From: Aurantiochytrium sp. KH105
Lineage: Eukaryota > Sar > Bigyra > Thraustochytrida > Thraustochytriidae
Assembly (NCBI GenBank): GCA_003116975.1
Contig: BGKB01000035.1
Span: 248,001 to 312,000, forward strand
Length of the DNA: 64,000 bases
Direction: 5' to 3'
The notes below the pieces were generated by a model, which did not search any database, had not been told where the DNA came from, and was given only the letters and a program-made list of their open reading frames with translations. The first letter of the stretch is position 1. Each line of letters starts with the position of its first letter. A program made the position numbers and the translations under genes. Below, piece after piece: positions 1 to 64,000 of this stretch.

Positions 1-1038
1 AGACAAGCCACAAAGGCGATCGAACTAACTAACAGTATACAACTAACTGTAACGCGAGCGCGCAAGAAAGAAAGGGGGAAAAGAAGGGGAGCGCAAGCAA
101 GACGAAAAAAGCGAGCAGCAGCAAGCAAAGAAAGCGAGCGTGGCAGCGCCAGCTCCGGCAGACAGACAGACAGACACATAGACTCCGGAGGCCGCGCGAG
201 CGGAGCGCCAGCTGCGCTGCCTGGACCTGCCGGCTTGCTTTCGCGCGGCCCCGCCCGCCGGCAGCTCGGCCGCTCAAGTGCGCGCGGGGGGACACGTTTG
301 GGCTGCTCAGGTCGGCCGATTGACCGTCCGTCCAATCGGCCGATTCTTCGAGCTCGAGAGAGCCTGCGCGCCGCGGTGGACTCAACTCGAAGGCTGGAGC
401 CGCGCGACCTGGCGGCAGCTGCGACGCGAGGCGGGCGCAGCGAGGCCTGCAGCCGCATCGCCGGACCCGCGCGGCGCGTGGACCGGCTCGCGGCGCGGGG
501 CGTCTGTGCATGCCTCCATCGCATCGAGCATCGTTGATCGTGGCCACGCAAGAAGAAGCAGCTGCGAAGGCGAACGTGAGGACCGAGACAACGCAAGACA
601 AGCAAGACACGCAAGATCTGAGGACCAGGACCGGCGGGACGAGGAAAGGCCTAGGCGAAGCCAGACAGGCAGGAAAGACGCCCACGTCCCGGTTGCCGGG
701 CTTCTGCGGAGCCGGCGTTGCTTGCCTAGCTCGATTTTGAACTTGAACCTTTTGCCCGCGTCTGGTTTCTCCCCTTCAGCCCTTCGCTCGGCCGGCGCCG
801 CGGCGCGTGGGCGCGGCCCTCTCCCTCCCCTCCCGCACGCACGCAGCGCGCGCAGCGCAGCGTAGCGCGCGCAGCGCAGGCGAGGCCGCCCGCGCTCCGC
901 TGCGCGCGACCGCTGTGCTCTTCATTCTTTCTTTCTTTCCTTCTTTATTTCCTTCTTTCTTTCCTTCTTTTTCCTGTTTTTCACTACCGAGTCAAGAGTC
1001 GAGCCGCGCCAGCTCGCACAGAAAGAAGGAAAGAAGGA

Positions 1039-1069
1039 AAGCAAGCAAGCAAGCAAGCAAGCGAGCAAG
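1039..1069. repeat. (AAGC)n microsatellite
   Basis: A run of AAGC tetramers with one AAGC-to-GAGC change, directly after a GAAAGAAGGAAA purine tract. Similar AAGC runs recur near 56900 and elsewhere in 5' flanks. Confidence 0.85.
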
Positions 1070-1905
1070 AAAGCAGAGCCAAGCCCGTCGTTGACCCATC
1101 CACTCCGCCCCGCTCGCGCGCCTCGCTGCCGCCCCCGCGCGCCGCTCCTCTCCGCTCCGCTGCGCCCCCCCGCTGCGCTCCTCGCTGCGCTGCCCCGCGC
1201 GCAGACCGGGGCCGCGGGCGTCCATTTCGTCGCAGCAAGAGAGGGCGGAGAATCGACCGCGCGCTTGGAGCGGCTTCGCTCGGTCAGATTGCAAACGAGC
1301 AAAGCGAGGCGAGGCGAGGCGCGCCGCGAGGGCCACGAGGCGGCGCGACGCGACGCGACGCGACGCGACGCAACGCGAGGGAGGCAGGCCACGGCGAGCG
1401 CGAGGCAGCGCGCCGCGCGCGGGACACAGACACGTACACACGCACACACGGACGTACATTCGTCGATTGGCCTGGACGCTGGCCGGGACCAGGGAGCGAG
1501 GGCTGCCTGTGCTTGTCTGTCTGCGCGTGCGCCGCGCGGCCGCCCGCTCTCGCCCTCGCTCTCGCCCTCGCTCTCGCGCGGAGGAGACCGCGCGGGGCGG
1601 GCCGAGGCAGCGCAGCGCCGCCGCCCGCCCCCGCGCGCGCGAGCGGCGAGCGCGCGGCCCCNGGCCGGCGTCCGTCGGGCATCGCGCGCGTTCAAACCGC
1701 CGCCGAGGCGACCCAGCGAGGCGAGTGCATCCCATCCCATCCCATCCATCCGGCGCGCCCCGTCGCCCGTCTCCAGCCCGGCCCGGCCGCGCGGCCCGGC
1801 CCGGCCCGGCCCCGCCCGCTCGGCGCGGAGTCCCTACGCGCGGCGCGAGGTCTCCGAGGGAGGCAGCCGCCGCGCGCGCTCGGCCCCGCCGGGCGGTGCA
1901 CGCGT

Positions 1906-1942
1906 GCAGGCAGGCAGGCAGGCAAGCAGGCAGGCAAGCAGG
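1906..1942. repeat. (CAGG/CAAG)n microsatellite
   Basis: Tandem tetramers alternating between CAGG and CAAG in intergenic DNA. Confidence 0.85.
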
Positions 1943-2144
1943 GCGCGTATACTCGCACGAGGAGGACCAGCGGGAGAGGACCAGCACGGGCGACGTGCGC
2001 ACGCGCCAGCCCGCGAGCGAGCGGGCGCGCAGAGTCAGACGGAGGGCGCAGCGACACGCTCCGAGCGAGCGAGCGAGCGAGCTAGCCTGCCTGCCTGCTT
2101 GCGTCGCGCCTGCGTCCATTCGTCCGTACCTCGGGCGCCCCGCT

Positions 2145-2183
2145 CGAACGATCGATCGAACGAACGATCGATCGATCGATCGA
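2145..2183. repeat. (CGAT/CGAA)n microsatellite
   Basis: Tandem CGAA and CGAT tetramers. The CGAT part is self-complementary. A shorter CGAT run occurs near 35668. Confidence 0.85.
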
Positions 2184-2525
2184 CGTCCCTCTCCGAGTCC
2201 ACTTCGAAAAAAGGAAAGGAGGGAAAAGAAAGAAAGGAGGAAAGAGGAAAGAAAGAAAGAAGGAAAAGGAGGAAAGGAGCAAGCACGAGTGCGAGCGCGA
2301 GCCTCGAAAGTACCGCAACCCCGCGCGGCGCGAGCCTCGAGCGCGCGGAGCTCGAGCTGCAGCGCGCGCGCGAGCGCGGGCAGGGCAGCGCAGCGCAGCG
2401 CATCGCGAGGGCGCGCGGCGAGCGCGAGCGGCCGTGCCTCGCTGCGGCGAGGCCAGCGAGGACGCGGTCACCCGCACGAACGCCCGGGAGGCTTGCCTGG
2501 CCTGCCTGCTTGCGAGCTTGACTGT

Positions 2526-2550
2526 GCTAGCTAGCTAGCTAGCTAGCTAG
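2526..2550. repeat. (GCTA)n microsatellite
   Basis: Six tandem GCTA tetramers, a self-complementary tract. Confidence 0.9.
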
Positions 2551-3015
2551 CGAGCTCTTAGCTGCTGCTGTTGTAGTGGATTGACCCGGAGCGCAAGGAG
2601 ACAGCGCGCGAGGGGACAAGGGGAGGGCGCGAGAGAGCGAGCGCGAGAGGCGCGATAGCGACCGGACGAGCGGCAGCGGCACGAGCGGCGGCGGCCAGTG
2701 GAGGCCGGACAGGATCGGAGAGGAAAAGATCGCGCTGAGCAAGCGACTGCGACTGCGACTGCGCGCGAGCCTCGGGGGGTCAGGACACAGAAGGACAAGA
2801 AGAAGAGCAAACGCCCAAAAGAGACGTGAGAAAGGAAGGAAGGAAGAAAGAAAGTGAAGGAAGGAAGGAAGCAAGCTAGGAAAAGAGACGCTTGCTTACT
2901 TACTCACTCGCGAAGCGGCTTGCTTGCTTGCTTGCTTGCTTGACTGCCTGCCGTGCCCGCCTGGGCCCACATAGTAGAACAGGACGCAAAAGCAAAGCCA
3001 AAGCCAAAGCGAGCG

Positions 3016-4860
3016 ATGGAGTTCCCCGGGCCGTGGCCGCTCAGCACCAACGCGTGCGAAAAGGCCGCCGACTGCCAATGGTTCGAAGACTCGCGCTTCA
3101 TGCGCGGCGTCTGCGCAGAACTATCGGCAGCCTCGCTGTCCACCTTCACAGAAGCTAGCAGCAACTTCTCGAGCAAATACAGCGCGCGCATGTGCACGTG
3201 CGACCCAAGGTTATCCCTCTCCGGAAACATGTGCGACATCGAGTCCACGCAAACGCTCGCATATAGGTATACGCGCGTCGCCATCATCGCCGTGCAAGCC
3301 TACCTTCTCTGGGTCGGCCTGGACGTCGTCTTCCAAGCTCGAAAACGAAGAGCACTCCGCGTCAACCCCATGTGGGTCTCGCACATCCTCACACTCATCG
3401 GATGTGGCACCGAAATGGTCTGGAATGCATCCTTTGCCGTGAGCTCCATCGGCGCCCTTGGCCCGCTGGCCCAGCTCATCGCTCAAGTTGGCGGCAAAAT
3501 ATTTTTCATTATCGCCACATGCTGCACCAGCGCAGCCATCTTGCTGCTCAGCATCGTCTGGATCGTCGTCCTGCAGGCGCGCAAGTCGGGCCTCGTCATG
3601 AACGGGCGACTCAGCAAGCCTACCTACGCCATTGCCTGCTTCACCTCAGTCCTGTTAGTTTTAGTCGTGGCCGTCCTCAACTCGGTCAAGACCTTCAAGG
3701 TCTCCAGCTTCTCTGGCGTCCCCTTTGTCTGTATTATTGCCTTCATGTACGGACTCGTGCTGTACAGAATCCGCCAAGTGAAAAAGAAACTGGCACAACT
3801 CGACAAAACAATGTCGCTTAGTCCCTCGCGAGACATCGAGCATGGCGGCGGCATCAACAAACCCACAAACTTCAAACGCCCCGCCTCCGCCATCTCCCCC
3901 TCCCGAAAGTACAATGGCGCACCCGCCGCAGGCATCGTCAAGGCCTTCCAGCAGTCCTCACGCGATGTCAACCGGACGCTGTCCGACGCAGACGAGGACG
4001 AAGAGGACGACGACGATGCCGCCGCCTCTGCTGATCCGTACGCGTCAAATAAACGGAGCGCCAACTACCTTCTCAGCACCCTTAGCGAGGTTCTCTTGCC
4101 CTTTGTGCGCACTTCTTCCGCGGCAAGCACGGGAAGGTCCTCCGGCACGCCATCGCGCGCCTCGAGTACCCTCGACCAGAGCTCCGCGCGGAGCACGGGG
4201 GCGAGCACAAACATTCCCGATCGACCCAGCGCCGCCATGGTTTCGGCCGCCGATCTTGAGGCCCTTCGTGCGCGGAACGCTGCCGGCCTCCTTCGTACCC
4301 ACGGATCTTCAAGCACCAGCTCGACACGCGTGCGCGTCAAGCGGGCCAGTATCCTCATGCAGAGCCTTGATCACATGAGCCTTGCAAGCGCGGCCATGCT
4401 CGCGTCCATGCTCGTTGTGGCAGTCGGGGCCATCGGGGTGGCCCTCACCGTCGAAAATTACGAGCTGCGAGGCTTGGCGCCTCTCTTGTCGTTAATTTTC
4501 AGCATCAGTCTGGTCATGATCCACCTGACAATTATCTACTTTGTGCGCTCCGCGCATACCAACGCCGTTCGGTACCGCCGTTGGCGACGATGGTTGCGCA
4601 ACAACCCGGATCCAATTACGGACGAAACAAAACCGTCGTATGTTGACCAAGACCAAGCAACGGAAAACGACGCTGGAAATGAAGAGCACCACGACGACGA
4701 ACACCACCATGAAGACGACGACGACGACGAAGACGACGACGAAGATGACGAAGATGATGATCAAGATGAGCAAGAAGAATGTCGCGAGGATCGAGGAAAA
4801 GAGCGATCTCGAAGAGATCGTCACTCGCGTAAGTCCTCGCGACGTGGCGCTCAAGCATGA
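3016..4860 (+). CDS. Multi-pass membrane protein with acidic His/Asp tail
   Basis: Predicted 614-residue membrane protein that I do not recognise as a known family. The first in-frame ATG is at 3016; the open frame upstream has none. The N-terminal 85 residues are rich in Cys (about seven), suggesting an ordered extracytoplasmic segment. About five hydrophobic helices follow between residues 90 and 265, then a 200-residue polar Ser-rich loop with an acidic patch, then two more helices near 455-475 and 490-512, giving about seven in all. The C-terminus has an unusual His/Glu/Asp run followed by an Arg/Ser/Lys-rich end. Seven helices could suggest a receptor-like topology, but no family motif supports that. 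It meets the myosin gene tail to tail, 178 bases away. Confidence 0.75.
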   Translation: MEFPGPWPLSTNACEKAADCQWFEDSRFMRGVCAELSAASLSTFTEASSNFSSKYSARMCTCDPRLSLSGNMCDIESTQTLAYRYTRVAIIAVQAYLLWVGLDVVFQARKRRALRVNPMWVSHILTLIGCGTEMVWNASFAVSSIGALGPLAQLIAQVGGKIFFIIATCCTSAAILLLSIVWIVVLQARKSGLVMNGRLSKPTYAIACFTSVLLVLVVAVLNSVKTFKVSSFSGVPFVCIIAFMYGLVLYRIRQVKKKLAQLDKTMSLSPSRDIEHGGGINKPTNFKRPASAISPSRKYNGAPAAGIVKAFQQSSRDVNRTLSDADEDEEDDDDAAASADPYASNKRSANYLLSTLSEVLLPFVRTSSAASTGRSSGTPSRASSTLDQSSARSTGASTNIPDRPSAAMVSAADLEALRARNAAGLLRTHGSSSTSSTRVRVKRASILMQSLDHMSLASAAMLASMLVVAVGAIGVALTVENYELRGLAPLLSLIFSISLVMIHLTIIYFVRSAHTNAVRYRRWRRWLRNNPDPITDETKPSYVDQDQATENDAGNEEHHDDEHHHEDDDDDEDDDEDDEDDDQDEQEECREDRGKERSRRDRHSRKSSRRGAQA

Positions 4861-5038
4861 CGATACGCGGCCCCCAACCCGTACAAATCCGTTCAAATCC
4901 TCCTGTCTGAATATGATACGTAAAAAGAATAAAAGAGAAAGTCTTTTTGAATTCTTCTTTTTTTTTCTTTTTTTTTCTTGACATTTTTCAACAATACCTT
5001 TTGCTATTCATGCAGAATTGTGGCGATGCCGCTCGCGA

Positions 5039-8000
5039 TCAAGGATGAAAGCCAACAACCTCTTGCTCCATCTCCATTTGTCGAATGTGCACCATGCGAA
5101 TTTGCGCAAGCACTGCCTCCGCAGACTCCACCTCGGGACCCGAAATATAGCCGCGCTCATAGGCAGTGCGCAGCGTTTGAGTCAGCGCTGCCACATTGCG
5201 CCGCTCTGCAGCATCTTCAAGTTTGCGCATAAGCGCACCGTACTCGGGGTCAGACGAAGGCGGAGGCGATTTGCCCGATGACACGGGAGAATTTCCGGAC
5301 ACTGGCGACGTCACCGTCAAAAATTGATAGCGAGGATCCCGTTCTGCAACGCCGCTGTAATGCTCCACGTCCGTCATGCCATTGCGACTTGCAAAGGACC
5401 GCGGCCCACGGAAGGCCGAGCTGAACCTACGAAATTGCGTAGAAAGTCGTCTCGAACGCCCCGAAGAACTGACAACGCTCTGCTGGTCGTCATCGATCTC
5501 AGCGTTGTAACGATCGGGGGGGTCAACAAGCGACATATGCGAACCCCGAGTGTTAACGAGGTTGCCGCTTCCGCGATGACTCGAAAAGATACCCGAGTTA
5601 TTCGATGCCTTGCGCGATCGAATTCGACCTTTGAACATGCCCAGCGCCGCCGACTTCGGGCGAGTCTTTCGCTTCGGCGCATCTGCAGTGTCAATAGGGA
5701 CGTGGCCTAGAACCCGCACGCGGTACGAACGGAAAACGCATTGTATCTTTGTCGCACTGCGATCCAATCTTTGTGCGGCATCAATCTCGGCCGAAGTCTC
5801 TCTGAGCATGCGGACCTTTTCGCGTACTTTCCACTTGTGACTCTTTGCTCGGAAAGTGCGCTGCACGAGGATCGCCGCAAGCACGTGGATAAGATGATCC
5901 ACATCAAGGCCGTCCGCAGGCATGGCTTTCGCGGTCCGCACGGAGGCGGTGCTCTTTGATGCACCTCGCGCCGCACCTCGCGCCGCACCCGCCGCCGCGC
6001 CCGCCGCCGCGCCGGAAGTCGTAGATCCATTCCTTTGCTCCCGCATCATTTCCACAGGAGGAGGTTTGTCTGCCTTGGGAGAGGAAACAGGAGGCGGTGC
6101 GCTCACGGGTGGCGTCACCGTTGTCAGCTCCGAAGATTCGGTCGCCGCACCCTTTATCGTGGTAAGCAGAGGCAATGGTGGTGGAGGAGGAGTTGATGTT
6201 GATCCTGGGGTTTCGGATGAGCTGCCGCCAGCATTCATGCCTGCAGCGCCGACTGCAGTGGCGGCAGTGGTCTTGGACGACTTGGCCACCGATGGCTTGC
6301 GCCGGCCTCGAGGAATCGTGGCGCGGCCCAAGAGCGCAGCGTTGACACGGTCTTCGTCCTCCTCCGCATCACCGGTCAAACCTCTTGGCCTTGCCACAGT
6401 GCTCGAGCCCGAGGGCTCGCGCGATTCACGGCCCGAACGAGACGTGGTGCTAACACCGACATCCTCGTCCTTGACCTCGTCAGGTTGTCTCACAGCCGTT
6501 TGCATCTTCTTCTCTTCGGCCAAGCGTGCGGCCGCCAGCGAGGCCTCAGCTGCCTTCTTCATTTCCAGACGCTTCTGAGCACGCTTGGCGCGCTGTGCGC
6601 GCAGCCAGCGCCGAACAAGGGCCTGAATTGCAATGGCCGAAGTCTCCTTTTGCCGGCGCCATCGCGCAAGACGCAGAGTACGCTTGAAGCGTCGCACGGC
6701 CAACGCCATACGGGCAAAGGCCTGCACACGGATTGCCGCAGTCCGATGCTTAATCTCGCGCAGCTCGTCGGCCTCGGCGCGAGCCACAATCATGCGAAAG
6801 AGGGACTGAACCTTGACGGCCGCAGTATGCATCGTCACACGACGTGCCGCCACACCTTGCCTCGCGAGCTTGCCGCGCACCATGGTCTGAAAGCGGATTG
6901 CGGCCTGCTGCATGCGCAAATACTTGCGCCGCGCCACAAAGGAGCGTGCAAACGCCTGCATCTTGGCAGCGGCCTGCGCGCGCTCCTCGCAGCAGGCATC
7001 GAGCATTTCACGACCGCGCGAACGAAGAAGAATTCGCGTCTTTCCTACGAAAACGTCCTCGGCGTTGAGATGCTCACTTTCAATCAGCGCGCCGGTCAGC
7101 GAGCCAGCATCCGCTGCGCTGTGGGCGTCGGCGAGAAAGCCATAGCGCTCTACAAACTTGTCTTTGGGAACATGCTCAGCAAAGGCACTCTGCCGGACTT
7201 TGCAGATGGTGAGCGTACCATTGGCCTCGAGCTGGTCACGCACCAGATCCTCAAGGAAAACTTTGGGTACCGCTTCGCGGTTCGGCTTGATGCACATGAC
7301 AAACTGTTGTTGAGACTTGGCAAGCTCCGTGGCAAGTGCAGTAAACTCATCCCGGAACTTGACACCCAGGGTCTTTTGCTTGGCCTGCGCCCGGGGCTTC
7401 GCACCCGCCTTTTTGCTCGCGGCGTCCTCGCCGGACTCCTCGGACGTGAAAAGAGCGCGAAGAAATTCGTTCGACGAGCTGCTGCCAATCACATCATCCA
7501 CGCCGCGCGGTCCTTCGTCACGATTCTTGTCTAGAAACCCATCCGCATTATATACGACGAGACCCGCGTAGTGGTTGACGGTAAAATGCACCGGGTTCCC
7601 AACGCGCGAGAGCTTGACGTGCTCACCAAGCTTGAGTTGAAGAATCTTCTTGGTCAGCGAGCTATCTGTGGCTTTCGGAAGGCGCGTCTCGTCCTGGATC
7701 ATGTGAAAGGCAGAGCTGATGCCGCTCAACGTCGCCTCCTTGGCTGCCTGCTCGGCCTCGTACGCGTCCTCGACGCCAATGGAACCTTCTGGAACGCCCT
7801 CTTCACGACAGACGGCAATCTCTGCACGAACGAGAACCTCGTGAAACTGCTGGACCAGTTTCTCATTGCCATAGTTGATGCAGAGCTGCTCGAAGGAATT
7901 GTTCTCGAATCGCTCAAAGCCGAAAATGTCCAAAATGCTCACCGTCACCTTGTCGTCATTGTTGCTGGCGCCAAGGTTTCCAACCTTGGCGTCAATACTC

Positions 8001-9040
8001 TCGTTGATGACACTGATAATGTACCGAAAGATACGGCTGTACAAGTCTTTGGCCAGCGCGTCGCGGGTCTCGCGGGCCTGCGAAGCCGTGCGAGGCTGCA
8101 AGATCGATTCTCGGCCGGTCTGCAACTTGCGCTTGATGAAGAGCGTTTCTACAGCTTCCGTGTCTTTTCCCATGCCCAGGAGGTCCGTGACCACTTCAAG
8201 GGCCTCGTGCGAGTCCGGATCGAGCTTGCAGCTATCGGCGCCGGCGCCCACGTCTTCATCAACGAACTCGAGGTTGCCCAAGTGAAGGACGCACCAGAGC
8301 GCGTTCGTGACAGCCGCAACATTCGATGTAGAAACGCCCATGTGCCCGAGCTGTTCGATCATGCGCTCCCAGCGTTGCGCACTACCAGAGGTGGTGGAGC
8401 GGCCGCACAAATACGCAAAGTGCTCCTCGCGTTGGAGAGCCTTGTTGTCTGCCTGAGCGGGGCCTTCGAAACTTTGACAAATATCGTACAGCACATGAAA
8501 ATTGGATGACTTGGCCGACCCGTTCACGACGCGTGCCTTCTCCAAGAGGTACTGGTGAACGCGGCCGCTCACGACGCGGCCCTGGGAGGGACTGAGACGC
8601 AGTTCGAACCAGCGCGCGAAGCGGCTCGAGTTGTGGTTGTGCTCCGTGGCGCAGTTTCCGTAGCTTTCCAAGAGCGTGCAGCTGTCAATCAGCTGCACTT
8701 GGAGTCCCTGGTTCGCGCATCGGGACCCTCCGGCAAGCTCATTCAAGTACACTTTGGTGGCCTCGGTCTTTCCGGAGCCGCTTTCTCCAGTCATGACGCA
8801 CGAAAAGGACGCCCTGGTGCGGAGTGCGCTGACGAAGGCCTTGTCTGCGAGATCCTCGATGCGGGGTCCGTCCACCTCGGGTTCCACGGTAGTTTTCACG
8901 TCCTCGAAGGGGTTCACCTTCATGAGCACTTCATCGCCGAGCTTGGTGAAGATGCGCGCCCGCTCGAAGCGCTCGCGCAGCAGGCCCACCACCGTCTCCT
9001 CCGTCACCGACGGCAGCGCCGTCAGGTCCGTCTCCGCCAT
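5039..9040 (-). CDS. Unconventional myosin heavy chain with multiple IQ motifs
   Basis: Predicted 1333-residue actin motor. The motor domain spans residues 1-680 with no N-terminal SH3-like extension. The P-loop GESGSGKT is at 85-92, switch I NHNSSRFARW at 135-144 and switch II DIFGFE at 371-376, followed by the conserved NNSFEQLCINY. Switch I has Ala-Arg where most myosins have Gly-Lys/Arg after SSRF. About five IQ motifs form the neck (690-840), and two more IQ-like motifs sit further downstream after a Pro/Ala/Gly-rich linker. The tail is Ser/Arg-rich and ends in a short helical stretch, with no obvious FYVE, PH, MyTH4 or long coiled coil. The ATG at 9040 begins directly before the motor. 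Motor assignment is certain; class is not, and it is probably a lineage-specific protist class. Confidence 0.95.
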   Translation of the reverse strand: MAETDLTALPSVTEETVVGLLRERFERARIFTKLGDEVLMKVNPFEDVKTTVEPEVDGPRIEDLADKAFVSALRTRASFSCVMTGESGSGKTEATKVYLNELAGGSRCANQGLQVQLIDSCTLLESYGNCATEHNHNSSRFARWFELRLSPSQGRVVSGRVHQYLLEKARVVNGSAKSSNFHVLYDICQSFEGPAQADNKALQREEHFAYLCGRSTTSGSAQRWERMIEQLGHMGVSTSNVAAVTNALWCVLHLGNLEFVDEDVGAGADSCKLDPDSHEALEVVTDLLGMGKDTEAVETLFIKRKLQTGRESILQPRTASQARETRDALAKDLYSRIFRYIISVINESIDAKVGNLGASNNDDKVTVSILDIFGFERFENNSFEQLCINYGNEKLVQQFHEVLVRAEIAVCREEGVPEGSIGVEDAYEAEQAAKEATLSGISSAFHMIQDETRLPKATDSSLTKKILQLKLGEHVKLSRVGNPVHFTVNHYAGLVVYNADGFLDKNRDEGPRGVDDVIGSSSSNEFLRALFTSEESGEDAASKKAGAKPRAQAKQKTLGVKFRDEFTALATELAKSQQQFVMCIKPNREAVPKVFLEDLVRDQLEANGTLTICKVRQSAFAEHVPKDKFVERYGFLADAHSAADAGSLTGALIESEHLNAEDVFVGKTRILLRSRGREMLDACCEERAQAAAKMQAFARSFVARRKYLRMQQAAIRFQTMVRGKLARQGVAARRVTMHTAAVKVQSLFRMIVARAEADELREIKHRTAAIRVQAFARMALAVRRFKRTLRLARWRRQKETSAIAIQALVRRWLRAQRAKRAQKRLEMKKAAEASLAAARLAEEKKMQTAVRQPDEVKDEDVGVSTTSRSGRESREPSGSSTVARPRGLTGDAEEDEDRVNAALLGRATIPRGRRKPSVAKSSKTTAATAVGAAGMNAGGSSSETPGSTSTPPPPPLPLLTTIKGAATESSELTTVTPPVSAPPPVSSPKADKPPPVEMMREQRNGSTTSGAAAGAAAGAARGAARGASKSTASVRTAKAMPADGLDVDHLIHVLAAILVQRTFRAKSHKWKVREKVRMLRETSAEIDAAQRLDRSATKIQCVFRSYRVRVLGHVPIDTADAPKRKTRPKSAALGMFKGRIRSRKASNNSGIFSSHRGSGNLVNTRGSHMSLVDPPDRYNAEIDDDQQSVVSSSGRSRRLSTQFRRFSSAFRGPRSFASRNGMTDVEHYSGVAERDPRYQFLTVTSPVSGNSPVSSGKSPPPSSDPEYGALMRKLEDAAERRNVAALTQTLRTAYERGYISGPEVESAEAVLAQIRMVHIRQMEMEQEVVGFHP

Positions 9041-9360
9041 CGTCCCGGCTCTATCTTATCCCCGCCCTCGACCTCGTCCGCGTGCTGCTCGTCCTCGCTC
9101 TCGTCCTCCTCGCCGGCGAAGAGAGCGCGCTGCCACGTCTGCAAGGTCGGCGGCGAGCGCGGCGCGGGCGCGCGTCCGGCGGCGCGCGCGGGGGGGAGGG
9201 CGCGGGGCGAGCGCGCGGGGCGAGCGCGCGCGCGAGGTAAGGCGCGCGAGCGGCGCCGGAGAGGGGTCTGGCGGCGCGAGCGCGGCCGGCGGCGGAGGCG
9301 CGCGAGAGGCCGGCTCTCGTCCCGGCTGGCCGCGACGCGACTCCTCGCTTGCTCGCGCCG

Positions 9361-9407
9361 CGACGCGAGGCGAGGCGAGGCGAGGCGACGCGAGGCGAGG
9401 CGAGGCG
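9361..9407. repeat. (GCGAG)n pentamer array
   Basis: Tandem GCGAG-type pentamers with a few substitutions (GCGAC), in the myosin 5' flank. Confidence 0.85.
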
Positions 9408-9591
9408 GCTGCGCGCGAGGCGGGGCGGCTGCGCGCGGCGCGGCGACGCTCGCTGCGCGCGGGTCGCAGACGGCGGCGGGCGCGGCGGTGATCGGGGTCT
9501 GCGAGAGAGACCCGCGAGGTGCAAATGCAGGATAGGCAGAGGAAAGAAGGAAGGAAGGGAGGCAAGCGGAACGTGGCGCACTACTCTGCTC

Positions 9592-9628
9592 TGCTTCTAC
9601 TTCTGCTTCTGCTTCTGCTTCTGCTTCT
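9592..9628. repeat. (CTTCTG)n hexamer array
   Basis: Five to six tandem TTCTGC-type hexamers, followed by imperfect TCGGGTCTGC repeats to about 9677. Confidence 0.85.
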
Positions 9629-10603
9629 CGCTCGTGCCGCTCGGGTCTGCTCGGGTCTGGTCTGCTCGGGTCTGCTCTGACCTGCGCTGGCGGCCGGCGC
9701 GCTGCAGGAGGAGAGCTCTCGGCTCGAAGACGATGCCTCGCTTGAGGGATATCGAGGCTTTCTTGGTTAGGCTGGGTTGTATCTCGTTGGGATGAAGAGA
9801 TTTTGCAGTAGACCCGCGGACACGACGCGACAGCGACGCGCCAGGTGAAAGAAAGCGAGAGCAAGCACAGCGACGGATGACGGGTCGTCAGCGGCTGCCC
9901 GAGAGCCAAAACCCCAGTTCTTCAAAGACAAGGCAAGAGGAAGGAAACCTCGAAGACCGTCACGGGTCTCGCTTTGTACTCGCTTTTCGAGCGCGCTATG
10001 TCCTCATCTCCTTCTTGTTGTTGTTTTGAAAATGAAGATGAAAATAAAAAAATGAAGATGAAAATCAAAAAGAAAAGGGAATGAAAAAATAAGTTCCAGA
10101 CGTTTTGAAAGCTCTCTTCGCTCTGTAACCGATAGCTTTGCTTTCTTTCTTTCTTGCGTTTTCTTGTGCTTGCCCCGACTTGGGGTTCATGACAGTGACT
10201 GGTCGAAGACGCGAAACACGACATGACACGAGCGACCAAGCCCATTTCAAAGTGGCTGGCGGTTTACAACTTACTACCCAAAGCAGCGACCCGGCGAACT
10301 AGTTCGTCCGGTGCTGTGCGCGCGCGAGACAATCGCAAAACTCTTTCAAGCGCCTCGAAGGCGAACCTGCTCCGGCACCCTCACGGGGCGACCTGCGTGC
10401 CCGTTGACTGGCTTGCTGGCTTGCTGGCTGCCTGGTTAGCGAGAGCGACGTCGTGCAAGCAACAACAGCAGCAGCAGGGTTGAGAGCTAGCTAGCTCACT
10501 GTACGATTTGTCTCGCGTTGCTTTGCTTTACTTTGCGTTGCCCGCCCGACCTTGTCCTGCCTTTCCCATCAGGGTTGACGGCGGCCTGCGTAGGGACGTG
10601 GGA

Positions 10604-12291
10604 ATGCCCACCAAAGTCGCGCCCGACTCGCATGGGGAGGAGGGGTCCGCGCAAGCCGTCGAGACCACGCCCGCTGCGACAAACTCTGGAGCAAAGGGAC
10701 TCTCAAGTCACTCGGGTAGCGGCACCATCGACACCAAAGCACATGATGGGAAAAAGCCCGAGACCATATGGCGGAGCAACAGTCTTGCTTTGCAAGAGGC
10801 CGAAGGTATGAGAGCTGAAGCAAACGAGAAGGGTACAAACGATGACGCCAGAACCGACACCATCACCAGCGCTCCAACGCCAACCAGAGCCTCGAAACAA
10901 TTAACCGACAACGGACGGCTCGAGAGTACCAACACCATTTCGGGTCGTTTCCATGAAGAGGATGTACAGGACATGGCATCCCACTACTTTTTTTCAAACC
11001 AAAAGGCTCGCGATCGTTTTCTGGACAAGGTCACATTGTAAGTACAAACTCATACCCCAAGGATGGGGAGAGAGAATGCGTGTGAGAACAAAAGCAATAA
11101 CTAACCTCTCTATTGCGCTTCGCTAATTACTTGCGACGAATTTTATATTGACCAACCAACACACCAAATTCAACAATATTCAAATGCGATCAAATGCGCA
11201 CGACGGGAATGTAAAACAATCAAACAGTGTGCTTGCAGTATCCGGGACGCTGGCTTTTACATTTTGTTTGTCAAATGAAAAGGGACGCGCAGGTGTTCCT
11301 TACGTTTTTTGCATTTGCATGCCGATTCTCATGGTTATTCGGTACTTTCAGTACTCCAAACGCAAGTGGCAATACTTTCTTCTCGACTTTTGCTATTTTG
11401 CCAACGTCGCCTTGATGGTGTACCTCATATTCTTTCCCACCTCTTCACGTAAGTGCGCCAAAGATATCCTCGTTGGGCGTGGGTTTTCTCACAATCTCTC
11501 GTACTCTTAATGGTTCTTGGCCTCGGGCACCATTCCACTCCGTATCATGCACAGATTTTCTGGCGCTGCTTTTCATCATCGCTCGAGGACCTTTGGCCTG
11601 GTCCGTGCTGACCTTTCGAAACTCACTTGTGTTTCATTCGATTGATAAGTTCACAAGTTGCGCTATTCATATGGTGCCTCTTGCAGTCACATTCTGCATC
11701 CGCTGGCACCCTGGTGACACTGTCGCGCTCTGGCCGCGCGGCGAAGCGATTGAGTTCATTGAAGGGGACCTTTTCGAAGGGCTCATTGGATTACCGGATG
11801 CGATCGCTCTGCCATTGCTCGCTCTTGGTGTCTTCGTCTCGCATCAGCTTTTGCAGTACTTTATCATCTACATTCTCGCGCGAGCTAGGTTTGCCCAGAA
11901 TTACCTGCGCATCCATCAGGACAAAGAGTATCTCACGCTCTTTCGCTACACAGTTGCCTCGGGAGGTTTCATGGCATGCAAAGTTTTGGGTGAAAAGTAC
12001 CAGGTGCTCTCTTGGTACCTGATGAACGCTATTTTTGCGTTCATGTCCTTTTTTCCAGCCTACGCCATGTACAGATGGGAGCCTGTGGACGTGGCCTTTG
12101 CGCTCATTGTCACCCTCCGCGCAATTCAGAATGCAGCCAACTTTTACCTCGAGGTCTTTGCCTGCAGCTATTCCAACGCACGATCCGTCGTGATCCGGCC
12201 TCCAGTCGGCAAGATTGCCGTCCCCGAGGCCGAGTACCACCGCCTCGTCGAGTTGGCCGCCAAGTTCGAGGCCTCACAGAAACCTACCTAG
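10604..12291 (+). CDS. GPC1: Glycerophosphocholine acyltransferase, GPC1 family, three exons
   Basis: Predicted 463-residue ER membrane enzyme that transfers an acyl group from acyl-CoA to glycerophosphocholine, making lysophosphatidylcholine. Exons are 10604-11037, 11228-11448 and 11555-12291. The introns (190 and 106 bases) have GTAAGT donors and CAG acceptors, and their phases join to 1392 coding bases. The first 110 residues are polar and disordered. Family features follow: an FFSNQKARDRFLDKVTF-like entry to the first helix, then the GPLAWSV, FRNSLVFHSIDK and IHMVP blocks and about eight hydrophobic helices. Another CAG 11 bases downstream of the first acceptor would shift the frame, so 11228 is preferred. 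The ATG at 10604 is the first in frame. In lipid-accumulating protists this enzyme would feed phosphatidylcholine remodelling; that role is inferred. Confidence 0.9.
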
Positions 12292-12980
12292 CTCTATAGT
12301 TAAAAGTCGTACTACGTACCCACGGATAAATGCGCAAGGCCTAGCGAGTCCTGCCTTTGCTTGTCTGAACTCATCGCTCTTTCGCTCGTGCCACAGACCC
12401 GCTTTCGGCCTTGGCCGCGCAGCATCTGCAGGCGTCTCTGCACCTTCCGCGTCGCACCGCTCCGGCGCGTCTCTTTAGCGTCAGGCCCGCTGCTCCGCGC
12501 CTCGACGCCGCGGACCGTCGAGTTGCGTGGCGCGTGCGATCCGCGACCCACCTCATCCCATCTCATTCCATCTCATCCGGCTCATCCAAGTCTCTCGTCC
12601 GTCCGGTTGACCGCGCGTCTTTCCTGACCAACGCCCAGCCAGACCGCCGGTCGATCGAGGCGAGCGCGCGAGTCGCCGCGGCCTTGCCGCCCTCCTTCGC
12701 CTCGAAGACGAAGGAGAAGAAGGAGAAGGAGGAGAGAAGGACGAGCGAGCAAGCAAGCCTGCAGAACCCGATCCTCGGCGCCACGCGCTCGCCGCGGCCG
12801 CGCTCGCTCCACGCGCCCGGCGCCCGCGACCCGGCCTCGCAGCGGGACGCGCGCATCGTCCCGGTCCCGCGCGCGCGCAGCCTCGTCGCCGCACGCGCGA
12901 GGCGCGCCCGAGGGAGAGAGACCCTGCGCGCGGAGGATCCGCGGCGGCGGGGAAAGGAGAACGACCAAGGCAAATAGCCG

Positions 12981-13012
<32 letters not shown>

Positions 13013-13041
13013 GCAGCAGCAGCAACGCATAGAGCAGGACG
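12292..13041. promoter_or_regulatory. Spacer and 5' leader of the TIR gene
   Basis: Same-strand spacer of 750 bases holding the GPC1 3' end and the presumed promoter and leader of the TIR gene. It is CpG-rich, has CATCCCATCTCATTCCATCTCATC-type imperfect repeats near 12550, and ends in a CAG/CAA array. No ATG lies between the array and the start at 13042. Confidence 0.5.
12981..13026 (+). repeat. (CAGCAA/CAG)n array just upstream of the TIR gene start
   Basis: CAG and CAA triplets in tandem, ending 15 bases before the ATG at 13042. If transcribed they lie in the 5' leader, where a CAG array could form a hairpin. Confidence 0.9.
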
Positions 13042-15453
13042 ATGGAGGGGGAGAACGAGGGCTCCGAGGTAGAGTCTTGCAGTAGCCCAGGAGAGATCGT
13101 CGACCCTTCGCAGGCGACGAATTTCTGGAACTCACAAGCTTTCAGCCAGACACACGATCTTGACGAGGACGACGATCTTGATGATAACGCGAGCCACGGA
13201 GGGAAAGCTGCCCCACGAAGCCCGCTAAGAGCAGCCGCCCGTTTCTATCGAAAGATGCAACTTCGGACGGACCAAGCCACAGAATCATCAGAGCAAGAAG
13301 TCGAGCAAGCCCAACAAGCCACCGGAACTGCCGTTGCACACGAGACTGAGGTCCCTTCGAACGAAGCAGACGCGCAAAAGGGTGAATGCGAAGACGCGAA
13401 CAACGCACCTGAACGCTCCGACGTCACGAATGCCCGGCTTTTGGCGGAGTGGATGCGCGAGATGGATGGCTCTGGACGCTGGTTCTACAACGTTCGTGTC
13501 AAACTTGAGGTCGATTTAAAGAAAACTGCAAAGGGTGTTGGCGAGATTCAAGACAAGAAAGCTTTTGGAAAGGTTCTTGAAGGCCAAGTAGAAAGCAAAA
13601 ATACCTCGGAAGCGGCACTTGAGCCATTCTACATTGACATTCCATACGGCGCGAACCTGCGCGCACAACTTCGACAACAGCGCAAGCCTGTAGAGGGCTC
13701 TCTGGGCGCTGACGAAATAAAATTTGCGGCCTGCAGCGCAGACTTGGACGTCTGCGTTGAGAGTGACCTGTCAAATCCACGACTTGAGGTTTTCTTTTTT
13801 GTCAACGATGAACACCGAGGAGTCATTCTCGTGGCCCCCGGTGACGGCGATGGCGATGGCGACGACGATGGAACAAGGGAGATTGCTATGATGCAAGAAA
13901 AGGACTCCGCGCGGCGGGGTGACGGACCTACGAAGCGAAAGCGACAGAGCATCGATGAGAAAGATGTACCGTCCTTGGAAACGACTGCTACTTCTCTCGA
14001 AGACGTTGTCGATACTGAAGGGAAAGAAGATGATGACAAGGACGAAGCTCCAAGAACGCCCCCTGCATCACCTTCGTCACGGCCTTTGCGTCGATCACCT
14101 CGCATCAACCGGTCGCGACGTGCCGCCGACGCTCGATCTGGACGCGACAGTGTCAAGGCCAGCAAGGGGGAGGAGGAGGAGGAGGAGGAGCTTGTGGATG
14201 CTCCAAGCAAAAAATGCAAGCTCCGCAAGGTCGCCTCTGCCCCAGAGTTGGCCAGCGTGGAAGCAAGCACACCAGTGCGCAAGAGCTTTACGGGGCTGGA
14301 ACACGCGGATGCAGATTCGCAGAACCCTGTGAAGTTTCCAAATCCGGCGTTGCAACTCAAAGTGCCAGCAGTCGTCACTGACGAAAGCCAACACGAAAAG
14401 GTCAAGCACATGCCGGAAGCGGACAATGACTCGACAATCGTGGTCATTACTGCATTCTTTCCGGAACTTTTGCAAGCAAATAGTGAGACCTCGAATCAGT
14501 CACGGAGTCGACAGTCTTATGGGAGCGCGAATAGCGACAGCGAGCAGTTTGTGATCAATGTCTGGGTGCATCGTCCCGAGGAGGAGAGCGAAATCATCGA
14601 TGAGGAAAAATCATATGGGCGCGTCCACAAATTTTCCAAGCGTGGCATTCGCGTCAATAAGGGCGACGACATTTCTGGTCACGTGATCCACATCCAAGGT
14701 GGTCTGCAAGCCATGGTTGACGAAGATGACGTGGCCGAGTGGACAGGTGAGCGCGCAAACATGTCCTTTGTCATAGCCTACGAGCCAGGCGAAATGCAGG
14801 GTGTCGGGAAACCTCCTTTGGCTCGAATTCAGCTTCGGGTCGCGTCCAAGGTCAAGGGCAATGTGTACGTGCCCTTTAACTTTCGCAAGCTCCCATCGCT
14901 AACTCCGTGTGACCAATGGGCCATTCCCTCGGGGACACCACACATTTTCATTAGTTACCGACGGACGCACGTTAACTTGGCTGCCCGTATTCTTGGCATC
15001 TTGCAGTACGAGTACTACTACAAGGTTTTCCTGGACACGGACCCGGACTCTGGGCTCAAGGCTGGGGACTTTCAAAAACAGCTCGAGAATCAGCTCGCAC
15101 GCGCTCCAATTGTTGTGCCTCTCTTCACAGCCGCGCCATCGGGAGAGGACGAGCGTCGCAAGGCTCTCTCGTACCTTGCCTGCATCAAGGACTCATTTGG
15201 CCGCGGCGTGGTTGACTGGTGTCATCGCGAGCTGGAGCTTGCTATCAAAGATTACTCGTGCGGCAGAAAGCTGATTGCTCCGCTTCATCAGGGCATAGAT
15301 ATCGGGAAGGAGCTCGCCGGGCTTCCGGCCGACATCAAACTTTTGAGTTCTTTCCAGAGTCGCCCCCTCGTCGAAGAGTATTTCCAGGATTGTATTCGAC
15401 ATTTGCACAATAGCATTCAGGGCTTTGTTCGAGGCCAAGCGAACGCTCAATAG
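13042..15453 (+). CDS. TIR-domain protein with long regulatory N-terminus
   Basis: Predicted 803-residue soluble protein with no signal peptide or membrane helix. The last 170 residues form a TIR fold. It opens with HIFISYRR (634-641), continues through a FLDTDPDSG segment, and has the WCHREL motif, whose Glu730 lines up with the catalytic Glu of NAD-cleaving TIR domains. Residues 1-130 and 270-440 are acidic and disordered; KRKR and KKCK patches near 300 and 390 could be nuclear signals. Residues about 465-620 look like a beta-sandwich, with alternating hydrophobics, a WTGE turn and a YVPF end, similar in pattern to segments preceding TIR domains in some bacterial proteins. No LRR, NB-ARC or SAM domain is visible. 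TIR assignment is strong. NADase activity and partners are inference. Confidence 0.9.
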   Translation: MEGENEGSEVESCSSPGEIVDPSQATNFWNSQAFSQTHDLDEDDDLDDNASHGGKAAPRSPLRAAARFYRKMQLRTDQATESSEQEVEQAQQATGTAVAHETEVPSNEADAQKGECEDANNAPERSDVTNARLLAEWMREMDGSGRWFYNVRVKLEVDLKKTAKGVGEIQDKKAFGKVLEGQVESKNTSEAALEPFYIDIPYGANLRAQLRQQRKPVEGSLGADEIKFAACSADLDVCVESDLSNPRLEVFFFVNDEHRGVILVAPGDGDGDGDDDGTREIAMMQEKDSARRGDGPTKRKRQSIDEKDVPSLETTATSLEDVVDTEGKEDDDKDEAPRTPPASPSSRPLRRSPRINRSRRAADARSGRDSVKASKGEEEEEEELVDAPSKKCKLRKVASAPELASVEASTPVRKSFTGLEHADADSQNPVKFPNPALQLKVPAVVTDESQHEKVKHMPEADNDSTIVVITAFFPELLQANSETSNQSRSRQSYGSANSDSEQFVINVWVHRPEEESEIIDEEKSYGRVHKFSKRGIRVNKGDDISGHVIHIQGGLQAMVDEDDVAEWTGERANMSFVIAYEPGEMQGVGKPPLARIQLRVASKVKGNVYVPFNFRKLPSLTPCDQWAIPSGTPHIFISYRRTHVNLAARILGILQYEYYYKVFLDTDPDSGLKAGDFQKQLENQLARAPIVVPLFTAAPSGEDERRKALSYLACIKDSFGRGVVDWCHRELELAIKDYSCGRKLIAPLHQGIDIGKELAGLPADIKLLSSFQSRPLVEEYFQDCIRHLHNSIQGFVRGQANAQ

Positions 15454-15858
15454 CCTTCCATGCTCCGGGCAAATAGTTTCCTCTTGTCTTTGTGTCCGAG
15501 TGCAAGATTGTTCAATGATCCCTGGGCCTTTGCGTGGCAAAACTTATCCTTTTTGAAAAGAAATGCATCATGTCCTATCCTTTGCAATTGTTCAGGTGTC
15601 GATAAAGCGCGACGGAGACTATTGTTGCCCTTTTCTTCTTGCTTCTGATCAATCTGACTTTTCATGCGGGCCAGCTAGTCAGCCCGTGCTTGACCGCTCG
15701 AAGCATGTCGAAAAACCATACCGCGCAAACAGAGCAAACCAAAGCAAATAAATCACAAATTTCTAACGATGCGGGCTACTGGTTCCTAGTACGGTCTTGT
15801 GCAAGAGGTCAAGTCCTTGCACACATGAGAGCGACTGACGCAATGCAAAAGCAGTCCA
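15454..15858. other. Tail-to-tail spacer
   Basis: 405 bases between the convergent TIR and She9-like genes. Nothing beyond ordinary 3' flanks is seen; local A+T is higher than in the 5' flanks. Confidence 0.5.
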
Positions 15859-16713
15859 TCAGAGCAGAAAGAAGATAGCCGTGAGACCCATACACATTGC
15901 CGCAGCAGGCCAATCACGAGCAGCTTGGGCCCATGCCCCATTCGCGGCATTCACAACCATCGCACCAGGTCCTGTACTTGAGTTGCTGAGCAAAGCCTGG
16001 CTTTGCGGTGGTTGTTCAAATGGGTCGTTACGTTGGCTTGGAGATTCGATTGCAGGCGTCGACTCTTGGTGCTCCCGAGATGGGGGACCTCGTGCTTGCG
16101 CAATGTCGTCTAGTTTTTCTTCAAGACGAGACTCTACATTACGCAGCTCACGCAATGTCAAATCCTTGTTCATGTCAATGACGCGCTGCGCAATGGCTTC
16201 GCGTTTACCAGGCTCGATCACAGTCACAGAGAGCAGAAAGATGGCACTGTTAAAGAGAATGAGTCCTAGAGTGCCATAAGTAGAGATGCGTCGGCCCTTT
16301 TCTGCCCATACCTGCTCCTCGTGATAGTGCTCCCGTATTGAGGCGAGATAACGCGATTGGCGCTGTTCAACTTCTTCTTCGAGATTTGCAAGAGAGCGTT
16401 TGGCCCCCTGGGCAGCCAGGTTAACCTCGTGTTCCACTTTGCACATTTCTGTAAACTGCGAGAGCTCCTGGGACGTCCAGTTTGGTTTGCGGTGAAGCAG
16501 CGCGTTCATTTCCTGCTGGTGTTTACGCTCGCGCTCCGAGACGGCCTCGAAGGCCTCTTTGGCCTCTCTAAACCGCTTGCGAGCCCCGGACAAGCGCGCG
16601 TCCGCCTCCACGACGGCCTGCCGCGCGACCTCGACATGGTCGTACTGCGAGACGCGGTTCACCACGCGCAGCGCCGCGTCGATGCGCCGCCACAGCCACG
16701 ACTCGGCCACCAT
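15859..16713 (-). CDS. She9/Mdm33-like mitochondrial inner-membrane protein
   Basis: Predicted 284-residue coiled-coil membrane protein of the She9/Mdm33 family, which in yeast acts in inner-membrane fission. Residues 25-135 form heptad-rich coiled coil interrupted by the family-typical RKPNWTSQELSQFTEM segment. Next come REHYHEEQVWAEKGRRIST, a membrane helix at about 144-166 and IEPGKR, matching the family order. A final hydrophobic segment (about 265-284) ends the protein, as the second helix does in fungal members. The ATG at 16713 sits in a strong context (ACCATGG); the longer upstream frame starts only at GTG. The N-terminus is basic with Arg at 9, 10, 16 and 20, compatible with mitochondrial import, but the presequence is short. 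An upstream exon cannot be excluded. Confidence 0.75.
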   Translation of the reverse strand: MVAESWLWRRIDAALRVVNRVSQYDHVEVARQAVVEADARLSGARKRFREAKEAFEAVSERERKHQQEMNALLHRKPNWTSQELSQFTEMCKVEHEVNLAAQGAKRSLANLEEEVEQRQSRYLASIREHYHEEQVWAEKGRRISTYGTLGLILFNSAIFLLSVTVIEPGKREAIAQRVIDMNKDLTLRELRNVESRLEEKLDDIAQARGPPSREHQESTPAIESPSQRNDPFEQPPQSQALLSNSSTGPGAMVVNAANGAWAQAARDWPAAAMCMGLTAIFFLL

Positions 16714-17828
16714 GGTCAGCCAGCCGCTCGCTGGCTCGCTCGCTTCGGTGGGCGGGCTGGCGGCTTGGCTCTGCGCTCGCGCTCCACGCCGTGCATGTAC
16801 TAGTAGTCCTACTACGCCTTTGTCGGATCCGCCCTCCAGTGTGCGCTCGGCGCCCGCTCGCGCGCGCAGACCAGCGAGCGCACACACCCGCGCGGAGGAG
16901 GGGTCCCCGCGGTGTCCCCGTGCGAGGCTCTGGCGCTATGCTCCTCCTTATCACTCACAGTCAATCAGTGGATACAATCGATCGAGCAGCGCTGCGCACA
17001 GCAGATTCGGAGGCCGCTGGGGCGAGAGGCTCGTCCTGCGAGGCGCGCCGGATCGCCCTCGTCGTGGCGGGCAGAGGGCCGCGGGACATACTTCATGGGC
17101 TGCAGGAAGTTGCGCCTGCGCTGCCACAACACGTGCATGGATGGTGTGGATCTGTCTCCGCCAGCCATCACGGCCGTTGCCGTACGCGACGGCCCGCGAA
17201 GGACGCTGAAGAGTCGATTCTTCCTTCGTTATACAGTTCTGGTTTTATCAATTTGACTGCCGCTGCCGCTGCCGCGCGTGGCATGGTCGGCGGGCACCGG
17301 CCACGACGGGTTTTTCGCTTTCACGGCAGGGACGACCTGGCCGGCGGCATCTAGATGGATGCCGGGGGCCACTGGTGCGCGCGAGCGAGCCGTGGGCGCT
17401 CGCTCGGCGGCGCCGCCTTTTTTGACCTTGGACCTTGACCACTTTCTGCAGCCTCGCTTCGCTGTCTGCGGCCAGCTGCGTGACTCTCGGCTCGTGCTTC
17501 CGCGGGGAGGTCCGCGGCGGCGGCGACGGAACGCGCTTGGGCGGGGCCGTCTCGCCTTCTCGCCGGCGGCTGGGCCGGACGGTCTGGTCTGGCTGGTCTG
17601 CGTGGAAGGAGACAGCAAGGAAACAGAGAAAACACGGCGCCTCAGGCTGTGCATGGACCAGCTTGGGCGAATCAACAATGGCGTGCTTGAATAGCGAGCT
17701 GCGTTTGCCGCAGTGTGGAGGCCGCCATACTGCAGTGGCGGCGCGGCCATTCTTGGGTGGGAGGTTCCTGCTGTGGGCAGAGAGAGGCGGAGAGAGAGAG
17801 AGACGGAGAGAGTCAGAGAGAGTGCCGT

Positions 17829-17874
17829 GCAGAGCAGAGCAGAGCAGAGCAGGGCAGAGCAGAGAGCGGCGCAG
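17829..17874. repeat. (GCAGA)n pentamer array
   Basis: About nine pentamers with one GCAGG. The same unit (or its complement TCTGC) recurs upstream of several other genes in the window. Confidence 0.85.
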
Positions 17875-18356
17875 TGCAGCGCGGCAGACCCGCTTGGACC
17901 ACGAGAGGCGGCTGACCCGGTGCGCGCAGGAGAGACAGAGACAGACAGGCAGGCAGGCAGGCTGGCGGGCGGGCGGCAGCAGCGCGCGGCGCGTCGAGCT
18001 TAGCTGTGCTCTGCGCTCCGCCGCGCCTGCGCCTCTGCGCTGCACGGCGACTCTGTCTGCGCCGCGCTTTTCTCCTTCGCCTTCTCTCTCTCTCCTTGCT
18101 GTCCTTTCTTTCTTCTTTCTTTTTTCCAAACTTTCTTCTTTCTTTCTCTCGTTCGCGTTCTTTCCGGCCCCGTTCTCCCGTTCTTCTCTCTCCTTCTCTC
18201 TTCCCTCCTGCTTTTTCCTCGCTCCGGCCGATTGCTCTCATTGACTGCGGCCGAGGGAGGACGACCCAAAAGCTGCGCGCCAACGCCGTGCACGCCGCGC
18301 AGCAGAGCCGCGCGGAGGCCGCCCGGCAGAACCGCGGTCAGCAGAACCGCAGCCCG

Positions 18357-18380
18357 ACAGACAGACAGACAGACAGACAG
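18357..18380. repeat. (ACAG)n microsatellite
   Basis: Six tandem ACAG tetramers in the kinase gene 5' flank. Confidence 0.9.
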
Positions 18381-18533
18381 CCAGCCGCGCAGAACGAACG
18401 GCCAGCCCGGAGCCCGCGGCCGCGAAGAAGCGAAGCGCGCAGGGCCGAAGACGCACGGCCGACCGCGGGCGTGCGCGGAGGGCCGAGGTAGCCCAGTGAG
18501 CGCAAGCCAAGCAAAGTCCCAGACAGGAAAAGG

Positions 18534-18560
18534 GCGTGCGTGCGTGCGTGCGTGCGTGCG
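18534..18560. repeat. (GCGT)n microsatellite
   Basis: Tandem GCGT tetramers followed by GCGAGCGAGC and GCGGGCGGGC runs. A similar GCGT run lies just upstream of LSM2. Confidence 0.9.
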
Positions 18561-18775
18561 GCGAGCGAGCGTGCGGGCGGGCGGGCGAGCGAGCGTGCCT
18601 GCGCATTCGCATCCGCGACCGTGCGCGCGGGCGGGCGGGCGGCAGACGGGAGAAGAGAGGGCTGGCGCTGGCGCGTCGTGGTGACTGGCAACTGTCGCCA
18701 ACACCAGCGCCGTCCACCGTGAAAAGATAGAGTACGACCTGGGCTTGGCCTCGCTGCAAAAGTAAAACAAGCGGC

Positions 18776-21583
18776 ATGGGCCACGCGCATTCGCACGGCC
18801 ATCATGGCCACCACGGACGGCTCGGACACCACGGGAGCCATGGAGGCACCGACGGACACCACGGGAAGCATGAACAGCTCCCCGTGTCCCTTTCCAAAAA
18901 GTTCTCCCACGCAGAACTCGACATGCTTCGCATGTGCTACAAGGATCTGGCACAACGTTCGCCCGGACGCACAATCGACAAGGACACCTTTCTCAAGTTC
19001 TTTCCCCTCCCAGGTCTGCACGGAGAACGCCTCTTTTACGTGTTCGACCACAAACACACGGGCGCCGTGGACTTTGAGGAGTTTGTTTCGGGCCTCGCCC
19101 TCTGTCTGCGTGGAACCTTTGAAGAGAAGGTGCGCGTCATCTTTCGCATCTACGACATCGACAACAACGACACAGTTAGCAAGGCCGAGCTACGCACGAT
19201 GCTGCACCAGGTGCCACGCGACTCGCTCTACCAACTCAGTGCCAAGGTCGGCAACGAAAACTTGCGCAAGCGTCTCGTCGTGCACAGAACCTCGCCCAGC
19301 GGCGACAACATCGCAAACATCGCATCTTGCGCCGCGACCGCGGACAGCGAAGTCGCAGCCAAGATTGTCAACAAGCTCGTAGAAAGCGCCTTCTCAACCT
19401 TTGACCTCAATAAGGACGACTGTCTCAGCTCGGAGCAATTCAGTGAATGGGTGCGCAGCACGCCCGAGGTCCTCGATTTCCTCAGCTCTGTCTTCCCGCT
19501 CGAGGAAGTGACGCACATGCACGTGAGCATGCACAAGCATGCCAATGCAGACACCGACGACGGCGCTCTCGAGCTCGTCGAGGAGGCGCCATATCCGCGA
19601 CGCACATCGAGTCCGTTCGGAGGCCGACGGACACCTTCCCCTGGCCCGGGTCTCCTTCAGGGCGCAGGCGCTTCGCGAGGAGAATCGCGCGGCCCGCGCA
19701 GCCGCCGCTCCATCTTTGGTTTGGCTCGCCAGACGCACTCCTCGTCGCCTGCAGTGCCTCGTTCCTCGAGCGCGCTCTCCGATGGCGGCCAAGAGTCTGA
19801 CGCCGAGTGGGAGCAGTCGATGCGCAAAGCCAAGTCCCAAATGGCTGGGCACCCCCACGAGTACTCGGGTGTTCTTTACAAGGCTGGGCGCCGCATGCGC
19901 GGTCTACGTGGTCGTATGTTCATCCTTCGCGGTTCGGTCCTGTATTACTATTACATGAATCGCTTCGACCAGCCTGCCGGCCTCATCTTTTTGCAGGGCT
20001 GCTATGTAGCGGCGCGCGACACCCACACCCACTCTGCGCCCACGTCTCCGCGCGGAAGCCGCAAACACGATGCTGGCTTCGCCTCTGCCGATTCAGCCTT
20101 TTCCAACCAGCAACGCAGCCAACACCAGCACGACGGCGATTCGACGCACTCGCACCACGTCGCAGGCGATTTGCAGCGTGTGCTGCGGTCCAAGTTCTCC
20201 GAGGTGAGCATCAAGACGCGGCGCACGCTTCCGGCCGACATGGAAATTCACAGTCCGCCCGTCGTGGGCGCCGGCGCGCACATGTTCCCCTTTGAGATTA
20301 TCACGAGCCAAGGTGGCGAGCGGGACTCGCGCGTCTTTTACGCAAAGACTGCCGCCGAGCGCGATGCCTGGGTCGAGGCCATTCAAAAGGCAAGTAATGT
20401 GGTGCCCTTCAGCGCTCGCTACACCCAGCTCGAAAAGATTGGCCGCGGAAAATTCGCCATTGTCTACAAGTGCGAGCGTATCGGTGTCAACGACAACAAA
20501 CCAGAAAATGAAAAGGAGTACCGCGCCGTCAAAGTGATCGACAAGGCCGCTCTTAACGAAAAGGAGCGAGAGCTCCTCCGCACGGAGATTGCCGTTCTCA
20601 AGCTCGTCAATCACCCGAATATTATCCAGCTCTACGACACCTTTGAGTCCTTGAACCACATTTACCTCGTGCTCGAGTTTGTGCGGGGCGGCGAGCTCTT
20701 CGACCGCATCGTGGGTCGTGCGCGCCTCAAGGAGCACGAGGTGTACCCAATTTTGTACCAGCTTGCCGAAGCTGTGCGCTACTTGCACATGCTCGGCGTC
20801 GCGCATCGCGACATCAAACCGGAGAACATTCTTTGTTCTGGAAGCAAAGACGATCCCATCACATCGGCCACGCTCAAGATTTGCGACTTTGGACTCAGCA
20901 AGCTCATCTCGCCGCTCGGCGTCATGAAGCTTGCCTGTGGAACGCTCTCGTACGTTGCACCAGAGGTCCTCACGGCGCAGGGCTACGGCAAGGCCGCTGA
21001 TATTTGGAACATCGGCGTTATCATTTACCTCGTACGCCGGGGTCGACTTCCCTTTGACGGCGAGAGCAAGGACGACATTATCTACAACACCATCCACACT
21101 GAGCTCGATTTTGCGCACGACCCCGTTTTCTCAAAGTGCTCTGCGGATCACGTCGATCTTATCAAGGGGCTTTTGCGCAAGAACCCGGACCACCGCCTCA
21201 CCGCCGAGCAAGTCTTGCAGCATCCCTGGATGAAACGCATGGCTCATGTCTGGGAGGAAGAAAAGAAGAAGCTCGAGCCCATTGTCGGACCCGATGGTTT
21301 CCCTCCCGTGCCCATCGAGTCGAGCGCTCTGGCCTCTGGCGATTCGTCTGTGCAGCTCGAGACTTTGGAGCAGCCTTCGAGGTTGTCTGCGCCAATCCCG
21401 ACAAAACCAGACTCGATCAGCAGTGATGACACATGTTCAACGCCCTTGAGAGCAGAAGCACGCCCGTTTGTTCCACCCGCTGTACTTGAGGAACCTAGCA
21501 TCGATAGCAAGGCCACATCTCCTTCTGAGGATGGCGAAACGAGCGACGAGCGAAAGTGCAGTAGTGCTTTGTCAGTACCATAA
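18776..21583 (+). CDS. EF-hand / PH / Ser-Thr kinase, CDPK7-like architecture
   Basis: Predicted 935-residue calcium-regulated kinase. The N-terminus (2-35) is His/Gly-rich; Gly2 followed by Ser6 fits an N-myristoylation site. A calcineurin-B-like EF-hand module follows: loop DHKHTGAVDFEE near 91, loop DIDNNDTVSKAE near 127, and a weaker loop DLNKDDCLSSEQ near 210 with Gln in place of the last Glu. A PH domain runs about 361-545, split by a Ser/His-rich insert. The kinase domain (about 549-810) has a GRGKFAIV glycine loop, Lys586, HRD at 677-679 and DFG at 704, so it should be active. The C-terminal 110 residues are Ser/Pro-rich. This order is opposite to classic CDPKs but matches apicomplexan CDPK7. 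Likely role: membrane-associated calcium/lipid signalling. Confidence 0.92.
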   Translation: MGHAHSHGHHGHHGRLGHHGSHGGTDGHHGKHEQLPVSLSKKFSHAELDMLRMCYKDLAQRSPGRTIDKDTFLKFFPLPGLHGERLFYVFDHKHTGAVDFEEFVSGLALCLRGTFEEKVRVIFRIYDIDNNDTVSKAELRTMLHQVPRDSLYQLSAKVGNENLRKRLVVHRTSPSGDNIANIASCAATADSEVAAKIVNKLVESAFSTFDLNKDDCLSSEQFSEWVRSTPEVLDFLSSVFPLEEVTHMHVSMHKHANADTDDGALELVEEAPYPRRTSSPFGGRRTPSPGPGLLQGAGASRGESRGPRSRRSIFGLARQTHSSSPAVPRSSSALSDGGQESDAEWEQSMRKAKSQMAGHPHEYSGVLYKAGRRMRGLRGRMFILRGSVLYYYYMNRFDQPAGLIFLQGCYVAARDTHTHSAPTSPRGSRKHDAGFASADSAFSNQQRSQHQHDGDSTHSHHVAGDLQRVLRSKFSEVSIKTRRTLPADMEIHSPPVVGAGAHMFPFEIITSQGGERDSRVFYAKTAAERDAWVEAIQKASNVVPFSARYTQLEKIGRGKFAIVYKCERIGVNDNKPENEKEYRAVKVIDKAALNEKERELLRTEIAVLKLVNHPNIIQLYDTFESLNHIYLVLEFVRGGELFDRIVGRARLKEHEVYPILYQLAEAVRYLHMLGVAHRDIKPENILCSGSKDDPITSATLKICDFGLSKLISPLGVMKLACGTLSYVAPEVLTAQGYGKAADIWNIGVIIYLVRRGRLPFDGESKDDIIYNTIHTELDFAHDPVFSKCSADHVDLIKGLLRKNPDHRLTAEQVLQHPWMKRMAHVWEEEKKKLEPIVGPDGFPPVPIESSALASGDSSVQLETLEQPSRLSAPIPTKPDSISSDDTCSTPLRAEARPFVPPAVLEEPSIDSKATSPSEDGETSDERKCSSALSVP

Positions 21584-22005
21584 ATGTCACGGTCATTCTC
21601 AAGGACGGTGACGCAGCGATTGAAAGTCCATGCCATGCCATGACGCTGCTGCTCTTCTCCTCGCGTGGCAACATCTCACATCCCTACTTTTCGTTGTTGT
21701 GGTTTGACAAAGCTCCTTTTTGTTTGAATAATGGACTCCATTTATATATATTTTGCCTTCGCGTCGCCTGACAGTGTGCACGCGTCATCGAAGCCGACTT
21801 TATCTTATCAAAATGTTATGCTATATTTACTTTTGATGAATTTCAATGTGTCTTCTCCTTTCTTTTTGCAAACTGTTTGCAATCTTTGGAATGCATACCA
21901 TTCAAATCGCGATCTTCAATGGCATGTGACAACCTTCTTGACGATAGTTACTGTTTTCAGCATCGATGAAGCCTAGTTCTTCGGATGCCCAGACTCGTAA
22001 AACGC
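21584..22005. other. Tail-to-tail spacer
   Basis: 422 bases between the convergent kinase and TPR genes, AT-richer than the 5' flanks. No gene or repeat is seen. Confidence 0.5.
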
Positions 22006-23472
22006 TTAGTTTTTCAGTTTGGCAACCTTGTCGACGATACGTTTAAAGATACTCTTGTCAGCATCAGTAAAGTTGCTCGAGAATTTCCCATGAACCGCCG
22101 CAAGACATTCTGTCAGTTTGTCTTCAAACATGCTTGCAAGCTGTCCCTTGTCTTTCTGCTCGAGGAAATAATCTACAGTCACCTCGAGGGACTCAAGCGT
22201 CTCGTGGCACTTTGACTGAAGCATGTTGGCTTGGGTAATGTAAAGCAGTGAGGTCGCTTGCAGAACTGAATCCTCCGATTTGGCCACGATGCCGAGAAAA
22301 ACTTCGATTGCGGCCTCGAATTGCTTGTCGTGCATGAGCGCCGAGCCCAAGGCGTGCAAAAGCATCTCAAGGGATCCTTGCGCTGGATGCGGGTACTTTA
22401 TCATCATTTGATGCGCCTGCGTCAACAGCGTGAGCGATTTGTCCACATTGCCTCGTCCGAGCTCGAGCGTTCCGAGCGATGTCAGCATGTAGGCGACGCT
22501 GGGGTACTTTTGAAATTCCTTGTCGCCGAGCGCGCGATGAAAACTCTGAAGTGCCGCCTTGTACGAATCGGTGGCAGCCTCTTTATCTCCGGTTGCCGTC
22601 TGCACGTGACCAAGAAGCTCCTCGCACCGTGCAATGTAGAACTGGACATTCGAAAGACTCTGGTCAAGCTTGCTCAGTTGGCTTCGCGCCCTTTCCGCCA
22701 TGAGAGTGGCTGCGTCAAAGCGCTCCTTTTGAAAGTGGGCTCTGCCGGATGCGTATTGCGCCATCACCAACTCAAATTTGAAGTCAACGAAGTCGTCTTG
22801 CTCAAGAAGATTGATAATTTCCTGCTGAATGTCAATGACTCCCTCCAGGTCCTGTTTGGCTTCCAAAGTATCAGACAGGAGTTTCTTCACGTTAACCACG
22901 GGCATGCTCTTCTCGCCATAACACGTGACGAATGCCCGCGTCGCTTCGCGGAAAAAGGCATCGGCACGATTGTAGTCTTGAATGCCGTGAAAGCCAAGCG
23001 CCACGCTTTCCAGGGTGAAGGCCCACACGGGGTTGTCGACTTGCATAGCATCGTTGCTCGCGCAAATCTCACTTGCCGCGGTAAAGGCGCCCATGGCCTC
23101 GGTCGTCTTGCCGCGTTCGAGGTACAAACGACCAAGATGGGCGTGAACCGCGGCAAGCTCTGTGCATGCGTTTTTCTCGCCTTGAGATTCTTTCTTGATG
23201 CATTCTTCAAGGCACGAGGCTGCCTCCTCGAGCTTGTTCTCACTCTTGAGGCTCGTGAAGTCGGCGAGGCTGTGCTCGATGCGAGCAATCCGCTCGTCGG
23301 ACGCCATCGACGCGAAATGCCGCGCTCGCGGTACGAGTCTGCATTCCTGGCGAGGCAGGGTCCACGAGGTGCGCGCAGGCGCCGCTACTAGCTTGTGCGC
23401 GAGTCTCTGCTGCAGTCGCGGAGGTTGTCGTCGCACAGCCGCCGCCGCCGTCGCCGCCAGAAGCCGCTGCAT
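22006..23472 (-). CDS. TPR-repeat protein with mitochondrial-type presequence
   Basis: Predicted 488-residue protein. The ATG at 23472 is the first real in-frame start, the longer frame opening at TTG. Residues 1-55 are rich in Arg, Ala, Gln and Leu with no acidic residue until Glu43, and contain an RHFAS-like stretch, typical of a mitochondrial presequence. Helical tetratricopeptide-type pairs fill most of the rest (about 75-430), with repeats such as AAVHAHLGRLYLERGKTTEAMGAF and its equivalents. No enzyme motif is visible. Similar TPR proteins act as scaffolds or assembly factors in mitochondria, but I cannot assign a specific family. It diverges from the PqiA-like gene over 546 bases. Confidence 0.75.
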   Translation of the reverse strand: MQRLLAATAAAAVRRQPPRLQQRLAHKLVAAPARTSWTLPRQECRLVPRARHFASMASDERIARIEHSLADFTSLKSENKLEEAASCLEECIKKESQGEKNACTELAAVHAHLGRLYLERGKTTEAMGAFTAASEICASNDAMQVDNPVWAFTLESVALGFHGIQDYNRADAFFREATRAFVTCYGEKSMPVVNVKKLLSDTLEAKQDLEGVIDIQQEIINLLEQDDFVDFKFELVMAQYASGRAHFQKERFDAATLMAERARSQLSKLDQSLSNVQFYIARCEELLGHVQTATGDKEAATDSYKAALQSFHRALGDKEFQKYPSVAYMLTSLGTLELGRGNVDKSLTLLTQAHQMMIKYPHPAQGSLEMLLHALGSALMHDKQFEAAIEVFLGIVAKSEDSVLQATSLLYITQANMLQSKCHETLESLEVTVDYFLEQKDKGQLASMFEDKLTECLAAVHGKFSSNFTDADKSIFKRIVDKVAKLKN

Positions 23473-24018
23473 CTTTCGAGAGGGCAAGCAAGACCCGCGT
23501 TGCGTATTTATACCTATCTCCTCTGCTCGATTCTGCTTTCCTCTTCTCAAGCCCGGGCGGGCTCCGTGTCGCCTCGGGCTTCGTCTCGCGCGTCTGCTGC
23601 TGGGCCCCGCGCGAGATCTTCGTTCGGGTTTGCGATCTGATTCCCAGCGCTCTTCCTTCTCGCTGGAGCAGCAGAATCCAATTTGTGCGGCCTCGCTCGC
23701 GGGAGTGCGAGAGACCGCCGCGCTCGCAGCGAGCGCGGACGAGGCCGGCGCCCCGCGCCAGCCGTCCTATCGCTCGCACCTCGCATTCGCTCGTTCTCGA
23801 CGCAGCGGAGCGGCGGGTCGCGCTCGACCCGGGGAGCTAGCGCTCTCTGCGAGGAAAGGCGCGCGACCCGGCGACTTTCCGCGACGCGGCGTCATCCGTC
23901 GCGACGGAGGCCTCGGCAAGGGCGCTGCAGACCTCTTCTCGTCTCGTATTGTTGCGGCTCGACTTGACTCGACTCATCTTGGCTCGACGAGAGCGCGAGA
24001 AGCCGAGAGCTCCCGGAG
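23473..24018. promoter_or_regulatory. Divergent promoter between TPR and PqiA-like genes
   Basis: 546 bases, head to head, very GC-rich. An imperfect GACTTGACTCGACTCATC run lies near 23961. No gene is visible. Confidence 0.5.
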
Positions 24019-27000
24019 ATGATGACGGTCTTCGCGCTCGCGCGGGCGGTCATCGCAGCGACGATCGTATTGCTAGCAATGTCCTCGCTCGCTGTAGTTG
24101 CGGAAACGGAAAGTGCAGGCCGCGGCTCGACGCTGCTCAATTGGCTGCTCGAGGACGCGGAGATCGGCCTTCCTGCCTTGAACTTTGCGATTCCTCTGCT
24201 TGTGGGCCAGCAAAAGATCAACTGCACCATTGAACTTTCCTGCGCAGGAATTCATCTGGGGCCAATGAACATGAATGTTGACGACAGGAAAAGCGCGTAC
24301 GAGGTCGACTTTGAAGTTCAGGACCTCTCGCACACTTGCAGCGGAGATCTGTGGATTGAGCCCCCACCCTTGGCGCATTTACCGGGAAATGATCAGCTCG
24401 TTGGTAAGCGTCATCGTCTTGGCATTCAGATTTTCACGCCCACAAGCCAAATGACCGTACGTTGGAGATTTGATTGGAAGGGGGCGAAGCGCCGCCCTGA
24501 GCAACGGACCGGTCGATTGCCATCCAGCATCAGCGTCAAGAGCTGCAAAGCACGCGTGCACTACACGGACGAGTCATTTCGCCTCATCAACGACGATTTG
24601 CACGTCATTACGGCGCTCGACCAAGAAGTTCTCAATGCGCTTGCTCCATGGTTCGGACCTTTGGTCATGGACCCATTGCTCTGCCTTGGCATACGCTCCG
24701 CCACTGTGACGACAAGTTTTTGGACCAATATCCTCCGCCTCAACACGGATTGGTTCATTCGTGAAGAGCTTCCGCATCGTCCAGATTCTATTGGCAAGCT
24801 GGAGGAGACGGTCACGCCGCGACTCGCGCAGTATGGTCTGCAAGATACGGTGCTTCCTTCCAACAACGCTGCAACCCATTATGCGGCCGCGCTTTCCCGC
24901 GACCTCTTGGCCGCGGAGACGCTGTCGGGCCAGCTTCTCATCAATGAAGCAATTCGCAAGTCCATGTTAGAAGGTGGGCCGGGCTCTCGCATGATTCTGG
25001 CTCAAAACGCTTCGCTTCTCGTGAGCTCGGGCACTCTTTTCGACGTTGACTTGTCCCTCTTTTTGCAAGATCTCTGGATTCAAGGTCTCGATTCCTTTCG
25101 TCGACTGACGCTTCTCGAGCCTGTCGGCAACTATTCACTGCGAAATAAGGTCAAGCTCGCGGATAGTCTCATTGTAAATGCCACCTTTCATGTGCGCGAA
25201 TCGTATTCTGGGTCTTCGGAGCACGTCGAACTGGATGAGACGTTCTCAGTGGAGCTATCCGTGGACCCAATGGATGTGGAGATTGTCCTTCTTGCGGCCC
25301 TTGATCGAATGGCGCTCGAGAATCTCACCATCGGAAGTCTTGCGGACGCCCCACTTTCATGCGTACTTGGAGCCTTTGCCAACCTCAGCTTGGCCGAGCT
25401 ACGCATCAAAGATGACTTCGCATTGCCCTCGCTCCGGATCAAGGGCGCGGACGATCTATTTGGAGTTTCAGACGCTGCGATCCAAGTTGGACGCCAGCTC
25501 ATTGCCTCGCCTCTATGGGCGCTCGTACAGTCGCACGGTGATGCTGTGGCTCAAACCTTGAGTCGCTACGCTCTCGAACCAAGACTTTCAAACCTCGAGT
25601 GCCCTCGCCGAGCATGGCCTCCACAGCCGCACCGGCCGCGCCTTTTTTCATGGAACACTTCGACTGCAGTCAAAACCATGAGCTGGTTTGCAGAAGATTT
25701 TATTGGGGTGACTGGGGCGCTCAATATTGGCCAAGTCGCTCGCTGGACGCTTGGATATGTCTTTGGCAACGCTTGGGATGCCGAGACTGACGTTCTTGAC
25801 CTAGCCGATGTCTCGTTGCTTCTCGGCCCCTTTGATTTGCGGGGCTTCTTTCCATCATTGCCGCCACCTGCGCTCGCAGAGGTCATTGTGGAGAAAATCA
25901 GGCTTCAGGGCCTTTCACACATTGCTGCAATTATGCTGCATCCAGATCCTACTGCTTTGACAGATGTCTCTGTCGGTTGCATGGCGCGTGACCTCGAAGC
26001 GCAAGTTCAGCTTTTGTGGCGCATTTCAGGTGTGGCCGCTTCGGGGAAAAACATTGCGGATCAGATTGTCGTTACGATGGGTGCCGACACGGCAGGAGCG
26101 CTTGCGACAAGTCGGCTTCTTGTTGACGTCATCTCGTTGGAGGCCTTCCAGCTGAGTCGACTTTTGTCCACCTGCGCCGCTTCGATTTTTCCAGAACCTG
26201 TGGGTTTGACGCGTGACCACCGAGACAAATTTACAATCTTGCCAGCGCCTTTGGGCATTGACAGCCTCGGTCTTTCGTTCGAGAATGTTAGCTTGACATC
26301 TCGCTGCATTAACTGCTCCTCACCGTACCTTGAAGAGGCTCTCGCGTTTACGTCCAGGAACACGTCTCAGATCCTCCTCAACGAATTCCTCGTGCAAGCT
26401 CTTCCAGCGCTTGCGGGAATTCTCACCAACGCAACAAATTTTGATTTGATGCGCGGAGCCAATGTAAATTATGCGACGAACAATCTCCTGTCCTCTCTAC
26501 AAGAAAAATGTTTCTCGGGACCATCTTTCGACGAAAAAGGCTGGCACCCGCACACGTATGTCAAGCCGTGGTGGTTGCCTCCTATCAAGGCTATGATGAT
26601 CGCTATGACACTTTTAATGCTCGTCGGCTTCGCATTTGCGGTGTTTGTGGCGCGTCGAAAGTCTTCGGTGTTGCGTGATCATCAAAGCGCGCGCATCGCC
26701 ACGACCCTTTTACGCACGGACTTCCTCAACACGGGTGGATCCTCGGCAACCCATGGTGGTGGTCGCGGTGCGGACGGCACACCGATGTCTTTCGGAAACG
26801 AAGGCGCCTTCAAAGCGAGACAAGGAGCAACCGAGGAGGAGAGTCTCGAGAGGGACTCTGACGCTGGCCGTGAGGCTGTTGACCAAGATGAGGACCAAGA
26901 TGCTCTCGCTCTGGAGCGCAGCACGCATCGCGACAGTTCTGCACTGAGGCACGACAATAACCAGCATGAGCGTTTGATGACGCCGGGGCTCTCGAGGGAT

Positions 27001-28857
27001 TTGCTCGACCGTGAGTCAAACGTCGTCGACTCGAGAACAGCGACAATGGGGAGCTCGCAACGGGGAAGGGGAGGGAGTGGCGGTGGTGAAGGTCTGGGGG
27101 AAACGCCCAAAAGCCTCGATCACAGAGAACTTGTGCAAGACTTTCGACGGCAAGTCTCGCAATGTGAATCGTCGCGCAACTCGTTGCTGCAGTCTCCTCG
27201 TGAGGTTGTGTCCGAGTCAGACAGACTTTACCTGTTAGGCCATGACAGACCGATGATTTCGCACCCTTCGATTGGCCGTTTCACCGGCGTCTTCATTGCC
27301 GCTTTGCTGGGCGCAAACTTTGCGCTCTTTGTTTCCGGCAACTTTTTCACCTTGGGTCGAGTGACGATCTTTGCGAATTTTGCCGGAGACTCTTTCCGTG
27401 AGATCCCCATGATCACGCTGACGCTGGACTATTGCATTGACCTTTTGGCGGAAGGTCATGCGTTTTTATTCTTTTTATTTATCGGGTTCTGCTCCGGGGT
27501 GCTTCCATGGCTGCGCGTGGCAATGCTCGCGTATGCTTGGGTTGCGCCTGCAAATGTGCTCACCGTGGAACACCGGGGCTACCTTTTGCGAACGATGGAG
27601 TCCATGGGAAAATGGATCATGGCCATCATTTACGTATTTATGATCATGACGGCTTCGATGCGCACGAGCATTGTGGCGCCAGCCAAGTACATGCCGTTTC
27701 TCGACGAAAATCTTGCCGTGGCGTACTTTGAATGCGTTCCAATGTGGGGTTTCATTTCGTTTCTTCTCTCTGCAGCGCTCTCGACCTTCATGAATCACCT
27801 CATTCTCTTTTATCATGATCGTATCGTCATGCACAATTTGCGTGCAATTCAAGTGAAGCAGTCGCAGCGGCTCGAGGCCACGGGACTAAGCGCGACGCTT
27901 TCTGCGCTTGATCCACGTAGTCGCAATTCGCTGCACGCTGTTCCAGATTATCCGATGGATGAAGCGCTCGAAGAAGCTGCCCTCGAGCATTTTCTCCTTC
28001 GTGACGGCACGATGGAAAGCGGAGATAATTTGCTCGTGCCGGGTGCACATTATGATGATGTTGTCCAGGAGCACGAGGACATGACACGTGTTGATGGCGA
28101 GCTAGGTTCGACGCGAGACGCGATGGTGGACTTTAGTCTGAATACCTCTGCGGACCCCGACCCCGCCGTTGCTTGGATGAATCAGCTGGTGCGCGCCCTC
28201 GTGGGTCTAGCGGTGCTTATGTGGCCGATAGCCTTTGTGCTCAGCTTTTCACAGCCCGTGTATGAGTTCGAGTTTATGGGACTTGCTGGCATTGGTGCGG
28301 ATCTCTTTGGCGTTGACGAGGACTCGGGTAAAATCCGTCGGATGTCCTTGACCTCGCTCATGATGGCATTGCCGCACGCAGATCCTGCCGGCGAGGCCAA
28401 CCTGTTTGCCGAGCTTTTGCTCTTGGCGGTCTATGTGCTCTTGATTGTCATTGCCCCAGCGCTCGGCATTCTCGTAGCCTTGGTGCTTTGGTTTGTCCCC
28501 GTTTCGAGCATCCGCAAGCACCAACTTCTCATGATGTTCCGGATCTCCAATGCCTGGAACTCGACAAATGTGATTTGCGCCACGCTTCTCGTCATGTCTT
28601 TGGAAGTGTTCAAATTCTTTGACGTGGTTGCGTCTGGGCTCACGTTCTGTCCGCAGATTTTAGGTCGTGCCTTGTATGAAGTGGGCGTTCCTCTCGAGGA
28701 GAGCGTTTGTTTTGGCGTCACCTCACGCATCGATCATGGCTGGTATATTTTGCTCGGTTTTGTGGCGTATAGTTTTTTCCTCACCCGCGCGGTCTTTTAC
28801 TATGTTGCTGACGACATGAACCATGACTTTGATCGCTGCACGGTCTTTCTCATGTAG
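24019..28857 (+). CDS. Large membrane protein: lumenal lipid-binding-like domain plus duplicated PqiA-like module
   Basis: Predicted 1612-residue protein. Residues 1-30 form a signal peptide (hydrophobic core, then VVAETE). Residues 35-850 are a lumenal or extracellular domain with many N-glycosylation sequons and a beta-rich pattern with paired Cys, reminiscent of TULIP/BPI-like lipid-binding proteins; that match is tentative. A membrane helix lies at about 853-878, then a charged Ser/Glu-rich loop. Two multi-helix halves follow (about 1080-1295 and 1386-1612). Each shows features of the bacterial PqiA family: a hydrophobic run ending in a PWLR- or PVSS-type turn, then a basic segment and a Gly-Lys-Trp or Asn-Ala-Trp motif opening the next helix. 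PqiA works with MCE proteins in lipid traffic between bacterial membranes. A lipid-transfer role here is inference. Confidence 0.65.
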   Translation: MMTVFALARAVIAATIVLLAMSSLAVVAETESAGRGSTLLNWLLEDAEIGLPALNFAIPLLVGQQKINCTIELSCAGIHLGPMNMNVDDRKSAYEVDFEVQDLSHTCSGDLWIEPPPLAHLPGNDQLVGKRHRLGIQIFTPTSQMTVRWRFDWKGAKRRPEQRTGRLPSSISVKSCKARVHYTDESFRLINDDLHVITALDQEVLNALAPWFGPLVMDPLLCLGIRSATVTTSFWTNILRLNTDWFIREELPHRPDSIGKLEETVTPRLAQYGLQDTVLPSNNAATHYAAALSRDLLAAETLSGQLLINEAIRKSMLEGGPGSRMILAQNASLLVSSGTLFDVDLSLFLQDLWIQGLDSFRRLTLLEPVGNYSLRNKVKLADSLIVNATFHVRESYSGSSEHVELDETFSVELSVDPMDVEIVLLAALDRMALENLTIGSLADAPLSCVLGAFANLSLAELRIKDDFALPSLRIKGADDLFGVSDAAIQVGRQLIASPLWALVQSHGDAVAQTLSRYALEPRLSNLECPRRAWPPQPHRPRLFSWNTSTAVKTMSWFAEDFIGVTGALNIGQVARWTLGYVFGNAWDAETDVLDLADVSLLLGPFDLRGFFPSLPPPALAEVIVEKIRLQGLSHIAAIMLHPDPTALTDVSVGCMARDLEAQVQLLWRISGVAASGKNIADQIVVTMGADTAGALATSRLLVDVISLEAFQLSRLLSTCAASIFPEPVGLTRDHRDKFTILPAPLGIDSLGLSFENVSLTSRCINCSSPYLEEALAFTSRNTSQILLNEFLVQALPALAGILTNATNFDLMRGANVNYATNNLLSSLQEKCFSGPSFDEKGWHPHTYVKPWWLPPIKAMMIAMTLLMLVGFAFAVFVARRKSSVLRDHQSARIATTLLRTDFLNTGGSSATHGGGRGADGTPMSFGNEGAFKARQGATEEESLERDSDAGREAVDQDEDQDALALERSTHRDSSALRHDNNQHERLMTPGLSRDLLDRESNVVDSRTATMGSSQRGRGGSGGGEGLGETPKSLDHRELVQDFRRQVSQCESSRNSLLQSPREVVSESDRLYLLGHDRPMISHPSIGRFTGVFIAALLGANFALFVSGNFFTLGRVTIFANFAGDSFREIPMITLTLDYCIDLLAEGHAFLFFLFIGFCSGVLPWLRVAMLAYAWVAPANVLTVEHRGYLLRTMESMGKWIMAIIYVFMIMTASMRTSIVAPAKYMPFLDENLAVAYFECVPMWGFISFLLSAALSTFMNHLILFYHDRIVMHNLRAIQVKQSQRLEATGLSATLSALDPRSRNSLHAVPDYPMDEALEEAALEHFLLRDGTMESGDNLLVPGAHYDDVVQEHEDMTRVDGELGSTRDAMVDFSLNTSADPDPAVAWMNQLVRALVGLAVLMWPIAFVLSFSQPVYEFEFMGLAGIGADLFGVDEDSGKIRRMSLTSLMMALPHADPAGEANLFAELLLLAVYVLLIVIAPALGILVALVLWFVPVSSIRKHQLLMMFRISNAWNSTNVICATLLVMSLEVFKFFDVVASGLTFCPQILGRALYEVGVPLEESVCFGVTSRIDHGWYILLGFVAYSFFLTRAVFYYVADDMNHDFDRCTVFLM

Positions 28858-28961
28858 TGAAGTGGGCATTCCCCCCCCGATGTTGAGAAACCAAGGAAGC
28901 GAGGAAGACAACTTTCGCCAGGCTTTGCAAAGAATCTCTCGCTCCCTCTCCCTCAAAAAAG

Positions 28962-28981
28962 TATATATATCCCTATTTCAG
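28962..28981 (+). repeat. Left terminal inverted repeat
   Basis: 20 bases, a perfect inverted match to 29471-29490. Confidence 0.9.
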
Positions 28982-29470
28982 ACGACATTGCAGTTTTAAC
29001 TGCAAAGTACTGCTTATTTCTATCAAAATCGGGCTCCAAGCTAAAAACTTGCGCAATAAAACTGCGTTCTTTGCCGAAGCCCCATATTAATCAAAGAGAC
29101 ACATGATAAGTGTCTTTCTTTCGTTCGGGTTGAAAGTCTTTTTCCAAGACCACCACCCCGTCCTTCGCGGCCGCCGTGGCGGTAGGACATGTGATGATCC
29201 GGAGGGATTTCTCCCGCGCACTGCCCTCGCGCAACTTCTACTGCGCCCACGAACCCAGAAGTTTGGGCAAATGAAAGAGCGCGTTTCAAGGTTTGCGGTG
29301 CTATGTTTAGCATCGCCTCGCACGCATTCTGCACGATCTCCCACTGTATCGAAGATAGACAAACTTTGCAGTTTTAAACCCAAGGTTTATATGGGAGGGG
29401 TTAAAAAGTTTTTAAATCGGCGCGGAACCAACAAAAAACGCACTATTATACCCAAAGTTAAGCAGGGGCT

Positions 29471-29490
29471 CTGAAATAGGGATATATATA
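29471..29490 (-). repeat. Right terminal inverted repeat
   Basis: Exact reverse complement of 28962-28981; flanked by TTTCTC outside the element. Confidence 0.9.
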
Positions 29491-29568
29491 TTTCTCTTCT
29501 CAATTCAATGGTTCAGCAAAAGAGCGAGAGAGATATTTCTCATTTCTACTTGCGGTCTTTACGTCTTC

Positions 29569-31485
29569 TCAATTGTCCAAGTCGTCGTCAGACTCGTCCT
29601 TGGTAGCAACCTCGAGACCGTATGCAGGTGCAATGTTGTTGTCAAGATCTTCTCGCATCGCTGTCAGCTCGTCATTGCCAAGGCCTGCTGCGCCCTTGGC
29701 AAACTCAAGTTGCAGCGCAAGTCCCGGCGTTCGAATTGAAGCCTGAGCTGCAGCAACGTTGGTTGCGAGTCGCGTCGACGAGGCAAGGCTCACAAGTGAT
29801 GGCATGGTCACTGGAGGCGCGGACCGGCCCACAGCAATCTCGCCTGCAGATCCGAGGACCTGATTCCTAAATATATCGGGATGTGCAAGCGTGATGGGAT
29901 ATGGAGTTGCTGCAGCGCAAAAGAGAGGCATAGGCGTGAGCGTGAAGCGCGTCCTGCCAAGATAGGCGCCGAGCGAGTCGGAAAGATTACGGCGGTGCAC
30001 AGCGTCGTGGCGCGAAGGAGTGTTGCCTCGGAGCACCACGCTTGCGCCATGAACCTTGTAAGTCTGCTGTTTAGGATGCGCAGCATCGAGGACGGAAGAG
30101 AGATCGACGCCGAAAAGGTTCTTGGCTTCGTGAAGGGCGCCTGCGTTTGCAAGAAGCTCCTTGAGCTCATCGGGCGAAATGTTCGGATGGGGAAAGGGCA
30201 ATGCCATTTGCAAACCGGCAATGCGTGAATCTTCGCTGGGACCAACGCGAGCGCACATTTCTGCCAAGGTAGCCGCCCCATTCGGCCCGTTCGGAGTCTC
30301 AATGAGTCGGTATGGTGTGGACGCCACATCGAGCGCAGCACCCACGAGCGCTGATGTGTGAAACAGCGAGTCTGCATGGAAGCGGTCCTTGGCCAAGTAT
30401 GGAAGTGCCAGCCGCGCGGCGTCCGCTTTCAAGTTGTAGAGAGGGACGGGTGTGTAGAGATGACAGAGACGCGAAAATGTGGCAAGTGCCACGGCCTCGT
30501 TCATGGCGCGCTTGCGCATGGCCGAGGCGTACTTTTCGTGCGAGGGAGAAGGATGTGGGTTGGGCCCGACAATGCCAAGACACCAAATGGCCGCACTGCG
30601 TGCCTCCTCTCTAATTTCTTGCAAAACCGTTTGACCAATGGAGCCAAAGCCGGTGTTAATATCTACCAAGGCGTGCACGCCCTGAAGACGGTCGCACTCT
30701 TCGAGGTAGAAACGCACAGACTCAATGATATCATCGAGTTGACCGCCCTGCAAGGCGGTGTCGTGGCCAGAGGTGAAGGCCTCAAAATCAGCATCACCCT
30801 GACGATGCAAGAGCTGGATGCTCTTTTCATGAACTTGCGCTTTGAGAAAGTCTCCCCACGAGGTCACGTCGCTGTCGCGGATTCGCTTTGACTCGTACAG
30901 GTCCTGTTCTGCGTCCTCGTCGGCACCTTCATGACCGACCTTGGCTGTAGACGGAGCCGATGGTGGCGGCACAGCACCAAGTGCGACGCCTTCCACGGCA
31001 GAAGCGCCTTGCTCGAGCCAGTCGAGAAACGCATTCTGGCGTGTTGGTGCTTCACGACTCACTTGGACGGGGCCATCCCAGACGTCTGCAGATTGTTGTG
31101 CCAAGGACTCGTCGCTGAGCTCGAAGATGTCTTTTGCAGCGCTGCTTGTGAGCGCGCTGAGAGGTTTGAGTGCTCCGACACGGCGTCGAAAGTCGATGGC
31201 CACGAGACGTGGGGTGGCCGCGTGCTCGCTGACTCTAAAGAGGCGCTCAGGCCTCATTTCGCGCGAGACTTGTGCTGCAGCGCGGCCGCCTCCCGCTGCG
31301 TCCTCGACGGACTCGACCCACGCGGCGGCCCCGTCCTGTGTCGTGCCATCCTCGGCGCGGTCCACTTCGAGAAGCTCGTCTTGCGCGTTCCAGAAGTGGG
31401 CTCCGACATAGTTGCTCGCGCGGCCCAGCTGCAGGGTCAGCAGCTCGCCGCCGCCGCCCCCGCTCGACCAACCCAAGCCCGCCAT
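29569..31485 (-). CDS. MSTO1: Misato / DML1 homolog (tubulin-like)
   Basis: Predicted 638-residue member of the Misato/DML1 family, tubulin-related proteins linked to mitochondrial distribution and morphology. The N-terminal Misato motif ELLTLQLGRASNYVGAHFWN lies at residues 14-33, as in animal and fungal members. A tubulin-like central domain follows, including a YLEECDRLQGVHALVDINTGFGSIG-type glycine loop region equivalent to the tubulin nucleotide loop. The ATG at 31485 is chosen for its strong context (AGCATGG) and family start. An ATG 25 codons upstream (31560) gives a basic extension and is an alternative. The 3' end faces the transposon-like element at 28962-29490. Confidence 0.88.
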   Translation of the reverse strand: MAGLGWSSGGGGGELLTLQLGRASNYVGAHFWNAQDELLEVDRAEDGTTQDGAAAWVESVEDAAGGGRAAAQVSREMRPERLFRVSEHAATPRLVAIDFRRRVGALKPLSALTSSAAKDIFELSDESLAQQSADVWDGPVQVSREAPTRQNAFLDWLEQGASAVEGVALGAVPPPSAPSTAKVGHEGADEDAEQDLYESKRIRDSDVTSWGDFLKAQVHEKSIQLLHRQGDADFEAFTSGHDTALQGGQLDDIIESVRFYLEECDRLQGVHALVDINTGFGSIGQTVLQEIREEARSAAIWCLGIVGPNPHPSPSHEKYASAMRKRAMNEAVALATFSRLCHLYTPVPLYNLKADAARLALPYLAKDRFHADSLFHTSALVGAALDVASTPYRLIETPNGPNGAATLAEMCARVGPSEDSRIAGLQMALPFPHPNISPDELKELLANAGALHEAKNLFGVDLSSVLDAAHPKQQTYKVHGASVVLRGNTPSRHDAVHRRNLSDSLGAYLGRTRFTLTPMPLFCAAATPYPITLAHPDIFRNQVLGSAGEIAVGRSAPPVTMPSLVSLASSTRLATNVAAAQASIRTPGLALQLEFAKGAAGLGNDELTAMREDLDNNIAPAYGLEVATKDESDDDLDN

Positions 31486-32385
31486 GCTGCCTTGCTTCAA
31501 TGGCTTGCTTGGCGAAGATCTTCGAGGTTTGGATTCTTTGGGCCAAGAGGTGGCCACCATCCAACCAACCAACCAACCTTCTTCTGATGATTATGAACTA
31601 GCGAGTCGCACATTGGCAGGCAGCCTGGGCCGCCAATCAAGTTCAAGAAAAGGCAGCGGTGCTACTACAAGCAAGCCTCAGTGAGTTGGATCTCGACGAG
31701 GTCGCCAAACACCATGATGAAGGTCGTGGACGCGCACCTCCAATACCAGTGGTCTCCAAATCTGCAACGACTTCCCAACACGGCCCCCCTTGCGCCTTGT
31801 CGGGCTGATTGATTCTCTGCAAGCGTCGTGTGCACGCCGGGGTCTTCCAGCCGTCCCCATAACCACAGCAAACCATCCTCGATCGACCTTATACATGCCA
31901 TGCAGCCAATGGAATAGTATGAGTCACGGGCTCATGCTTGGTTGACAGTGATTGACTGCCAGTGCCGTGATGAACACTGTCACTGTCAGTTAGTTGCGAA
32001 GAAGCAAGCAATGGCAAGTGCAAACAAGGAGGCGCAAGTGCAAACAAGAAGAAGCAGAGGAAGAAGCAGAGGAAAAAGGACGAAAAAAGGAGAAGAAATT
32101 GTGCACGTGCCGCGTGCCGCTGGCAGCAAAGAGCAAACAGCGGAGCGAGGCTCGCGGCGGCAGACCGGCCTGCGTGCGAGGGCGGGCGGCCACGCGGCCC
32201 CGGGGGACGCGCTCCCCTCGCCCCGCGCGCCTCCACTCCACTCCGCCCGCGAGCGTGCGTGCGTGCGTGCTTGCGCGCGCGAGGCTCGGGAGAGGGCACC
32301 CGCAAATCGAGCGCGCGGCCCAGGCAAGACCGGGCCAGCCCTTGGAGTTTACGAGGCGCACGCGACAGCGACGCGCGCGGAGACA
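31486..32385. promoter_or_regulatory. Divergent 5' region between Misato and the CH-domain gene
   Basis: 900 bases, head to head. The middle holds a GACAGTG...CACTGTC dyad (about 31946-31982) with extra CACTGTC and CTGTCAGTT copies, and then GAAGAAGCA-type purine repeats. No supported gene. The open frame reading into the CH gene has no ATG before 32386 that suits the domain. Confidence 0.5.
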
Positions 32386-34281
32386 ATGACGGCGGCCGTG
32401 GCGGACGCCGCGGCGTGGGTGGAAGCGTGCTCCGGGACACGGCTGGAGGGGGACTTCACGGAGGCGCTGCGCGACGGCACGATCCTCTGCGACGTGGTCA
32501 ACAAGTGCTGGCCCGACTCCGTGCGCAAAGTGTACCGCGGGACGGTTGCCTTCCGCCAGATGGAGAACGTGACGATGTTTATCAAGGCTGCACGGAAGCT
32601 CGGCGTCCCTAGCCGCCATCTGTTTGAGACGGTCGACCTCTTTGAACTTCGAGATGCAAAGAGCGTCGCGGACACCGTTCTCTACCTGCGGGAACTCGCC
32701 ATTGAAGATGGAGTCTACACGGAAGAAGAGGCTTGTGCAAAACGCAACAGGATTCACAAGAGCGGCAATGCAGGTGTACAGCGCGGCGCCCCGCCCCCCC
32801 TTCCCCCTCCCCGCGTTGAACCCAACCGGGGTTTCTCCATTCTGAACATGGGTGGCTATGGCATGGAGGGCTTTACGCATCTCAGTATCATTGGCCGGTC
32901 GAAACCCAAGTATCGCAGAAGCTCCCGGATTAACTTTAGGCGCATGGTCAGCCGGCCTTATCCCATTTATGAGTCTCAAGCGGCCTCTTCTTCTTCGTCG
33001 TCGTCGTCGTCTACATTTGCAGCAGCAGCAGCAGCATCGTCTGCGCCGAAGATGCCTTCCATTGCCGAGAAGGAGGACGATCTTGACCAGCACGAGGTTA
33101 TCCTTGCGCATGATGAAGTTGAGGACGATGAGGAGCTTGCTTTTTCGCATGAAGATGACAATATGGATATGGTGGAGGAGGAAGAAGAGGAGGAGGAAGG
33201 ATCAACACACGACCATGTTGAGGAGCAGGAGGAAGAGGAAGAAGCTGTCGCTGCTACACCGTCCATGGCCAAGTCTTTTGCGCGCAGAGTGTCTGGTGTC
33301 ACGGCTGCTGCCGCAAAGCGCTTCAGCTTTGCTCGAAGCATTTCTCGGGACGCTGAGAATTCTGACAGAGGTATCATCGACGACAAGACGGATATCCTCG
33401 GCAATAACATCTTTCAAGATGAAATCGTTCAAGCATACCATTCTGATGCGGAAGGTGAGGACCGTCATGAGGACGATCTCGAGGACGAGAGAGACCTATA
33501 TGGAAGCCAGGATTGGGGAAGTGACGATGAAGACGAAGATGAGAAGGACAGCAATGAGGAGGAAGAGGAGGACGACGACGACGAGGAAACGCAACGTGAA
33601 CTTCGTGAGGAGATTATGGGCCTTGACGATGCCGAGGATGCCGACGCTGATGCGGACGCAGCGTACTGGCAAGATGAACAAGAAGATGCTGATGCAGATG
33701 CAGAAAGCGAAGCTGATAATGAAGACGCTGATGAAAACGAAAGCGACGCTCGCGTCGCGGAAGATGAGGATGTCGAGCTCGAATATAATGATGAAGAAGA
33801 GGAGGAAGAAGAAGGAGATTCCAACGAGGATGACTCTAGGGCCGATGACGCTGATAGCCGCGTCGTCGATGACAATGACGATGAACTCGACGGCATCGAG
33901 TCAAAGTCGATTCGACCCGAAGTGATTCCTTTTACCTCTGCAAGAAGTTCCCATGATCGGTCGCGAACTCAAAGCCAGACTTCCAATGCCGACTTGCCTG
34001 ATTTGGCTGTTTACACCGAATCCGGCCTACCTCTTCGTCGCGTGCACAACAAGCTCGAGTCCATGTACGAGGAAGATACACGGCGGGAACGGCGAGAGAC
34101 TCACGACGAGGAAATGGCCTTGGCCGAAAAAGAGCAGGAAAAGGAAGAGAGAGCAAAACGCGAGCGTGCGCGGTCCAAGTACAATGACTCCTCGTCAACT
34201 TCACGAGTCCTCTCTCGGAACTCTATGGCCAAATTCCTCAGCCAAAGATTCCCACGTGGGCAGAATGGGTCCTCGAAATAA
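32386..34281 (+). CDS. Calponin-homology protein with long acidic region
   Basis: Predicted 631-residue protein. Residues 1-107 form a single calponin-homology domain with the LRDGTILCDVVNKCWP and FRQMENVTMFIKAARKLGV signatures seen in calponin/transgelin-type actin-binding proteins. The rest is largely disordered: a Ser/Ala tract near 205-225, then Asp/Glu-rich blocks from about 240 to 510 with long Glu and Asp runs encoded by GAG/GAC/GAT triplets, and a basic C-terminal helix (about 565-600) rich in Glu/Lys/Arg. The ATG at 32386 (ACAATG) begins right at the CH domain. A cytoskeletal role is likely from the CH domain; a single CH domain may bind signalling partners instead of actin. It meets the carrier gene tail to tail with 100 bases between. 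Confidence 0.85.
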   Translation: MTAAVADAAAWVEACSGTRLEGDFTEALRDGTILCDVVNKCWPDSVRKVYRGTVAFRQMENVTMFIKAARKLGVPSRHLFETVDLFELRDAKSVADTVLYLRELAIEDGVYTEEEACAKRNRIHKSGNAGVQRGAPPPLPPPRVEPNRGFSILNMGGYGMEGFTHLSIIGRSKPKYRRSSRINFRRMVSRPYPIYESQAASSSSSSSSSTFAAAAAASSAPKMPSIAEKEDDLDQHEVILAHDEVEDDEELAFSHEDDNMDMVEEEEEEEEGSTHDHVEEQEEEEEAVAATPSMAKSFARRVSGVTAAAAKRFSFARSISRDAENSDRGIIDDKTDILGNNIFQDEIVQAYHSDAEGEDRHEDDLEDERDLYGSQDWGSDDEDEDEKDSNEEEEEDDDDEETQRELREEIMGLDDAEDADADADAAYWQDEQEDADADAESEADNEDADENESDARVAEDEDVELEYNDEEEEEEEGDSNEDDSRADDADSRVVDDNDDELDGIESKSIRPEVIPFTSARSSHDRSRTQSQTSNADLPDLAVYTESGLPLRRVHNKLESMYEEDTRRERRETHDEEMALAEKEQEKEERAKRERARSKYNDSSSTSRVLSRNSMAKFLSQRFPRGQNGSSK

Positions 34282-34381
34282 ATGAATGCATGAATAAATG
34301 AATGATATGATATATTCTTTTACGCGCATGGAAACAGGGAAGGCGAGATTCCCTCAAAAATTGGACGAACGTGAGATTGTC

Positions 34382-35305
34382 TCAGCTCGACGTGATGAGC
34401 TTGCGAGCAACTTCCGCGATTTCCTCTTTGGTCGTCAAGAGCAGTGCCGTGGACAGCGTGGACTTGCCAATCTGTTCCCGCAATCCCTTGTAGAGTCCGA
34501 GCACCCCCTCGTGGTCAAGAATCTCAGAAAAGGCATGACCTACACTTATTTGATCCTTGCCAGACTTGCCCCGATTCGCGGCCTGCATGAAAATTTTCGC
34601 CCGAATGAGCGGGTAAATGATCGTCAACGTGAAGGCTTTGGTAACCATACCAAGCAAGAACAGTTGACGAGCTGTAAGAGCCTCTTGGTTCCACCGACGC
34701 TGAAGGAACTCCTTGGCACGATCAAAGAGAGTGAACTGCAGCGCAGGATTTAAAGAAAGAAGCATCGAGGCTCGGTAGCCCTTCCACAGACTGGACAGCC
34801 CGCCCTCATTCACGGCAGATTGCAAGTGCTTCAGGGCGCTCGTCTTGGTCTCGCTGTGGTCTGTCATGATGCGTGTTGTGACCGTGTCGATGGGATGCGC
34901 CACGAGCTGCGTAATGCATGCCGATACAAAGCCGCTCGCAATAGCTTCCAAGGTGGAGAGCTGTCTGCCGAGCAACTTTTGCAGGCGTCGCGATACATTG
35001 AAAGAAACGAAAAAGTACAGCGCGTCCGTGACGACCGACCTGAGCAGGACAGGTTGCACGCCTCGAAAGAGACCCATCACGCCCTCCGCTTCCACGAGGT
35101 GCCGCACAACATCGACAGCGTTTCCATAAGCCACGGGCTGGCCGCGTTCGCCAGTCTCTGCTGCACGGTCCCCAGTGTCATCGTCGCGACGCACCACCTG
35201 GGCCTGCAATCTTACTTTGACAAGTTCCAGCGGGTAAAAGGTCAACGTCGAGGCTGCTGCACCGAGCCCCGCGCCCGCCATCTGCACGAGCGCCTCCTCC
35301 TCCAT
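34382..35305 (-). CDS. Mitochondrial-carrier-family transporter, possibly the peroxisomal adenine-nucleotide type
   Basis: Predicted 307-residue SLC25-family carrier, normal length, three repeats. The signature motifs are PLELVK (25-30) in repeat 1, PIDTVT in repeat 2 and PLIRAK in repeat 3. The Pro-Leu-Ile-X-Ala-Lys form in repeat 3, without the acidic residue, resembles peroxisomal ATP carriers (Ant1/PMP34) more than mitochondrial ADP/ATP carriers. The RRRMMM motif of ADP/ATP translocases is absent. The ATG at 35305 is the first in-frame ATG. Peroxisomal placement is an inference from motif style; a mitochondrial cofactor carrier remains possible. Confidence 0.85.
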   Translation of the reverse strand: MEEEALVQMAGAGLGAAASTLTFYPLELVKVRLQAQVVRRDDDTGDRAAETGERGQPVAYGNAVDVVRHLVEAEGVMGLFRGVQPVLLRSVVTDALYFFVSFNVSRRLQKLLGRQLSTLEAIASGFVSACITQLVAHPIDTVTTRIMTDHSETKTSALKHLQSAVNEGGLSSLWKGYRASMLLSLNPALQFTLFDRAKEFLQRRWNQEALTARQLFLLGMVTKAFTLTIIYPLIRAKIFMQAANRGKSGKDQISVGHAFSEILDHEGVLGLYKGLREQIGKSTLSTALLLTTKEEIAEVARKLITSS

Positions 35306-36703
35306 CTTCTTGTCTCGCAAGTTCCTCGCTCTGTGTGATGGACCACCTCGGGCAAGCAAGCGTTGCTGGTTTGTTTTCCGTTCATCTCTCTCCCTACAGT
35401 GTCAGTGCTGATGCCAGTGGAGCAAAGCAGGCAAAGACAACTCAAATTCACTGATGCGGCCGGGCCATGGATTTAGCGTATTCGGTGATGCAAGCAGCAG
35501 ACAACTGACAGTGAAGCTTGATCTTCTCGCACGCAATTAATTTGTTTAGGGTATACAGGCACGTTCCAACGCTCTCAACGCCCCCTTGCCTCTCTATGCC
35601 AATGCAAACTTCTGCGTATGTGGTAGGCTAGAGTAGACTCTGAGAGAGAGCGAACACCAGAGAGCAGATCGATCGATCGATCGACAACGAATCAAGCGAC
35701 AGTCTGCTCGTGGTGGCGTCGAGGTAGCCCCGTCTGCCTGTCGTGCCTCCTGCCGTGCCTGCTGTACTGCCGTACGAAGAGCCTTGTTCGGTGCAACGTA
35801 CGCCTTGCGCACGGAGGACTTGCGAAAAGAGCAGTGCGGCCCAAGACCAGGTCCGTCCCGGCACGTGCTCTTCGCCAGACGCCGGCCAGCGTGCTGGAGC
35901 CCGGCTTGGACTCGACAAACTCATGGACGGGTGTGTTCCGTGCGGGCTGGAGCGGCGAGCCGCTGTTCATCCGAATGTTGAGTGGCGCTGAGTCCTCGTT
36001 GGAGGTCGACGATCTTGTGTGGGCGATCAAGAAAGTCCTCGACTCGCAGGAGGACGCAGCGAGGTGTTCCTAGACAGGCCTTTCGAGGAGGCTGGGGCGA
36101 ATGCTGAAGGCCCAGGTCTCCCCGGCCAAGCTCAAGAACAAGACTAAAACCAAGACCAAGACCAAGACCAAAGACCACGACTAAAGCAGAAGGAACATGT
36201 TACTATTTTTTCTTGCTCAGCCCCTTCAACTGTAATTTTCGCTTGCACCAAAACTCATCCCGCTCCTTGAGCGTGGTCCCTTCCTTCCCCTCTGCATACA
36301 CCACCATCTTGCCCTTTTACCGCTCTCTCTCCTCCACTACCCTTCTGTTGCCCTTTTCTTTTGTCGGACTGATGTTGCGAAGAAAGAGAAAGAACGAAAT
36401 TGGGTGGGTCGAGTGGAGTGAAGTGCGATGTTGCACGCTGTCTCTCGATGAGACACCGTGACCGCTATAGCGAGGACCTTCATCATTTCGACACATTGAA
36501 AGGAGAATATCTGAGCGATACAACCATTCGATCAAGAGCGACAGAAATGTAGAAGATGTCGAGGGAAAACGTGAGAAGGAGGCAGACCAAAATCAAAGAA
36601 TAGCAAGAAACTCGACATTGACAACATGGGTCTGGGAGTGAGAAGACGTCAAATTTACAAAATGTATGTATCTCAAAGTAGCCATTCTAGTTTGGCTTAA
36701 GGC
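35306..36703. other. Intergenic region, possibly with a small unassigned coding remnant
   Basis: 1.4 kb between two - strand genes. A CGAT tract lies near 35668-35683 and an AAGACCAAGACC repeat near 36140-36172. An open + strand frame at 35834-36073 is listed separately. No RNA gene or element was recognised. Confidence 0.4.
35834..36073 (+). other. Open frame with coding-like composition but no ATG
   Basis: The frame ends in a stop at 36071-36073. Its last 55 codons give a non-repetitive, protein-like sequence (WTGVFRAGWSGEPLFIRM, then EVDDLVWAIKKVLDSQED) with high third-position GC. No in-frame ATG is found upstream. It may be a terminal exon, a decayed gene or chance; an overlapping - strand frame (35692-36030) competes. 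No family is recognised. Confidence 0.25.
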
Positions 36704-37774
36704 TCAGAGCTTCGTTTGGGCACCGCGCACGCGATGAAGAAGGTCTTCCCCAGCAAAGTGAGGTGATCCATTGCCTTCGGCGGCTTTAACGAGGGCAATG
36801 AGTTCAGTGTTAACCTTGGGCTCATCAATTCCGTGAGCTTTGGCAACGCGGGTAATCTCGCCGTTGAGGAGGTCGATCTCGGTAAGACGACCACGCTCGA
36901 GGTCTTGCAGCATGCTTGTCTTTGCAGTGGGATTGATCTTGAGAATGTATGGGAAAACAAACTTGAAGACGAGTTGCGGCAAGGCGAAAATGATAGGCAG
37001 CAGACGAATGTAGCCGCCCTTGGATGGGCTCTGCACAGAAATTCCAGCCTTGTCAAAGACCGCGAGCGCTTCGTTCATGCTGAGGACAGCGACCTTGCGG
37101 AATTCAGGATTCATGAGTGTCTCAAGAGTCGGCACGCCTGCAAGTGCGTTGATGGCGTTGCTCATGTTCAGGAGAAGCTTGCCGTACTGACGCGGAGTGA
37201 TATCTTCCTCAACCTCGACTTCAACGCCGCCTCGCGCGCACATACGAGCAAAAAGCGCGGCGTGAGGGCCATCCTGCAAGAAGGTTTCACCTGTAGAAGT
37301 CTGCGTGAATGTAGCGTCGTTCCAAATAATGTTGAAGACGAGCATGCCTGCGAGCACCGAGACGCCGTCGAGAGGGATGTTGTCACGAAGAGTTTGCGCA
37401 TTACAGACTCCGTTTTGGAGGGATACCAGGGTCCTAGGCTTGGGGTTTTCGCGGAGAATAGCGGCGAGTTCCCGGGCAACGGTCTCGGTCTGGCCGCCCT
37501 TGACCGCAACAATGATGATGTCACAGTCGGAAAGCTCCTCCATCTTATCTGTGACGACGAGGTCTTTGCCCACGCGCATCACATTCGTCTCTCCGTGCAC
37601 CGTGGCCGTCGTGAGCATGCCGCCGGCCTCTTCGACTGCCTTGAGCAGCGAGCTGCGGCCCACGAGCGTGACCTTGAGGTCCTCGACCGCTCCCTCGCCC
37701 TCATTGCCCGCCAGGATTCTGCCTCCAAAGAAGGCTCCCACCGCGCCTGCCCCGAGCACGCCCACGTGCACCAT
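36704..37774 (-). CDS. panE: 2-dehydropantoate 2-reductase (ketopantoate reductase), copy 1
   Basis: Predicted 356-residue NADPH-dependent reductase converting ketopantoate to pantoate in pantothenate (CoA) synthesis. The ApbA/PanE fold is clear. The Rossmann motif GAGAVG is at residues 8-13, the IIIVAVKGGQTE block follows the third strand, ISLQNGVCNA matches the family's LQNG motif, and YGKLLLNMSNAINALAG carries the catalytic Lys and the Asn pair. The ATG at 37774 lies directly before the first strand; an upstream in-frame ATG at 37945 would add a long basic, low-complexity leader. It ends in TKL, a weak peroxisomal-type tripeptide. It is a tandem paralog of the next gene; some PanE-like proteins reduce other 2-oxoacids, so substrate is not certain. 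Confidence 0.88.
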   Translation of the reverse strand: MVHVGVLGAGAVGAFFGGRILAGNEGEGAVEDLKVTLVGRSSLLKAVEEAGGMLTTATVHGETNVMRVGKDLVVTDKMEELSDCDIIIVAVKGGQTETVARELAAILRENPKPRTLVSLQNGVCNAQTLRDNIPLDGVSVLAGMLVFNIIWNDATFTQTSTGETFLQDGPHAALFARMCARGGVEVEVEEDITPRQYGKLLLNMSNAINALAGVPTLETLMNPEFRKVAVLSMNEALAVFDKAGISVQSPSKGGYIRLLPIIFALPQLVFKFVFPYILKINPTAKTSMLQDLERGRLTEIDLLNGEITRVAKAHGIDEPKVNTELIALVKAAEGNGSPHFAGEDLLHRVRGAQTKL

Positions 37775-38647
37775 CTTGCTTGCTTGCTTGCTTCTGCGCT
37801 GCTCTCCTGCTCTGCTCTGCTCTTGTGTTCTGCTGTGCTCGCGCTTGTTTGCTTCGCTCGCTATCTCGGGGATCGTTGCGGGACTGCTCTGCTCGCGGAT
37901 CTTGATGACGCACCGGTGACGCTTCTCGGGGGGGAGGCGTGTCATTCACCATGGCAACGTGGTCACCCTTGCCTGCGCCATGAGAAAAAGTGCAACAATC
38001 TCATCCGAGTTCATCCGTCCCGCGCCGGGTCCGCGCCGCGGCGGCGTCGCCTGGCTGCACGGGTGGCCGAGGACGGCCGCCGGGTGGGTGGAGCGGAGCG
38101 GGGCGCCTGGCAGCAGCAGCAGCAGCACGGTCGGCGGCCGGGCCGTCGAAAGGGCCGTGGCGACGCCCGGTTCGTCGCAAGCGGCTCCGAACAAGCATTT
38201 TGTGGCGCAGCAGTGGCAGCAAGCAGAGTAGGGCAAGACAGACTTTACCGCGAATGCGAGCGCGCGCAATGTGGGCGTTCACTCGGCCCGATTGTGAGGC
38301 CGCGCGGAAAAGAAGGTCACGCTGCAATAGCTGCAATAGCTGCAGCTGCTGCTGCCACCGCAAGCGAGGACCTCGAGAGAAGTCGAGAATGTTTTGTGTC
38401 AAGAGTCTTGAAGTGTAGAGACATGCAAGCAAGGAAGCAAATGCGAGAGCAACAAGAGAGGAGGGCCCATCGTTTTGTGGCCAGTCACAACAGCGGCCCC
38501 ATCCATCGAACCTGTGCGGCCTACTATAAGGGGCTGCAAGTGTCCCTTCCTCCGGCCGCTTCTCTTGTCGCTACTGCAGCTGCTGCTGCTGCTGGTGGTT
38601 ACAGCAGGGAAAAGAAAAAAACGAAATGATGTGAAAGTGAAATAAAA
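37775..38647. promoter_or_regulatory. Spacer between the tandem reductase genes
   Basis: 873 bases: the copy 1 promoter (with TCTGC pentamers at about 37805-37822) and the copy 2 3' flank. A TGCAATAGCTGCAATAGCTGCAGCTGCTGC run lies near 38323. A long + strand open frame here is a shadow of the reductase genes. Confidence 0.5.
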
Positions 38648-39730
38648 TCAGTGCTTAGCTTTTGGGGCCGGAGAGAGAAGCGAGAGTAATTGCTCACCGT
38701 CCATTTTGGGAGATCCGCGGGACTCAGCCTCCTTGACGAGACGGACGAGCGTGGCGTTGACAAAAGGCTCCTCGAGGTTGTGCTCCTTGGCGACACGGAC
38801 GATTTCGCCGTTGAGAAGGTCGATTTCAGTCGTGCGCTCTCTCTCGAGGTCTTGGAGCATGCTCGTCTTTGCCTTGGGATGAATTTTAATGACAAATGGC
38901 ATGACGATGCGGAAAAGGCAGTCGGGAAGACTAAAGAGGCGCGGAAGCATGTAAATGGATGACTTGTTGGGGCTCTTGATTGGGATTCCTGCGCGCGAAA
39001 GGACGTCAATGGCTTCATAGATGCTGAGCGCAATCGACCTGCGCAGGCCCGGATCCTTGAAGCAGTCAAGAATGGGAATACCCGCAAGGGCATTAACGGC
39101 ATTGTTCAGATTGATGAGCAACTTGCCATACTGCAGCGCGGTGATGTCCGGCTGTACGACGACGGGAATGCCTCCGCGCGTGGAGAGACGCCCAAAGAGC
39201 GATGCCTGGGGCCCATCCTGAACAACGATATCGCCCGAAGTCGTCTGGGAAAAGTCGGCGCCCGCCCAGACGACGTTGAAGACGACGCTACCGGCGAGGA
39301 CGGCGACCTTTTCGTCGTTGATGATCTCGCGCAAGATACGCGCATTGGTCACGCCATTCTGCAAAGAGATGATCGTGCGTTGGGGGCCGGCTGCGCCAGG
39401 CGAGGCGGCAAAGAGATCGCGGAGCTGCTTGGCCACGCCCTCCGTGTGCGACGCTTTGACGGCGACCAGAATGATCTCTGCGTCCGCGAGCGCGCCAACG
39501 TCCTTGGTGACGACAAAATGATCGTCTTGCACATGGTCGGCGCGCTCGCCCGCAATGGTGTGCGTGACCAGTACACCCCCGTTCGCCTCGACGGCGTCCA
39601 GCAGCGACTCGCGCCCCACCAGCGTCACCTTCAGGTCCGATACAGCCCCTTCTCCCACGTTCCCGGCGAGCAGCCGCGCGCCCACGTAGGCGCCCACGGC
39701 GCCGGCGCCCAGCACCCCTACGTGCGGCAT
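38648..39730 (-). CDS. panE: 2-dehydropantoate 2-reductase, copy 2
   Basis: Predicted 360-residue paralog of the preceding reductase, aligning over its whole length: the same GVLGAGAVGA nucleotide-binding start, LLAGNVGEGAVSDLKVTLVGR, IISLQNGVTNA and YGKLLINLNNAVNALAG with the catalytic Lys retained. The C-terminus differs (ending KAKH, no PTS1). Divergence is high enough that this is not a recent copy. The ATG at 39730 is in the family position; the upstream open frame is repeat-derived. It diverges from the enolase-like gene. Differential targeting or substrate between the copies is possible but unproven. Confidence 0.88.
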   Translation of the reverse strand: MPHVGVLGAGAVGAYVGARLLAGNVGEGAVSDLKVTLVGRESLLDAVEANGGVLVTHTIAGERADHVQDDHFVVTKDVGALADAEIILVAVKASHTEGVAKQLRDLFAASPGAAGPQRTIISLQNGVTNARILREIINDEKVAVLAGSVVFNVVWAGADFSQTTSGDIVVQDGPQASLFGRLSTRGGIPVVVQPDITALQYGKLLINLNNAVNALAGIPILDCFKDPGLRRSIALSIYEAIDVLSRAGIPIKSPNKSSIYMLPRLFSLPDCLFRIVMPFVIKIHPKAKTSMLQDLERERTTEIDLLNGEIVRVAKEHNLEEPFVNATLVRLVKEAESRGSPKMDGEQLLSLLSPAPKAKH

Positions 39731-40366
39731 CTTCTCCGCTCCAGCCCCAGGCCAGCCGGCCGTCCCGCCTCTCCTGCTCTCTGCTCTGCTCTGCTCTGCT
39801 CTGCTCTGCTCTGCTCCGCTCCGCCCCGAGTCCGCTCCGCTCGATCCCGTTCTGCAGCTGCACGTGGCCGCGGACGGCGGGATTAGTCGCCTTCTGCTGC
39901 TGCCAGTGGTGCGGCTGCTGCTTCGTTTCCTCGTCTCCTCTCCTCTCCCTCCTCTTCGACTTCGCCTTTCGACGCCCCCTCGCTTGGTCCGTCCCTCCTC
40001 ACTCTTCGTCCGGCCGCCGCACTTTGCACGCGCCGCGACCACGGTCCAGCCTGACCGACCTGCGCCGCGCCTCGACGACGGTCCAGCCTAGCCAACCTGG
40101 CCCTCCCTCCCGACCCGGACGAGCCGCGGCAGCCGCACGCAGCAGCAGCAGCTGCAGCTGCGAAGCTGCAGAGGACAGTCGAGCGAACGGCCGCGGCCGG
40201 CCTCCAAGCCGGGCTCGCTCGCGTACCTGTCGAAGGTCGAGGCACCGCGGCAGGCGTCGAAGCGCACCGTGCGCTGCGAGCGCTCTCGGGTTTGGGGCAA
40301 TCAATCGAGTCCCCGCGATGCGCAGTCCGGGATAGACGGAGGAGAGTGGCCGGCGGCGTGAGGAGG
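39731..40366. promoter_or_regulatory. Divergent promoter between reductase copy 2 and the enolase-like gene
   Basis: 636 bases, head to head, GC-rich, with a TCTGC pentamer array next to the reductase start. No gene seen. Confidence 0.5.
39778..39814. repeat. (TCTGC)n pentamer array
   Basis: About seven TCTGC units just upstream of the reductase copy 2 ATG; complement of the GCAGA arrays elsewhere in the window. Confidence 0.9.
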
Positions 40367-41509
40367 ATGCTGGGCGCGAGGCTCGCGCGCGCGGGGGGCC
40401 GCGGGGCGGCGCTGGCGGCGGCGGCGCAGAAGGCGGCGGAGGGCCGCGGGCCGCGGGGAGCGCGCGCGTTCTCGGTGCGGCTCCTCGGCGCGCGCGGCCG
40501 CGAGACTGGACGCCAAGGCGAGATCGAGGTCGCGGTGGAGACCTCGGCTGGCGACCACACGGTGACCGTGCGCGAGGCCAACCCGGCGCGGGCCGCGGAG
40601 GCCCTCGAGGGCGAGATCTCGAGGCTGATCAATGGCCTCGATCCCACGGACCAGCGCGGGGTGGACTCGCTCCTGTGCCAGATGGACGGCACCGCGGATC
40701 GGTCCGAGTTCACGCCCGGCGCCATCCTCGGCGTCTCGGTAGCCACAGCCATTGCTGGCGCACATGCAGCAGACCTTAAGCTGTTTGTTCACCTTGCCAA
40801 GCTCGCGGGAAAGTCCACACTGCGAATGCCCATGCCCATCTCGACATTGCCTTCGCTGCCCATGGTGTCCATGATCCCCTTTGGTGATACCTGTCTGCGC
40901 AACGCCATTGATCGTTTCCGTGTCATCTTGCAGGATGTCAAGGTTGCCGCAGATGGCCCCGAATTGAGTCCGAAAGCTCAGCTCCGGGCGCTCATGCGGC
41001 CACTCAAGAGCAGGGACATGCTGGGCGAGGTCGCGCTTGGCCTTCACGTTGACGCCGACACGGACCGTGAAAAGGTTGCCGAGTTCATGAATAAATTCCC
41101 GCTTGCAATGTTGCAGCTCAAGGACACTGAGGAGACGGAGGCCGAATCCCTTACGGCGGCGCTTGGCGAGGAGCTTCAGATTTTTGGTGGTCTCGAGCTC
41201 TACCAGTCTTTGGACGCAATCACCTATGCCTTGCAGAATGAGATTGTCAACAGCGTGATTGTCGATCCGGACTCTCTTGGCACCGTATCTGCCGTCATTG
41301 ACGCTGGCAATCTTGTCGAGCAGGCGCCTGGTGTTGCGACCTTGCTTTGGGACACGCACTTGCAGGCAGACTCCATGCAGGAGTTCCTTGCACATTTGGC
41401 CCTCTCGCAGTGCATCGCCGCGGTTTCTGTGGCCGACATTGACGGACCTTTTGCAAAGGAGCTTTGCTCGCTCGAAGCCTTGCTCAACCCAACATCCCCA
41501 CCAGAGTAG
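40367..41509 (+). CDS. Enolase-like protein, catalytic residues lost, mitochondrial-type presequence
   Basis: Predicted 380-residue divergent enolase-superfamily protein, against about 430 for true enolases. The first 35 residues are Arg/Ala/Gly-rich with no acidic residue before Glu, like a mitochondrial presequence. The N-terminal enolase domain is recognisable: VRLLGARGRE, then EVAVET, DGTADRSEFTPGAILGVS and LFVHLAKLAG match the LDSRGNPTVEV, DGT..KS..GANAILGVS and LY.HIA.LAG blocks. The sites needed for catalysis are changed: the SHAGN loop and its QE pair are gone, the metal ligands in the IEDP and GDD motifs read MLQL and FGGL, and the catalytic Lys of KVNQIGT reads DPDSLGT. It cannot be a normal enolase. 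A structural or regulatory mitochondrial role is inferred. The ATG at 40367 is the first in frame. Confidence 0.75.
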   Translation: MLGARLARAGGRGAALAAAAQKAAEGRGPRGARAFSVRLLGARGRETGRQGEIEVAVETSAGDHTVTVREANPARAAEALEGEISRLINGLDPTDQRGVDSLLCQMDGTADRSEFTPGAILGVSVATAIAGAHAADLKLFVHLAKLAGKSTLRMPMPISTLPSLPMVSMIPFGDTCLRNAIDRFRVILQDVKVAADGPELSPKAQLRALMRPLKSRDMLGEVALGLHVDADTDREKVAEFMNKFPLAMLQLKDTEETEAESLTAALGEELQIFGGLELYQSLDAITYALQNEIVNSVIVDPDSLGTVSAVIDAGNLVEQAPGVATLLWDTHLQADSMQEFLAHLALSQCIAAVSVADIDGPFAKELCSLEALLNPTSPPE

Positions 41510-41792
41510 ATTCTCGAGAGAAAAAGACTTGGCTTCCTTCTCCCTTATTTTTTGATGTGTAATTGAAGCTTGGGACATTTTTCTTCACAAATGGTCCTTC
41601 CAATAGCGTTGTTGCATATTCTCGATTGGGATCGTGGAGCGACAAGGGACAGTGCTCGACTGCCAATTGTCAAAAACCAAGGACAGTGTGTTTTTCATTC
41701 ACACAAATTCGAAGAGGCATGCAAATAACAAAAATCGATCCTTTTTCTTTGTGAAAGACCCTTTCCTTTTTTGGGGGCGGGGTGAAGGAATT

Positions 41793-42437
41793 TCAAAGAC
41801 GAGCTTGCTGAGTCGGGGTATCAGGACTCTTCCCGTCCGCAGCGAGCCGCTGTTCCTCGATCAAGTCGTATGCTTCAAGCGCCTTGTCAATTGCTTCTTG
41901 ATGTTTTGGCAAGTTTTTGCGCACATTGTTTTCCATGGTCGGGCTGCCCCGCGAAAGGACAACCTGGTGGCGTGCCTTGTACAAAAGAACACCCTGTGAA
42001 GGATGGCCGTGATAAAAGTCTGCATCCGTGAAGGCCACGTTCTTTCCGACACGATTAATGTGAATTTCCACGAAGACCGTTTCGCCCAAGCTGACGCCGT
42101 CGAGGAAATCCACATCAAGCGAGGTGCTCATGGAAGGCACCCAGGTCCGTTCGGTCCGCAAATTGCATGAGAACAACAAGACCGTCGTCATAGAGTCTGT
42201 CAGCGACGGGACGTAGCCGCCAAACAAGTTGCCCCCTGCGTTGAGCATCTCCTTTTCCACCACAAAGCTCATGAGTCCCGTGCCGCTCTTCAGTCTTCCG
42301 CGCGAGTCCAGCACGATGTCGCACGCCACCGTCTCATGCGGTACGTAGCTCGACCGATGTTTCGTCAGCTCGCGCATGACATCGGCCACGCTGCTAAACA
42401 GCGCGAGGTCCTCTTCCGGCGTCTCAGACGTCGCCAT
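41793..42437 (-). CDS. Hotdog-fold acyl-CoA thioesterase (4HBT/PaaI-like)
   Basis: Predicted 214-residue thioesterase, likely hydrolysing acyl-CoA. The hotdog signature is clear: NAGGNLFGGYVPSLTDSMTT at 66-85, with Asp81 and the Gly-Gly turn, similar to ACOT13 and bacterial PaaI. The second half holds the FLDGVSLGETVFVEIHINRVGKNVAF strand pair. The C-terminal 50 residues form a charged helix ending in ARL, which fits the peroxisomal PTS1 consensus. The ATG at 42437 is the first in frame. Substrate chain length cannot be read from sequence. Confidence 0.88.
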   Translation of the reverse strand: MATSETPEEDLALFSSVADVMRELTKHRSSYVPHETVACDIVLDSRGRLKSGTGLMSFVVEKEMLNAGGNLFGGYVPSLTDSMTTVLLFSCNLRTERTWVPSMSTSLDVDFLDGVSLGETVFVEIHINRVGKNVAFTDADFYHGHPSQGVLLYKARHQVVLSRGSPTMENNVRKNLPKHQEAIDKALEAYDLIEEQRLAADGKSPDTPTQQARL

Positions 42438-43386
42438 GCTTCCTCGCGACCTCCCTCTTCAAGCAACTATGCCTGCGACAACTGGGACACTCTAGCAATC
42501 CACGAGCTGCCCGCGCAGGACGAAGAACCCAGCTCTCCTCCTCCTCCTCCTCCTACTGCTGCTGCACGTGCCGCTATCGTCGTCGCCGTCGTTCGAGGTC
42601 TGCGAGCATCAGCGAGCGTGTCGCCGCCGTGCGTATCGCCTCGCCTCCTCCTTCTCCCCGCGCGTCATGAGTCCGACTCCGCCTTCTCCTTCTCCATCCC
42701 CGACTCCGTCCCCACCTCCTCGCCCATCTCCCGCCGTCAGTGCTCGCCCGCGGCGGCCGGGTCCCTGCGCAGGGGAATGCAAGCGAGGACCCGGCGCGGC
42801 ACAGGGTTGGACGAGCTGGATCAAGCTGGAGAGAGACGGAAAGCGCGGAAAGGAGTTGAAGATTGAGGTTGGACCAGGTTGACCTCGAATGATGTTGGAC
42901 CAAGTTGACCTCGACGATGAGGACGGAGACCCCGAGAGGAGAGAGAAAGAGAGCGCGCCCGGCGGGCACGTGCACACGGAGCGCAGCGCAGCGCAGAGCA
43001 GACGCAGCGCAGCGCAGAGCAGACGCAGCGCAGCGCAGCGCAGAGCAGCGCGGAGCGAACGGAGACGAGAGCGCGCCGCGGCAGGCCGAAGGGAAGGACT
43101 CTGTCGCCTGTCTGACACAGCGAGCGACGGAGACTGCGCTCACGAGGAGGTGACGCAGAGACCTTCGACCTGGGCGCAGACGACGGGAGCGCGCGCGGCG
43201 CCCCGGTTGGACGCGGGCGGGACGCGCCCCTGGCTGGGACGGGCGCAGCGTGGCGAGCGGTACCAACGACAGGGGAGCAACCGCGTGCAAGCCGGTGGTA
43301 TACTGCAAGTGCAAAAAGTTATCGGCTGGGCTGGTTAGGGCGTGCGCGGTGAGGTCTCGTAGAAGGTATTTGTTCTCAGGCTGAGC
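42438..43386. promoter_or_regulatory. Divergent 5' region between thioesterase and the unknown gene
   Basis: 949 bases, head to head. CT-rich near the thioesterase, then a 21-bp tandem repeat in the middle. Long open frames on both strands look compositional. Confidence 0.5.
42982..43050. repeat. 21-bp tandem repeat, about three copies
   Basis: The unit CGCAGCGCAGCGCAGAGCAGA is repeated exactly at 42982-43002 and 43003-43023, followed by a third, slightly extended copy. It includes the GCAGA pentamer of other 5' flanks. Confidence 0.85.
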
Positions 43387-44994
43387 ATGGCAGAAAGCAA
43401 ACCCACAATGGCGTCCGCACCGCCTACAGCGCCATCGACGACAGCACCAATGTCCGGAAAACAAAACCCTTCAAATGGTCTTCGAACCGATGATGATGAC
43501 GAAGTCCAAGCCATGGTGGACCGTGTGCTGATGGAAATCGCGCGCGTGGGCATCGCTGCTCCTGTAGGCACCATGTTCTCCGGTCTCGGCGCCAACGTAG
43601 GGACCTTGGCTGACAATAAAGAGGAACTTCAAGAGGTACTCACACCATTCTTCTTCGGAAGCGGGTGTCAGGCCTTTGACATGGCTGTCTCCGCCCAAGG
43701 CGGTCTCGATGTCAGCCGAGGGGCAAAGTTATCCACTCTCGGGGCCGGCGACATGTACGCGAACGTCGTCTTTGAAGAGGATACCGCGTCCATAGGTAGG
43801 TCCAAGCGCGTGCGCGCGCACAAACTCGAAGGCGCCTTCCGGTTCGGAGACTTTGTTGACATTCGCTCCATTGAAACGGTTGCAAGGGCCGTCATTCGAC
43901 AAATTGGTCTGCCACAAGCGCCGAGTATCACATCCGAAACCTTTGCTGCCTGTCTCAGGCAAGGCCTTCCTGCAGTTCACGCGATGCTCTCGCAAATTCT
44001 TTTCATGGAAGAGTCTGACATCCACGTCGCCTACGTGCCTCCCTCCGCAACGGTCAGCGAAGGATCTTCGCGTGCGATCCGTCTCGAGTTCACGGGAGTT
44101 CTCAGCATCAAAAAACTCAAACACGTGTACTATTCGCTCGACAACATTGTCCAGCACCTGAATCGTCTCAATTTAGCATTGCTACCTGCACAGGCAGGGC
44201 CAATGAGCGAGAGCGAGATGGAGGCCTATGCTGCCGAAGCCCCGGCTTTTGTCAAAGTGCATCTTGAACATCGCAGCGGGAACAGATGCAACATCTCTTT
44301 GGTTCTCTGCCTACTTGAAGGCAGCAATTCTCTTCTTTTCATGGATCAAGAGACTCTCGCACCCTGCAAAGATGCCAGTGGAAAGTTCCGCGTCGTTCCG
44401 TTCGACATGAGCCAGGCGCAGTCTTTTTATCTCCGACTTCGCATTCAGGCGCGCGTTGCCGAACTCGGATGCGCGACTTTCAATCTTCCAGAGCTCGTCT
44501 TCAAGCTTGCCAACCGTATTCCAGCGCCAGGTGCGATTCCAGAGGAGATCTTTGAGCTCACGCTTGCATACATGTCGGGCCACCACCGACTTGCCTCAAT
44601 CGCCCTTCGCCCATTTATCAACATTGACAATTTCCGCGCAGTCTTGACACAGGACTTGCATATTGAAATCGGCTGGAAGCCCAAAGCCGGCGAGGAGTCG
44701 TCCGAAGCGCTTTCCAAAGTGCCTGGTGATGCCGAAAACGCCAGCGAGGCCCAGTCATCGACCACAGCCGTGAGCGAAGGCGAGGCCGAGAAGAATCGTA
44801 TTCGTCTCGGTACCTTTGATCTCAATTTCCGCTTCAAGCTCGTGCCGCCTCGGAGTGCTGTGACGCACTGTCTTTCGTTCTTCATCAAGACACAAATCGG
44901 TCGCTTTGATTTGCTTGACTTTGTTCGGGATTTATGCACGGCAATTGGCGCCGATATTTCCGCCCTCGCGCAAAGATTAGATGCAACAAAGTGA
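43387..44994 (+). CDS. Unrecognised conserved-looking protein
   Basis: Predicted 535-residue soluble protein that I cannot assign. No signal peptide or membrane helix. Residues 1-35 are disordered (Ala/Pro/Thr/Asp). The central part (50-420) mixes hydrophobic strands and helices evenly, with features such as FFFGSGCQAFDMAVSAQGGL and LEFTGVLSIKKLKHVYYSLDNIVQHLN. Residues about 445-470 are an acidic Ser/Ala linker, and the last 60 residues form a compact end. High third-position GC across the frame and the ATG at 43387 support a real gene. The stop TGA overlaps a GTGAGT-like sequence, but the nearest CAG is too close for an intron. Confidence 0.8.
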   Translation: MAESKPTMASAPPTAPSTTAPMSGKQNPSNGLRTDDDDEVQAMVDRVLMEIARVGIAAPVGTMFSGLGANVGTLADNKEELQEVLTPFFFGSGCQAFDMAVSAQGGLDVSRGAKLSTLGAGDMYANVVFEEDTASIGRSKRVRAHKLEGAFRFGDFVDIRSIETVARAVIRQIGLPQAPSITSETFAACLRQGLPAVHAMLSQILFMEESDIHVAYVPPSATVSEGSSRAIRLEFTGVLSIKKLKHVYYSLDNIVQHLNRLNLALLPAQAGPMSESEMEAYAAEAPAFVKVHLEHRSGNRCNISLVLCLLEGSNSLLFMDQETLAPCKDASGKFRVVPFDMSQAQSFYLRLRIQARVAELGCATFNLPELVFKLANRIPAPGAIPEEIFELTLAYMSGHHRLASIALRPFINIDNFRAVLTQDLHIEIGWKPKAGEESSEALSKVPGDAENASEAQSSTTAVSEGEAEKNRIRLGTFDLNFRFKLVPPRSAVTHCLSFFIKTQIGRFDLLDFVRDLCTAIGADISALAQRLDATK

Positions 44995-45322
44995 GTCTTG
45001 CAGGCCAAGTAAGTACTGTTCTTAGTCTTTGCTTTTGGCCCAATGCAGCATTGGCTCGCTCGATATCGCTCATGTTTTTATGAAAAAGGCGACCATTTTC
45101 TCAAAGGAATGTTCGCAAGTTAGTTCAGTAGAGATTGCCATTTGTTTTCAATAGAGGAATAAAGTATGTTTGTGCACTTTAGCATACTGTTTCTTTCTTG
45201 CCAGACTCCGCCAAAGAAAGAAATGTCAGTCAGTATCTCCAGCCAGACTTTTTAGAAAATTTGGTTAAAGTCTGCATGGGCTTTGGTTTCGCAAGGCTGT
45301 GAACGATTTTTTCTTCTTCGCG
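44995..45322. other. Tail-to-tail spacer
   Basis: 328 bases between convergent genes; AT-richer than 5' flanks; nothing else seen. Confidence 0.5.
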
Positions 45323-47116
45323 CTACGAGGCCGTCTCCAATAACTGGTTGACAACAGCTTGAGCTTGTCGCAACTTGCTCCGTAGCTCAGTTGGGAGCAC
45401 AGGGAGATTGGTTGACGCAAGACCTGGCAGTAGTGCATAGGAGCGGTCGGCGCACGTCAATACGCTCGCTGAGCGATCAAGAGTAAGATCCGTCCCGTCC
45501 TCCAAGTGCACATTGACATGGCCTTGGGCTGTTCGCATCCCCGTGCCGACGCCTGGCAAGGTGACCTGATCGTCGTTGACAATGACAGGATAGTACACAG
45601 GGGTCTTGGATCCGGCCTGTTTTCGGTAAATGTCCATCTCGATCTGCAAGCACCGCAAGGCTGCCTGTTGAACCAAGAAAGGGAGGTCTGCATGCTCGCT
45701 CTTTCCTGCACTTCCGCCCAATTTGCTCACGACTGGGTATGAGCGGTCTCCGATGCGGACCGTTGGTGCGCTGACGTCCGCGGAAAGGTCATAGGTTGCA
45801 TGTGTTTGTCGGTCTTGAAGCCAAACGCGTGCCACGCCGCCAATCACAGCAGCCAGCATGGTTTCTGGATGCGAGAGCTTGAGCACCACTTTCGGCGTCG
45901 TGCTCGCCAAGATGCTCACGGCTTTCGCAGCAAATTGCTGCAGCTTACTGTATCGCGCTGGCATCCATTCCGACACGATAATCTCTCGTGGCGTACGAGA
46001 CGCCTTGTTGACAACTGTGACGACCACCGCGCCATCACGACGGATTTGCACGAGATGTGAGCCGAAAACGTGCTGCACTCCGCGCACGTCGCCCGTGTGT
46101 ATCCGCACATATGAACGCCGATCTTCTTGGTGAGGGTTGCGCAAATTCTCTTTGTTACCTCCAGACGCCTGTACGAGCGCGACACGCGGTGATGCTGCGC
46201 CTGCTGTCCCTGTTGCAGTTGCTTTGCTGTTGTGTGATCGTAACGGGGTTGTGTTTCCGCCGAAGGATCCGCCACGCGACGGGCTCGATGCAAAGGCGGC
46301 CTGTGCAGCTCGCTCGTAGGCCTCAGTGCCCTTGAGGTATGGATGCAAGAGGATCTCTGCAGCGGTTGAACGATCTTCCTTGTAGTTGAGTAAAATTGTC
46401 AACAGATCGTGCGCCACGTCTTGTCGAATCTTTTCCGTGCGCTGATATCGCTGTTTGGGTTCGAGGTGCTTGCCGTCGTTCAACATTGTATACAAAAGGC
46501 AGCCCAATGACCACAGATCAGCCTGAACCGGGTCGTACGAGAGGCCGGATCGGCGATTGTGATGTCGGACTTCAGGAGCCATGTAGCAAGGTGTGCCGCA
46601 AATGGTATGATGCTCCCGGTCTTCAATTCGCGCCGCGAGACCAAAGTCGCTAATTTTCACATGCAGCTCATTCGTCACGAGAATGTTGCTAAGTTTGAGA
46701 TCGCGATGTACAATGTCATTCTCGTGCAAATGGGCCACGGCCGAGACGATTTCGCCAAACCAGCGACGAACCACCTCGCGATCGAGGGGTTTGTGTTTTT
46801 TCAAAAAGTGAAAGAGGTTTCCTTTCTCGCAAAGTTCGAGCACAAGAAACAAGTGTGCTTTGTTCTCGAAAAAGGAGTGCATGCGCACAATATGAGGGTG
46901 TCGTTTGAGCGAGAGCTGCAACTTGATCTCTTCGGCAACGCGGGCGAGGAGACCTTTATCCTTGAGCCATCGTTTTGACATGACTTTGATGGCGAACGTC
47001 CGTCGTGCGTCTGACTCGTCTTTGCCATCTCCTTCGCGCAGCACGGCGCGGTACACCTTGCCGAAGCCGCCTTTGCCGATGAGCTCGCCCACGCTAAAGT
47101 CCTTTATGCTCTTCAT
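45323..47116 (-). CDS. PLK4: Polo-like kinase 4 (SAK) homolog
   Basis: Predicted 597-residue kinase of the PLK4 type, the master regulator of centriole duplication. The kinase domain (about 1-270) has glycine loop GKGGFGKV (14-21), Lys44, HRDLKLSN (the HRD-L-LSN form is typical of PLK4) and DFGLA followed by CGTPCYMAPEV. The lobe after SLGCLLYTML is shorter than in animal PLK4 and lacks the PPFD motif. The C-terminal half fits the PLK4 cryptic polo-box region (EIIVSEWMPARYSKLQQF...PKVVLKLSHPE) and a final polo-box-like part (about 500-597). The ATG at 47116 is the kinase start; the longer upstream frame opens at TTG. Its presence implies centrioles, as expected for flagellated zoospores. Confidence 0.9.
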   Translation of the reverse strand: MKSIKDFSVGELIGKGGFGKVYRAVLREGDGKDESDARRTFAIKVMSKRWLKDKGLLARVAEEIKLQLSLKRHPHIVRMHSFFENKAHLFLVLELCEKGNLFHFLKKHKPLDREVVRRWFGEIVSAVAHLHENDIVHRDLKLSNILVTNELHVKISDFGLAARIEDREHHTICGTPCYMAPEVRHHNRRSGLSYDPVQADLWSLGCLLYTMLNDGKHLEPKQRYQRTEKIRQDVAHDLLTILLNYKEDRSTAAEILLHPYLKGTEAYERAAQAAFASSPSRGGSFGGNTTPLRSHNSKATATGTAGAASPRVALVQASGGNKENLRNPHQEDRRSYVRIHTGDVRGVQHVFGSHLVQIRRDGAVVVTVVNKASRTPREIIVSEWMPARYSKLQQFAAKAVSILASTTPKVVLKLSHPETMLAAVIGGVARVWLQDRQTHATYDLSADVSAPTVRIGDRSYPVVSKLGGSAGKSEHADLPFLVQQAALRCLQIEMDIYRKQAGSKTPVYYPVIVNDDQVTLPGVGTGMRTAQGHVNVHLEDGTDLTLDRSASVLTCADRSYALLPGLASTNLPVLPTELRSKLRQAQAVVNQLLETAS

Positions 47117-47637
47117 CGCGCCTGCCCTCAATCGTTCGTGTGCGGCGCTGCACAAGCGAGGTTGAGACACTACCACCGCGGAGCACCAAGAGAGAGGGGT
47201 TGGGAGAGAGGGCGGGGAGCGCGCGCGGTCGCTCGCCGCGCCACCACGTCGCAAGACTTTGTCCCTTGCTTGATCATCTGCTCTTTCTTCTTCCCCCCAA
47301 AGCGCCCCAAAGTGACAGTTAGGTGCGCTGCGACATTGCAAAAAACAGACTCCGCGTTTGTCCGGTTAAAATGGAGCGAGCCTTGCTTGCAATCGACGAC
47401 ACGCAAAGTCCCAAGCTTTGATGATCGCGCGAGGGAAAAGGGCCGCGCCAGCGGCACGCGCGAAGTCAACTCATCGAGCTTGGCGAGCACGACGTTGATC
47501 GGCACGACGTTTGCGGGCACCAGTTCGTCTTGCCGTTGCCGGGCGTCTTGCCAGGCCGGTAACGTTCGGAGCCAGCTAAAGAAGGACGTAGACCCCGAGG
47601 ACCACGGCCAGTATATGTACGCACGCAAGCGAACACG
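47117..47637. promoter_or_regulatory. Divergent promoter between PLK4 and the propeller-like gene
   Basis: 521 bases, head to head. A - strand open frame (47170-47838) crosses it but has no ATG suited to a gene, and a short 16-codon ATG frame at 47371 on the + strand is probably chance. No conserved element recognised. Confidence 0.5.
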
Positions 47638-49200
47638 ATGGTCACGGCACGCACGCCCAAACTGGCGGCAGCGGAGCGTTTCGTCGTCATGGTAGGCAAA
47701 GAAGATGGAGCGAGACAAGAGGCCAAACAAGGAGAGACCGACGCTGCAAGCCTCGTGCTCTGGGACTGGGACTCGGGTCGAATACGAAGTCTTCGTGTAC
47801 CAGCAACGGCAGACGTGGCGCCTGCGCACTTTCTGCATGCCTTCGTACTTCGAGAGGGCGTCGAAGGACGCTGTGAAGCCATAGCAGGGCTTTACATGGA
47901 CCCCGCATCAAATGTTGCAAAGTGGCACGTGTGGCGTGAGCCCGAAGCTGGTCATTTCACTTATTGCGACAAGGATTTTCACGATGAACGCCTGATTCAA
48001 TTTGCCCAGCTCGTCGCCTCAAATGCCACTGCGCCAGAATCTACTCCATCCCAAATCCCGCCCAATCTCGTGGACATTTGTTGGGTATCAGCATGGCTTG
48101 CTGTCGGCGCAACAAGTTTTGATGTGGTTTGGGTGAAAAATGGATCCATCATGTGTCGCTTTGATCCCTGGCCGCCAGATGAAGACGGGCCTCGTGTAGA
48201 TCCGGTATCGGGTAACAAGGAAACGCTCATTTGCATTGCTGCCAATGCAGAATTTGTTTGCATTGCAACGTCTTTTGGCCGCCTTCACGTGCTGTGCCGA
48301 CAAGATATGGCATGGCGACTCACGCTGCCGCTTGGCGAGCTCATCGTCTCCATGGCGGCGACACGATGGAGAGGCCAGCTTGTGGCCACGCGCACTGCAG
48401 ATGGGTCAATTCGCGTCATAAATCTAGAGACCGCACTTGCCGTTGGATTTCTCGACAAAAGTCAACTTGAGTTGCACCAACGCAAAGGCGATATAGGCGA
48501 CACAAGTTTCCACGCTGCAATTTGTAAATGCTGCGCGCAGACAGAAGCCTGCTTTGCTGTTTCGAATCAAGACTTTATTGTTTGCCGCGATCTTTGCAGT
48601 GGCAAGACTCGTGCTCTCTCAAGGGCATCTCTTCGACCGGGCGTGGAATGCAAACGATGGTGTCTTATTCAAGCAAGCGACAAAGAGATCCCCCTACCGG
48701 GAGGCAACCACGTTGCCTTGCTTCTGAACAACTTTGTCATTGCCACTTCGAACGTTTCGCCAAATGAGCTCTTGATCTTCGCGCTCACGCCTCACAAAGC
48801 CGCAAAAGTTGGGCGTCTTTTGCTCTCGGCGGCTTGCATCGGCTTCGACATTGATGTTCACAAGCGAAATCGTATTGTTGCGCTGGATGTCGCAGGAACC
48901 CTTTCAATATTCCCGCTTCGCCTTGGGGACCAATTCGAACCCGCTGTGCGCATCAAATTTCGGGACGAGCCGAAGCCAGTGCTGGTCGCAGCTCACGCAG
49001 GCCGCATTGCTGTGGCAAATCATTCCACACTTGTCGTACTACTTCGGCCTGGGCAATCTGCTGAAGAGTTCCGCATTGACAAGACCTTTCGCCATTTGCG
49101 AATTTCGTCGTTGCATTGGCATGGCCCAAACAGCGTTGTACTCAATCATGTCGAACATTTTTCAGTCCCTGACTCCGTCACATCTCGCCAAAGTACATGA
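47638..49200 (+). CDS. Probable beta-propeller protein of unknown function
   Basis: Predicted 520-residue soluble protein. Repeated four-strand patterns suggest a WD40-like propeller without classic GH-WD pairs: LVLWDWDSGRIRSL, FVCIATSFGRLHVLC, QLVATRTADGSIRVINLETA, RIVALDVAGTLSIFPL and RIAVANHSTLVVLL recur about every 45-70 residues. No kinase, F-box or other attached domain is seen. The ATG at 47638 (ACGATGG) is the first in frame with a sensible N-terminus. It could be a nucleoporin-, intraflagellar- or DNA-damage-type propeller; sequence alone does not decide. Confidence 0.7.
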   Translation: MVTARTPKLAAAERFVVMVGKEDGARQEAKQGETDAASLVLWDWDSGRIRSLRVPATADVAPAHFLHAFVLREGVEGRCEAIAGLYMDPASNVAKWHVWREPEAGHFTYCDKDFHDERLIQFAQLVASNATAPESTPSQIPPNLVDICWVSAWLAVGATSFDVVWVKNGSIMCRFDPWPPDEDGPRVDPVSGNKETLICIAANAEFVCIATSFGRLHVLCRQDMAWRLTLPLGELIVSMAATRWRGQLVATRTADGSIRVINLETALAVGFLDKSQLELHQRKGDIGDTSFHAAICKCCAQTEACFAVSNQDFIVCRDLCSGKTRALSRASLRPGVECKRWCLIQASDKEIPLPGGNHVALLLNNFVIATSNVSPNELLIFALTPHKAAKVGRLLLSAACIGFDIDVHKRNRIVALDVAGTLSIFPLRLGDQFEPAVRIKFRDEPKPVLVAAHAGRIAVANHSTLVVLLRPGQSAEEFRIDKTFRHLRISSLHWHGPNSVVLNHVEHFSVPDSVTSRQST

Positions 49201-49843
49201 AGGATTGGTTGTAGCTAGATAGCCAAGCAAAGGAGCTGACGAATGCAGTAAAGATGAGAACAAACTAGGCGATGCCGGACAAGACATTGCGGCTGCAGAA
49301 TGTTCAGGTAATAGATCGATAGATGGACGAATGGATGGATAGAAGGGTGGAGAGGCCAAGAAAGAAGACTGTACGACATCTACATTTGGACGCGAAGTGG
49401 AAACTCTGAAAAGTATAGTTGATGATTGTTGGAGCAAGTGCGTAACCAAAAAAGAGAAGAAAAAAAACTTTGGAAAGGGTGCAACGCGAGCGACAGGAGA
49501 GGGTAAGCAAGCCTTGAGATGAATTGTTTTCGGGCTTGTCAACTGTTGCTCTCGCCAACCTTTTTCTTTACATTTCTTTCGATTGTTTTCATTTTTCTTT
49601 CGCGTAAAAAAAAAAGCCTTGGTAGTATAGTAAAAGCAAAAACAAAACGAGACCAACGTCGATCTATCCGCAGCAGCGAGATCGCAGCAGCGGCTGCGAC
49701 GGCAGTGCCCCCGCAGGCAGGGTCTTGCTCGCTCGCTCGTTCACTCGGCCGCCCGCTCGCTTGATTGCGTGCGTGCGTGCGTGCGTGCGCACTTTCGTAC
49801 CCCGGTTTCTTTCGAGCGGTCGAGGCGAAGCGCCGTCGCCACC
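49201..49843. promoter_or_regulatory. Spacer and promoter of LSM2
   Basis: 643 bases between same-strand genes. AT-rich near 49430-49640 with an A9 run, ending in a GCGT tetramer run (about 49767-49790). No gene seen. Confidence 0.5.
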
Positions 49844-50137
49844 ATGCTCTTCTACACGGTGTTCAAGACGCTGGAGGGCAAGCCTGTCACAGTAGAGATG
49901 AAGAACGGCGTGGAGGTCCAAGGCGAGCTGCACTCGGTCGACCAGTACCTTAACGTCAAGCTCATCAACGTTTCTCCCGTTGACGAGGCCAAATATCCTC
50001 AGCTCGCCGTACTCAAGACGTGCTTTATTCGTGGCTCCGTGGTACGCTACATTTCGCTCCGCAAACAAGACATGGACATACCACTCTTGCAGGACGCCGC
50101 TCGTCGCGAGCTCTCCAAGGATAGTACCGCACCATGA
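49844..50137 (+). CDS. LSM2: U6 snRNA-associated Sm-like protein LSm2
   Basis: Predicted 97-residue LSm2, normal length. It belongs to the LSm2-8 ring that binds the U6 snRNA 3' end in the nucleus and the LSm1-7 ring in mRNA decay. The Sm1 motif runs through GKPVTVEMKNGVEVQGELHSVDQYLNVKL and Sm2 through CFIRGSVVRYI, matching LSm2 closely, including the MLFYTVFKTLEGK start and the DMDIPLLQDAARRE end. The ATG at 49844 has an ideal context (GCCACCATG). Single exon here. Confidence 0.97.
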   Translation: MLFYTVFKTLEGKPVTVEMKNGVEVQGELHSVDQYLNVKLINVSPVDEAKYPQLAVLKTCFIRGSVVRYISLRKQDMDIPLLQDAARRELSKDSTAP

Positions 50138-50334
50138 TATAGCGTAGCACCAACAATGTAAGAATGTGAGAGGACCGTGCAGTTGCATTATCTTTGATAT
50201 TATAAAATTGGCCTTGGCCACAAGCGGCGTTGACCATTCCAGCTCAGATACCAACAGACCGTGAAATTGATGCTCGCCACGTTGCACATCGCTGAGCCGA
50301 GAAGAGAGCCTCTGCCTGCTTTGCTTCCTTTTGA

Positions 50335-51797
50335 TCAAATGCCAAAGTTGGAGAAAAAGTCTTCCGAAGTGGGCGGCTTTTGCGGCTTTGCGGCAGCAGC
50401 AGGAGCGGCAGCGGGAGCGGCAGCGGGTACGGATGCAGGAGTAGGAGACGGGTTTTTGCGGAGACTGAGACCCTTGCTGGGTCCAGCTGCAGCTGGCTGC
50501 GCCGATGCGGCGCTCGAGGAGGATGACGAGCCCGAGCCCAAGCCTGATCCGGAGGATCCCATGCCCTGCATACCGCTGTCGCCAAATTTTTGACGTAACC
50601 TCTCTGCAGCCTCTGCGCGCTTGCGCTCCTCAGCTTCTTGGTATGCGCGAACATCCCCGACCTGGCTCGAAATGGCGTTCGATTTGAGACCCTGGTCGCC
50701 AAACTTTTCGCGAAGACGCTTTTGGGCAGCCTCACGCTCCGCAATTTCTTCCGGGGTCTCTTGAGGCACACTGCTGCGCGATCCCTGACCCTGACCTTGG
50801 CCCTCTGCTCCGAGGTATGAATTGGCCTGGCTCCACCACGAAGATGCTGCGGAGGACAAGACAGAAAAGCCCTCCGACGTCTTGTTTTTGAGGTCACTGA
50901 GCGTCTCGTTGTTATCAGCATTGCGAGAAACCTCGCTAAAGCGTTCTGAAGCCACGGTGCTCATCATGGAAAAGGCGCTGCTCATCGCGTTCAACGCCTC
51001 GCCACCTTTCCTCTTGAGCTCGTCGGCGTCAATGTTCACAGGAAGTCCGGCATTGCCAGCGCGAGGATGATCATCGTACATGTTCGGAGGCAGCGGCTGG
51101 CTTGAGACGGCGTTGCCGCGGAGTCCACCGTTGCCAAACTTGCTGCGCAAACGCTCCTCGGCTTCGCGGCGCAAGCGCAGCTCGCGTTCCATGGGGGTCT
51201 CCCCGGACGAGGCAGGTTTGTATGAGCTGGACAATGAGCCCTCGGGGAGCTTGGCGGGCGGCTCTTTACCGTCGCGCAGCGCTTGCAGACGAAGTCGATA
51301 GAGCTCGGCCGCCGGCGAGTTGTACTTGTCCTTGATGGATGCCTCGTTCGAGACACCGTTGGCATCAAACCAGTCGCGCAGCTTCTGATTTCCACCCAAT
51401 CGCATCGACTGGACCTGCGGCTCTGTCCATGAATCCATTGTTACGGATCGCACAAAGCTGATGTGCACGCCCAGACCACGGTGCACGCCGGAGCAGTCGA
51501 GGCAAAAAAGAGTGCCATACGATACGGATGCCCATTGCGGGTTCTTGGCGCCACAATCAACGCAAAACTGTGCAAGCAAACACGTCAAGAAAAGGAACAT
51601 GATGATGCAGATTTGCAAGGCATGCACGTCATGTTTCGCGTAGACGCTCTTTCGTTAGCTTCGGCTGCATTACATTGGCTTTCTCACCCTCCCCTTCGAT
51701 CGATATGAGCGTGTGCACAAGTGCAACTTCAACGTACCGCGTTGCCATCCATTGCGCGGATTTCCGCCTGCACGGCGGTCGGCATTTGCATGCTCAT
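50335..51797 (-). CDS. ArfGAP1-type GTPase-activating protein, two exons
   Basis: Predicted 430-residue activator of Arf GTP hydrolysis at Golgi membranes. Exon 1 is 51738-51797 (20 codons) and exon 2 is 50335-51567; the 170-base intron has a GTACGT donor and CACAG acceptor and is phase 0. The ArfGAP zinc finger is complete after joining: Cys22, Cys25, Cys42 and Cys45, with the arginine finger at Arg50 as in ARFGAP1. The region after the domain has Ser/Thr-rich amphipathic stretches (around [20 protein letters not shown] and [17 protein letters not shown]) resembling ALPS curvature sensors. A motif of the form RLR-KFG-GL-NA-SSQ occurs three times, the third degenerate. Without the first exon the zinc finger would lack its normal lead-in. 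Confidence 0.9.
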
Positions 51798-52430
51798 CGT
51801 GGCTTAGCAAGAGCACGTCAAAAGCGTCTCCGGTAGCGTCGCGCGCGTCCTTCACGCCGTCGTGCTCAAGCGTTAGCCGAGCGGAGCCTCGTCGGTCAGT
51901 CGGTCGGTCAGTCGGTCGGCCGGCCGGCCGCGGACGCACGGCCTCTGGTTTGTGCGCCGCGCGCGGGCGAGCGAAGCGAGAGGGGGGAGCCTGGTCGTAG
52001 CACGCGGGCGCGCCAAGGCCGACGCTGTTGGCTTTCCTTGCGCTCTCCAGACCAGCGAGCACACGGACCGGCGCGCGGGGTCACCGCAACAAGCTTCTGC
52101 TTTGCTGAGCAGCATCGCCTCTCTCTTTCGGGTTGCGCATGTTCAAGCTTGAAGCTGATCGATGTTTGTGTGCGCCTGCCTGTTTGTCACGGTGTGACAA
52201 AAGATTGTGAAGGCGGCAATGTCAATCAGACACCCAAGAGAAAGCGAAAGAGGGATCATGACGCGATAGATAAACTTTCTATTTTTATAAATTCCATGCC
52301 TTGCATCCGAGCCAGCAAACAAACGCGGGCTTCTTCAAGCTTTGCTTGCTTTCCTGTTGAGGCGAGAGGCGAGAGGCTCTTTTCCTATAAATCGATCAAG
52401 ACTCTGCTCTTGTTTTTTGGCTTTCCTTGT
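51798..52430. promoter_or_regulatory. Spacer between ArfGAP and pyruvate carboxylase genes
   Basis: 633 bases: ArfGAP 5' flank with a GGTCAGTC tandem tract (about 51890-51925) and the carboxylase 3' flank. A long + strand frame into the carboxylase is its antisense shadow. Confidence 0.5.
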
Positions 52431-55400
52431 TTAGGCCTCGTCGTTGCCAGTCTCGTCGATCTCAACGAGAAGATCGCCACCGAGCATGTTGTCGCCAACA
52501 TTGGTGTGGATGGCCTTGACCCGGCCGGAGACCGGGGCGGCAACCACAGTCTCCATCTTCATGGCACTCAAAACGAGGAGAGGCGTACCAGCCTTGACAA
52601 TCTCGCCCTGCTTGACGCGGACATCAAGAACCACACCAGGCATGGGGGCGCCCACCGAACCGGGAACCGAAGCGACAGCCTTGGGGCGCTCCGCCAGAGA
52701 GACTCCAGCCTGCTGGTCGGCCACGCGAATGACACGCTGGCGACCGTTCATCTCAAAGATGATGTCGCGCTTGCCATCCTTTTGGCTGACGCCGCCGACG
52801 GCAATGAGCTTGACAAAGACAGTCTTGCCGTGCTCGAGCTCAATGGCGACCTCCTGGTCGACCTCGAGACCCGTGAGGAAGGTGTGGGTGTCAAAGACGC
52901 GCATGCTGCCAAACTCCGACTTGAACTTCATAAAGTCATCAAAGACATCCGGGTAAAGAGCGTGCGACATGACGTCGAGTTCGTTGATCTTGTCAGCGCC
53001 GTACTTTTCCTCGAGCTGGGCCTGGGCAGCCTCAAAGTCGTACGGCTCCATCTCAGCGCCGGGGCGGCCCTCAAAGACGGACTTGCCGTTGGGGAGAACC
53101 TTGCCCTTGAGCACGCGCGAGCGGAGCGGCTCAGGGAAGCCGTGGTGCGGGATGCCAAGGTAACCCTGGAAGTACTCGACGACGGACTTGGGAAAGGAGA
53201 GCGTCTCTGCCTTTTCGACAATCTGCTCAGCGGTGAGCTTGTTCTGCACAATGAACTGGGCAAAGTCGCCAACCACCTTGGAGGAGGGAGTGACCTTGAT
53301 GATGTCGCCAAGCAAATGGTTGGCCGTGGCGTAGGCCTTCTTGATGGCAGGCCACTCCTCGGCGAGACCGAGCTGCTTGGATTGGTACATGAGGTTAGTG
53401 TACTGGCCGCCGGGCATCTCGTGCATGTACACATCGGCGGAGCCAGACATTTGGCCAGACTCAAACGGCGCGTAGACGCCGCGAGTGGTCTCCCAGTACT
53501 CGTCAATCGGGACGATCTCGTCAACGGAAACGCCAGTGTCCAGCTCCGTGCCCTTGAGCGAGTTCACAATGGCTCCCATAGACGGCTGCGAGGTGGTGCC
53601 CGACATGGCATCAGTGGCACAGTCGACGGCATCAGCGCCGGCGTAAGCGCACTCGAGCATCGAGGAGACGCCCGTGCCGGCAGTATCATGCGTGTGGACG
53701 TGGATCGGGAGGTCGGGGAACTCCTTGCGGATCGCGCCCACGAGCATCTTGGCGGCCTGAGGCTTGAGGAGACCGGCCATGTCCTTGATGCACAGGACAT
53801 GAATGCCCTGTGCCACGAGCTGACGCGTAAAGTCGAGGTAGTAGTCGAGGTTGTACTGGCCCCGAGTCGGGTCCGAGACGTCGCCCGTGTAGCAGACGAC
53901 CGCCTCGATGATGCCTCCAGCGGAACCGACGGCGTCAATGCCGAGGCGCATGTTCTCGAGGTAGTTGAGCGAGTCGAAGACGCGAAAGACGTCCATGCCG
54001 GTCTGCTGGGCCTGTTCGCAGAACTTGTAGACGACGTTGTCCGGGTAGCTCGTGTATCCCACCGCGTTGGCGCCGCGGAGAAGCATTTGAAACGGGATGT
54101 CGGGCACCATTTCGCGCAAAAGGGCGAGACGCTCCCAGGGATCCTCGCGCAAGAAGCGCATGGAGACGTCAAAGGTGGCGCCGCCCCACATTTCAATCGA
54201 GTACGCGTTGCGGAGGGCAATGCTCGTGGCGGGCGCGATCGTCTCGAGGTCCTTGGTGCGCACGCGCGTGGCGAGGAGCGACTGGTGAGCATCGCGCCAC
54301 GTGGTGTCGGTGAGAAGCAGACCCTTGTGCTCGCGGACGGCCTTGGCAAAGGCGCCAGCGCCATCCTCCTTGTAAATCTGGCGGAGCGAGCGCTTACCCG
54401 AGGGCTCGGGCGTGGGCAGGTGGGGCACAATGGGGACCACCGAGGACGGGGCCGGGCCGGTGGCGCCGAGAGACTTTTCAGGACCGTTCACAATGGTGTT
54501 GCCAATGTACTTGAGCAGACGCTGGCCGCGGTTGTCAGAGCGACGCGGCTTGACGAGGTTCGGGTTCTCGGCAATGAAGCTCGTGTCAATGTTGCCCGCA
54601 ATAAAATCGGGATGGTTGAGCACGTTGGACAGGAAGCTCTTGTTCGTGGTCACGCCGCGCACGCGGAATTCTTCGAGGGCGCGCTTGAGCTTGAAGGCGC
54701 AATCGTCGCGGTTGAGCGCGCGCGCGGTGAGCTTGACAAGGAGAGAATCGTAGTGTGGGGTAATGTGGGCGTTGACAAAGCCGGGGCCGTCGTCGACACG
54801 AATGCCCATGCCGCCAGGGCTGCGGAAGACCTCGATGACGCCCGAGTCCGGCTGAAAGCCCGTGGCCGGGTCCTCAGTCGTGACGCGGCACTGCATGGCA
54901 TGTCCGCGGATAGAGATTTTGTCCTGCGTAAGGCCAAGGTCCGCAAGAGACTCGCCCTGGGCGATGCGGATCTGGCTCTGCACAAGGTCGATACCGGTAA
55001 TCTCCTCGGTGATGGTGTGCTCGACCTGAATGCGCGGGTTGACCTCGATAAAATAGTGGCGGCCCTGCTTGTCGACAAGGAACTCGACAGTACCGGCGTT
55101 CTTGTACTTGGCGGCGGCCGTGAGGCGAACGGCGTCGTCGATCATGGCCTTTTCGACTGCGGGGTCAAGGCCGATGGCGGGGGCGGTCTCGAGGACCTTT
55201 TGATGGCGGCGCTGCACGGAGCAGTCGCGATGGTACAGGTGGACGACGTTGCCCTGGCCGTCACCGAGGATCTGTACCTCGATGTGGCGGGGACGGTCGA
55301 CGTAGCGCTCGATGAAGACGGTGCCGTCGCCAAAGGCGGAAAGGGCCTCGGAGCTGGCGCGCTTAAAGTTCTCCTCGAGATCCTCGGCGCGCTCAACAAC

Positions 55401-56006
55401 GCGCATGCCGCGGCCACCACCGCCCATGCTGGCCTTGATAATGATCGGGTAGCCCACACCGTTGTCAACAAAGGCCTTGGCCTCTTCATAGGTGGAGACA
55501 GGGCCCGGGGTGCCGGGGACCACAGGGACGTTGTTCTCGATGGCGATTTCGCGTGCCGCGGTTTTGTCGCCGAAGCGGGCCAGGTTCTCGGGGGTGGGGC
55601 CGACAAAGATAATATCGTTGGCGGCGCACTCCTTGGCGAAGCCAACGTTCTCGGATAGGAAGCCGTAGCCTGGGTGAATGGCGTCAATCTTGTTTTCCTT
55701 GGCAATTTGGATGATGGATGGGATGTCGAGGTAGGCGCCAACAGGAGTCTTGCCTTCGCCGACCTGGTAAGACTCGTCGGCCTTGTAGCGGTGCTGCGTG
55801 AATCGATCTTCGCGGGAGAAGATGCCCACGGCGCGAATTCCGAGCTCATTGGTGGCGCGCATGATACGCGTGGCGATCTCGCCACGGTTGGCAGCCATCA
55901 GCTTTCTGAAGGTGCTGGCATCGCGGATGGCGAAGAGCTGCACAGCGGTGCTGCGCAGGCCTTGCCGGGCCTGATGCCTGCCCGAGGCGACTTGCGCGCG
56001 AAACAT
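52431..56006 (-). CDS. PYC: Pyruvate carboxylase, biotin-dependent
   Basis: Predicted 1191-residue pyruvate carboxylase, full length, making oxaloacetate from pyruvate and bicarbonate with ATP. The biotin carboxylase domain (about 33-485) has the GGGGRGM ATP loop and the EVNPRIQVEHT motif. The carboxyltransferase domain (about 565-860) has IKDMAGLL, HVHTHDTAGTG and TSQPSMG. The biotinyl domain ends the protein with AMKMET and the biotin-accepting Lys1150. The first 30 residues are Arg/Gln/Ala/Ser-rich with no acidic residue, so it is probably mitochondrial. It is the anaplerotic step supplying citrate for lipid synthesis; that role in this organism is inferred. Confidence 0.98.
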   Translation of the reverse strand: MFRAQVASGRHQARQGLRSTAVQLFAIRDASTFRKLMAANRGEIATRIMRATNELGIRAVGIFSREDRFTQHRYKADESYQVGEGKTPVGAYLDIPSIIQIAKENKIDAIHPGYGFLSENVGFAKECAANDIIFVGPTPENLARFGDKTAAREIAIENNVPVVPGTPGPVSTYEEAKAFVDNGVGYPIIIKASMGGGGRGMRVVERAEDLEENFKRASSEALSAFGDGTVFIERYVDRPRHIEVQILGDGQGNVVHLYHRDCSVQRRHQKVLETAPAIGLDPAVEKAMIDDAVRLTAAAKYKNAGTVEFLVDKQGRHYFIEVNPRIQVEHTITEEITGIDLVQSQIRIAQGESLADLGLTQDKISIRGHAMQCRVTTEDPATGFQPDSGVIEVFRSPGGMGIRVDDGPGFVNAHITPHYDSLLVKLTARALNRDDCAFKLKRALEEFRVRGVTTNKSFLSNVLNHPDFIAGNIDTSFIAENPNLVKPRRSDNRGQRLLKYIGNTIVNGPEKSLGATGPAPSSVVPIVPHLPTPEPSGKRSLRQIYKEDGAGAFAKAVREHKGLLLTDTTWRDAHQSLLATRVRTKDLETIAPATSIALRNAYSIEMWGGATFDVSMRFLREDPWERLALLREMVPDIPFQMLLRGANAVGYTSYPDNVVYKFCEQAQQTGMDVFRVFDSLNYLENMRLGIDAVGSAGGIIEAVVCYTGDVSDPTRGQYNLDYYLDFTRQLVAQGIHVLCIKDMAGLLKPQAAKMLVGAIRKEFPDLPIHVHTHDTAGTGVSSMLECAYAGADAVDCATDAMSGTTSQPSMGAIVNSLKGTELDTGVSVDEIVPIDEYWETTRGVYAPFESGQMSGSADVYMHEMPGGQYTNLMYQSKQLGLAEEWPAIKKAYATANHLLGDIIKVTPSSKVVGDFAQFIVQNKLTAEQIVEKAETLSFPKSVVEYFQGYLGIPHHGFPEPLRSRVLKGKVLPNGKSVFEGRPGAEMEPYDFEAAQAQLEEKYGADKINELDVMSHALYPDVFDDFMKFKSEFGSMRVFDTHTFLTGLEVDQEVAIELEHGKTVFVKLIAVGGVSQKDGKRDIIFEMNGRQRVIRVADQQAGVSLAERPKAVASVPGSVGAPMPGVVLDVRVKQGEIVKAGTPLLVLSAMKMETVVAAPVSGRVKAIHTNVGDNMLGGDLLVEIDETGNDEA

Positions 56007-56803
56007 GCTCAGCTCCGGACCGATGTCAATCGAGGGCGATTCTTGTCGATCAAAAGAGAGAGAAAGAGGACTGCTGCAGTCGTCGAAAGGCCCGAGCGAT
56101 CAAGCGACCCTGCTATTGGGCCGCCGGCTTTACCTTTCCCTACGGTCACCTTTTGCAGTTAGGATGGCCTATTGTTCTGCGACAAGTTGTTGACTGACTG
56201 TCCAAGGCAGACTAACTGTGCGCATCAAGAAGGCATTCCGTTTCATTCGATCCTCTGCCCTCGTTCCAACTTCCTCCATTCCACTTCCCTCTTTTTCCAC
56301 ATCCCCGTTCGCTCAGGTCGTAAGGGGGCGCAGCGCGAGCCTGGCCTTGCGGCCTCGATTTGGATCGTGCTCACCTCACATCCAGCTTGTATCTGCAGTA
56401 AAAAAAAAAAGGCAAGCTTCCTCGATCCTCGAAGCCGACCCAAGCCACGCCACCGTCTTGAAACCCGCCCGCCTTGGCTTCTTTCTCCCCGCTGAGCTCG
56501 TGAGCTCGCTCGCCCGCCTTGCGTTGCTTCATCGCGCGTATACCACCTACACGCACCCCATCCTCGCTCCCGCGCGTCCATCGCCTTGCCACCTTCGCGC
56601 GCGCAGTAAGTTCTGGTCCCAGAGCAAGGCGTTCCCGGCGCGCAAAATGAAGTAAAGCGCGCCGGTCGGCGGCCAATGAAATCCTGCGCGGCGGGGCCGT
56701 CTCCGCCGCGCCATGCGTGCAAGCAGGCGCGGCCGCGTCCCAGCCTCCCTCCCGGGAGCGCCGCCGGCCTGGACCGTCCGTCGCCGGCGCCTGAAGTTCG
56801 CGC

Positions 56804-56836
56804 GAGCGCGTGAGCGAGCGCGTGAGCGAGCGCGTG
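56804..56836. repeat. 12-bp tandem repeat
   Basis: The unit GAGCGCGTGAGC is repeated about 2.75 times. Confidence 0.8.
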
Positions 56837-56896
56837 CACGCCGCTTGCGCCTAGCTCGCTATAGCGCAGGCGAGAACGCAAGAAAGCGAGCGAGAG

Positions 56897-56935
56897 AGCA
56901 AGCAAGCAAGCAAGCAAGCGAGCAAGCGAGCGAGA
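56897..56935. repeat. (AAGC/GAGC)n microsatellite
   Basis: Tandem AAGC units changing to GAGC at the end, like the array at 1039. Confidence 0.85.
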
Positions 56936-57366
56936 GAGCAGCGTCTTCTCGGCCTGAAGACGGGGACGCGCGGCGCCGCCGCACCTTTTCTGCTTCGCGC
57001 ATTGATTTGCTAAGAGCTTTGGTGCTGTGCTTTGCTGTGCTGGGCTGTGCTTTGCAAGGCTGTGCTTTTGCTTCTCTTCTCTGCAGTTCACGCGTGGCTC
57101 TCTGGTCTGCGCGGCGCGGCTCGTGCCCTCCACGCCGAGCGCCTTGGCCAACTTCTCCGGGTCCTCCTCGCGCCCGCCGAGCGAGACGCAGACGAGCTTG
57201 CACCGGAGCGAGCAGCGGCCGGGTTCCTGGCGGTGCCGGGAAGGGAGGGCGGCCGTCCCAGCCCAGCAGAAGAAAAACAACAACCAAGAAGAAGAAGCCA
57301 AAGAAGAAGAGGGACGCTCTATCAATCGCAGAAACTGCCGCGAGCGAGCGCGCGACTGCAGAGCAT

Positions 57367-57414
57367 TGCAGAGCAGAGCAGAGCAACGAAGGGCAGGGCA
57401 GAGCAGAGCAGAGC
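57367..57414. repeat. (GCAGA)n pentamer array
   Basis: GCAGA units interrupted by AACGAAGG and a GCAGG; same unit as at 17829 and (complement) 39778. Confidence 0.8.
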
Positions 57415-58119
57415 GGGGCAGAACCGCCGTCATCGCGCACTGCACGGTTACGCCCGCGCGCACCGATGGCGGGTTAGGTAAGAGAGAAAAAAAGAGAGGC
57501 GAGGACGAACTAACCACCCGGGCCGAGGGAGCGACGCCGCGCGACGCCTGCCGCCCTACGTGCGACTCGCAGCCTAGCGCAGCGCAGCGCAGCCCTGCGC
57601 GGGTCGGGATCTCGGCGCGCAAGGAGCCACGGACCTCGAGCGAGCGAGCGAGCGGGTGCGGCGGGCGTGAAGTTCGCTCGAAGCTTGCGCATGTGGAAGA
57701 ACCCACAGGGACCATGCCACTCACCACTGGGACTGGCGGATCTCTTCACTTCAACTTGGCTTATGCGCTGCCTGCCTGCCTGCCTAGTGGGCTCTGCAAA
57801 GGGCAGGCAGGAAAGAGGCCAAGGGAAAGGCGGCAGGTGTTGGACTTGGCATTGGCGGGGAACGACGCGAGGTGTTCACGTTTACTTGCGACTTGGGAAT
57901 CTCGATTTCGCGCAGCGTTTGGAAACGTCGTGGTGGTGGTGGGTGGTGGAACAGGATTAGGGCCTACTTCTACAATACAACAATTTCTACAAAACAATGT
58001 CTACAGAGCTATGATGCTACGACTACTTTCTACGACGAGACGAAGAATGAGAAAAGAAAAAACAATAAACGGTTCAAGCCCTCCTCGACGAATGGAGAAA
58101 AAGGGGAACGAAAAAAATA

Positions 58120-61059
58120 TCAGAGCTTGGACGAAGAAGACGCGGCAAAAACGTGCTCGCGGGGCTTGAGGATCCAAAGCTCTGCGATGGGAAGCGGGAC
58201 ATAGCGAAAGGTGGTCTTGTGCGCGACGCGCGGCTCCCACGTAAGAATGAGAGCACCGTGCCGCAGCGAACGCTCGAGCACAGCCTGAGGGATCTCAATC
58301 TCAAGCGTTTTAGTATATGGCATCGAAGCCAAAAACCCATGCAAGCGAATCCCGTTCGCAAAGAGACGCGTCGGCTGCGCTTCGCGCTCGAGCTCCTCCC
58401 AGTCGCCGCCGTGGCGATTCAGGTCCTCGCCCAAGTAAGTGATTCGCAGCGTGAGAGGCGGTAAACCCGCGGCAAGCGTCGCAAGCGAGACCTGAAAGAG
58501 GCGCTCCAGGTCAAAGCGCATCGAGAAGCGCGCCGTGCGAGGCCAGATCGGAACAAGGTACGACCGCCAGCAACGTGGAATGAGACCATCGTGCAAATCA
58601 CGAATGACGTCATCGTTGCTCGCATCCAGGTACTCGACCATGGGTCGCGCAAAGTACATGGGATCCTGACCAAAGTCGACGGCGTGGTGCGGCGGGAGCA
58701 CCTGGTCCACCGGAATGGGTCGCGTGGGCGGCTCAAGACAACCTGGCATTTCGTGTGCCGCTTCGTCGCCAAAGCTCGCATACCAAACCACAGAGAGCGG
58801 GGCGTTGCCCATATGCTCGTGCAAGGCTTGCTTGAAGCGATGCACAAGGTTGCCGTCGCGCGTCTCCTTGCCAGAGGCCTCAGCAGATCCAGCGGGAGCA
58901 TTGCCGAGCATGTTCTGCAGGGCGCGGTTCATCGAAACCACATCGCCCAGTGGAGCCCAGACGAGATCAAAGTAGGCGCCGCGCTGGCGATGCTGGCCGC
59001 CATACCCTGTAGAAAGCTGCATTCCAATCTGGTGGTACAGGGTGGCGGCAAGGGCCATGAGCTGACCGTAAAGGTGCGTGCATGAAGCAGAAGACTCGTC
59101 GAGCTGGGTCACAATGAGCGGGTTGGGCGTGGACGGTGAGTTGAAACTGCTCATGGTGATGGGCGGCTCGTAGTAGGGAACGGCAAGGCGAGTTGACGCC
59201 TTTTCTAGATCTTCGTTCGAGCACGAGCCACTTTCCTCCAACGCGAGCAGAGCAGCGCTTTCGGCGCTACGTTCCTGGCACAGTCGCGTGTACATGAATG
59301 CGTCATGGTGCGCACGAAAGAGCAGCATGTTGAGTCGCCAATTGCGACGGTGGCGCGGCGCGAGACTGTTTTGCACCTGCGTAAAGATTGCCTGCGAACG
59401 TACGATGGATTCGCTCGTGTACAAGTCGCCGAGCCAGTTGCTCTCGAGGGTGTAAATGCCCTCCTTGATCTTTTCGACGTTGCGCTGCTGCTCCATGAGC
59501 AAGGCGACGTATTGACCAAGCATGACATCCAGCTGGTCTTCGGGGGTAGAGCCGTGGAGCGGACCGACAATGTCATCTCCCCAGTGCAGCGCAGTCCATA
59601 CATACTTGTTAACGTCATCGTTGACGCCCTCCGAATAGCAACCACACCCGATCGTGTACGGCGCCTGCTCGGCAATGATGGCTGCCATTTCGCGCGGGCG
59701 CGGGTTAATGCTCTCACGGCCGTTGGTGACCGCAAAGCTGAGATCCCAACCAAAGCAAGGCATTTGCGCAGTTTGCACGTGACAAAGATCTGGGTAGTTG
59801 CGAAGCGGAAGCTGACTGGGAACCTGAGCTCGAAACTCATCAATGGGCACACAGCTCCAAGGGCCGTAGACGACACCATTGAGGAAACCCTGGACCGTCG
59901 ACGTGTGCAGCATTTCCATCCAGAGCTGCTCTTGCACAAGTGGAACCCATGGCTCGGTGAGTCCAAGATCCACGCTCGTGGACAGACCATATTGCGAGGA
60001 GACCCAGACTTCGACGTTCGGAAAGTAGTTGGACCTCACAAAGTGTGCCTGAAGCTCGACAGCACGGAAGAATTCTTGCGCGGGTCGGCCGCCCGGGTCA
60101 CCACCCGGCACAAAGAGAACGTCCAAACGAGCAAGGTTGCTCATGATGGCGGCCCAGTGCTCGCGCGCCTGCGCCAAGAGGTCTGCATCCTCGTAGTTTT
60201 TAAAGAACGCGGGGTACCACATGGAAACGTTAATGTCGAGTTCATTGCAAAAGGTGGAGACGATGCGTAGCATGGTAAGCCAATCCACGCTAAAGGAAGG
60301 ACTTTGGAGCGCATCGTCGATTCCAGGCGGAATCATTTCGATGCCGTTGGTGCCAAAGAGAGCGAGGTCAAGAATCTCTTGGCGCATCATTTCCGGCGTG
60401 AAGGCATCGTAACTATTTGTTTTGGGTCTGTATGCAACCTGGTGCTGTCGCATGCCAAAGGTTGGTACAGAGACGATTTCGAGCTGCGTCGGGCACGCAC
60501 AGAGGCTCTGAAGCGGCTTGGCGTAGGAGATGTGATAATCCATGCGCATTTCGCGCAAGAGCCGACCGATGCCAAAGAGAAGTCCGCGATCACGGTTGGC
60601 ACGAATCGCAATGGACCTAGCGTCCTCGCTGGTTCGAATCATGTAGCCCTCGTCGCTGCCCGATGCGTCGGGGTGGAGCACCAGGTCTTCAATGACTTGG
60701 AGATGTACTTCGGTGCCCGTTTCTGACGCCTCGGTGGAAAGGATTATAGAAGCCCTTGTCGCTTCCGCTGCGGCTGCTGCTGTAGCGGCGAGGTCATCTT
60801 CCGAGGAGAGCTCTTCACTGGTCTCGGTTTCCTCGAGATCTTTTTGGGGGCCTGAATCCTCGTCGCTCGCAGGCAAGATGGTCCACTTGACGCGCGAGCG
60901 TTTCTTGACCTCAGCACAGAGGATCTCGGCAAATTTGCGATGGCGCTGGCACGTCGCAGTGTACCGGACGACGACTTTGCATCCTGCGCAGTCTTTGAAC
61001 CCGGGCGGGACCTCGAGAACGGTGGCGTCCAATTTCTTCCAGTTCTCTAGCCACCCCAT
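58120..61059 (-). CDS. Glycoside-hydrolase-like protein with C-terminal SKL
   Basis: Predicted 979-residue protein. After an N-terminal domain of the kind found in front of hexosaminidase (GH20) and alpha-glucuronidase barrels (about 10-180, ending GLLFGIGRLLREMRM), a TIM-barrel-like region runs about 200-560. It opens FGMRQHQVAYRPKTNSYDAFTPE and has a LALFGTNGIEMIPPG strand; a helical C-terminal half follows. I recognise the overall style but not a numbered GH family, and catalytic residues are not assigned. There is no signal peptide, and the protein ends SSSSKL, a textbook PTS1 peroxisomal signal, unusual for this class. A second, truncated paralog lies at 63265-63648. The ATG at 61059 is the first in frame. 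Confidence 0.7.
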   Translation of the reverse strand: MGWLENWKKLDATVLEVPPGFKDCAGCKVVVRYTATCQRHRKFAEILCAEVKKRSRVKWTILPASDEDSGPQKDLEETETSEELSSEDDLAATAAAAAEATRASIILSTEASETGTEVHLQVIEDLVLHPDASGSDEGYMIRTSEDARSIAIRANRDRGLLFGIGRLLREMRMDYHISYAKPLQSLCACPTQLEIVSVPTFGMRQHQVAYRPKTNSYDAFTPEMMRQEILDLALFGTNGIEMIPPGIDDALQSPSFSVDWLTMLRIVSTFCNELDINVSMWYPAFFKNYEDADLLAQAREHWAAIMSNLARLDVLFVPGGDPGGRPAQEFFRAVELQAHFVRSNYFPNVEVWVSSQYGLSTSVDLGLTEPWVPLVQEQLWMEMLHTSTVQGFLNGVVYGPWSCVPIDEFRAQVPSQLPLRNYPDLCHVQTAQMPCFGWDLSFAVTNGRESINPRPREMAAIIAEQAPYTIGCGCYSEGVNDDVNKYVWTALHWGDDIVGPLHGSTPEDQLDVMLGQYVALLMEQQRNVEKIKEGIYTLESNWLGDLYTSESIVRSQAIFTQVQNSLAPRHRRNWRLNMLLFRAHHDAFMYTRLCQERSAESAALLALEESGSCSNEDLEKASTRLAVPYYEPPITMSSFNSPSTPNPLIVTQLDESSASCTHLYGQLMALAATLYHQIGMQLSTGYGGQHRQRGAYFDLVWAPLGDVVSMNRALQNMLGNAPAGSAEASGKETRDGNLVHRFKQALHEHMGNAPLSVVWYASFGDEAAHEMPGCLEPPTRPIPVDQVLPPHHAVDFGQDPMYFARPMVEYLDASNDDVIRDLHDGLIPRCWRSYLVPIWPRTARFSMRFDLERLFQVSLATLAAGLPPLTLRITYLGEDLNRHGGDWEELEREAQPTRLFANGIRLHGFLASMPYTKTLEIEIPQAVLERSLRHGALILTWEPRVAHKTTFRYVPLPIAELWILKPREHVFAASSSSKL

Positions 61060-62542
61060 TATTTATTCTAGGATGTCCTTTTCTTGTCGTGGACTACTCT
61101 GAACGAGTTGCAGTAGTTCTTGGCTTGCCTTTCTTTCTTTTTCCCGCGTGGACAGTCTGTCTCGCGGTGCTTGGTCGGCTTGTTGCCTTGCTCTTTGCGA
61201 TTTCTAATCTCCCTTCACTTTGACGCGCGAGGTTCGACTCACGCCGCTCGCAGCAAGCAAAGGTCGTAGACCGCGATTCCGTCTGCGCGCCGCCGTCTGC
61301 GCGCAACAAGCGGCCCGACGGACTCTTGGTCCCCGCGTCGCTCGGCCAACGGCGAGCCGCTCTGCTTGGTCTGGACTGTCCTGTCAAAAGCTCTGGCCAA
61401 GCCGAGCCAAAAGCGCAACCAATCCAACAGCGCAAGCCAAGCCCTAGCCTAGAGGATGCCTTTTGGCGCACTGCGCAGACACCTCGGACGGACGACGAAC
61501 TATCCCGAAACGCTCGAGCTCCCTTCGCAGAGCTCGATTTTCATGCCAGCAGCCTGGCTGATTCGAGGTCTGCGCAGCGTCGCGCCGCACGGAGTTTTCC
61601 TCGCTCTTTGGCCGCCCGTACAAGTCCCGCCCGATTGCTTTTGTCAACATTGTCGACGGACGGCTCAATCGACGCGACTTCGAGCACCCGCAACGCTAAA
61701 ACTGTCACACACACAAGGCCAAGAGCAAGGCGAAGACCCGCTTTGAATCGCGCACGAACTCGCGTCGGGGCCATTCATTGATAATGCGGCCTGCATGCGT
61801 GCGATCGATGGGGATTGGCCCACCCCTCCGTCCGAGCCTGCCTTGGGCCTGCCTTGAACTTGCCTTGAGCTTGCCTTGCCATGCCATGGATCGATGGCCC
61901 GAATGACCGACGACGAGTCCAAGCGCTGTATAATGTTGCGGTTGCGGATGTGCCCCGCCGGTGCAAAAGTGGCGGCGAAACAGCCGTTGCTAATCAATCA
62001 TACAAACAAAAAGATGAACAAACAAACAAACGAACCAGTCCCAGACCTGGGACTCGTCGTCCCCAAGACCCGCACCGCCGGCCAACTGTACGGGCGGGTG
62101 AGTTCTACATTAGCAAGAGAAGTCACTGGCACGGTGGTCATGAAACGGGCAAATTCGTTGTTTCTAAAGTCAAAAATTGGAGACACAGAGAGTCCTTCAC
62201 ATGGTCAAAAAAGGTGAATTGTACAGCCACGAGCGTTGCCACTGGCCACCGCTTGCCACGAGAAAAGACGAAATGGTGGAAGAATTAACAGACTCCGAGG
62301 GATCCTCGAATTTCGAGGACGATCCTCGACCTCGGAAAATTAGATTTTGGAGGGTTTCGCCGGCGTCCCCGAGCTGGAAAAATTCACTCAGGCGATGGGA
62401 GCCAATTTGAGCGAAGGGGAAAAAGCGAACAATCGTCGAGGGGACGCTTGGGCAGCCAAGGGGCTCGCGAACGCTGGTCAGCAGGGCGGTCGCGCACGAG
62501 GCAGCTTGATCTCACGTTCGTCCTCTCCTCTGTAGCTTCGCC
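61060..62542. promoter_or_regulatory. Divergent intergenic region
   Basis: 1.5 kb, head to head. A CTTGCCTTGAGCTTGCCTTG imperfect repeat lies near 61840-61885, and a short palindrome TCCTCGA-ATT-TCGAGGA near 62302-62318. No gene is supported. Confidence 0.5.
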
Positions 62543-63013
62543 ATGGACGAGCCGAGCCGCGACTCGGCTGAAAAGGCGCCAGGGCCGCCTGCCGCCATGA
62601 AGGATGGCACTTCAGGCGGCAATGGCCAAGGTGGTAGGGCGCCCACCATGGCCACTTTTTCGACGTTTGAGAACAACCCCGAGAGCGAAAGTGCCCACTC
62701 TGACCTCTACAGAGGCCACGCTTCAACAGCCATGGCAGCTCAAGCCACCAGTCTTGGCACTGCCGATGATCTCGACACAATTCCCTCGGCTGACCTCAGT
62801 GTTGCAAACCTGCACCTTGGCGAGAGCGGATCAACGCCTGCAATGACTACCGTCTCGGTTGGCGACAACGCGGAAGTGCAGAGCATTCGCAGCGGTGCCA
62901 GCTCGATACCACGTCAAGAGCATCGCATTCATCATATGATATCCCTAACCGAGCTCGCAGATCGTCGTCGGCGCCTCGAGAACTTGGCTGCAGCGCATCC
63001 CCCCCATCGCCGC
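62543..63013 (+). CDS. First exon of an incomplete gene
   Basis: Open frame of 157 codons from an ATG at 62543 (CCATGGAC context) to a GTAAGC donor at 63014. The product is Ser/Thr/Ala/Glu-rich, probably disordered, and ends in a basic stretch (LADRRRRLENL...HPPHRR). Without splicing it runs on about 20 codons through the ambiguous base at 63031 to a stop at about 63076. No downstream exon is visible before opposing-strand genes. It may be a 5' exon cut off by a misassembly. Function unknown. Confidence 0.45.
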
Positions 63014-63264
63014 GTAAGCCATTGGGTAACNTGGCAGCAGCAAAGTAAGCAGACTTGGATGCATCCTACCGGCTAGTAGTGGCAGCCAGCATCCTGGCGA
63101 TTGGGAAATTATACAGAAGACGGCGGACGAGCGGGCGCATATTTCTTTCCTCAGAGCTCGAGGGGCGGAGGCAGAGGCCAGGCCCGATGGCGGTCCCGAC
63201 TCCATCGGCGCGCCGTGTTCACAGACGAAACAGTAATACTCCGCGACTCGGAGGGGAAACAGAC
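63014..63264. other. Possible assembly junction with ambiguous base
   Basis: Contains the single N at 63031. A + strand gene stops being followable on its left and the - strand hydrolase-like fragment loses homology on its right, which suggests a misjoin, collapsed gap or true rearrangement. Confidence 0.45.
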
Positions 63265-63648
63265 CTGGCCCTGGATGAAGCGCAGGTCGCGAATAAAGCG
63301 GTAGATGGCCGTGAGCATGGCCGTCTCTGACCCCGCGCTCAGCACGATGGACACCGTGCCCGCGCTCTCATCCTCCGGGTCGAAAGGGCACGGTTGGTTC
63401 TTGACCTGCAGAACAAAGCCGTCGTGGCCGTACTTGCCCTCCCGGTCGATGCGCAGCTCGACGTGCGACCGCGCCGCGGCCACGCGCTCCTCGACGGCCC
63501 AGCGCGTCCCGTACCGCTGCTCGATCTCGCGCTGCAGAATGTTCGCAAACATGAGCAGGCGGTCTCCGTGGCCCGGCGACCACGCCGTCGCGGACTCGAG
63601 GCCGTCGCGGACGACGATGTCCGCGTGCAGCGCGCGCAGCTTGCTCAT
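63265..63648 (-). pseudogene. N-terminal fragment of a second glycoside-hydrolase-like gene
   Basis: ATG at 63648; 128 residues aligning with the N-terminal domain of the 58120-61059 protein: FANILQREIEQRYGTRW against FAEILCAEVKKRSRVKW, GHDGFVL against DEGYMI, and SIVLSAGSETAMLTAIYRFIRDLRF against SIAIRANRDRGLLFGIGRLLREMRM. Homology ends near 63270; a GTCTGT sequence there could be a donor, but the continuous paralog has no intron at this point and no further homologous DNA is seen. It is either a broken gene or one cut by the problem near 63031. The start lies 97 bases after the stop of the next gene on the same strand. Confidence 0.55.
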
Positions 63649-63744
63649 CGCGCCCCGCCTCCTCCCAGGACGCCCAATTCCGTTGCGAGTTTACCTCCCG
63701 CCCCGCTCTCGCTCTCGCTCTCGCTCTTGCTCTTGTTCTTGCTC

Positions 63745-64000
63745 TTAGAGAGCTCTTGCCTGCTCCTTGCGGACGGCCTCGAAGACGTCTCCGATCTGGT
63801 ACTTGGGACGCGCCGCCAGGACCTCGGCGCGTCGACGCCGCTGCTCTTCGCCTTCGCCTTCGCCGCCGAGCCGAGCCGAGCCGAGCCGGGACGCGAGGAG
63901 ACGAGGCCTGCCGCCGCTGCCGCTCTGCGCCGCGCGAGACCTCCGTGCGCGGTCGAGCGCGGTCGAGCGTCGAGATCGGGATATGTCTGTCTGTCTGTAT
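63745..64000 (-). CDS. C-terminal fragment of a gene running off the window
   Basis: Open to the right edge, with the stop (TAA) at 63745-63747. The visible 84 or so codons are Arg/Ala/Ser/Gly-rich, then give a more ordered end: a charged helix (EEQRRRRAEVLAARPKYQ) and IGDVFEAVRKEQARAL. High third-position GC supports coding. The family is not recognised. Confidence 0.5.
   Translation of the reverse strand, partial: YRQTDISRSRRSTALDRARRSRAAQSGSGGRPRLLASRLGSARLGGEGEGEEQRRRRAEVLAARPKYQIGDVFEAVRKEQARAL

Follow-up and report, generated by a model that had tools for sequence, protein, structure and literature searches.

The 64,000-nucleotide stretch of the Aurantiochytrium sp. KH105 genome analysed here (the window) carries a gene, P0001, whose product is homologous to enolase beyond chance on sequence comparison, keeps the enolase fold in its predicted structure, has lost nearly all residues of the active site and is maintained under purifying selection, in a genome where the one intact enolase gene found encodes a mitochondrial-type leader. 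Taken as a whole, the reading towards which we incline, with moderate assurance, is that P0001 would be an imported, catalytically dead subunit that acts by binding.

The frame of P0001 begins at its earliest in-frame ATG (40367), its stop ends at 41509, and the parts of its product are given in Table 1. A second copy (L002) lies on contig C9 of the host assembly (76,034,492 bases in 367 contigs), has no internal stops and is 98% identical at the protein level; as the same thioesterase gene also adjoins both copies on their two contigs, we read them as haplotypes. On the opposite strand, a 425-aa open frame (window positions 40301-41578, minus strand) spans the whole gene and is probably a by-product of its GC-rich codons. 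Elsewhere in the window, two adjacent ketopantoate-reductase-like genes (36704-37945 and 38648-39730, both on the minus strand; ApbA and ApbA_C, with all four matches above cut-off) apparently form a tandem pair, and a 535-aa open frame (43387-44994, plus strand) has no Pfam match at E 0.001.

Table 1. Gene P0001 and the parts of its predicted product, in window coordinates.
Feature	Position	Strand	Basis or remark
Gene P0001, putative pseudoenolase (380 aa plus stop)	40367..41509	+	Single open frame, no apparent intron
Putative mitochondrial-type presequence, residues 1-35	40367..40471	+	8 R/K and 1 D/E in residues 1-38; predicted helices; RAF↓S end
Enolase N-terminal domain, residues 36-153	40472..40825	+	Enolase_N match; Ser39 loop absent by strand layout
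Degenerate enolase TIM-barrel domain, residues 154-380	40826..41506	+	Loops of His159 and Glu211 absent; metal ligands, Lys345 and Lys396 replaced; shorter C-terminal tail
VDPDSLGT, residues 299-306, in place of catalytic KVNQIGT	41261..41284	+	Alignment; K345>D300

Enolase fold and loss of the active site

The enolase fold named in the original prediction is borne out by Pfam, NCBIfam and PDB matches and by the model, in which the fold is kept. The Pfam Enolase_N profile matches residues 67-143 (7.6e-14; 52.5 bits, cut-off 35), and every one of the 60 PDB matches listed, out of 67, is an enolase (best 2e-14). Of the two domain profiles proposed as a check, however, only this one scored above its cut-off, Enolase_C (0.01; 15.6 bits) falling below its own of 21.5. 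By homology, P0001 belongs to the enolase fold family, with an N-domain followed by a barrel; its NCBIfam eno match (TIGR01060; 2e-19, 69.5 bits) lies under the equivalog cut-off of 300, and the profile does not place it among catalytic enolases. The intact enolase of the same genome (P0003) reaches 533.1 bits with TIGR01060.

The better of two structure models was built on an alignment of 20 bacterial enolases that held no P0001 orthologue, and its pLDDT is below 50 at residues 1-34 and 44-49; the single-sequence model (pLDDT 40.5) was used for N-terminal elements only. Strands at residues 37-47, 49-59 and 62-69 and a helix at 73-88 are predicted for the N-domain. The RG loop, previously listed among the conserved landmarks, is uncertain: MAFFT aligns R43-G44, whereas the strand layout of the model, judged by eye, places the turn near R49.

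We take the canonical enolase positions, in yeast numbering, to be S39, H159, E168, E211, D246, E295, D320, K345, H373 and K396. All ten are invariant in 20 of the 20 aligned bacterial enolases, and P0001 retains a single one in the alignment with them (H373, as H331). Five are substituted (K345>D300, E168>M166, E295>Q250, D320>G275, K396>S354), and the loops bearing H159 and E211 correspond to gaps. The D246 column is empty in the MAFFT alignment but would hold H227 if read by eye without gaps; S39 is paired with V57 by MAFFT, whereas the strand layout of the model, again by eye, suggests that the whole Ser39 loop is deleted. In this numbering, neither the metal ligands (D246, E295, D320) nor the acid-base pair E211/K345 are present. 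R374 and S375 of enolase help hold the phosphate, and their columns in P0001 read L332 and Q333. More generally, 21 of the 48 N-domain positions invariant in the 20 enolases are kept (start Met counted), as are 13 of the 78 in the barrel.

The losses first proposed from family motifs, namely the catalytic Lys (KVNQIGT reading DPDSLGT), the acidic metal ligands and the SHAGN/QE loop, are thus all recovered by alignment, and with nine of ten canonical positions gone the pseudoenzyme reading appears well supported. The size estimate needs revision: rather than about 50 residues, the mature protein (~345 aa) lacks closer to 80, given that 24 of the 27 bacterial ORFs are 423-428 aa long, and because its catalytic loops have been excised P0001 is not the full-length copy it had been called. 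Judging from these residues, P0001 is almost certainly catalytically dead, and its mature form should not bind 2-phosphoglycerate or metals; the loss of the ligand site also speaks against a sensor role via that site.

Selection between the two copies

Across residues 41-380, 4 of the 24 changes between the two copies are nonsynonymous and 20 synonymous (dN/dS 0.063, Fisher p 1.7e-9), small counts from a single copy pair. The barrel (residues 161-380) accounts for 2 nonsynonymous and 16 synonymous changes (dN/dS 0.036) and residues 41-160 for 2 and 4 (dN/dS 0.180); residues 1-40 add 5 nonsynonymous differences and 1 synonymous. For comparison, the haplotype pair of the intact enolase shows 0 nonsynonymous and 14 synonymous changes, and that of a further, ENO4-like gene described below 16 and 37 (dN/dS 0.124).

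Strong divergence from enolase and internal deletions are what a decaying pseudogene, or an artefact of assembly, might display. We nevertheless reject this reading as hardly credible, given an intact frame on two contigs with a common thioesterase neighbour and the low dN/dS of the mature part. P0001 is very probably functional and not decaying, in line with the original view of a retained copy. Could the barrel have gained a new enzymatic function within the enolase superfamily? Its kept fold in the model, the histidine at the His373 position and the purifying selection on the barrel would suit such a change, but the superfamily relies on acidic metal ligands where the barrel strands end. 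In P0001 the three positions are a gap (or H227), Q250 and G275, and neither E211 nor K345 has been retained, making a new activity distinctly improbable.

Leader and the enolases of the genome

The Arg-rich, mitochondrial-type leader that had been proposed is recovered in the composition of the N-terminus (Table 1), in its predicted helices (residues 2-8 and about 10-25, at low confidence) and in the motif RAF↓S at residues 33-36, directly ahead of the first strand, which we take to fit the R-3 cleavage consensus. RAFS also occurs at about the same position in the leader-bearing pyruvate kinase of this genome. A high GC3 at the start of a gene favours Arg, Ala and Gly; GC3 is 0.92-0.94 over the first 100 codons of P0001, and when its leader is shuffled, 9% of trials give a cleavage motif between residues 25 and 45. 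The leader is therefore suggestive rather than proof, and the same two figures would fit a cytosolic protein, or one of another organelle, whose Arg-rich start simply reflects a GC-rich 5' region. Against this stand the end of the leader where the enolase fold starts in the model, its helicity in both models (at low confidence) and its resemblance to three other leaders in this genome, those of the intact enolase, one PGK and one PK. We regard such a location as improbable; P0001 is likely to be mitochondrial, as judged from its N-terminus.

An Enolase_N search of the assembly returned six places, read as three genes in two haplotypes: P0001, the intact enolase P0003 and a degenerate gene (P0005/P0006) that we take to be ENO4-like. 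The two copies of the intact gene (L003 and L004, on contigs C61 and C135) encode an identical protein with a mitochondrial-type leader; the ENO4-like gene (L005 and L006, on C175 and C23) is degenerate, with an N-terminal extension and a long acidic insert. Judged from reading frames rather than by a targeting predictor, leaders are present on one of the two PGK genes and one of the three PK genes found, and none is evident on the other PGK gene or the other two PK genes; thus the sole intact enolase gene found is leader-bearing, yet leaderless PGK and PK genes exist beside it. As read, no leader is evident ahead of the domain in any of four TPI frames or in five of eight GAPDH frames (L101, L102, L103, L105 and L106), L104, L107 and L108 standing outside this count and the last two having a long N-terminal region. 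The TPI hits (contigs C219, C270, C26 and C1) and the GAPDH hits (C5, C21, C69, C138, C2, C125, C18 and C89) all lie on different contigs, so that no TPI-GAPDH fusion was seen in the assembly. Together with the leaderless TPI frames and the five judged GAPDH frames, this argues against the whole lower half of glycolysis being mitochondrial.

Lower glycolysis in stramenopile mitochondria has been published (Rio Bartulos et al. 2018, PMC6198282); the main text of that study describes mitochondrial-type leaders for enolase and other lower-glycolytic enzymes of Blastocystis and Phaeodactylum, counts the Phaeodactylum enolase leader among the GFP constructs tested for mitochondrial targeting, and contains neither labyrinthul- nor thraustochytri-. 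In view of this work and of the leader on the only intact enolase found, the premise that enolase is normally cytosolic, from which the original prediction drew its surprise at a mitochondrial site, is the wrong backdrop: a mitochondrial enolase-like protein is unsurprising here, and the surprise lies in the dead site. Like the stramenopile mitochondrial enolase of that text (PMC6198282), P0001 combines the enolase fold with a mitochondrial-type leader at its N-terminus; the former, however, is a working enzyme, and its match in this genome is P0003, with intact motifs, rather than P0001.

Relatives and candidate roles

In viral contigs, 27 pattern matches to P0001 relatives yielded none confirmed. 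In prokaryotic genomes, 183 of 545 were confirmed, of which the best 80 were kept (mostly proteobacterial by their titles); 30 of these loci were picked for ORF calling, giving 27 ORFs of expected length, 20 of which entered the alignment (A3). We do not regard the best prokaryotic hit (L017, Hyphomonadaceae; 24% identity, E 2e-16) as the origin of P0001. A 25-row tree puts the P0001/P0004 pair on a branch of length 9.99 and P0005 on one of length 10; it is thus saturated and carries no information on that origin.

P0005 aligns from its residue 14, ahead of its enolase domain, with chain 7n6g_6G, which we take to belong to the Chlamydomonas flagellar apparatus. It has in common with that chain its extension, carries the long acidic insert and has no mitochondrial-type leader, whereas P0001 combines a leader with shortened loops; identity between the two proteins is 18%. 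With only a ~35-residue leader before the fold and no N-terminal extension, P0001 is not assigned to the ENO4 type. Nor is it assigned to PRK08350 (NF006223), a family we take to be archaeal, whose match covers residues 71-352 at 45.9 bits against an equivalog cut-off of 624. In kind, P0001 resembles both groups: ENO4 and flagellar enolase-like proteins are, in excerpts of PMC7132099, degenerate paralogues with substituted catalytic residues, and the fast-evolving archaeal paralogues (branches 3 and 4 in the relevant passages of PMC4390880), like PRK08350, are short or diverged copies beside an intact enolase. Degenerate enolases are already known. Among the matches listed from the open-licence PMC literature, judged by title and start of abstract, a mitochondrial pseudoenolase was not found, and neither was an enolase in which shortened catalytic loops and a strongly constrained barrel go together with a mitochondrial-type leader.

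Since P0001 lacks a ligand site, it probably functions by binding. We envisage that the protein would be imported into mitochondria, its leader cleaved near residue 35, and that the mature form would fold as an enolase subunit of N-terminal domain plus TIM barrel, binding neither magnesium nor 2-phosphoglycerate, performing no acid-base chemistry and acting as a non-catalytic binding subunit. Its likeliest partner may be the mitochondrial lower-glycolytic machinery, notably the leader-bearing P0003, which P0001 would hold in place, stabilise or restrain. A partner role on mitochondrial enolase or its neighbours is weakly favoured by the presumed co-location and by the suggestion made for ENO4 in the excerpts of PMC7132099. 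Lower glycolysis, rather than another complex, as the partner is nonetheless possible but rather doubtful, and the stronger proposal, a dedicated non-catalytic regulator or scaffold of mitochondrial lower glycolysis and the first such organellar enolase subunit, is unlikely. A standard symmetric dimer is also unlikely, as the barrel-side positions R414, E417 and E404, which we take to be salt-bridge residues of the enolase dimer, read S368, A371 and a gap.

A non-glycolytic role, as first suggested for this gene, is something we would at most infer. In such a role P0001 might be a structural or RNA-binding subunit of a non-glycolytic mitochondrial complex (RNA turnover, the mitoribosome or another assembly). 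The degradosome and the archaeal paralogues (PMC4390880, same passages) offer precedents, and the barrel is both more diverged than the N-domain in the positions kept (13/78 vs 21/48, start Met counted) and more constrained (dN/dS 0.036 from 18 changes vs 0.180 from 6), as for re-use in binding. PRK08350, however, matches P0001 no better than the intact enolase (45.9 vs 58.3 bits, cut-off 624), and this analysis gave no sign of RNA binding or of a complex; we consider such a subunit unlikely. Some of the rival explanations for P0001 could hold together.

Few enzymes are as conserved as enolase. On the preferred reading of an imported binding subunit, a dead, still-selected enolase, probably in the compartment of the active enzyme, would be a clear case of a fold kept for binding alone. 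Copies like P0001 would fail the completeness filter of a diatom survey which, in the part describing it, accepts enolase as complete only with >90% coverage of both Enolase domains (PMC11371179). Should its partner prove to be the mitochondrial enolase, P0001 would have consequences for the organisation of lower glycolysis inside stramenopile mitochondria; otherwise, an unknown mitochondrial complex would be implied.
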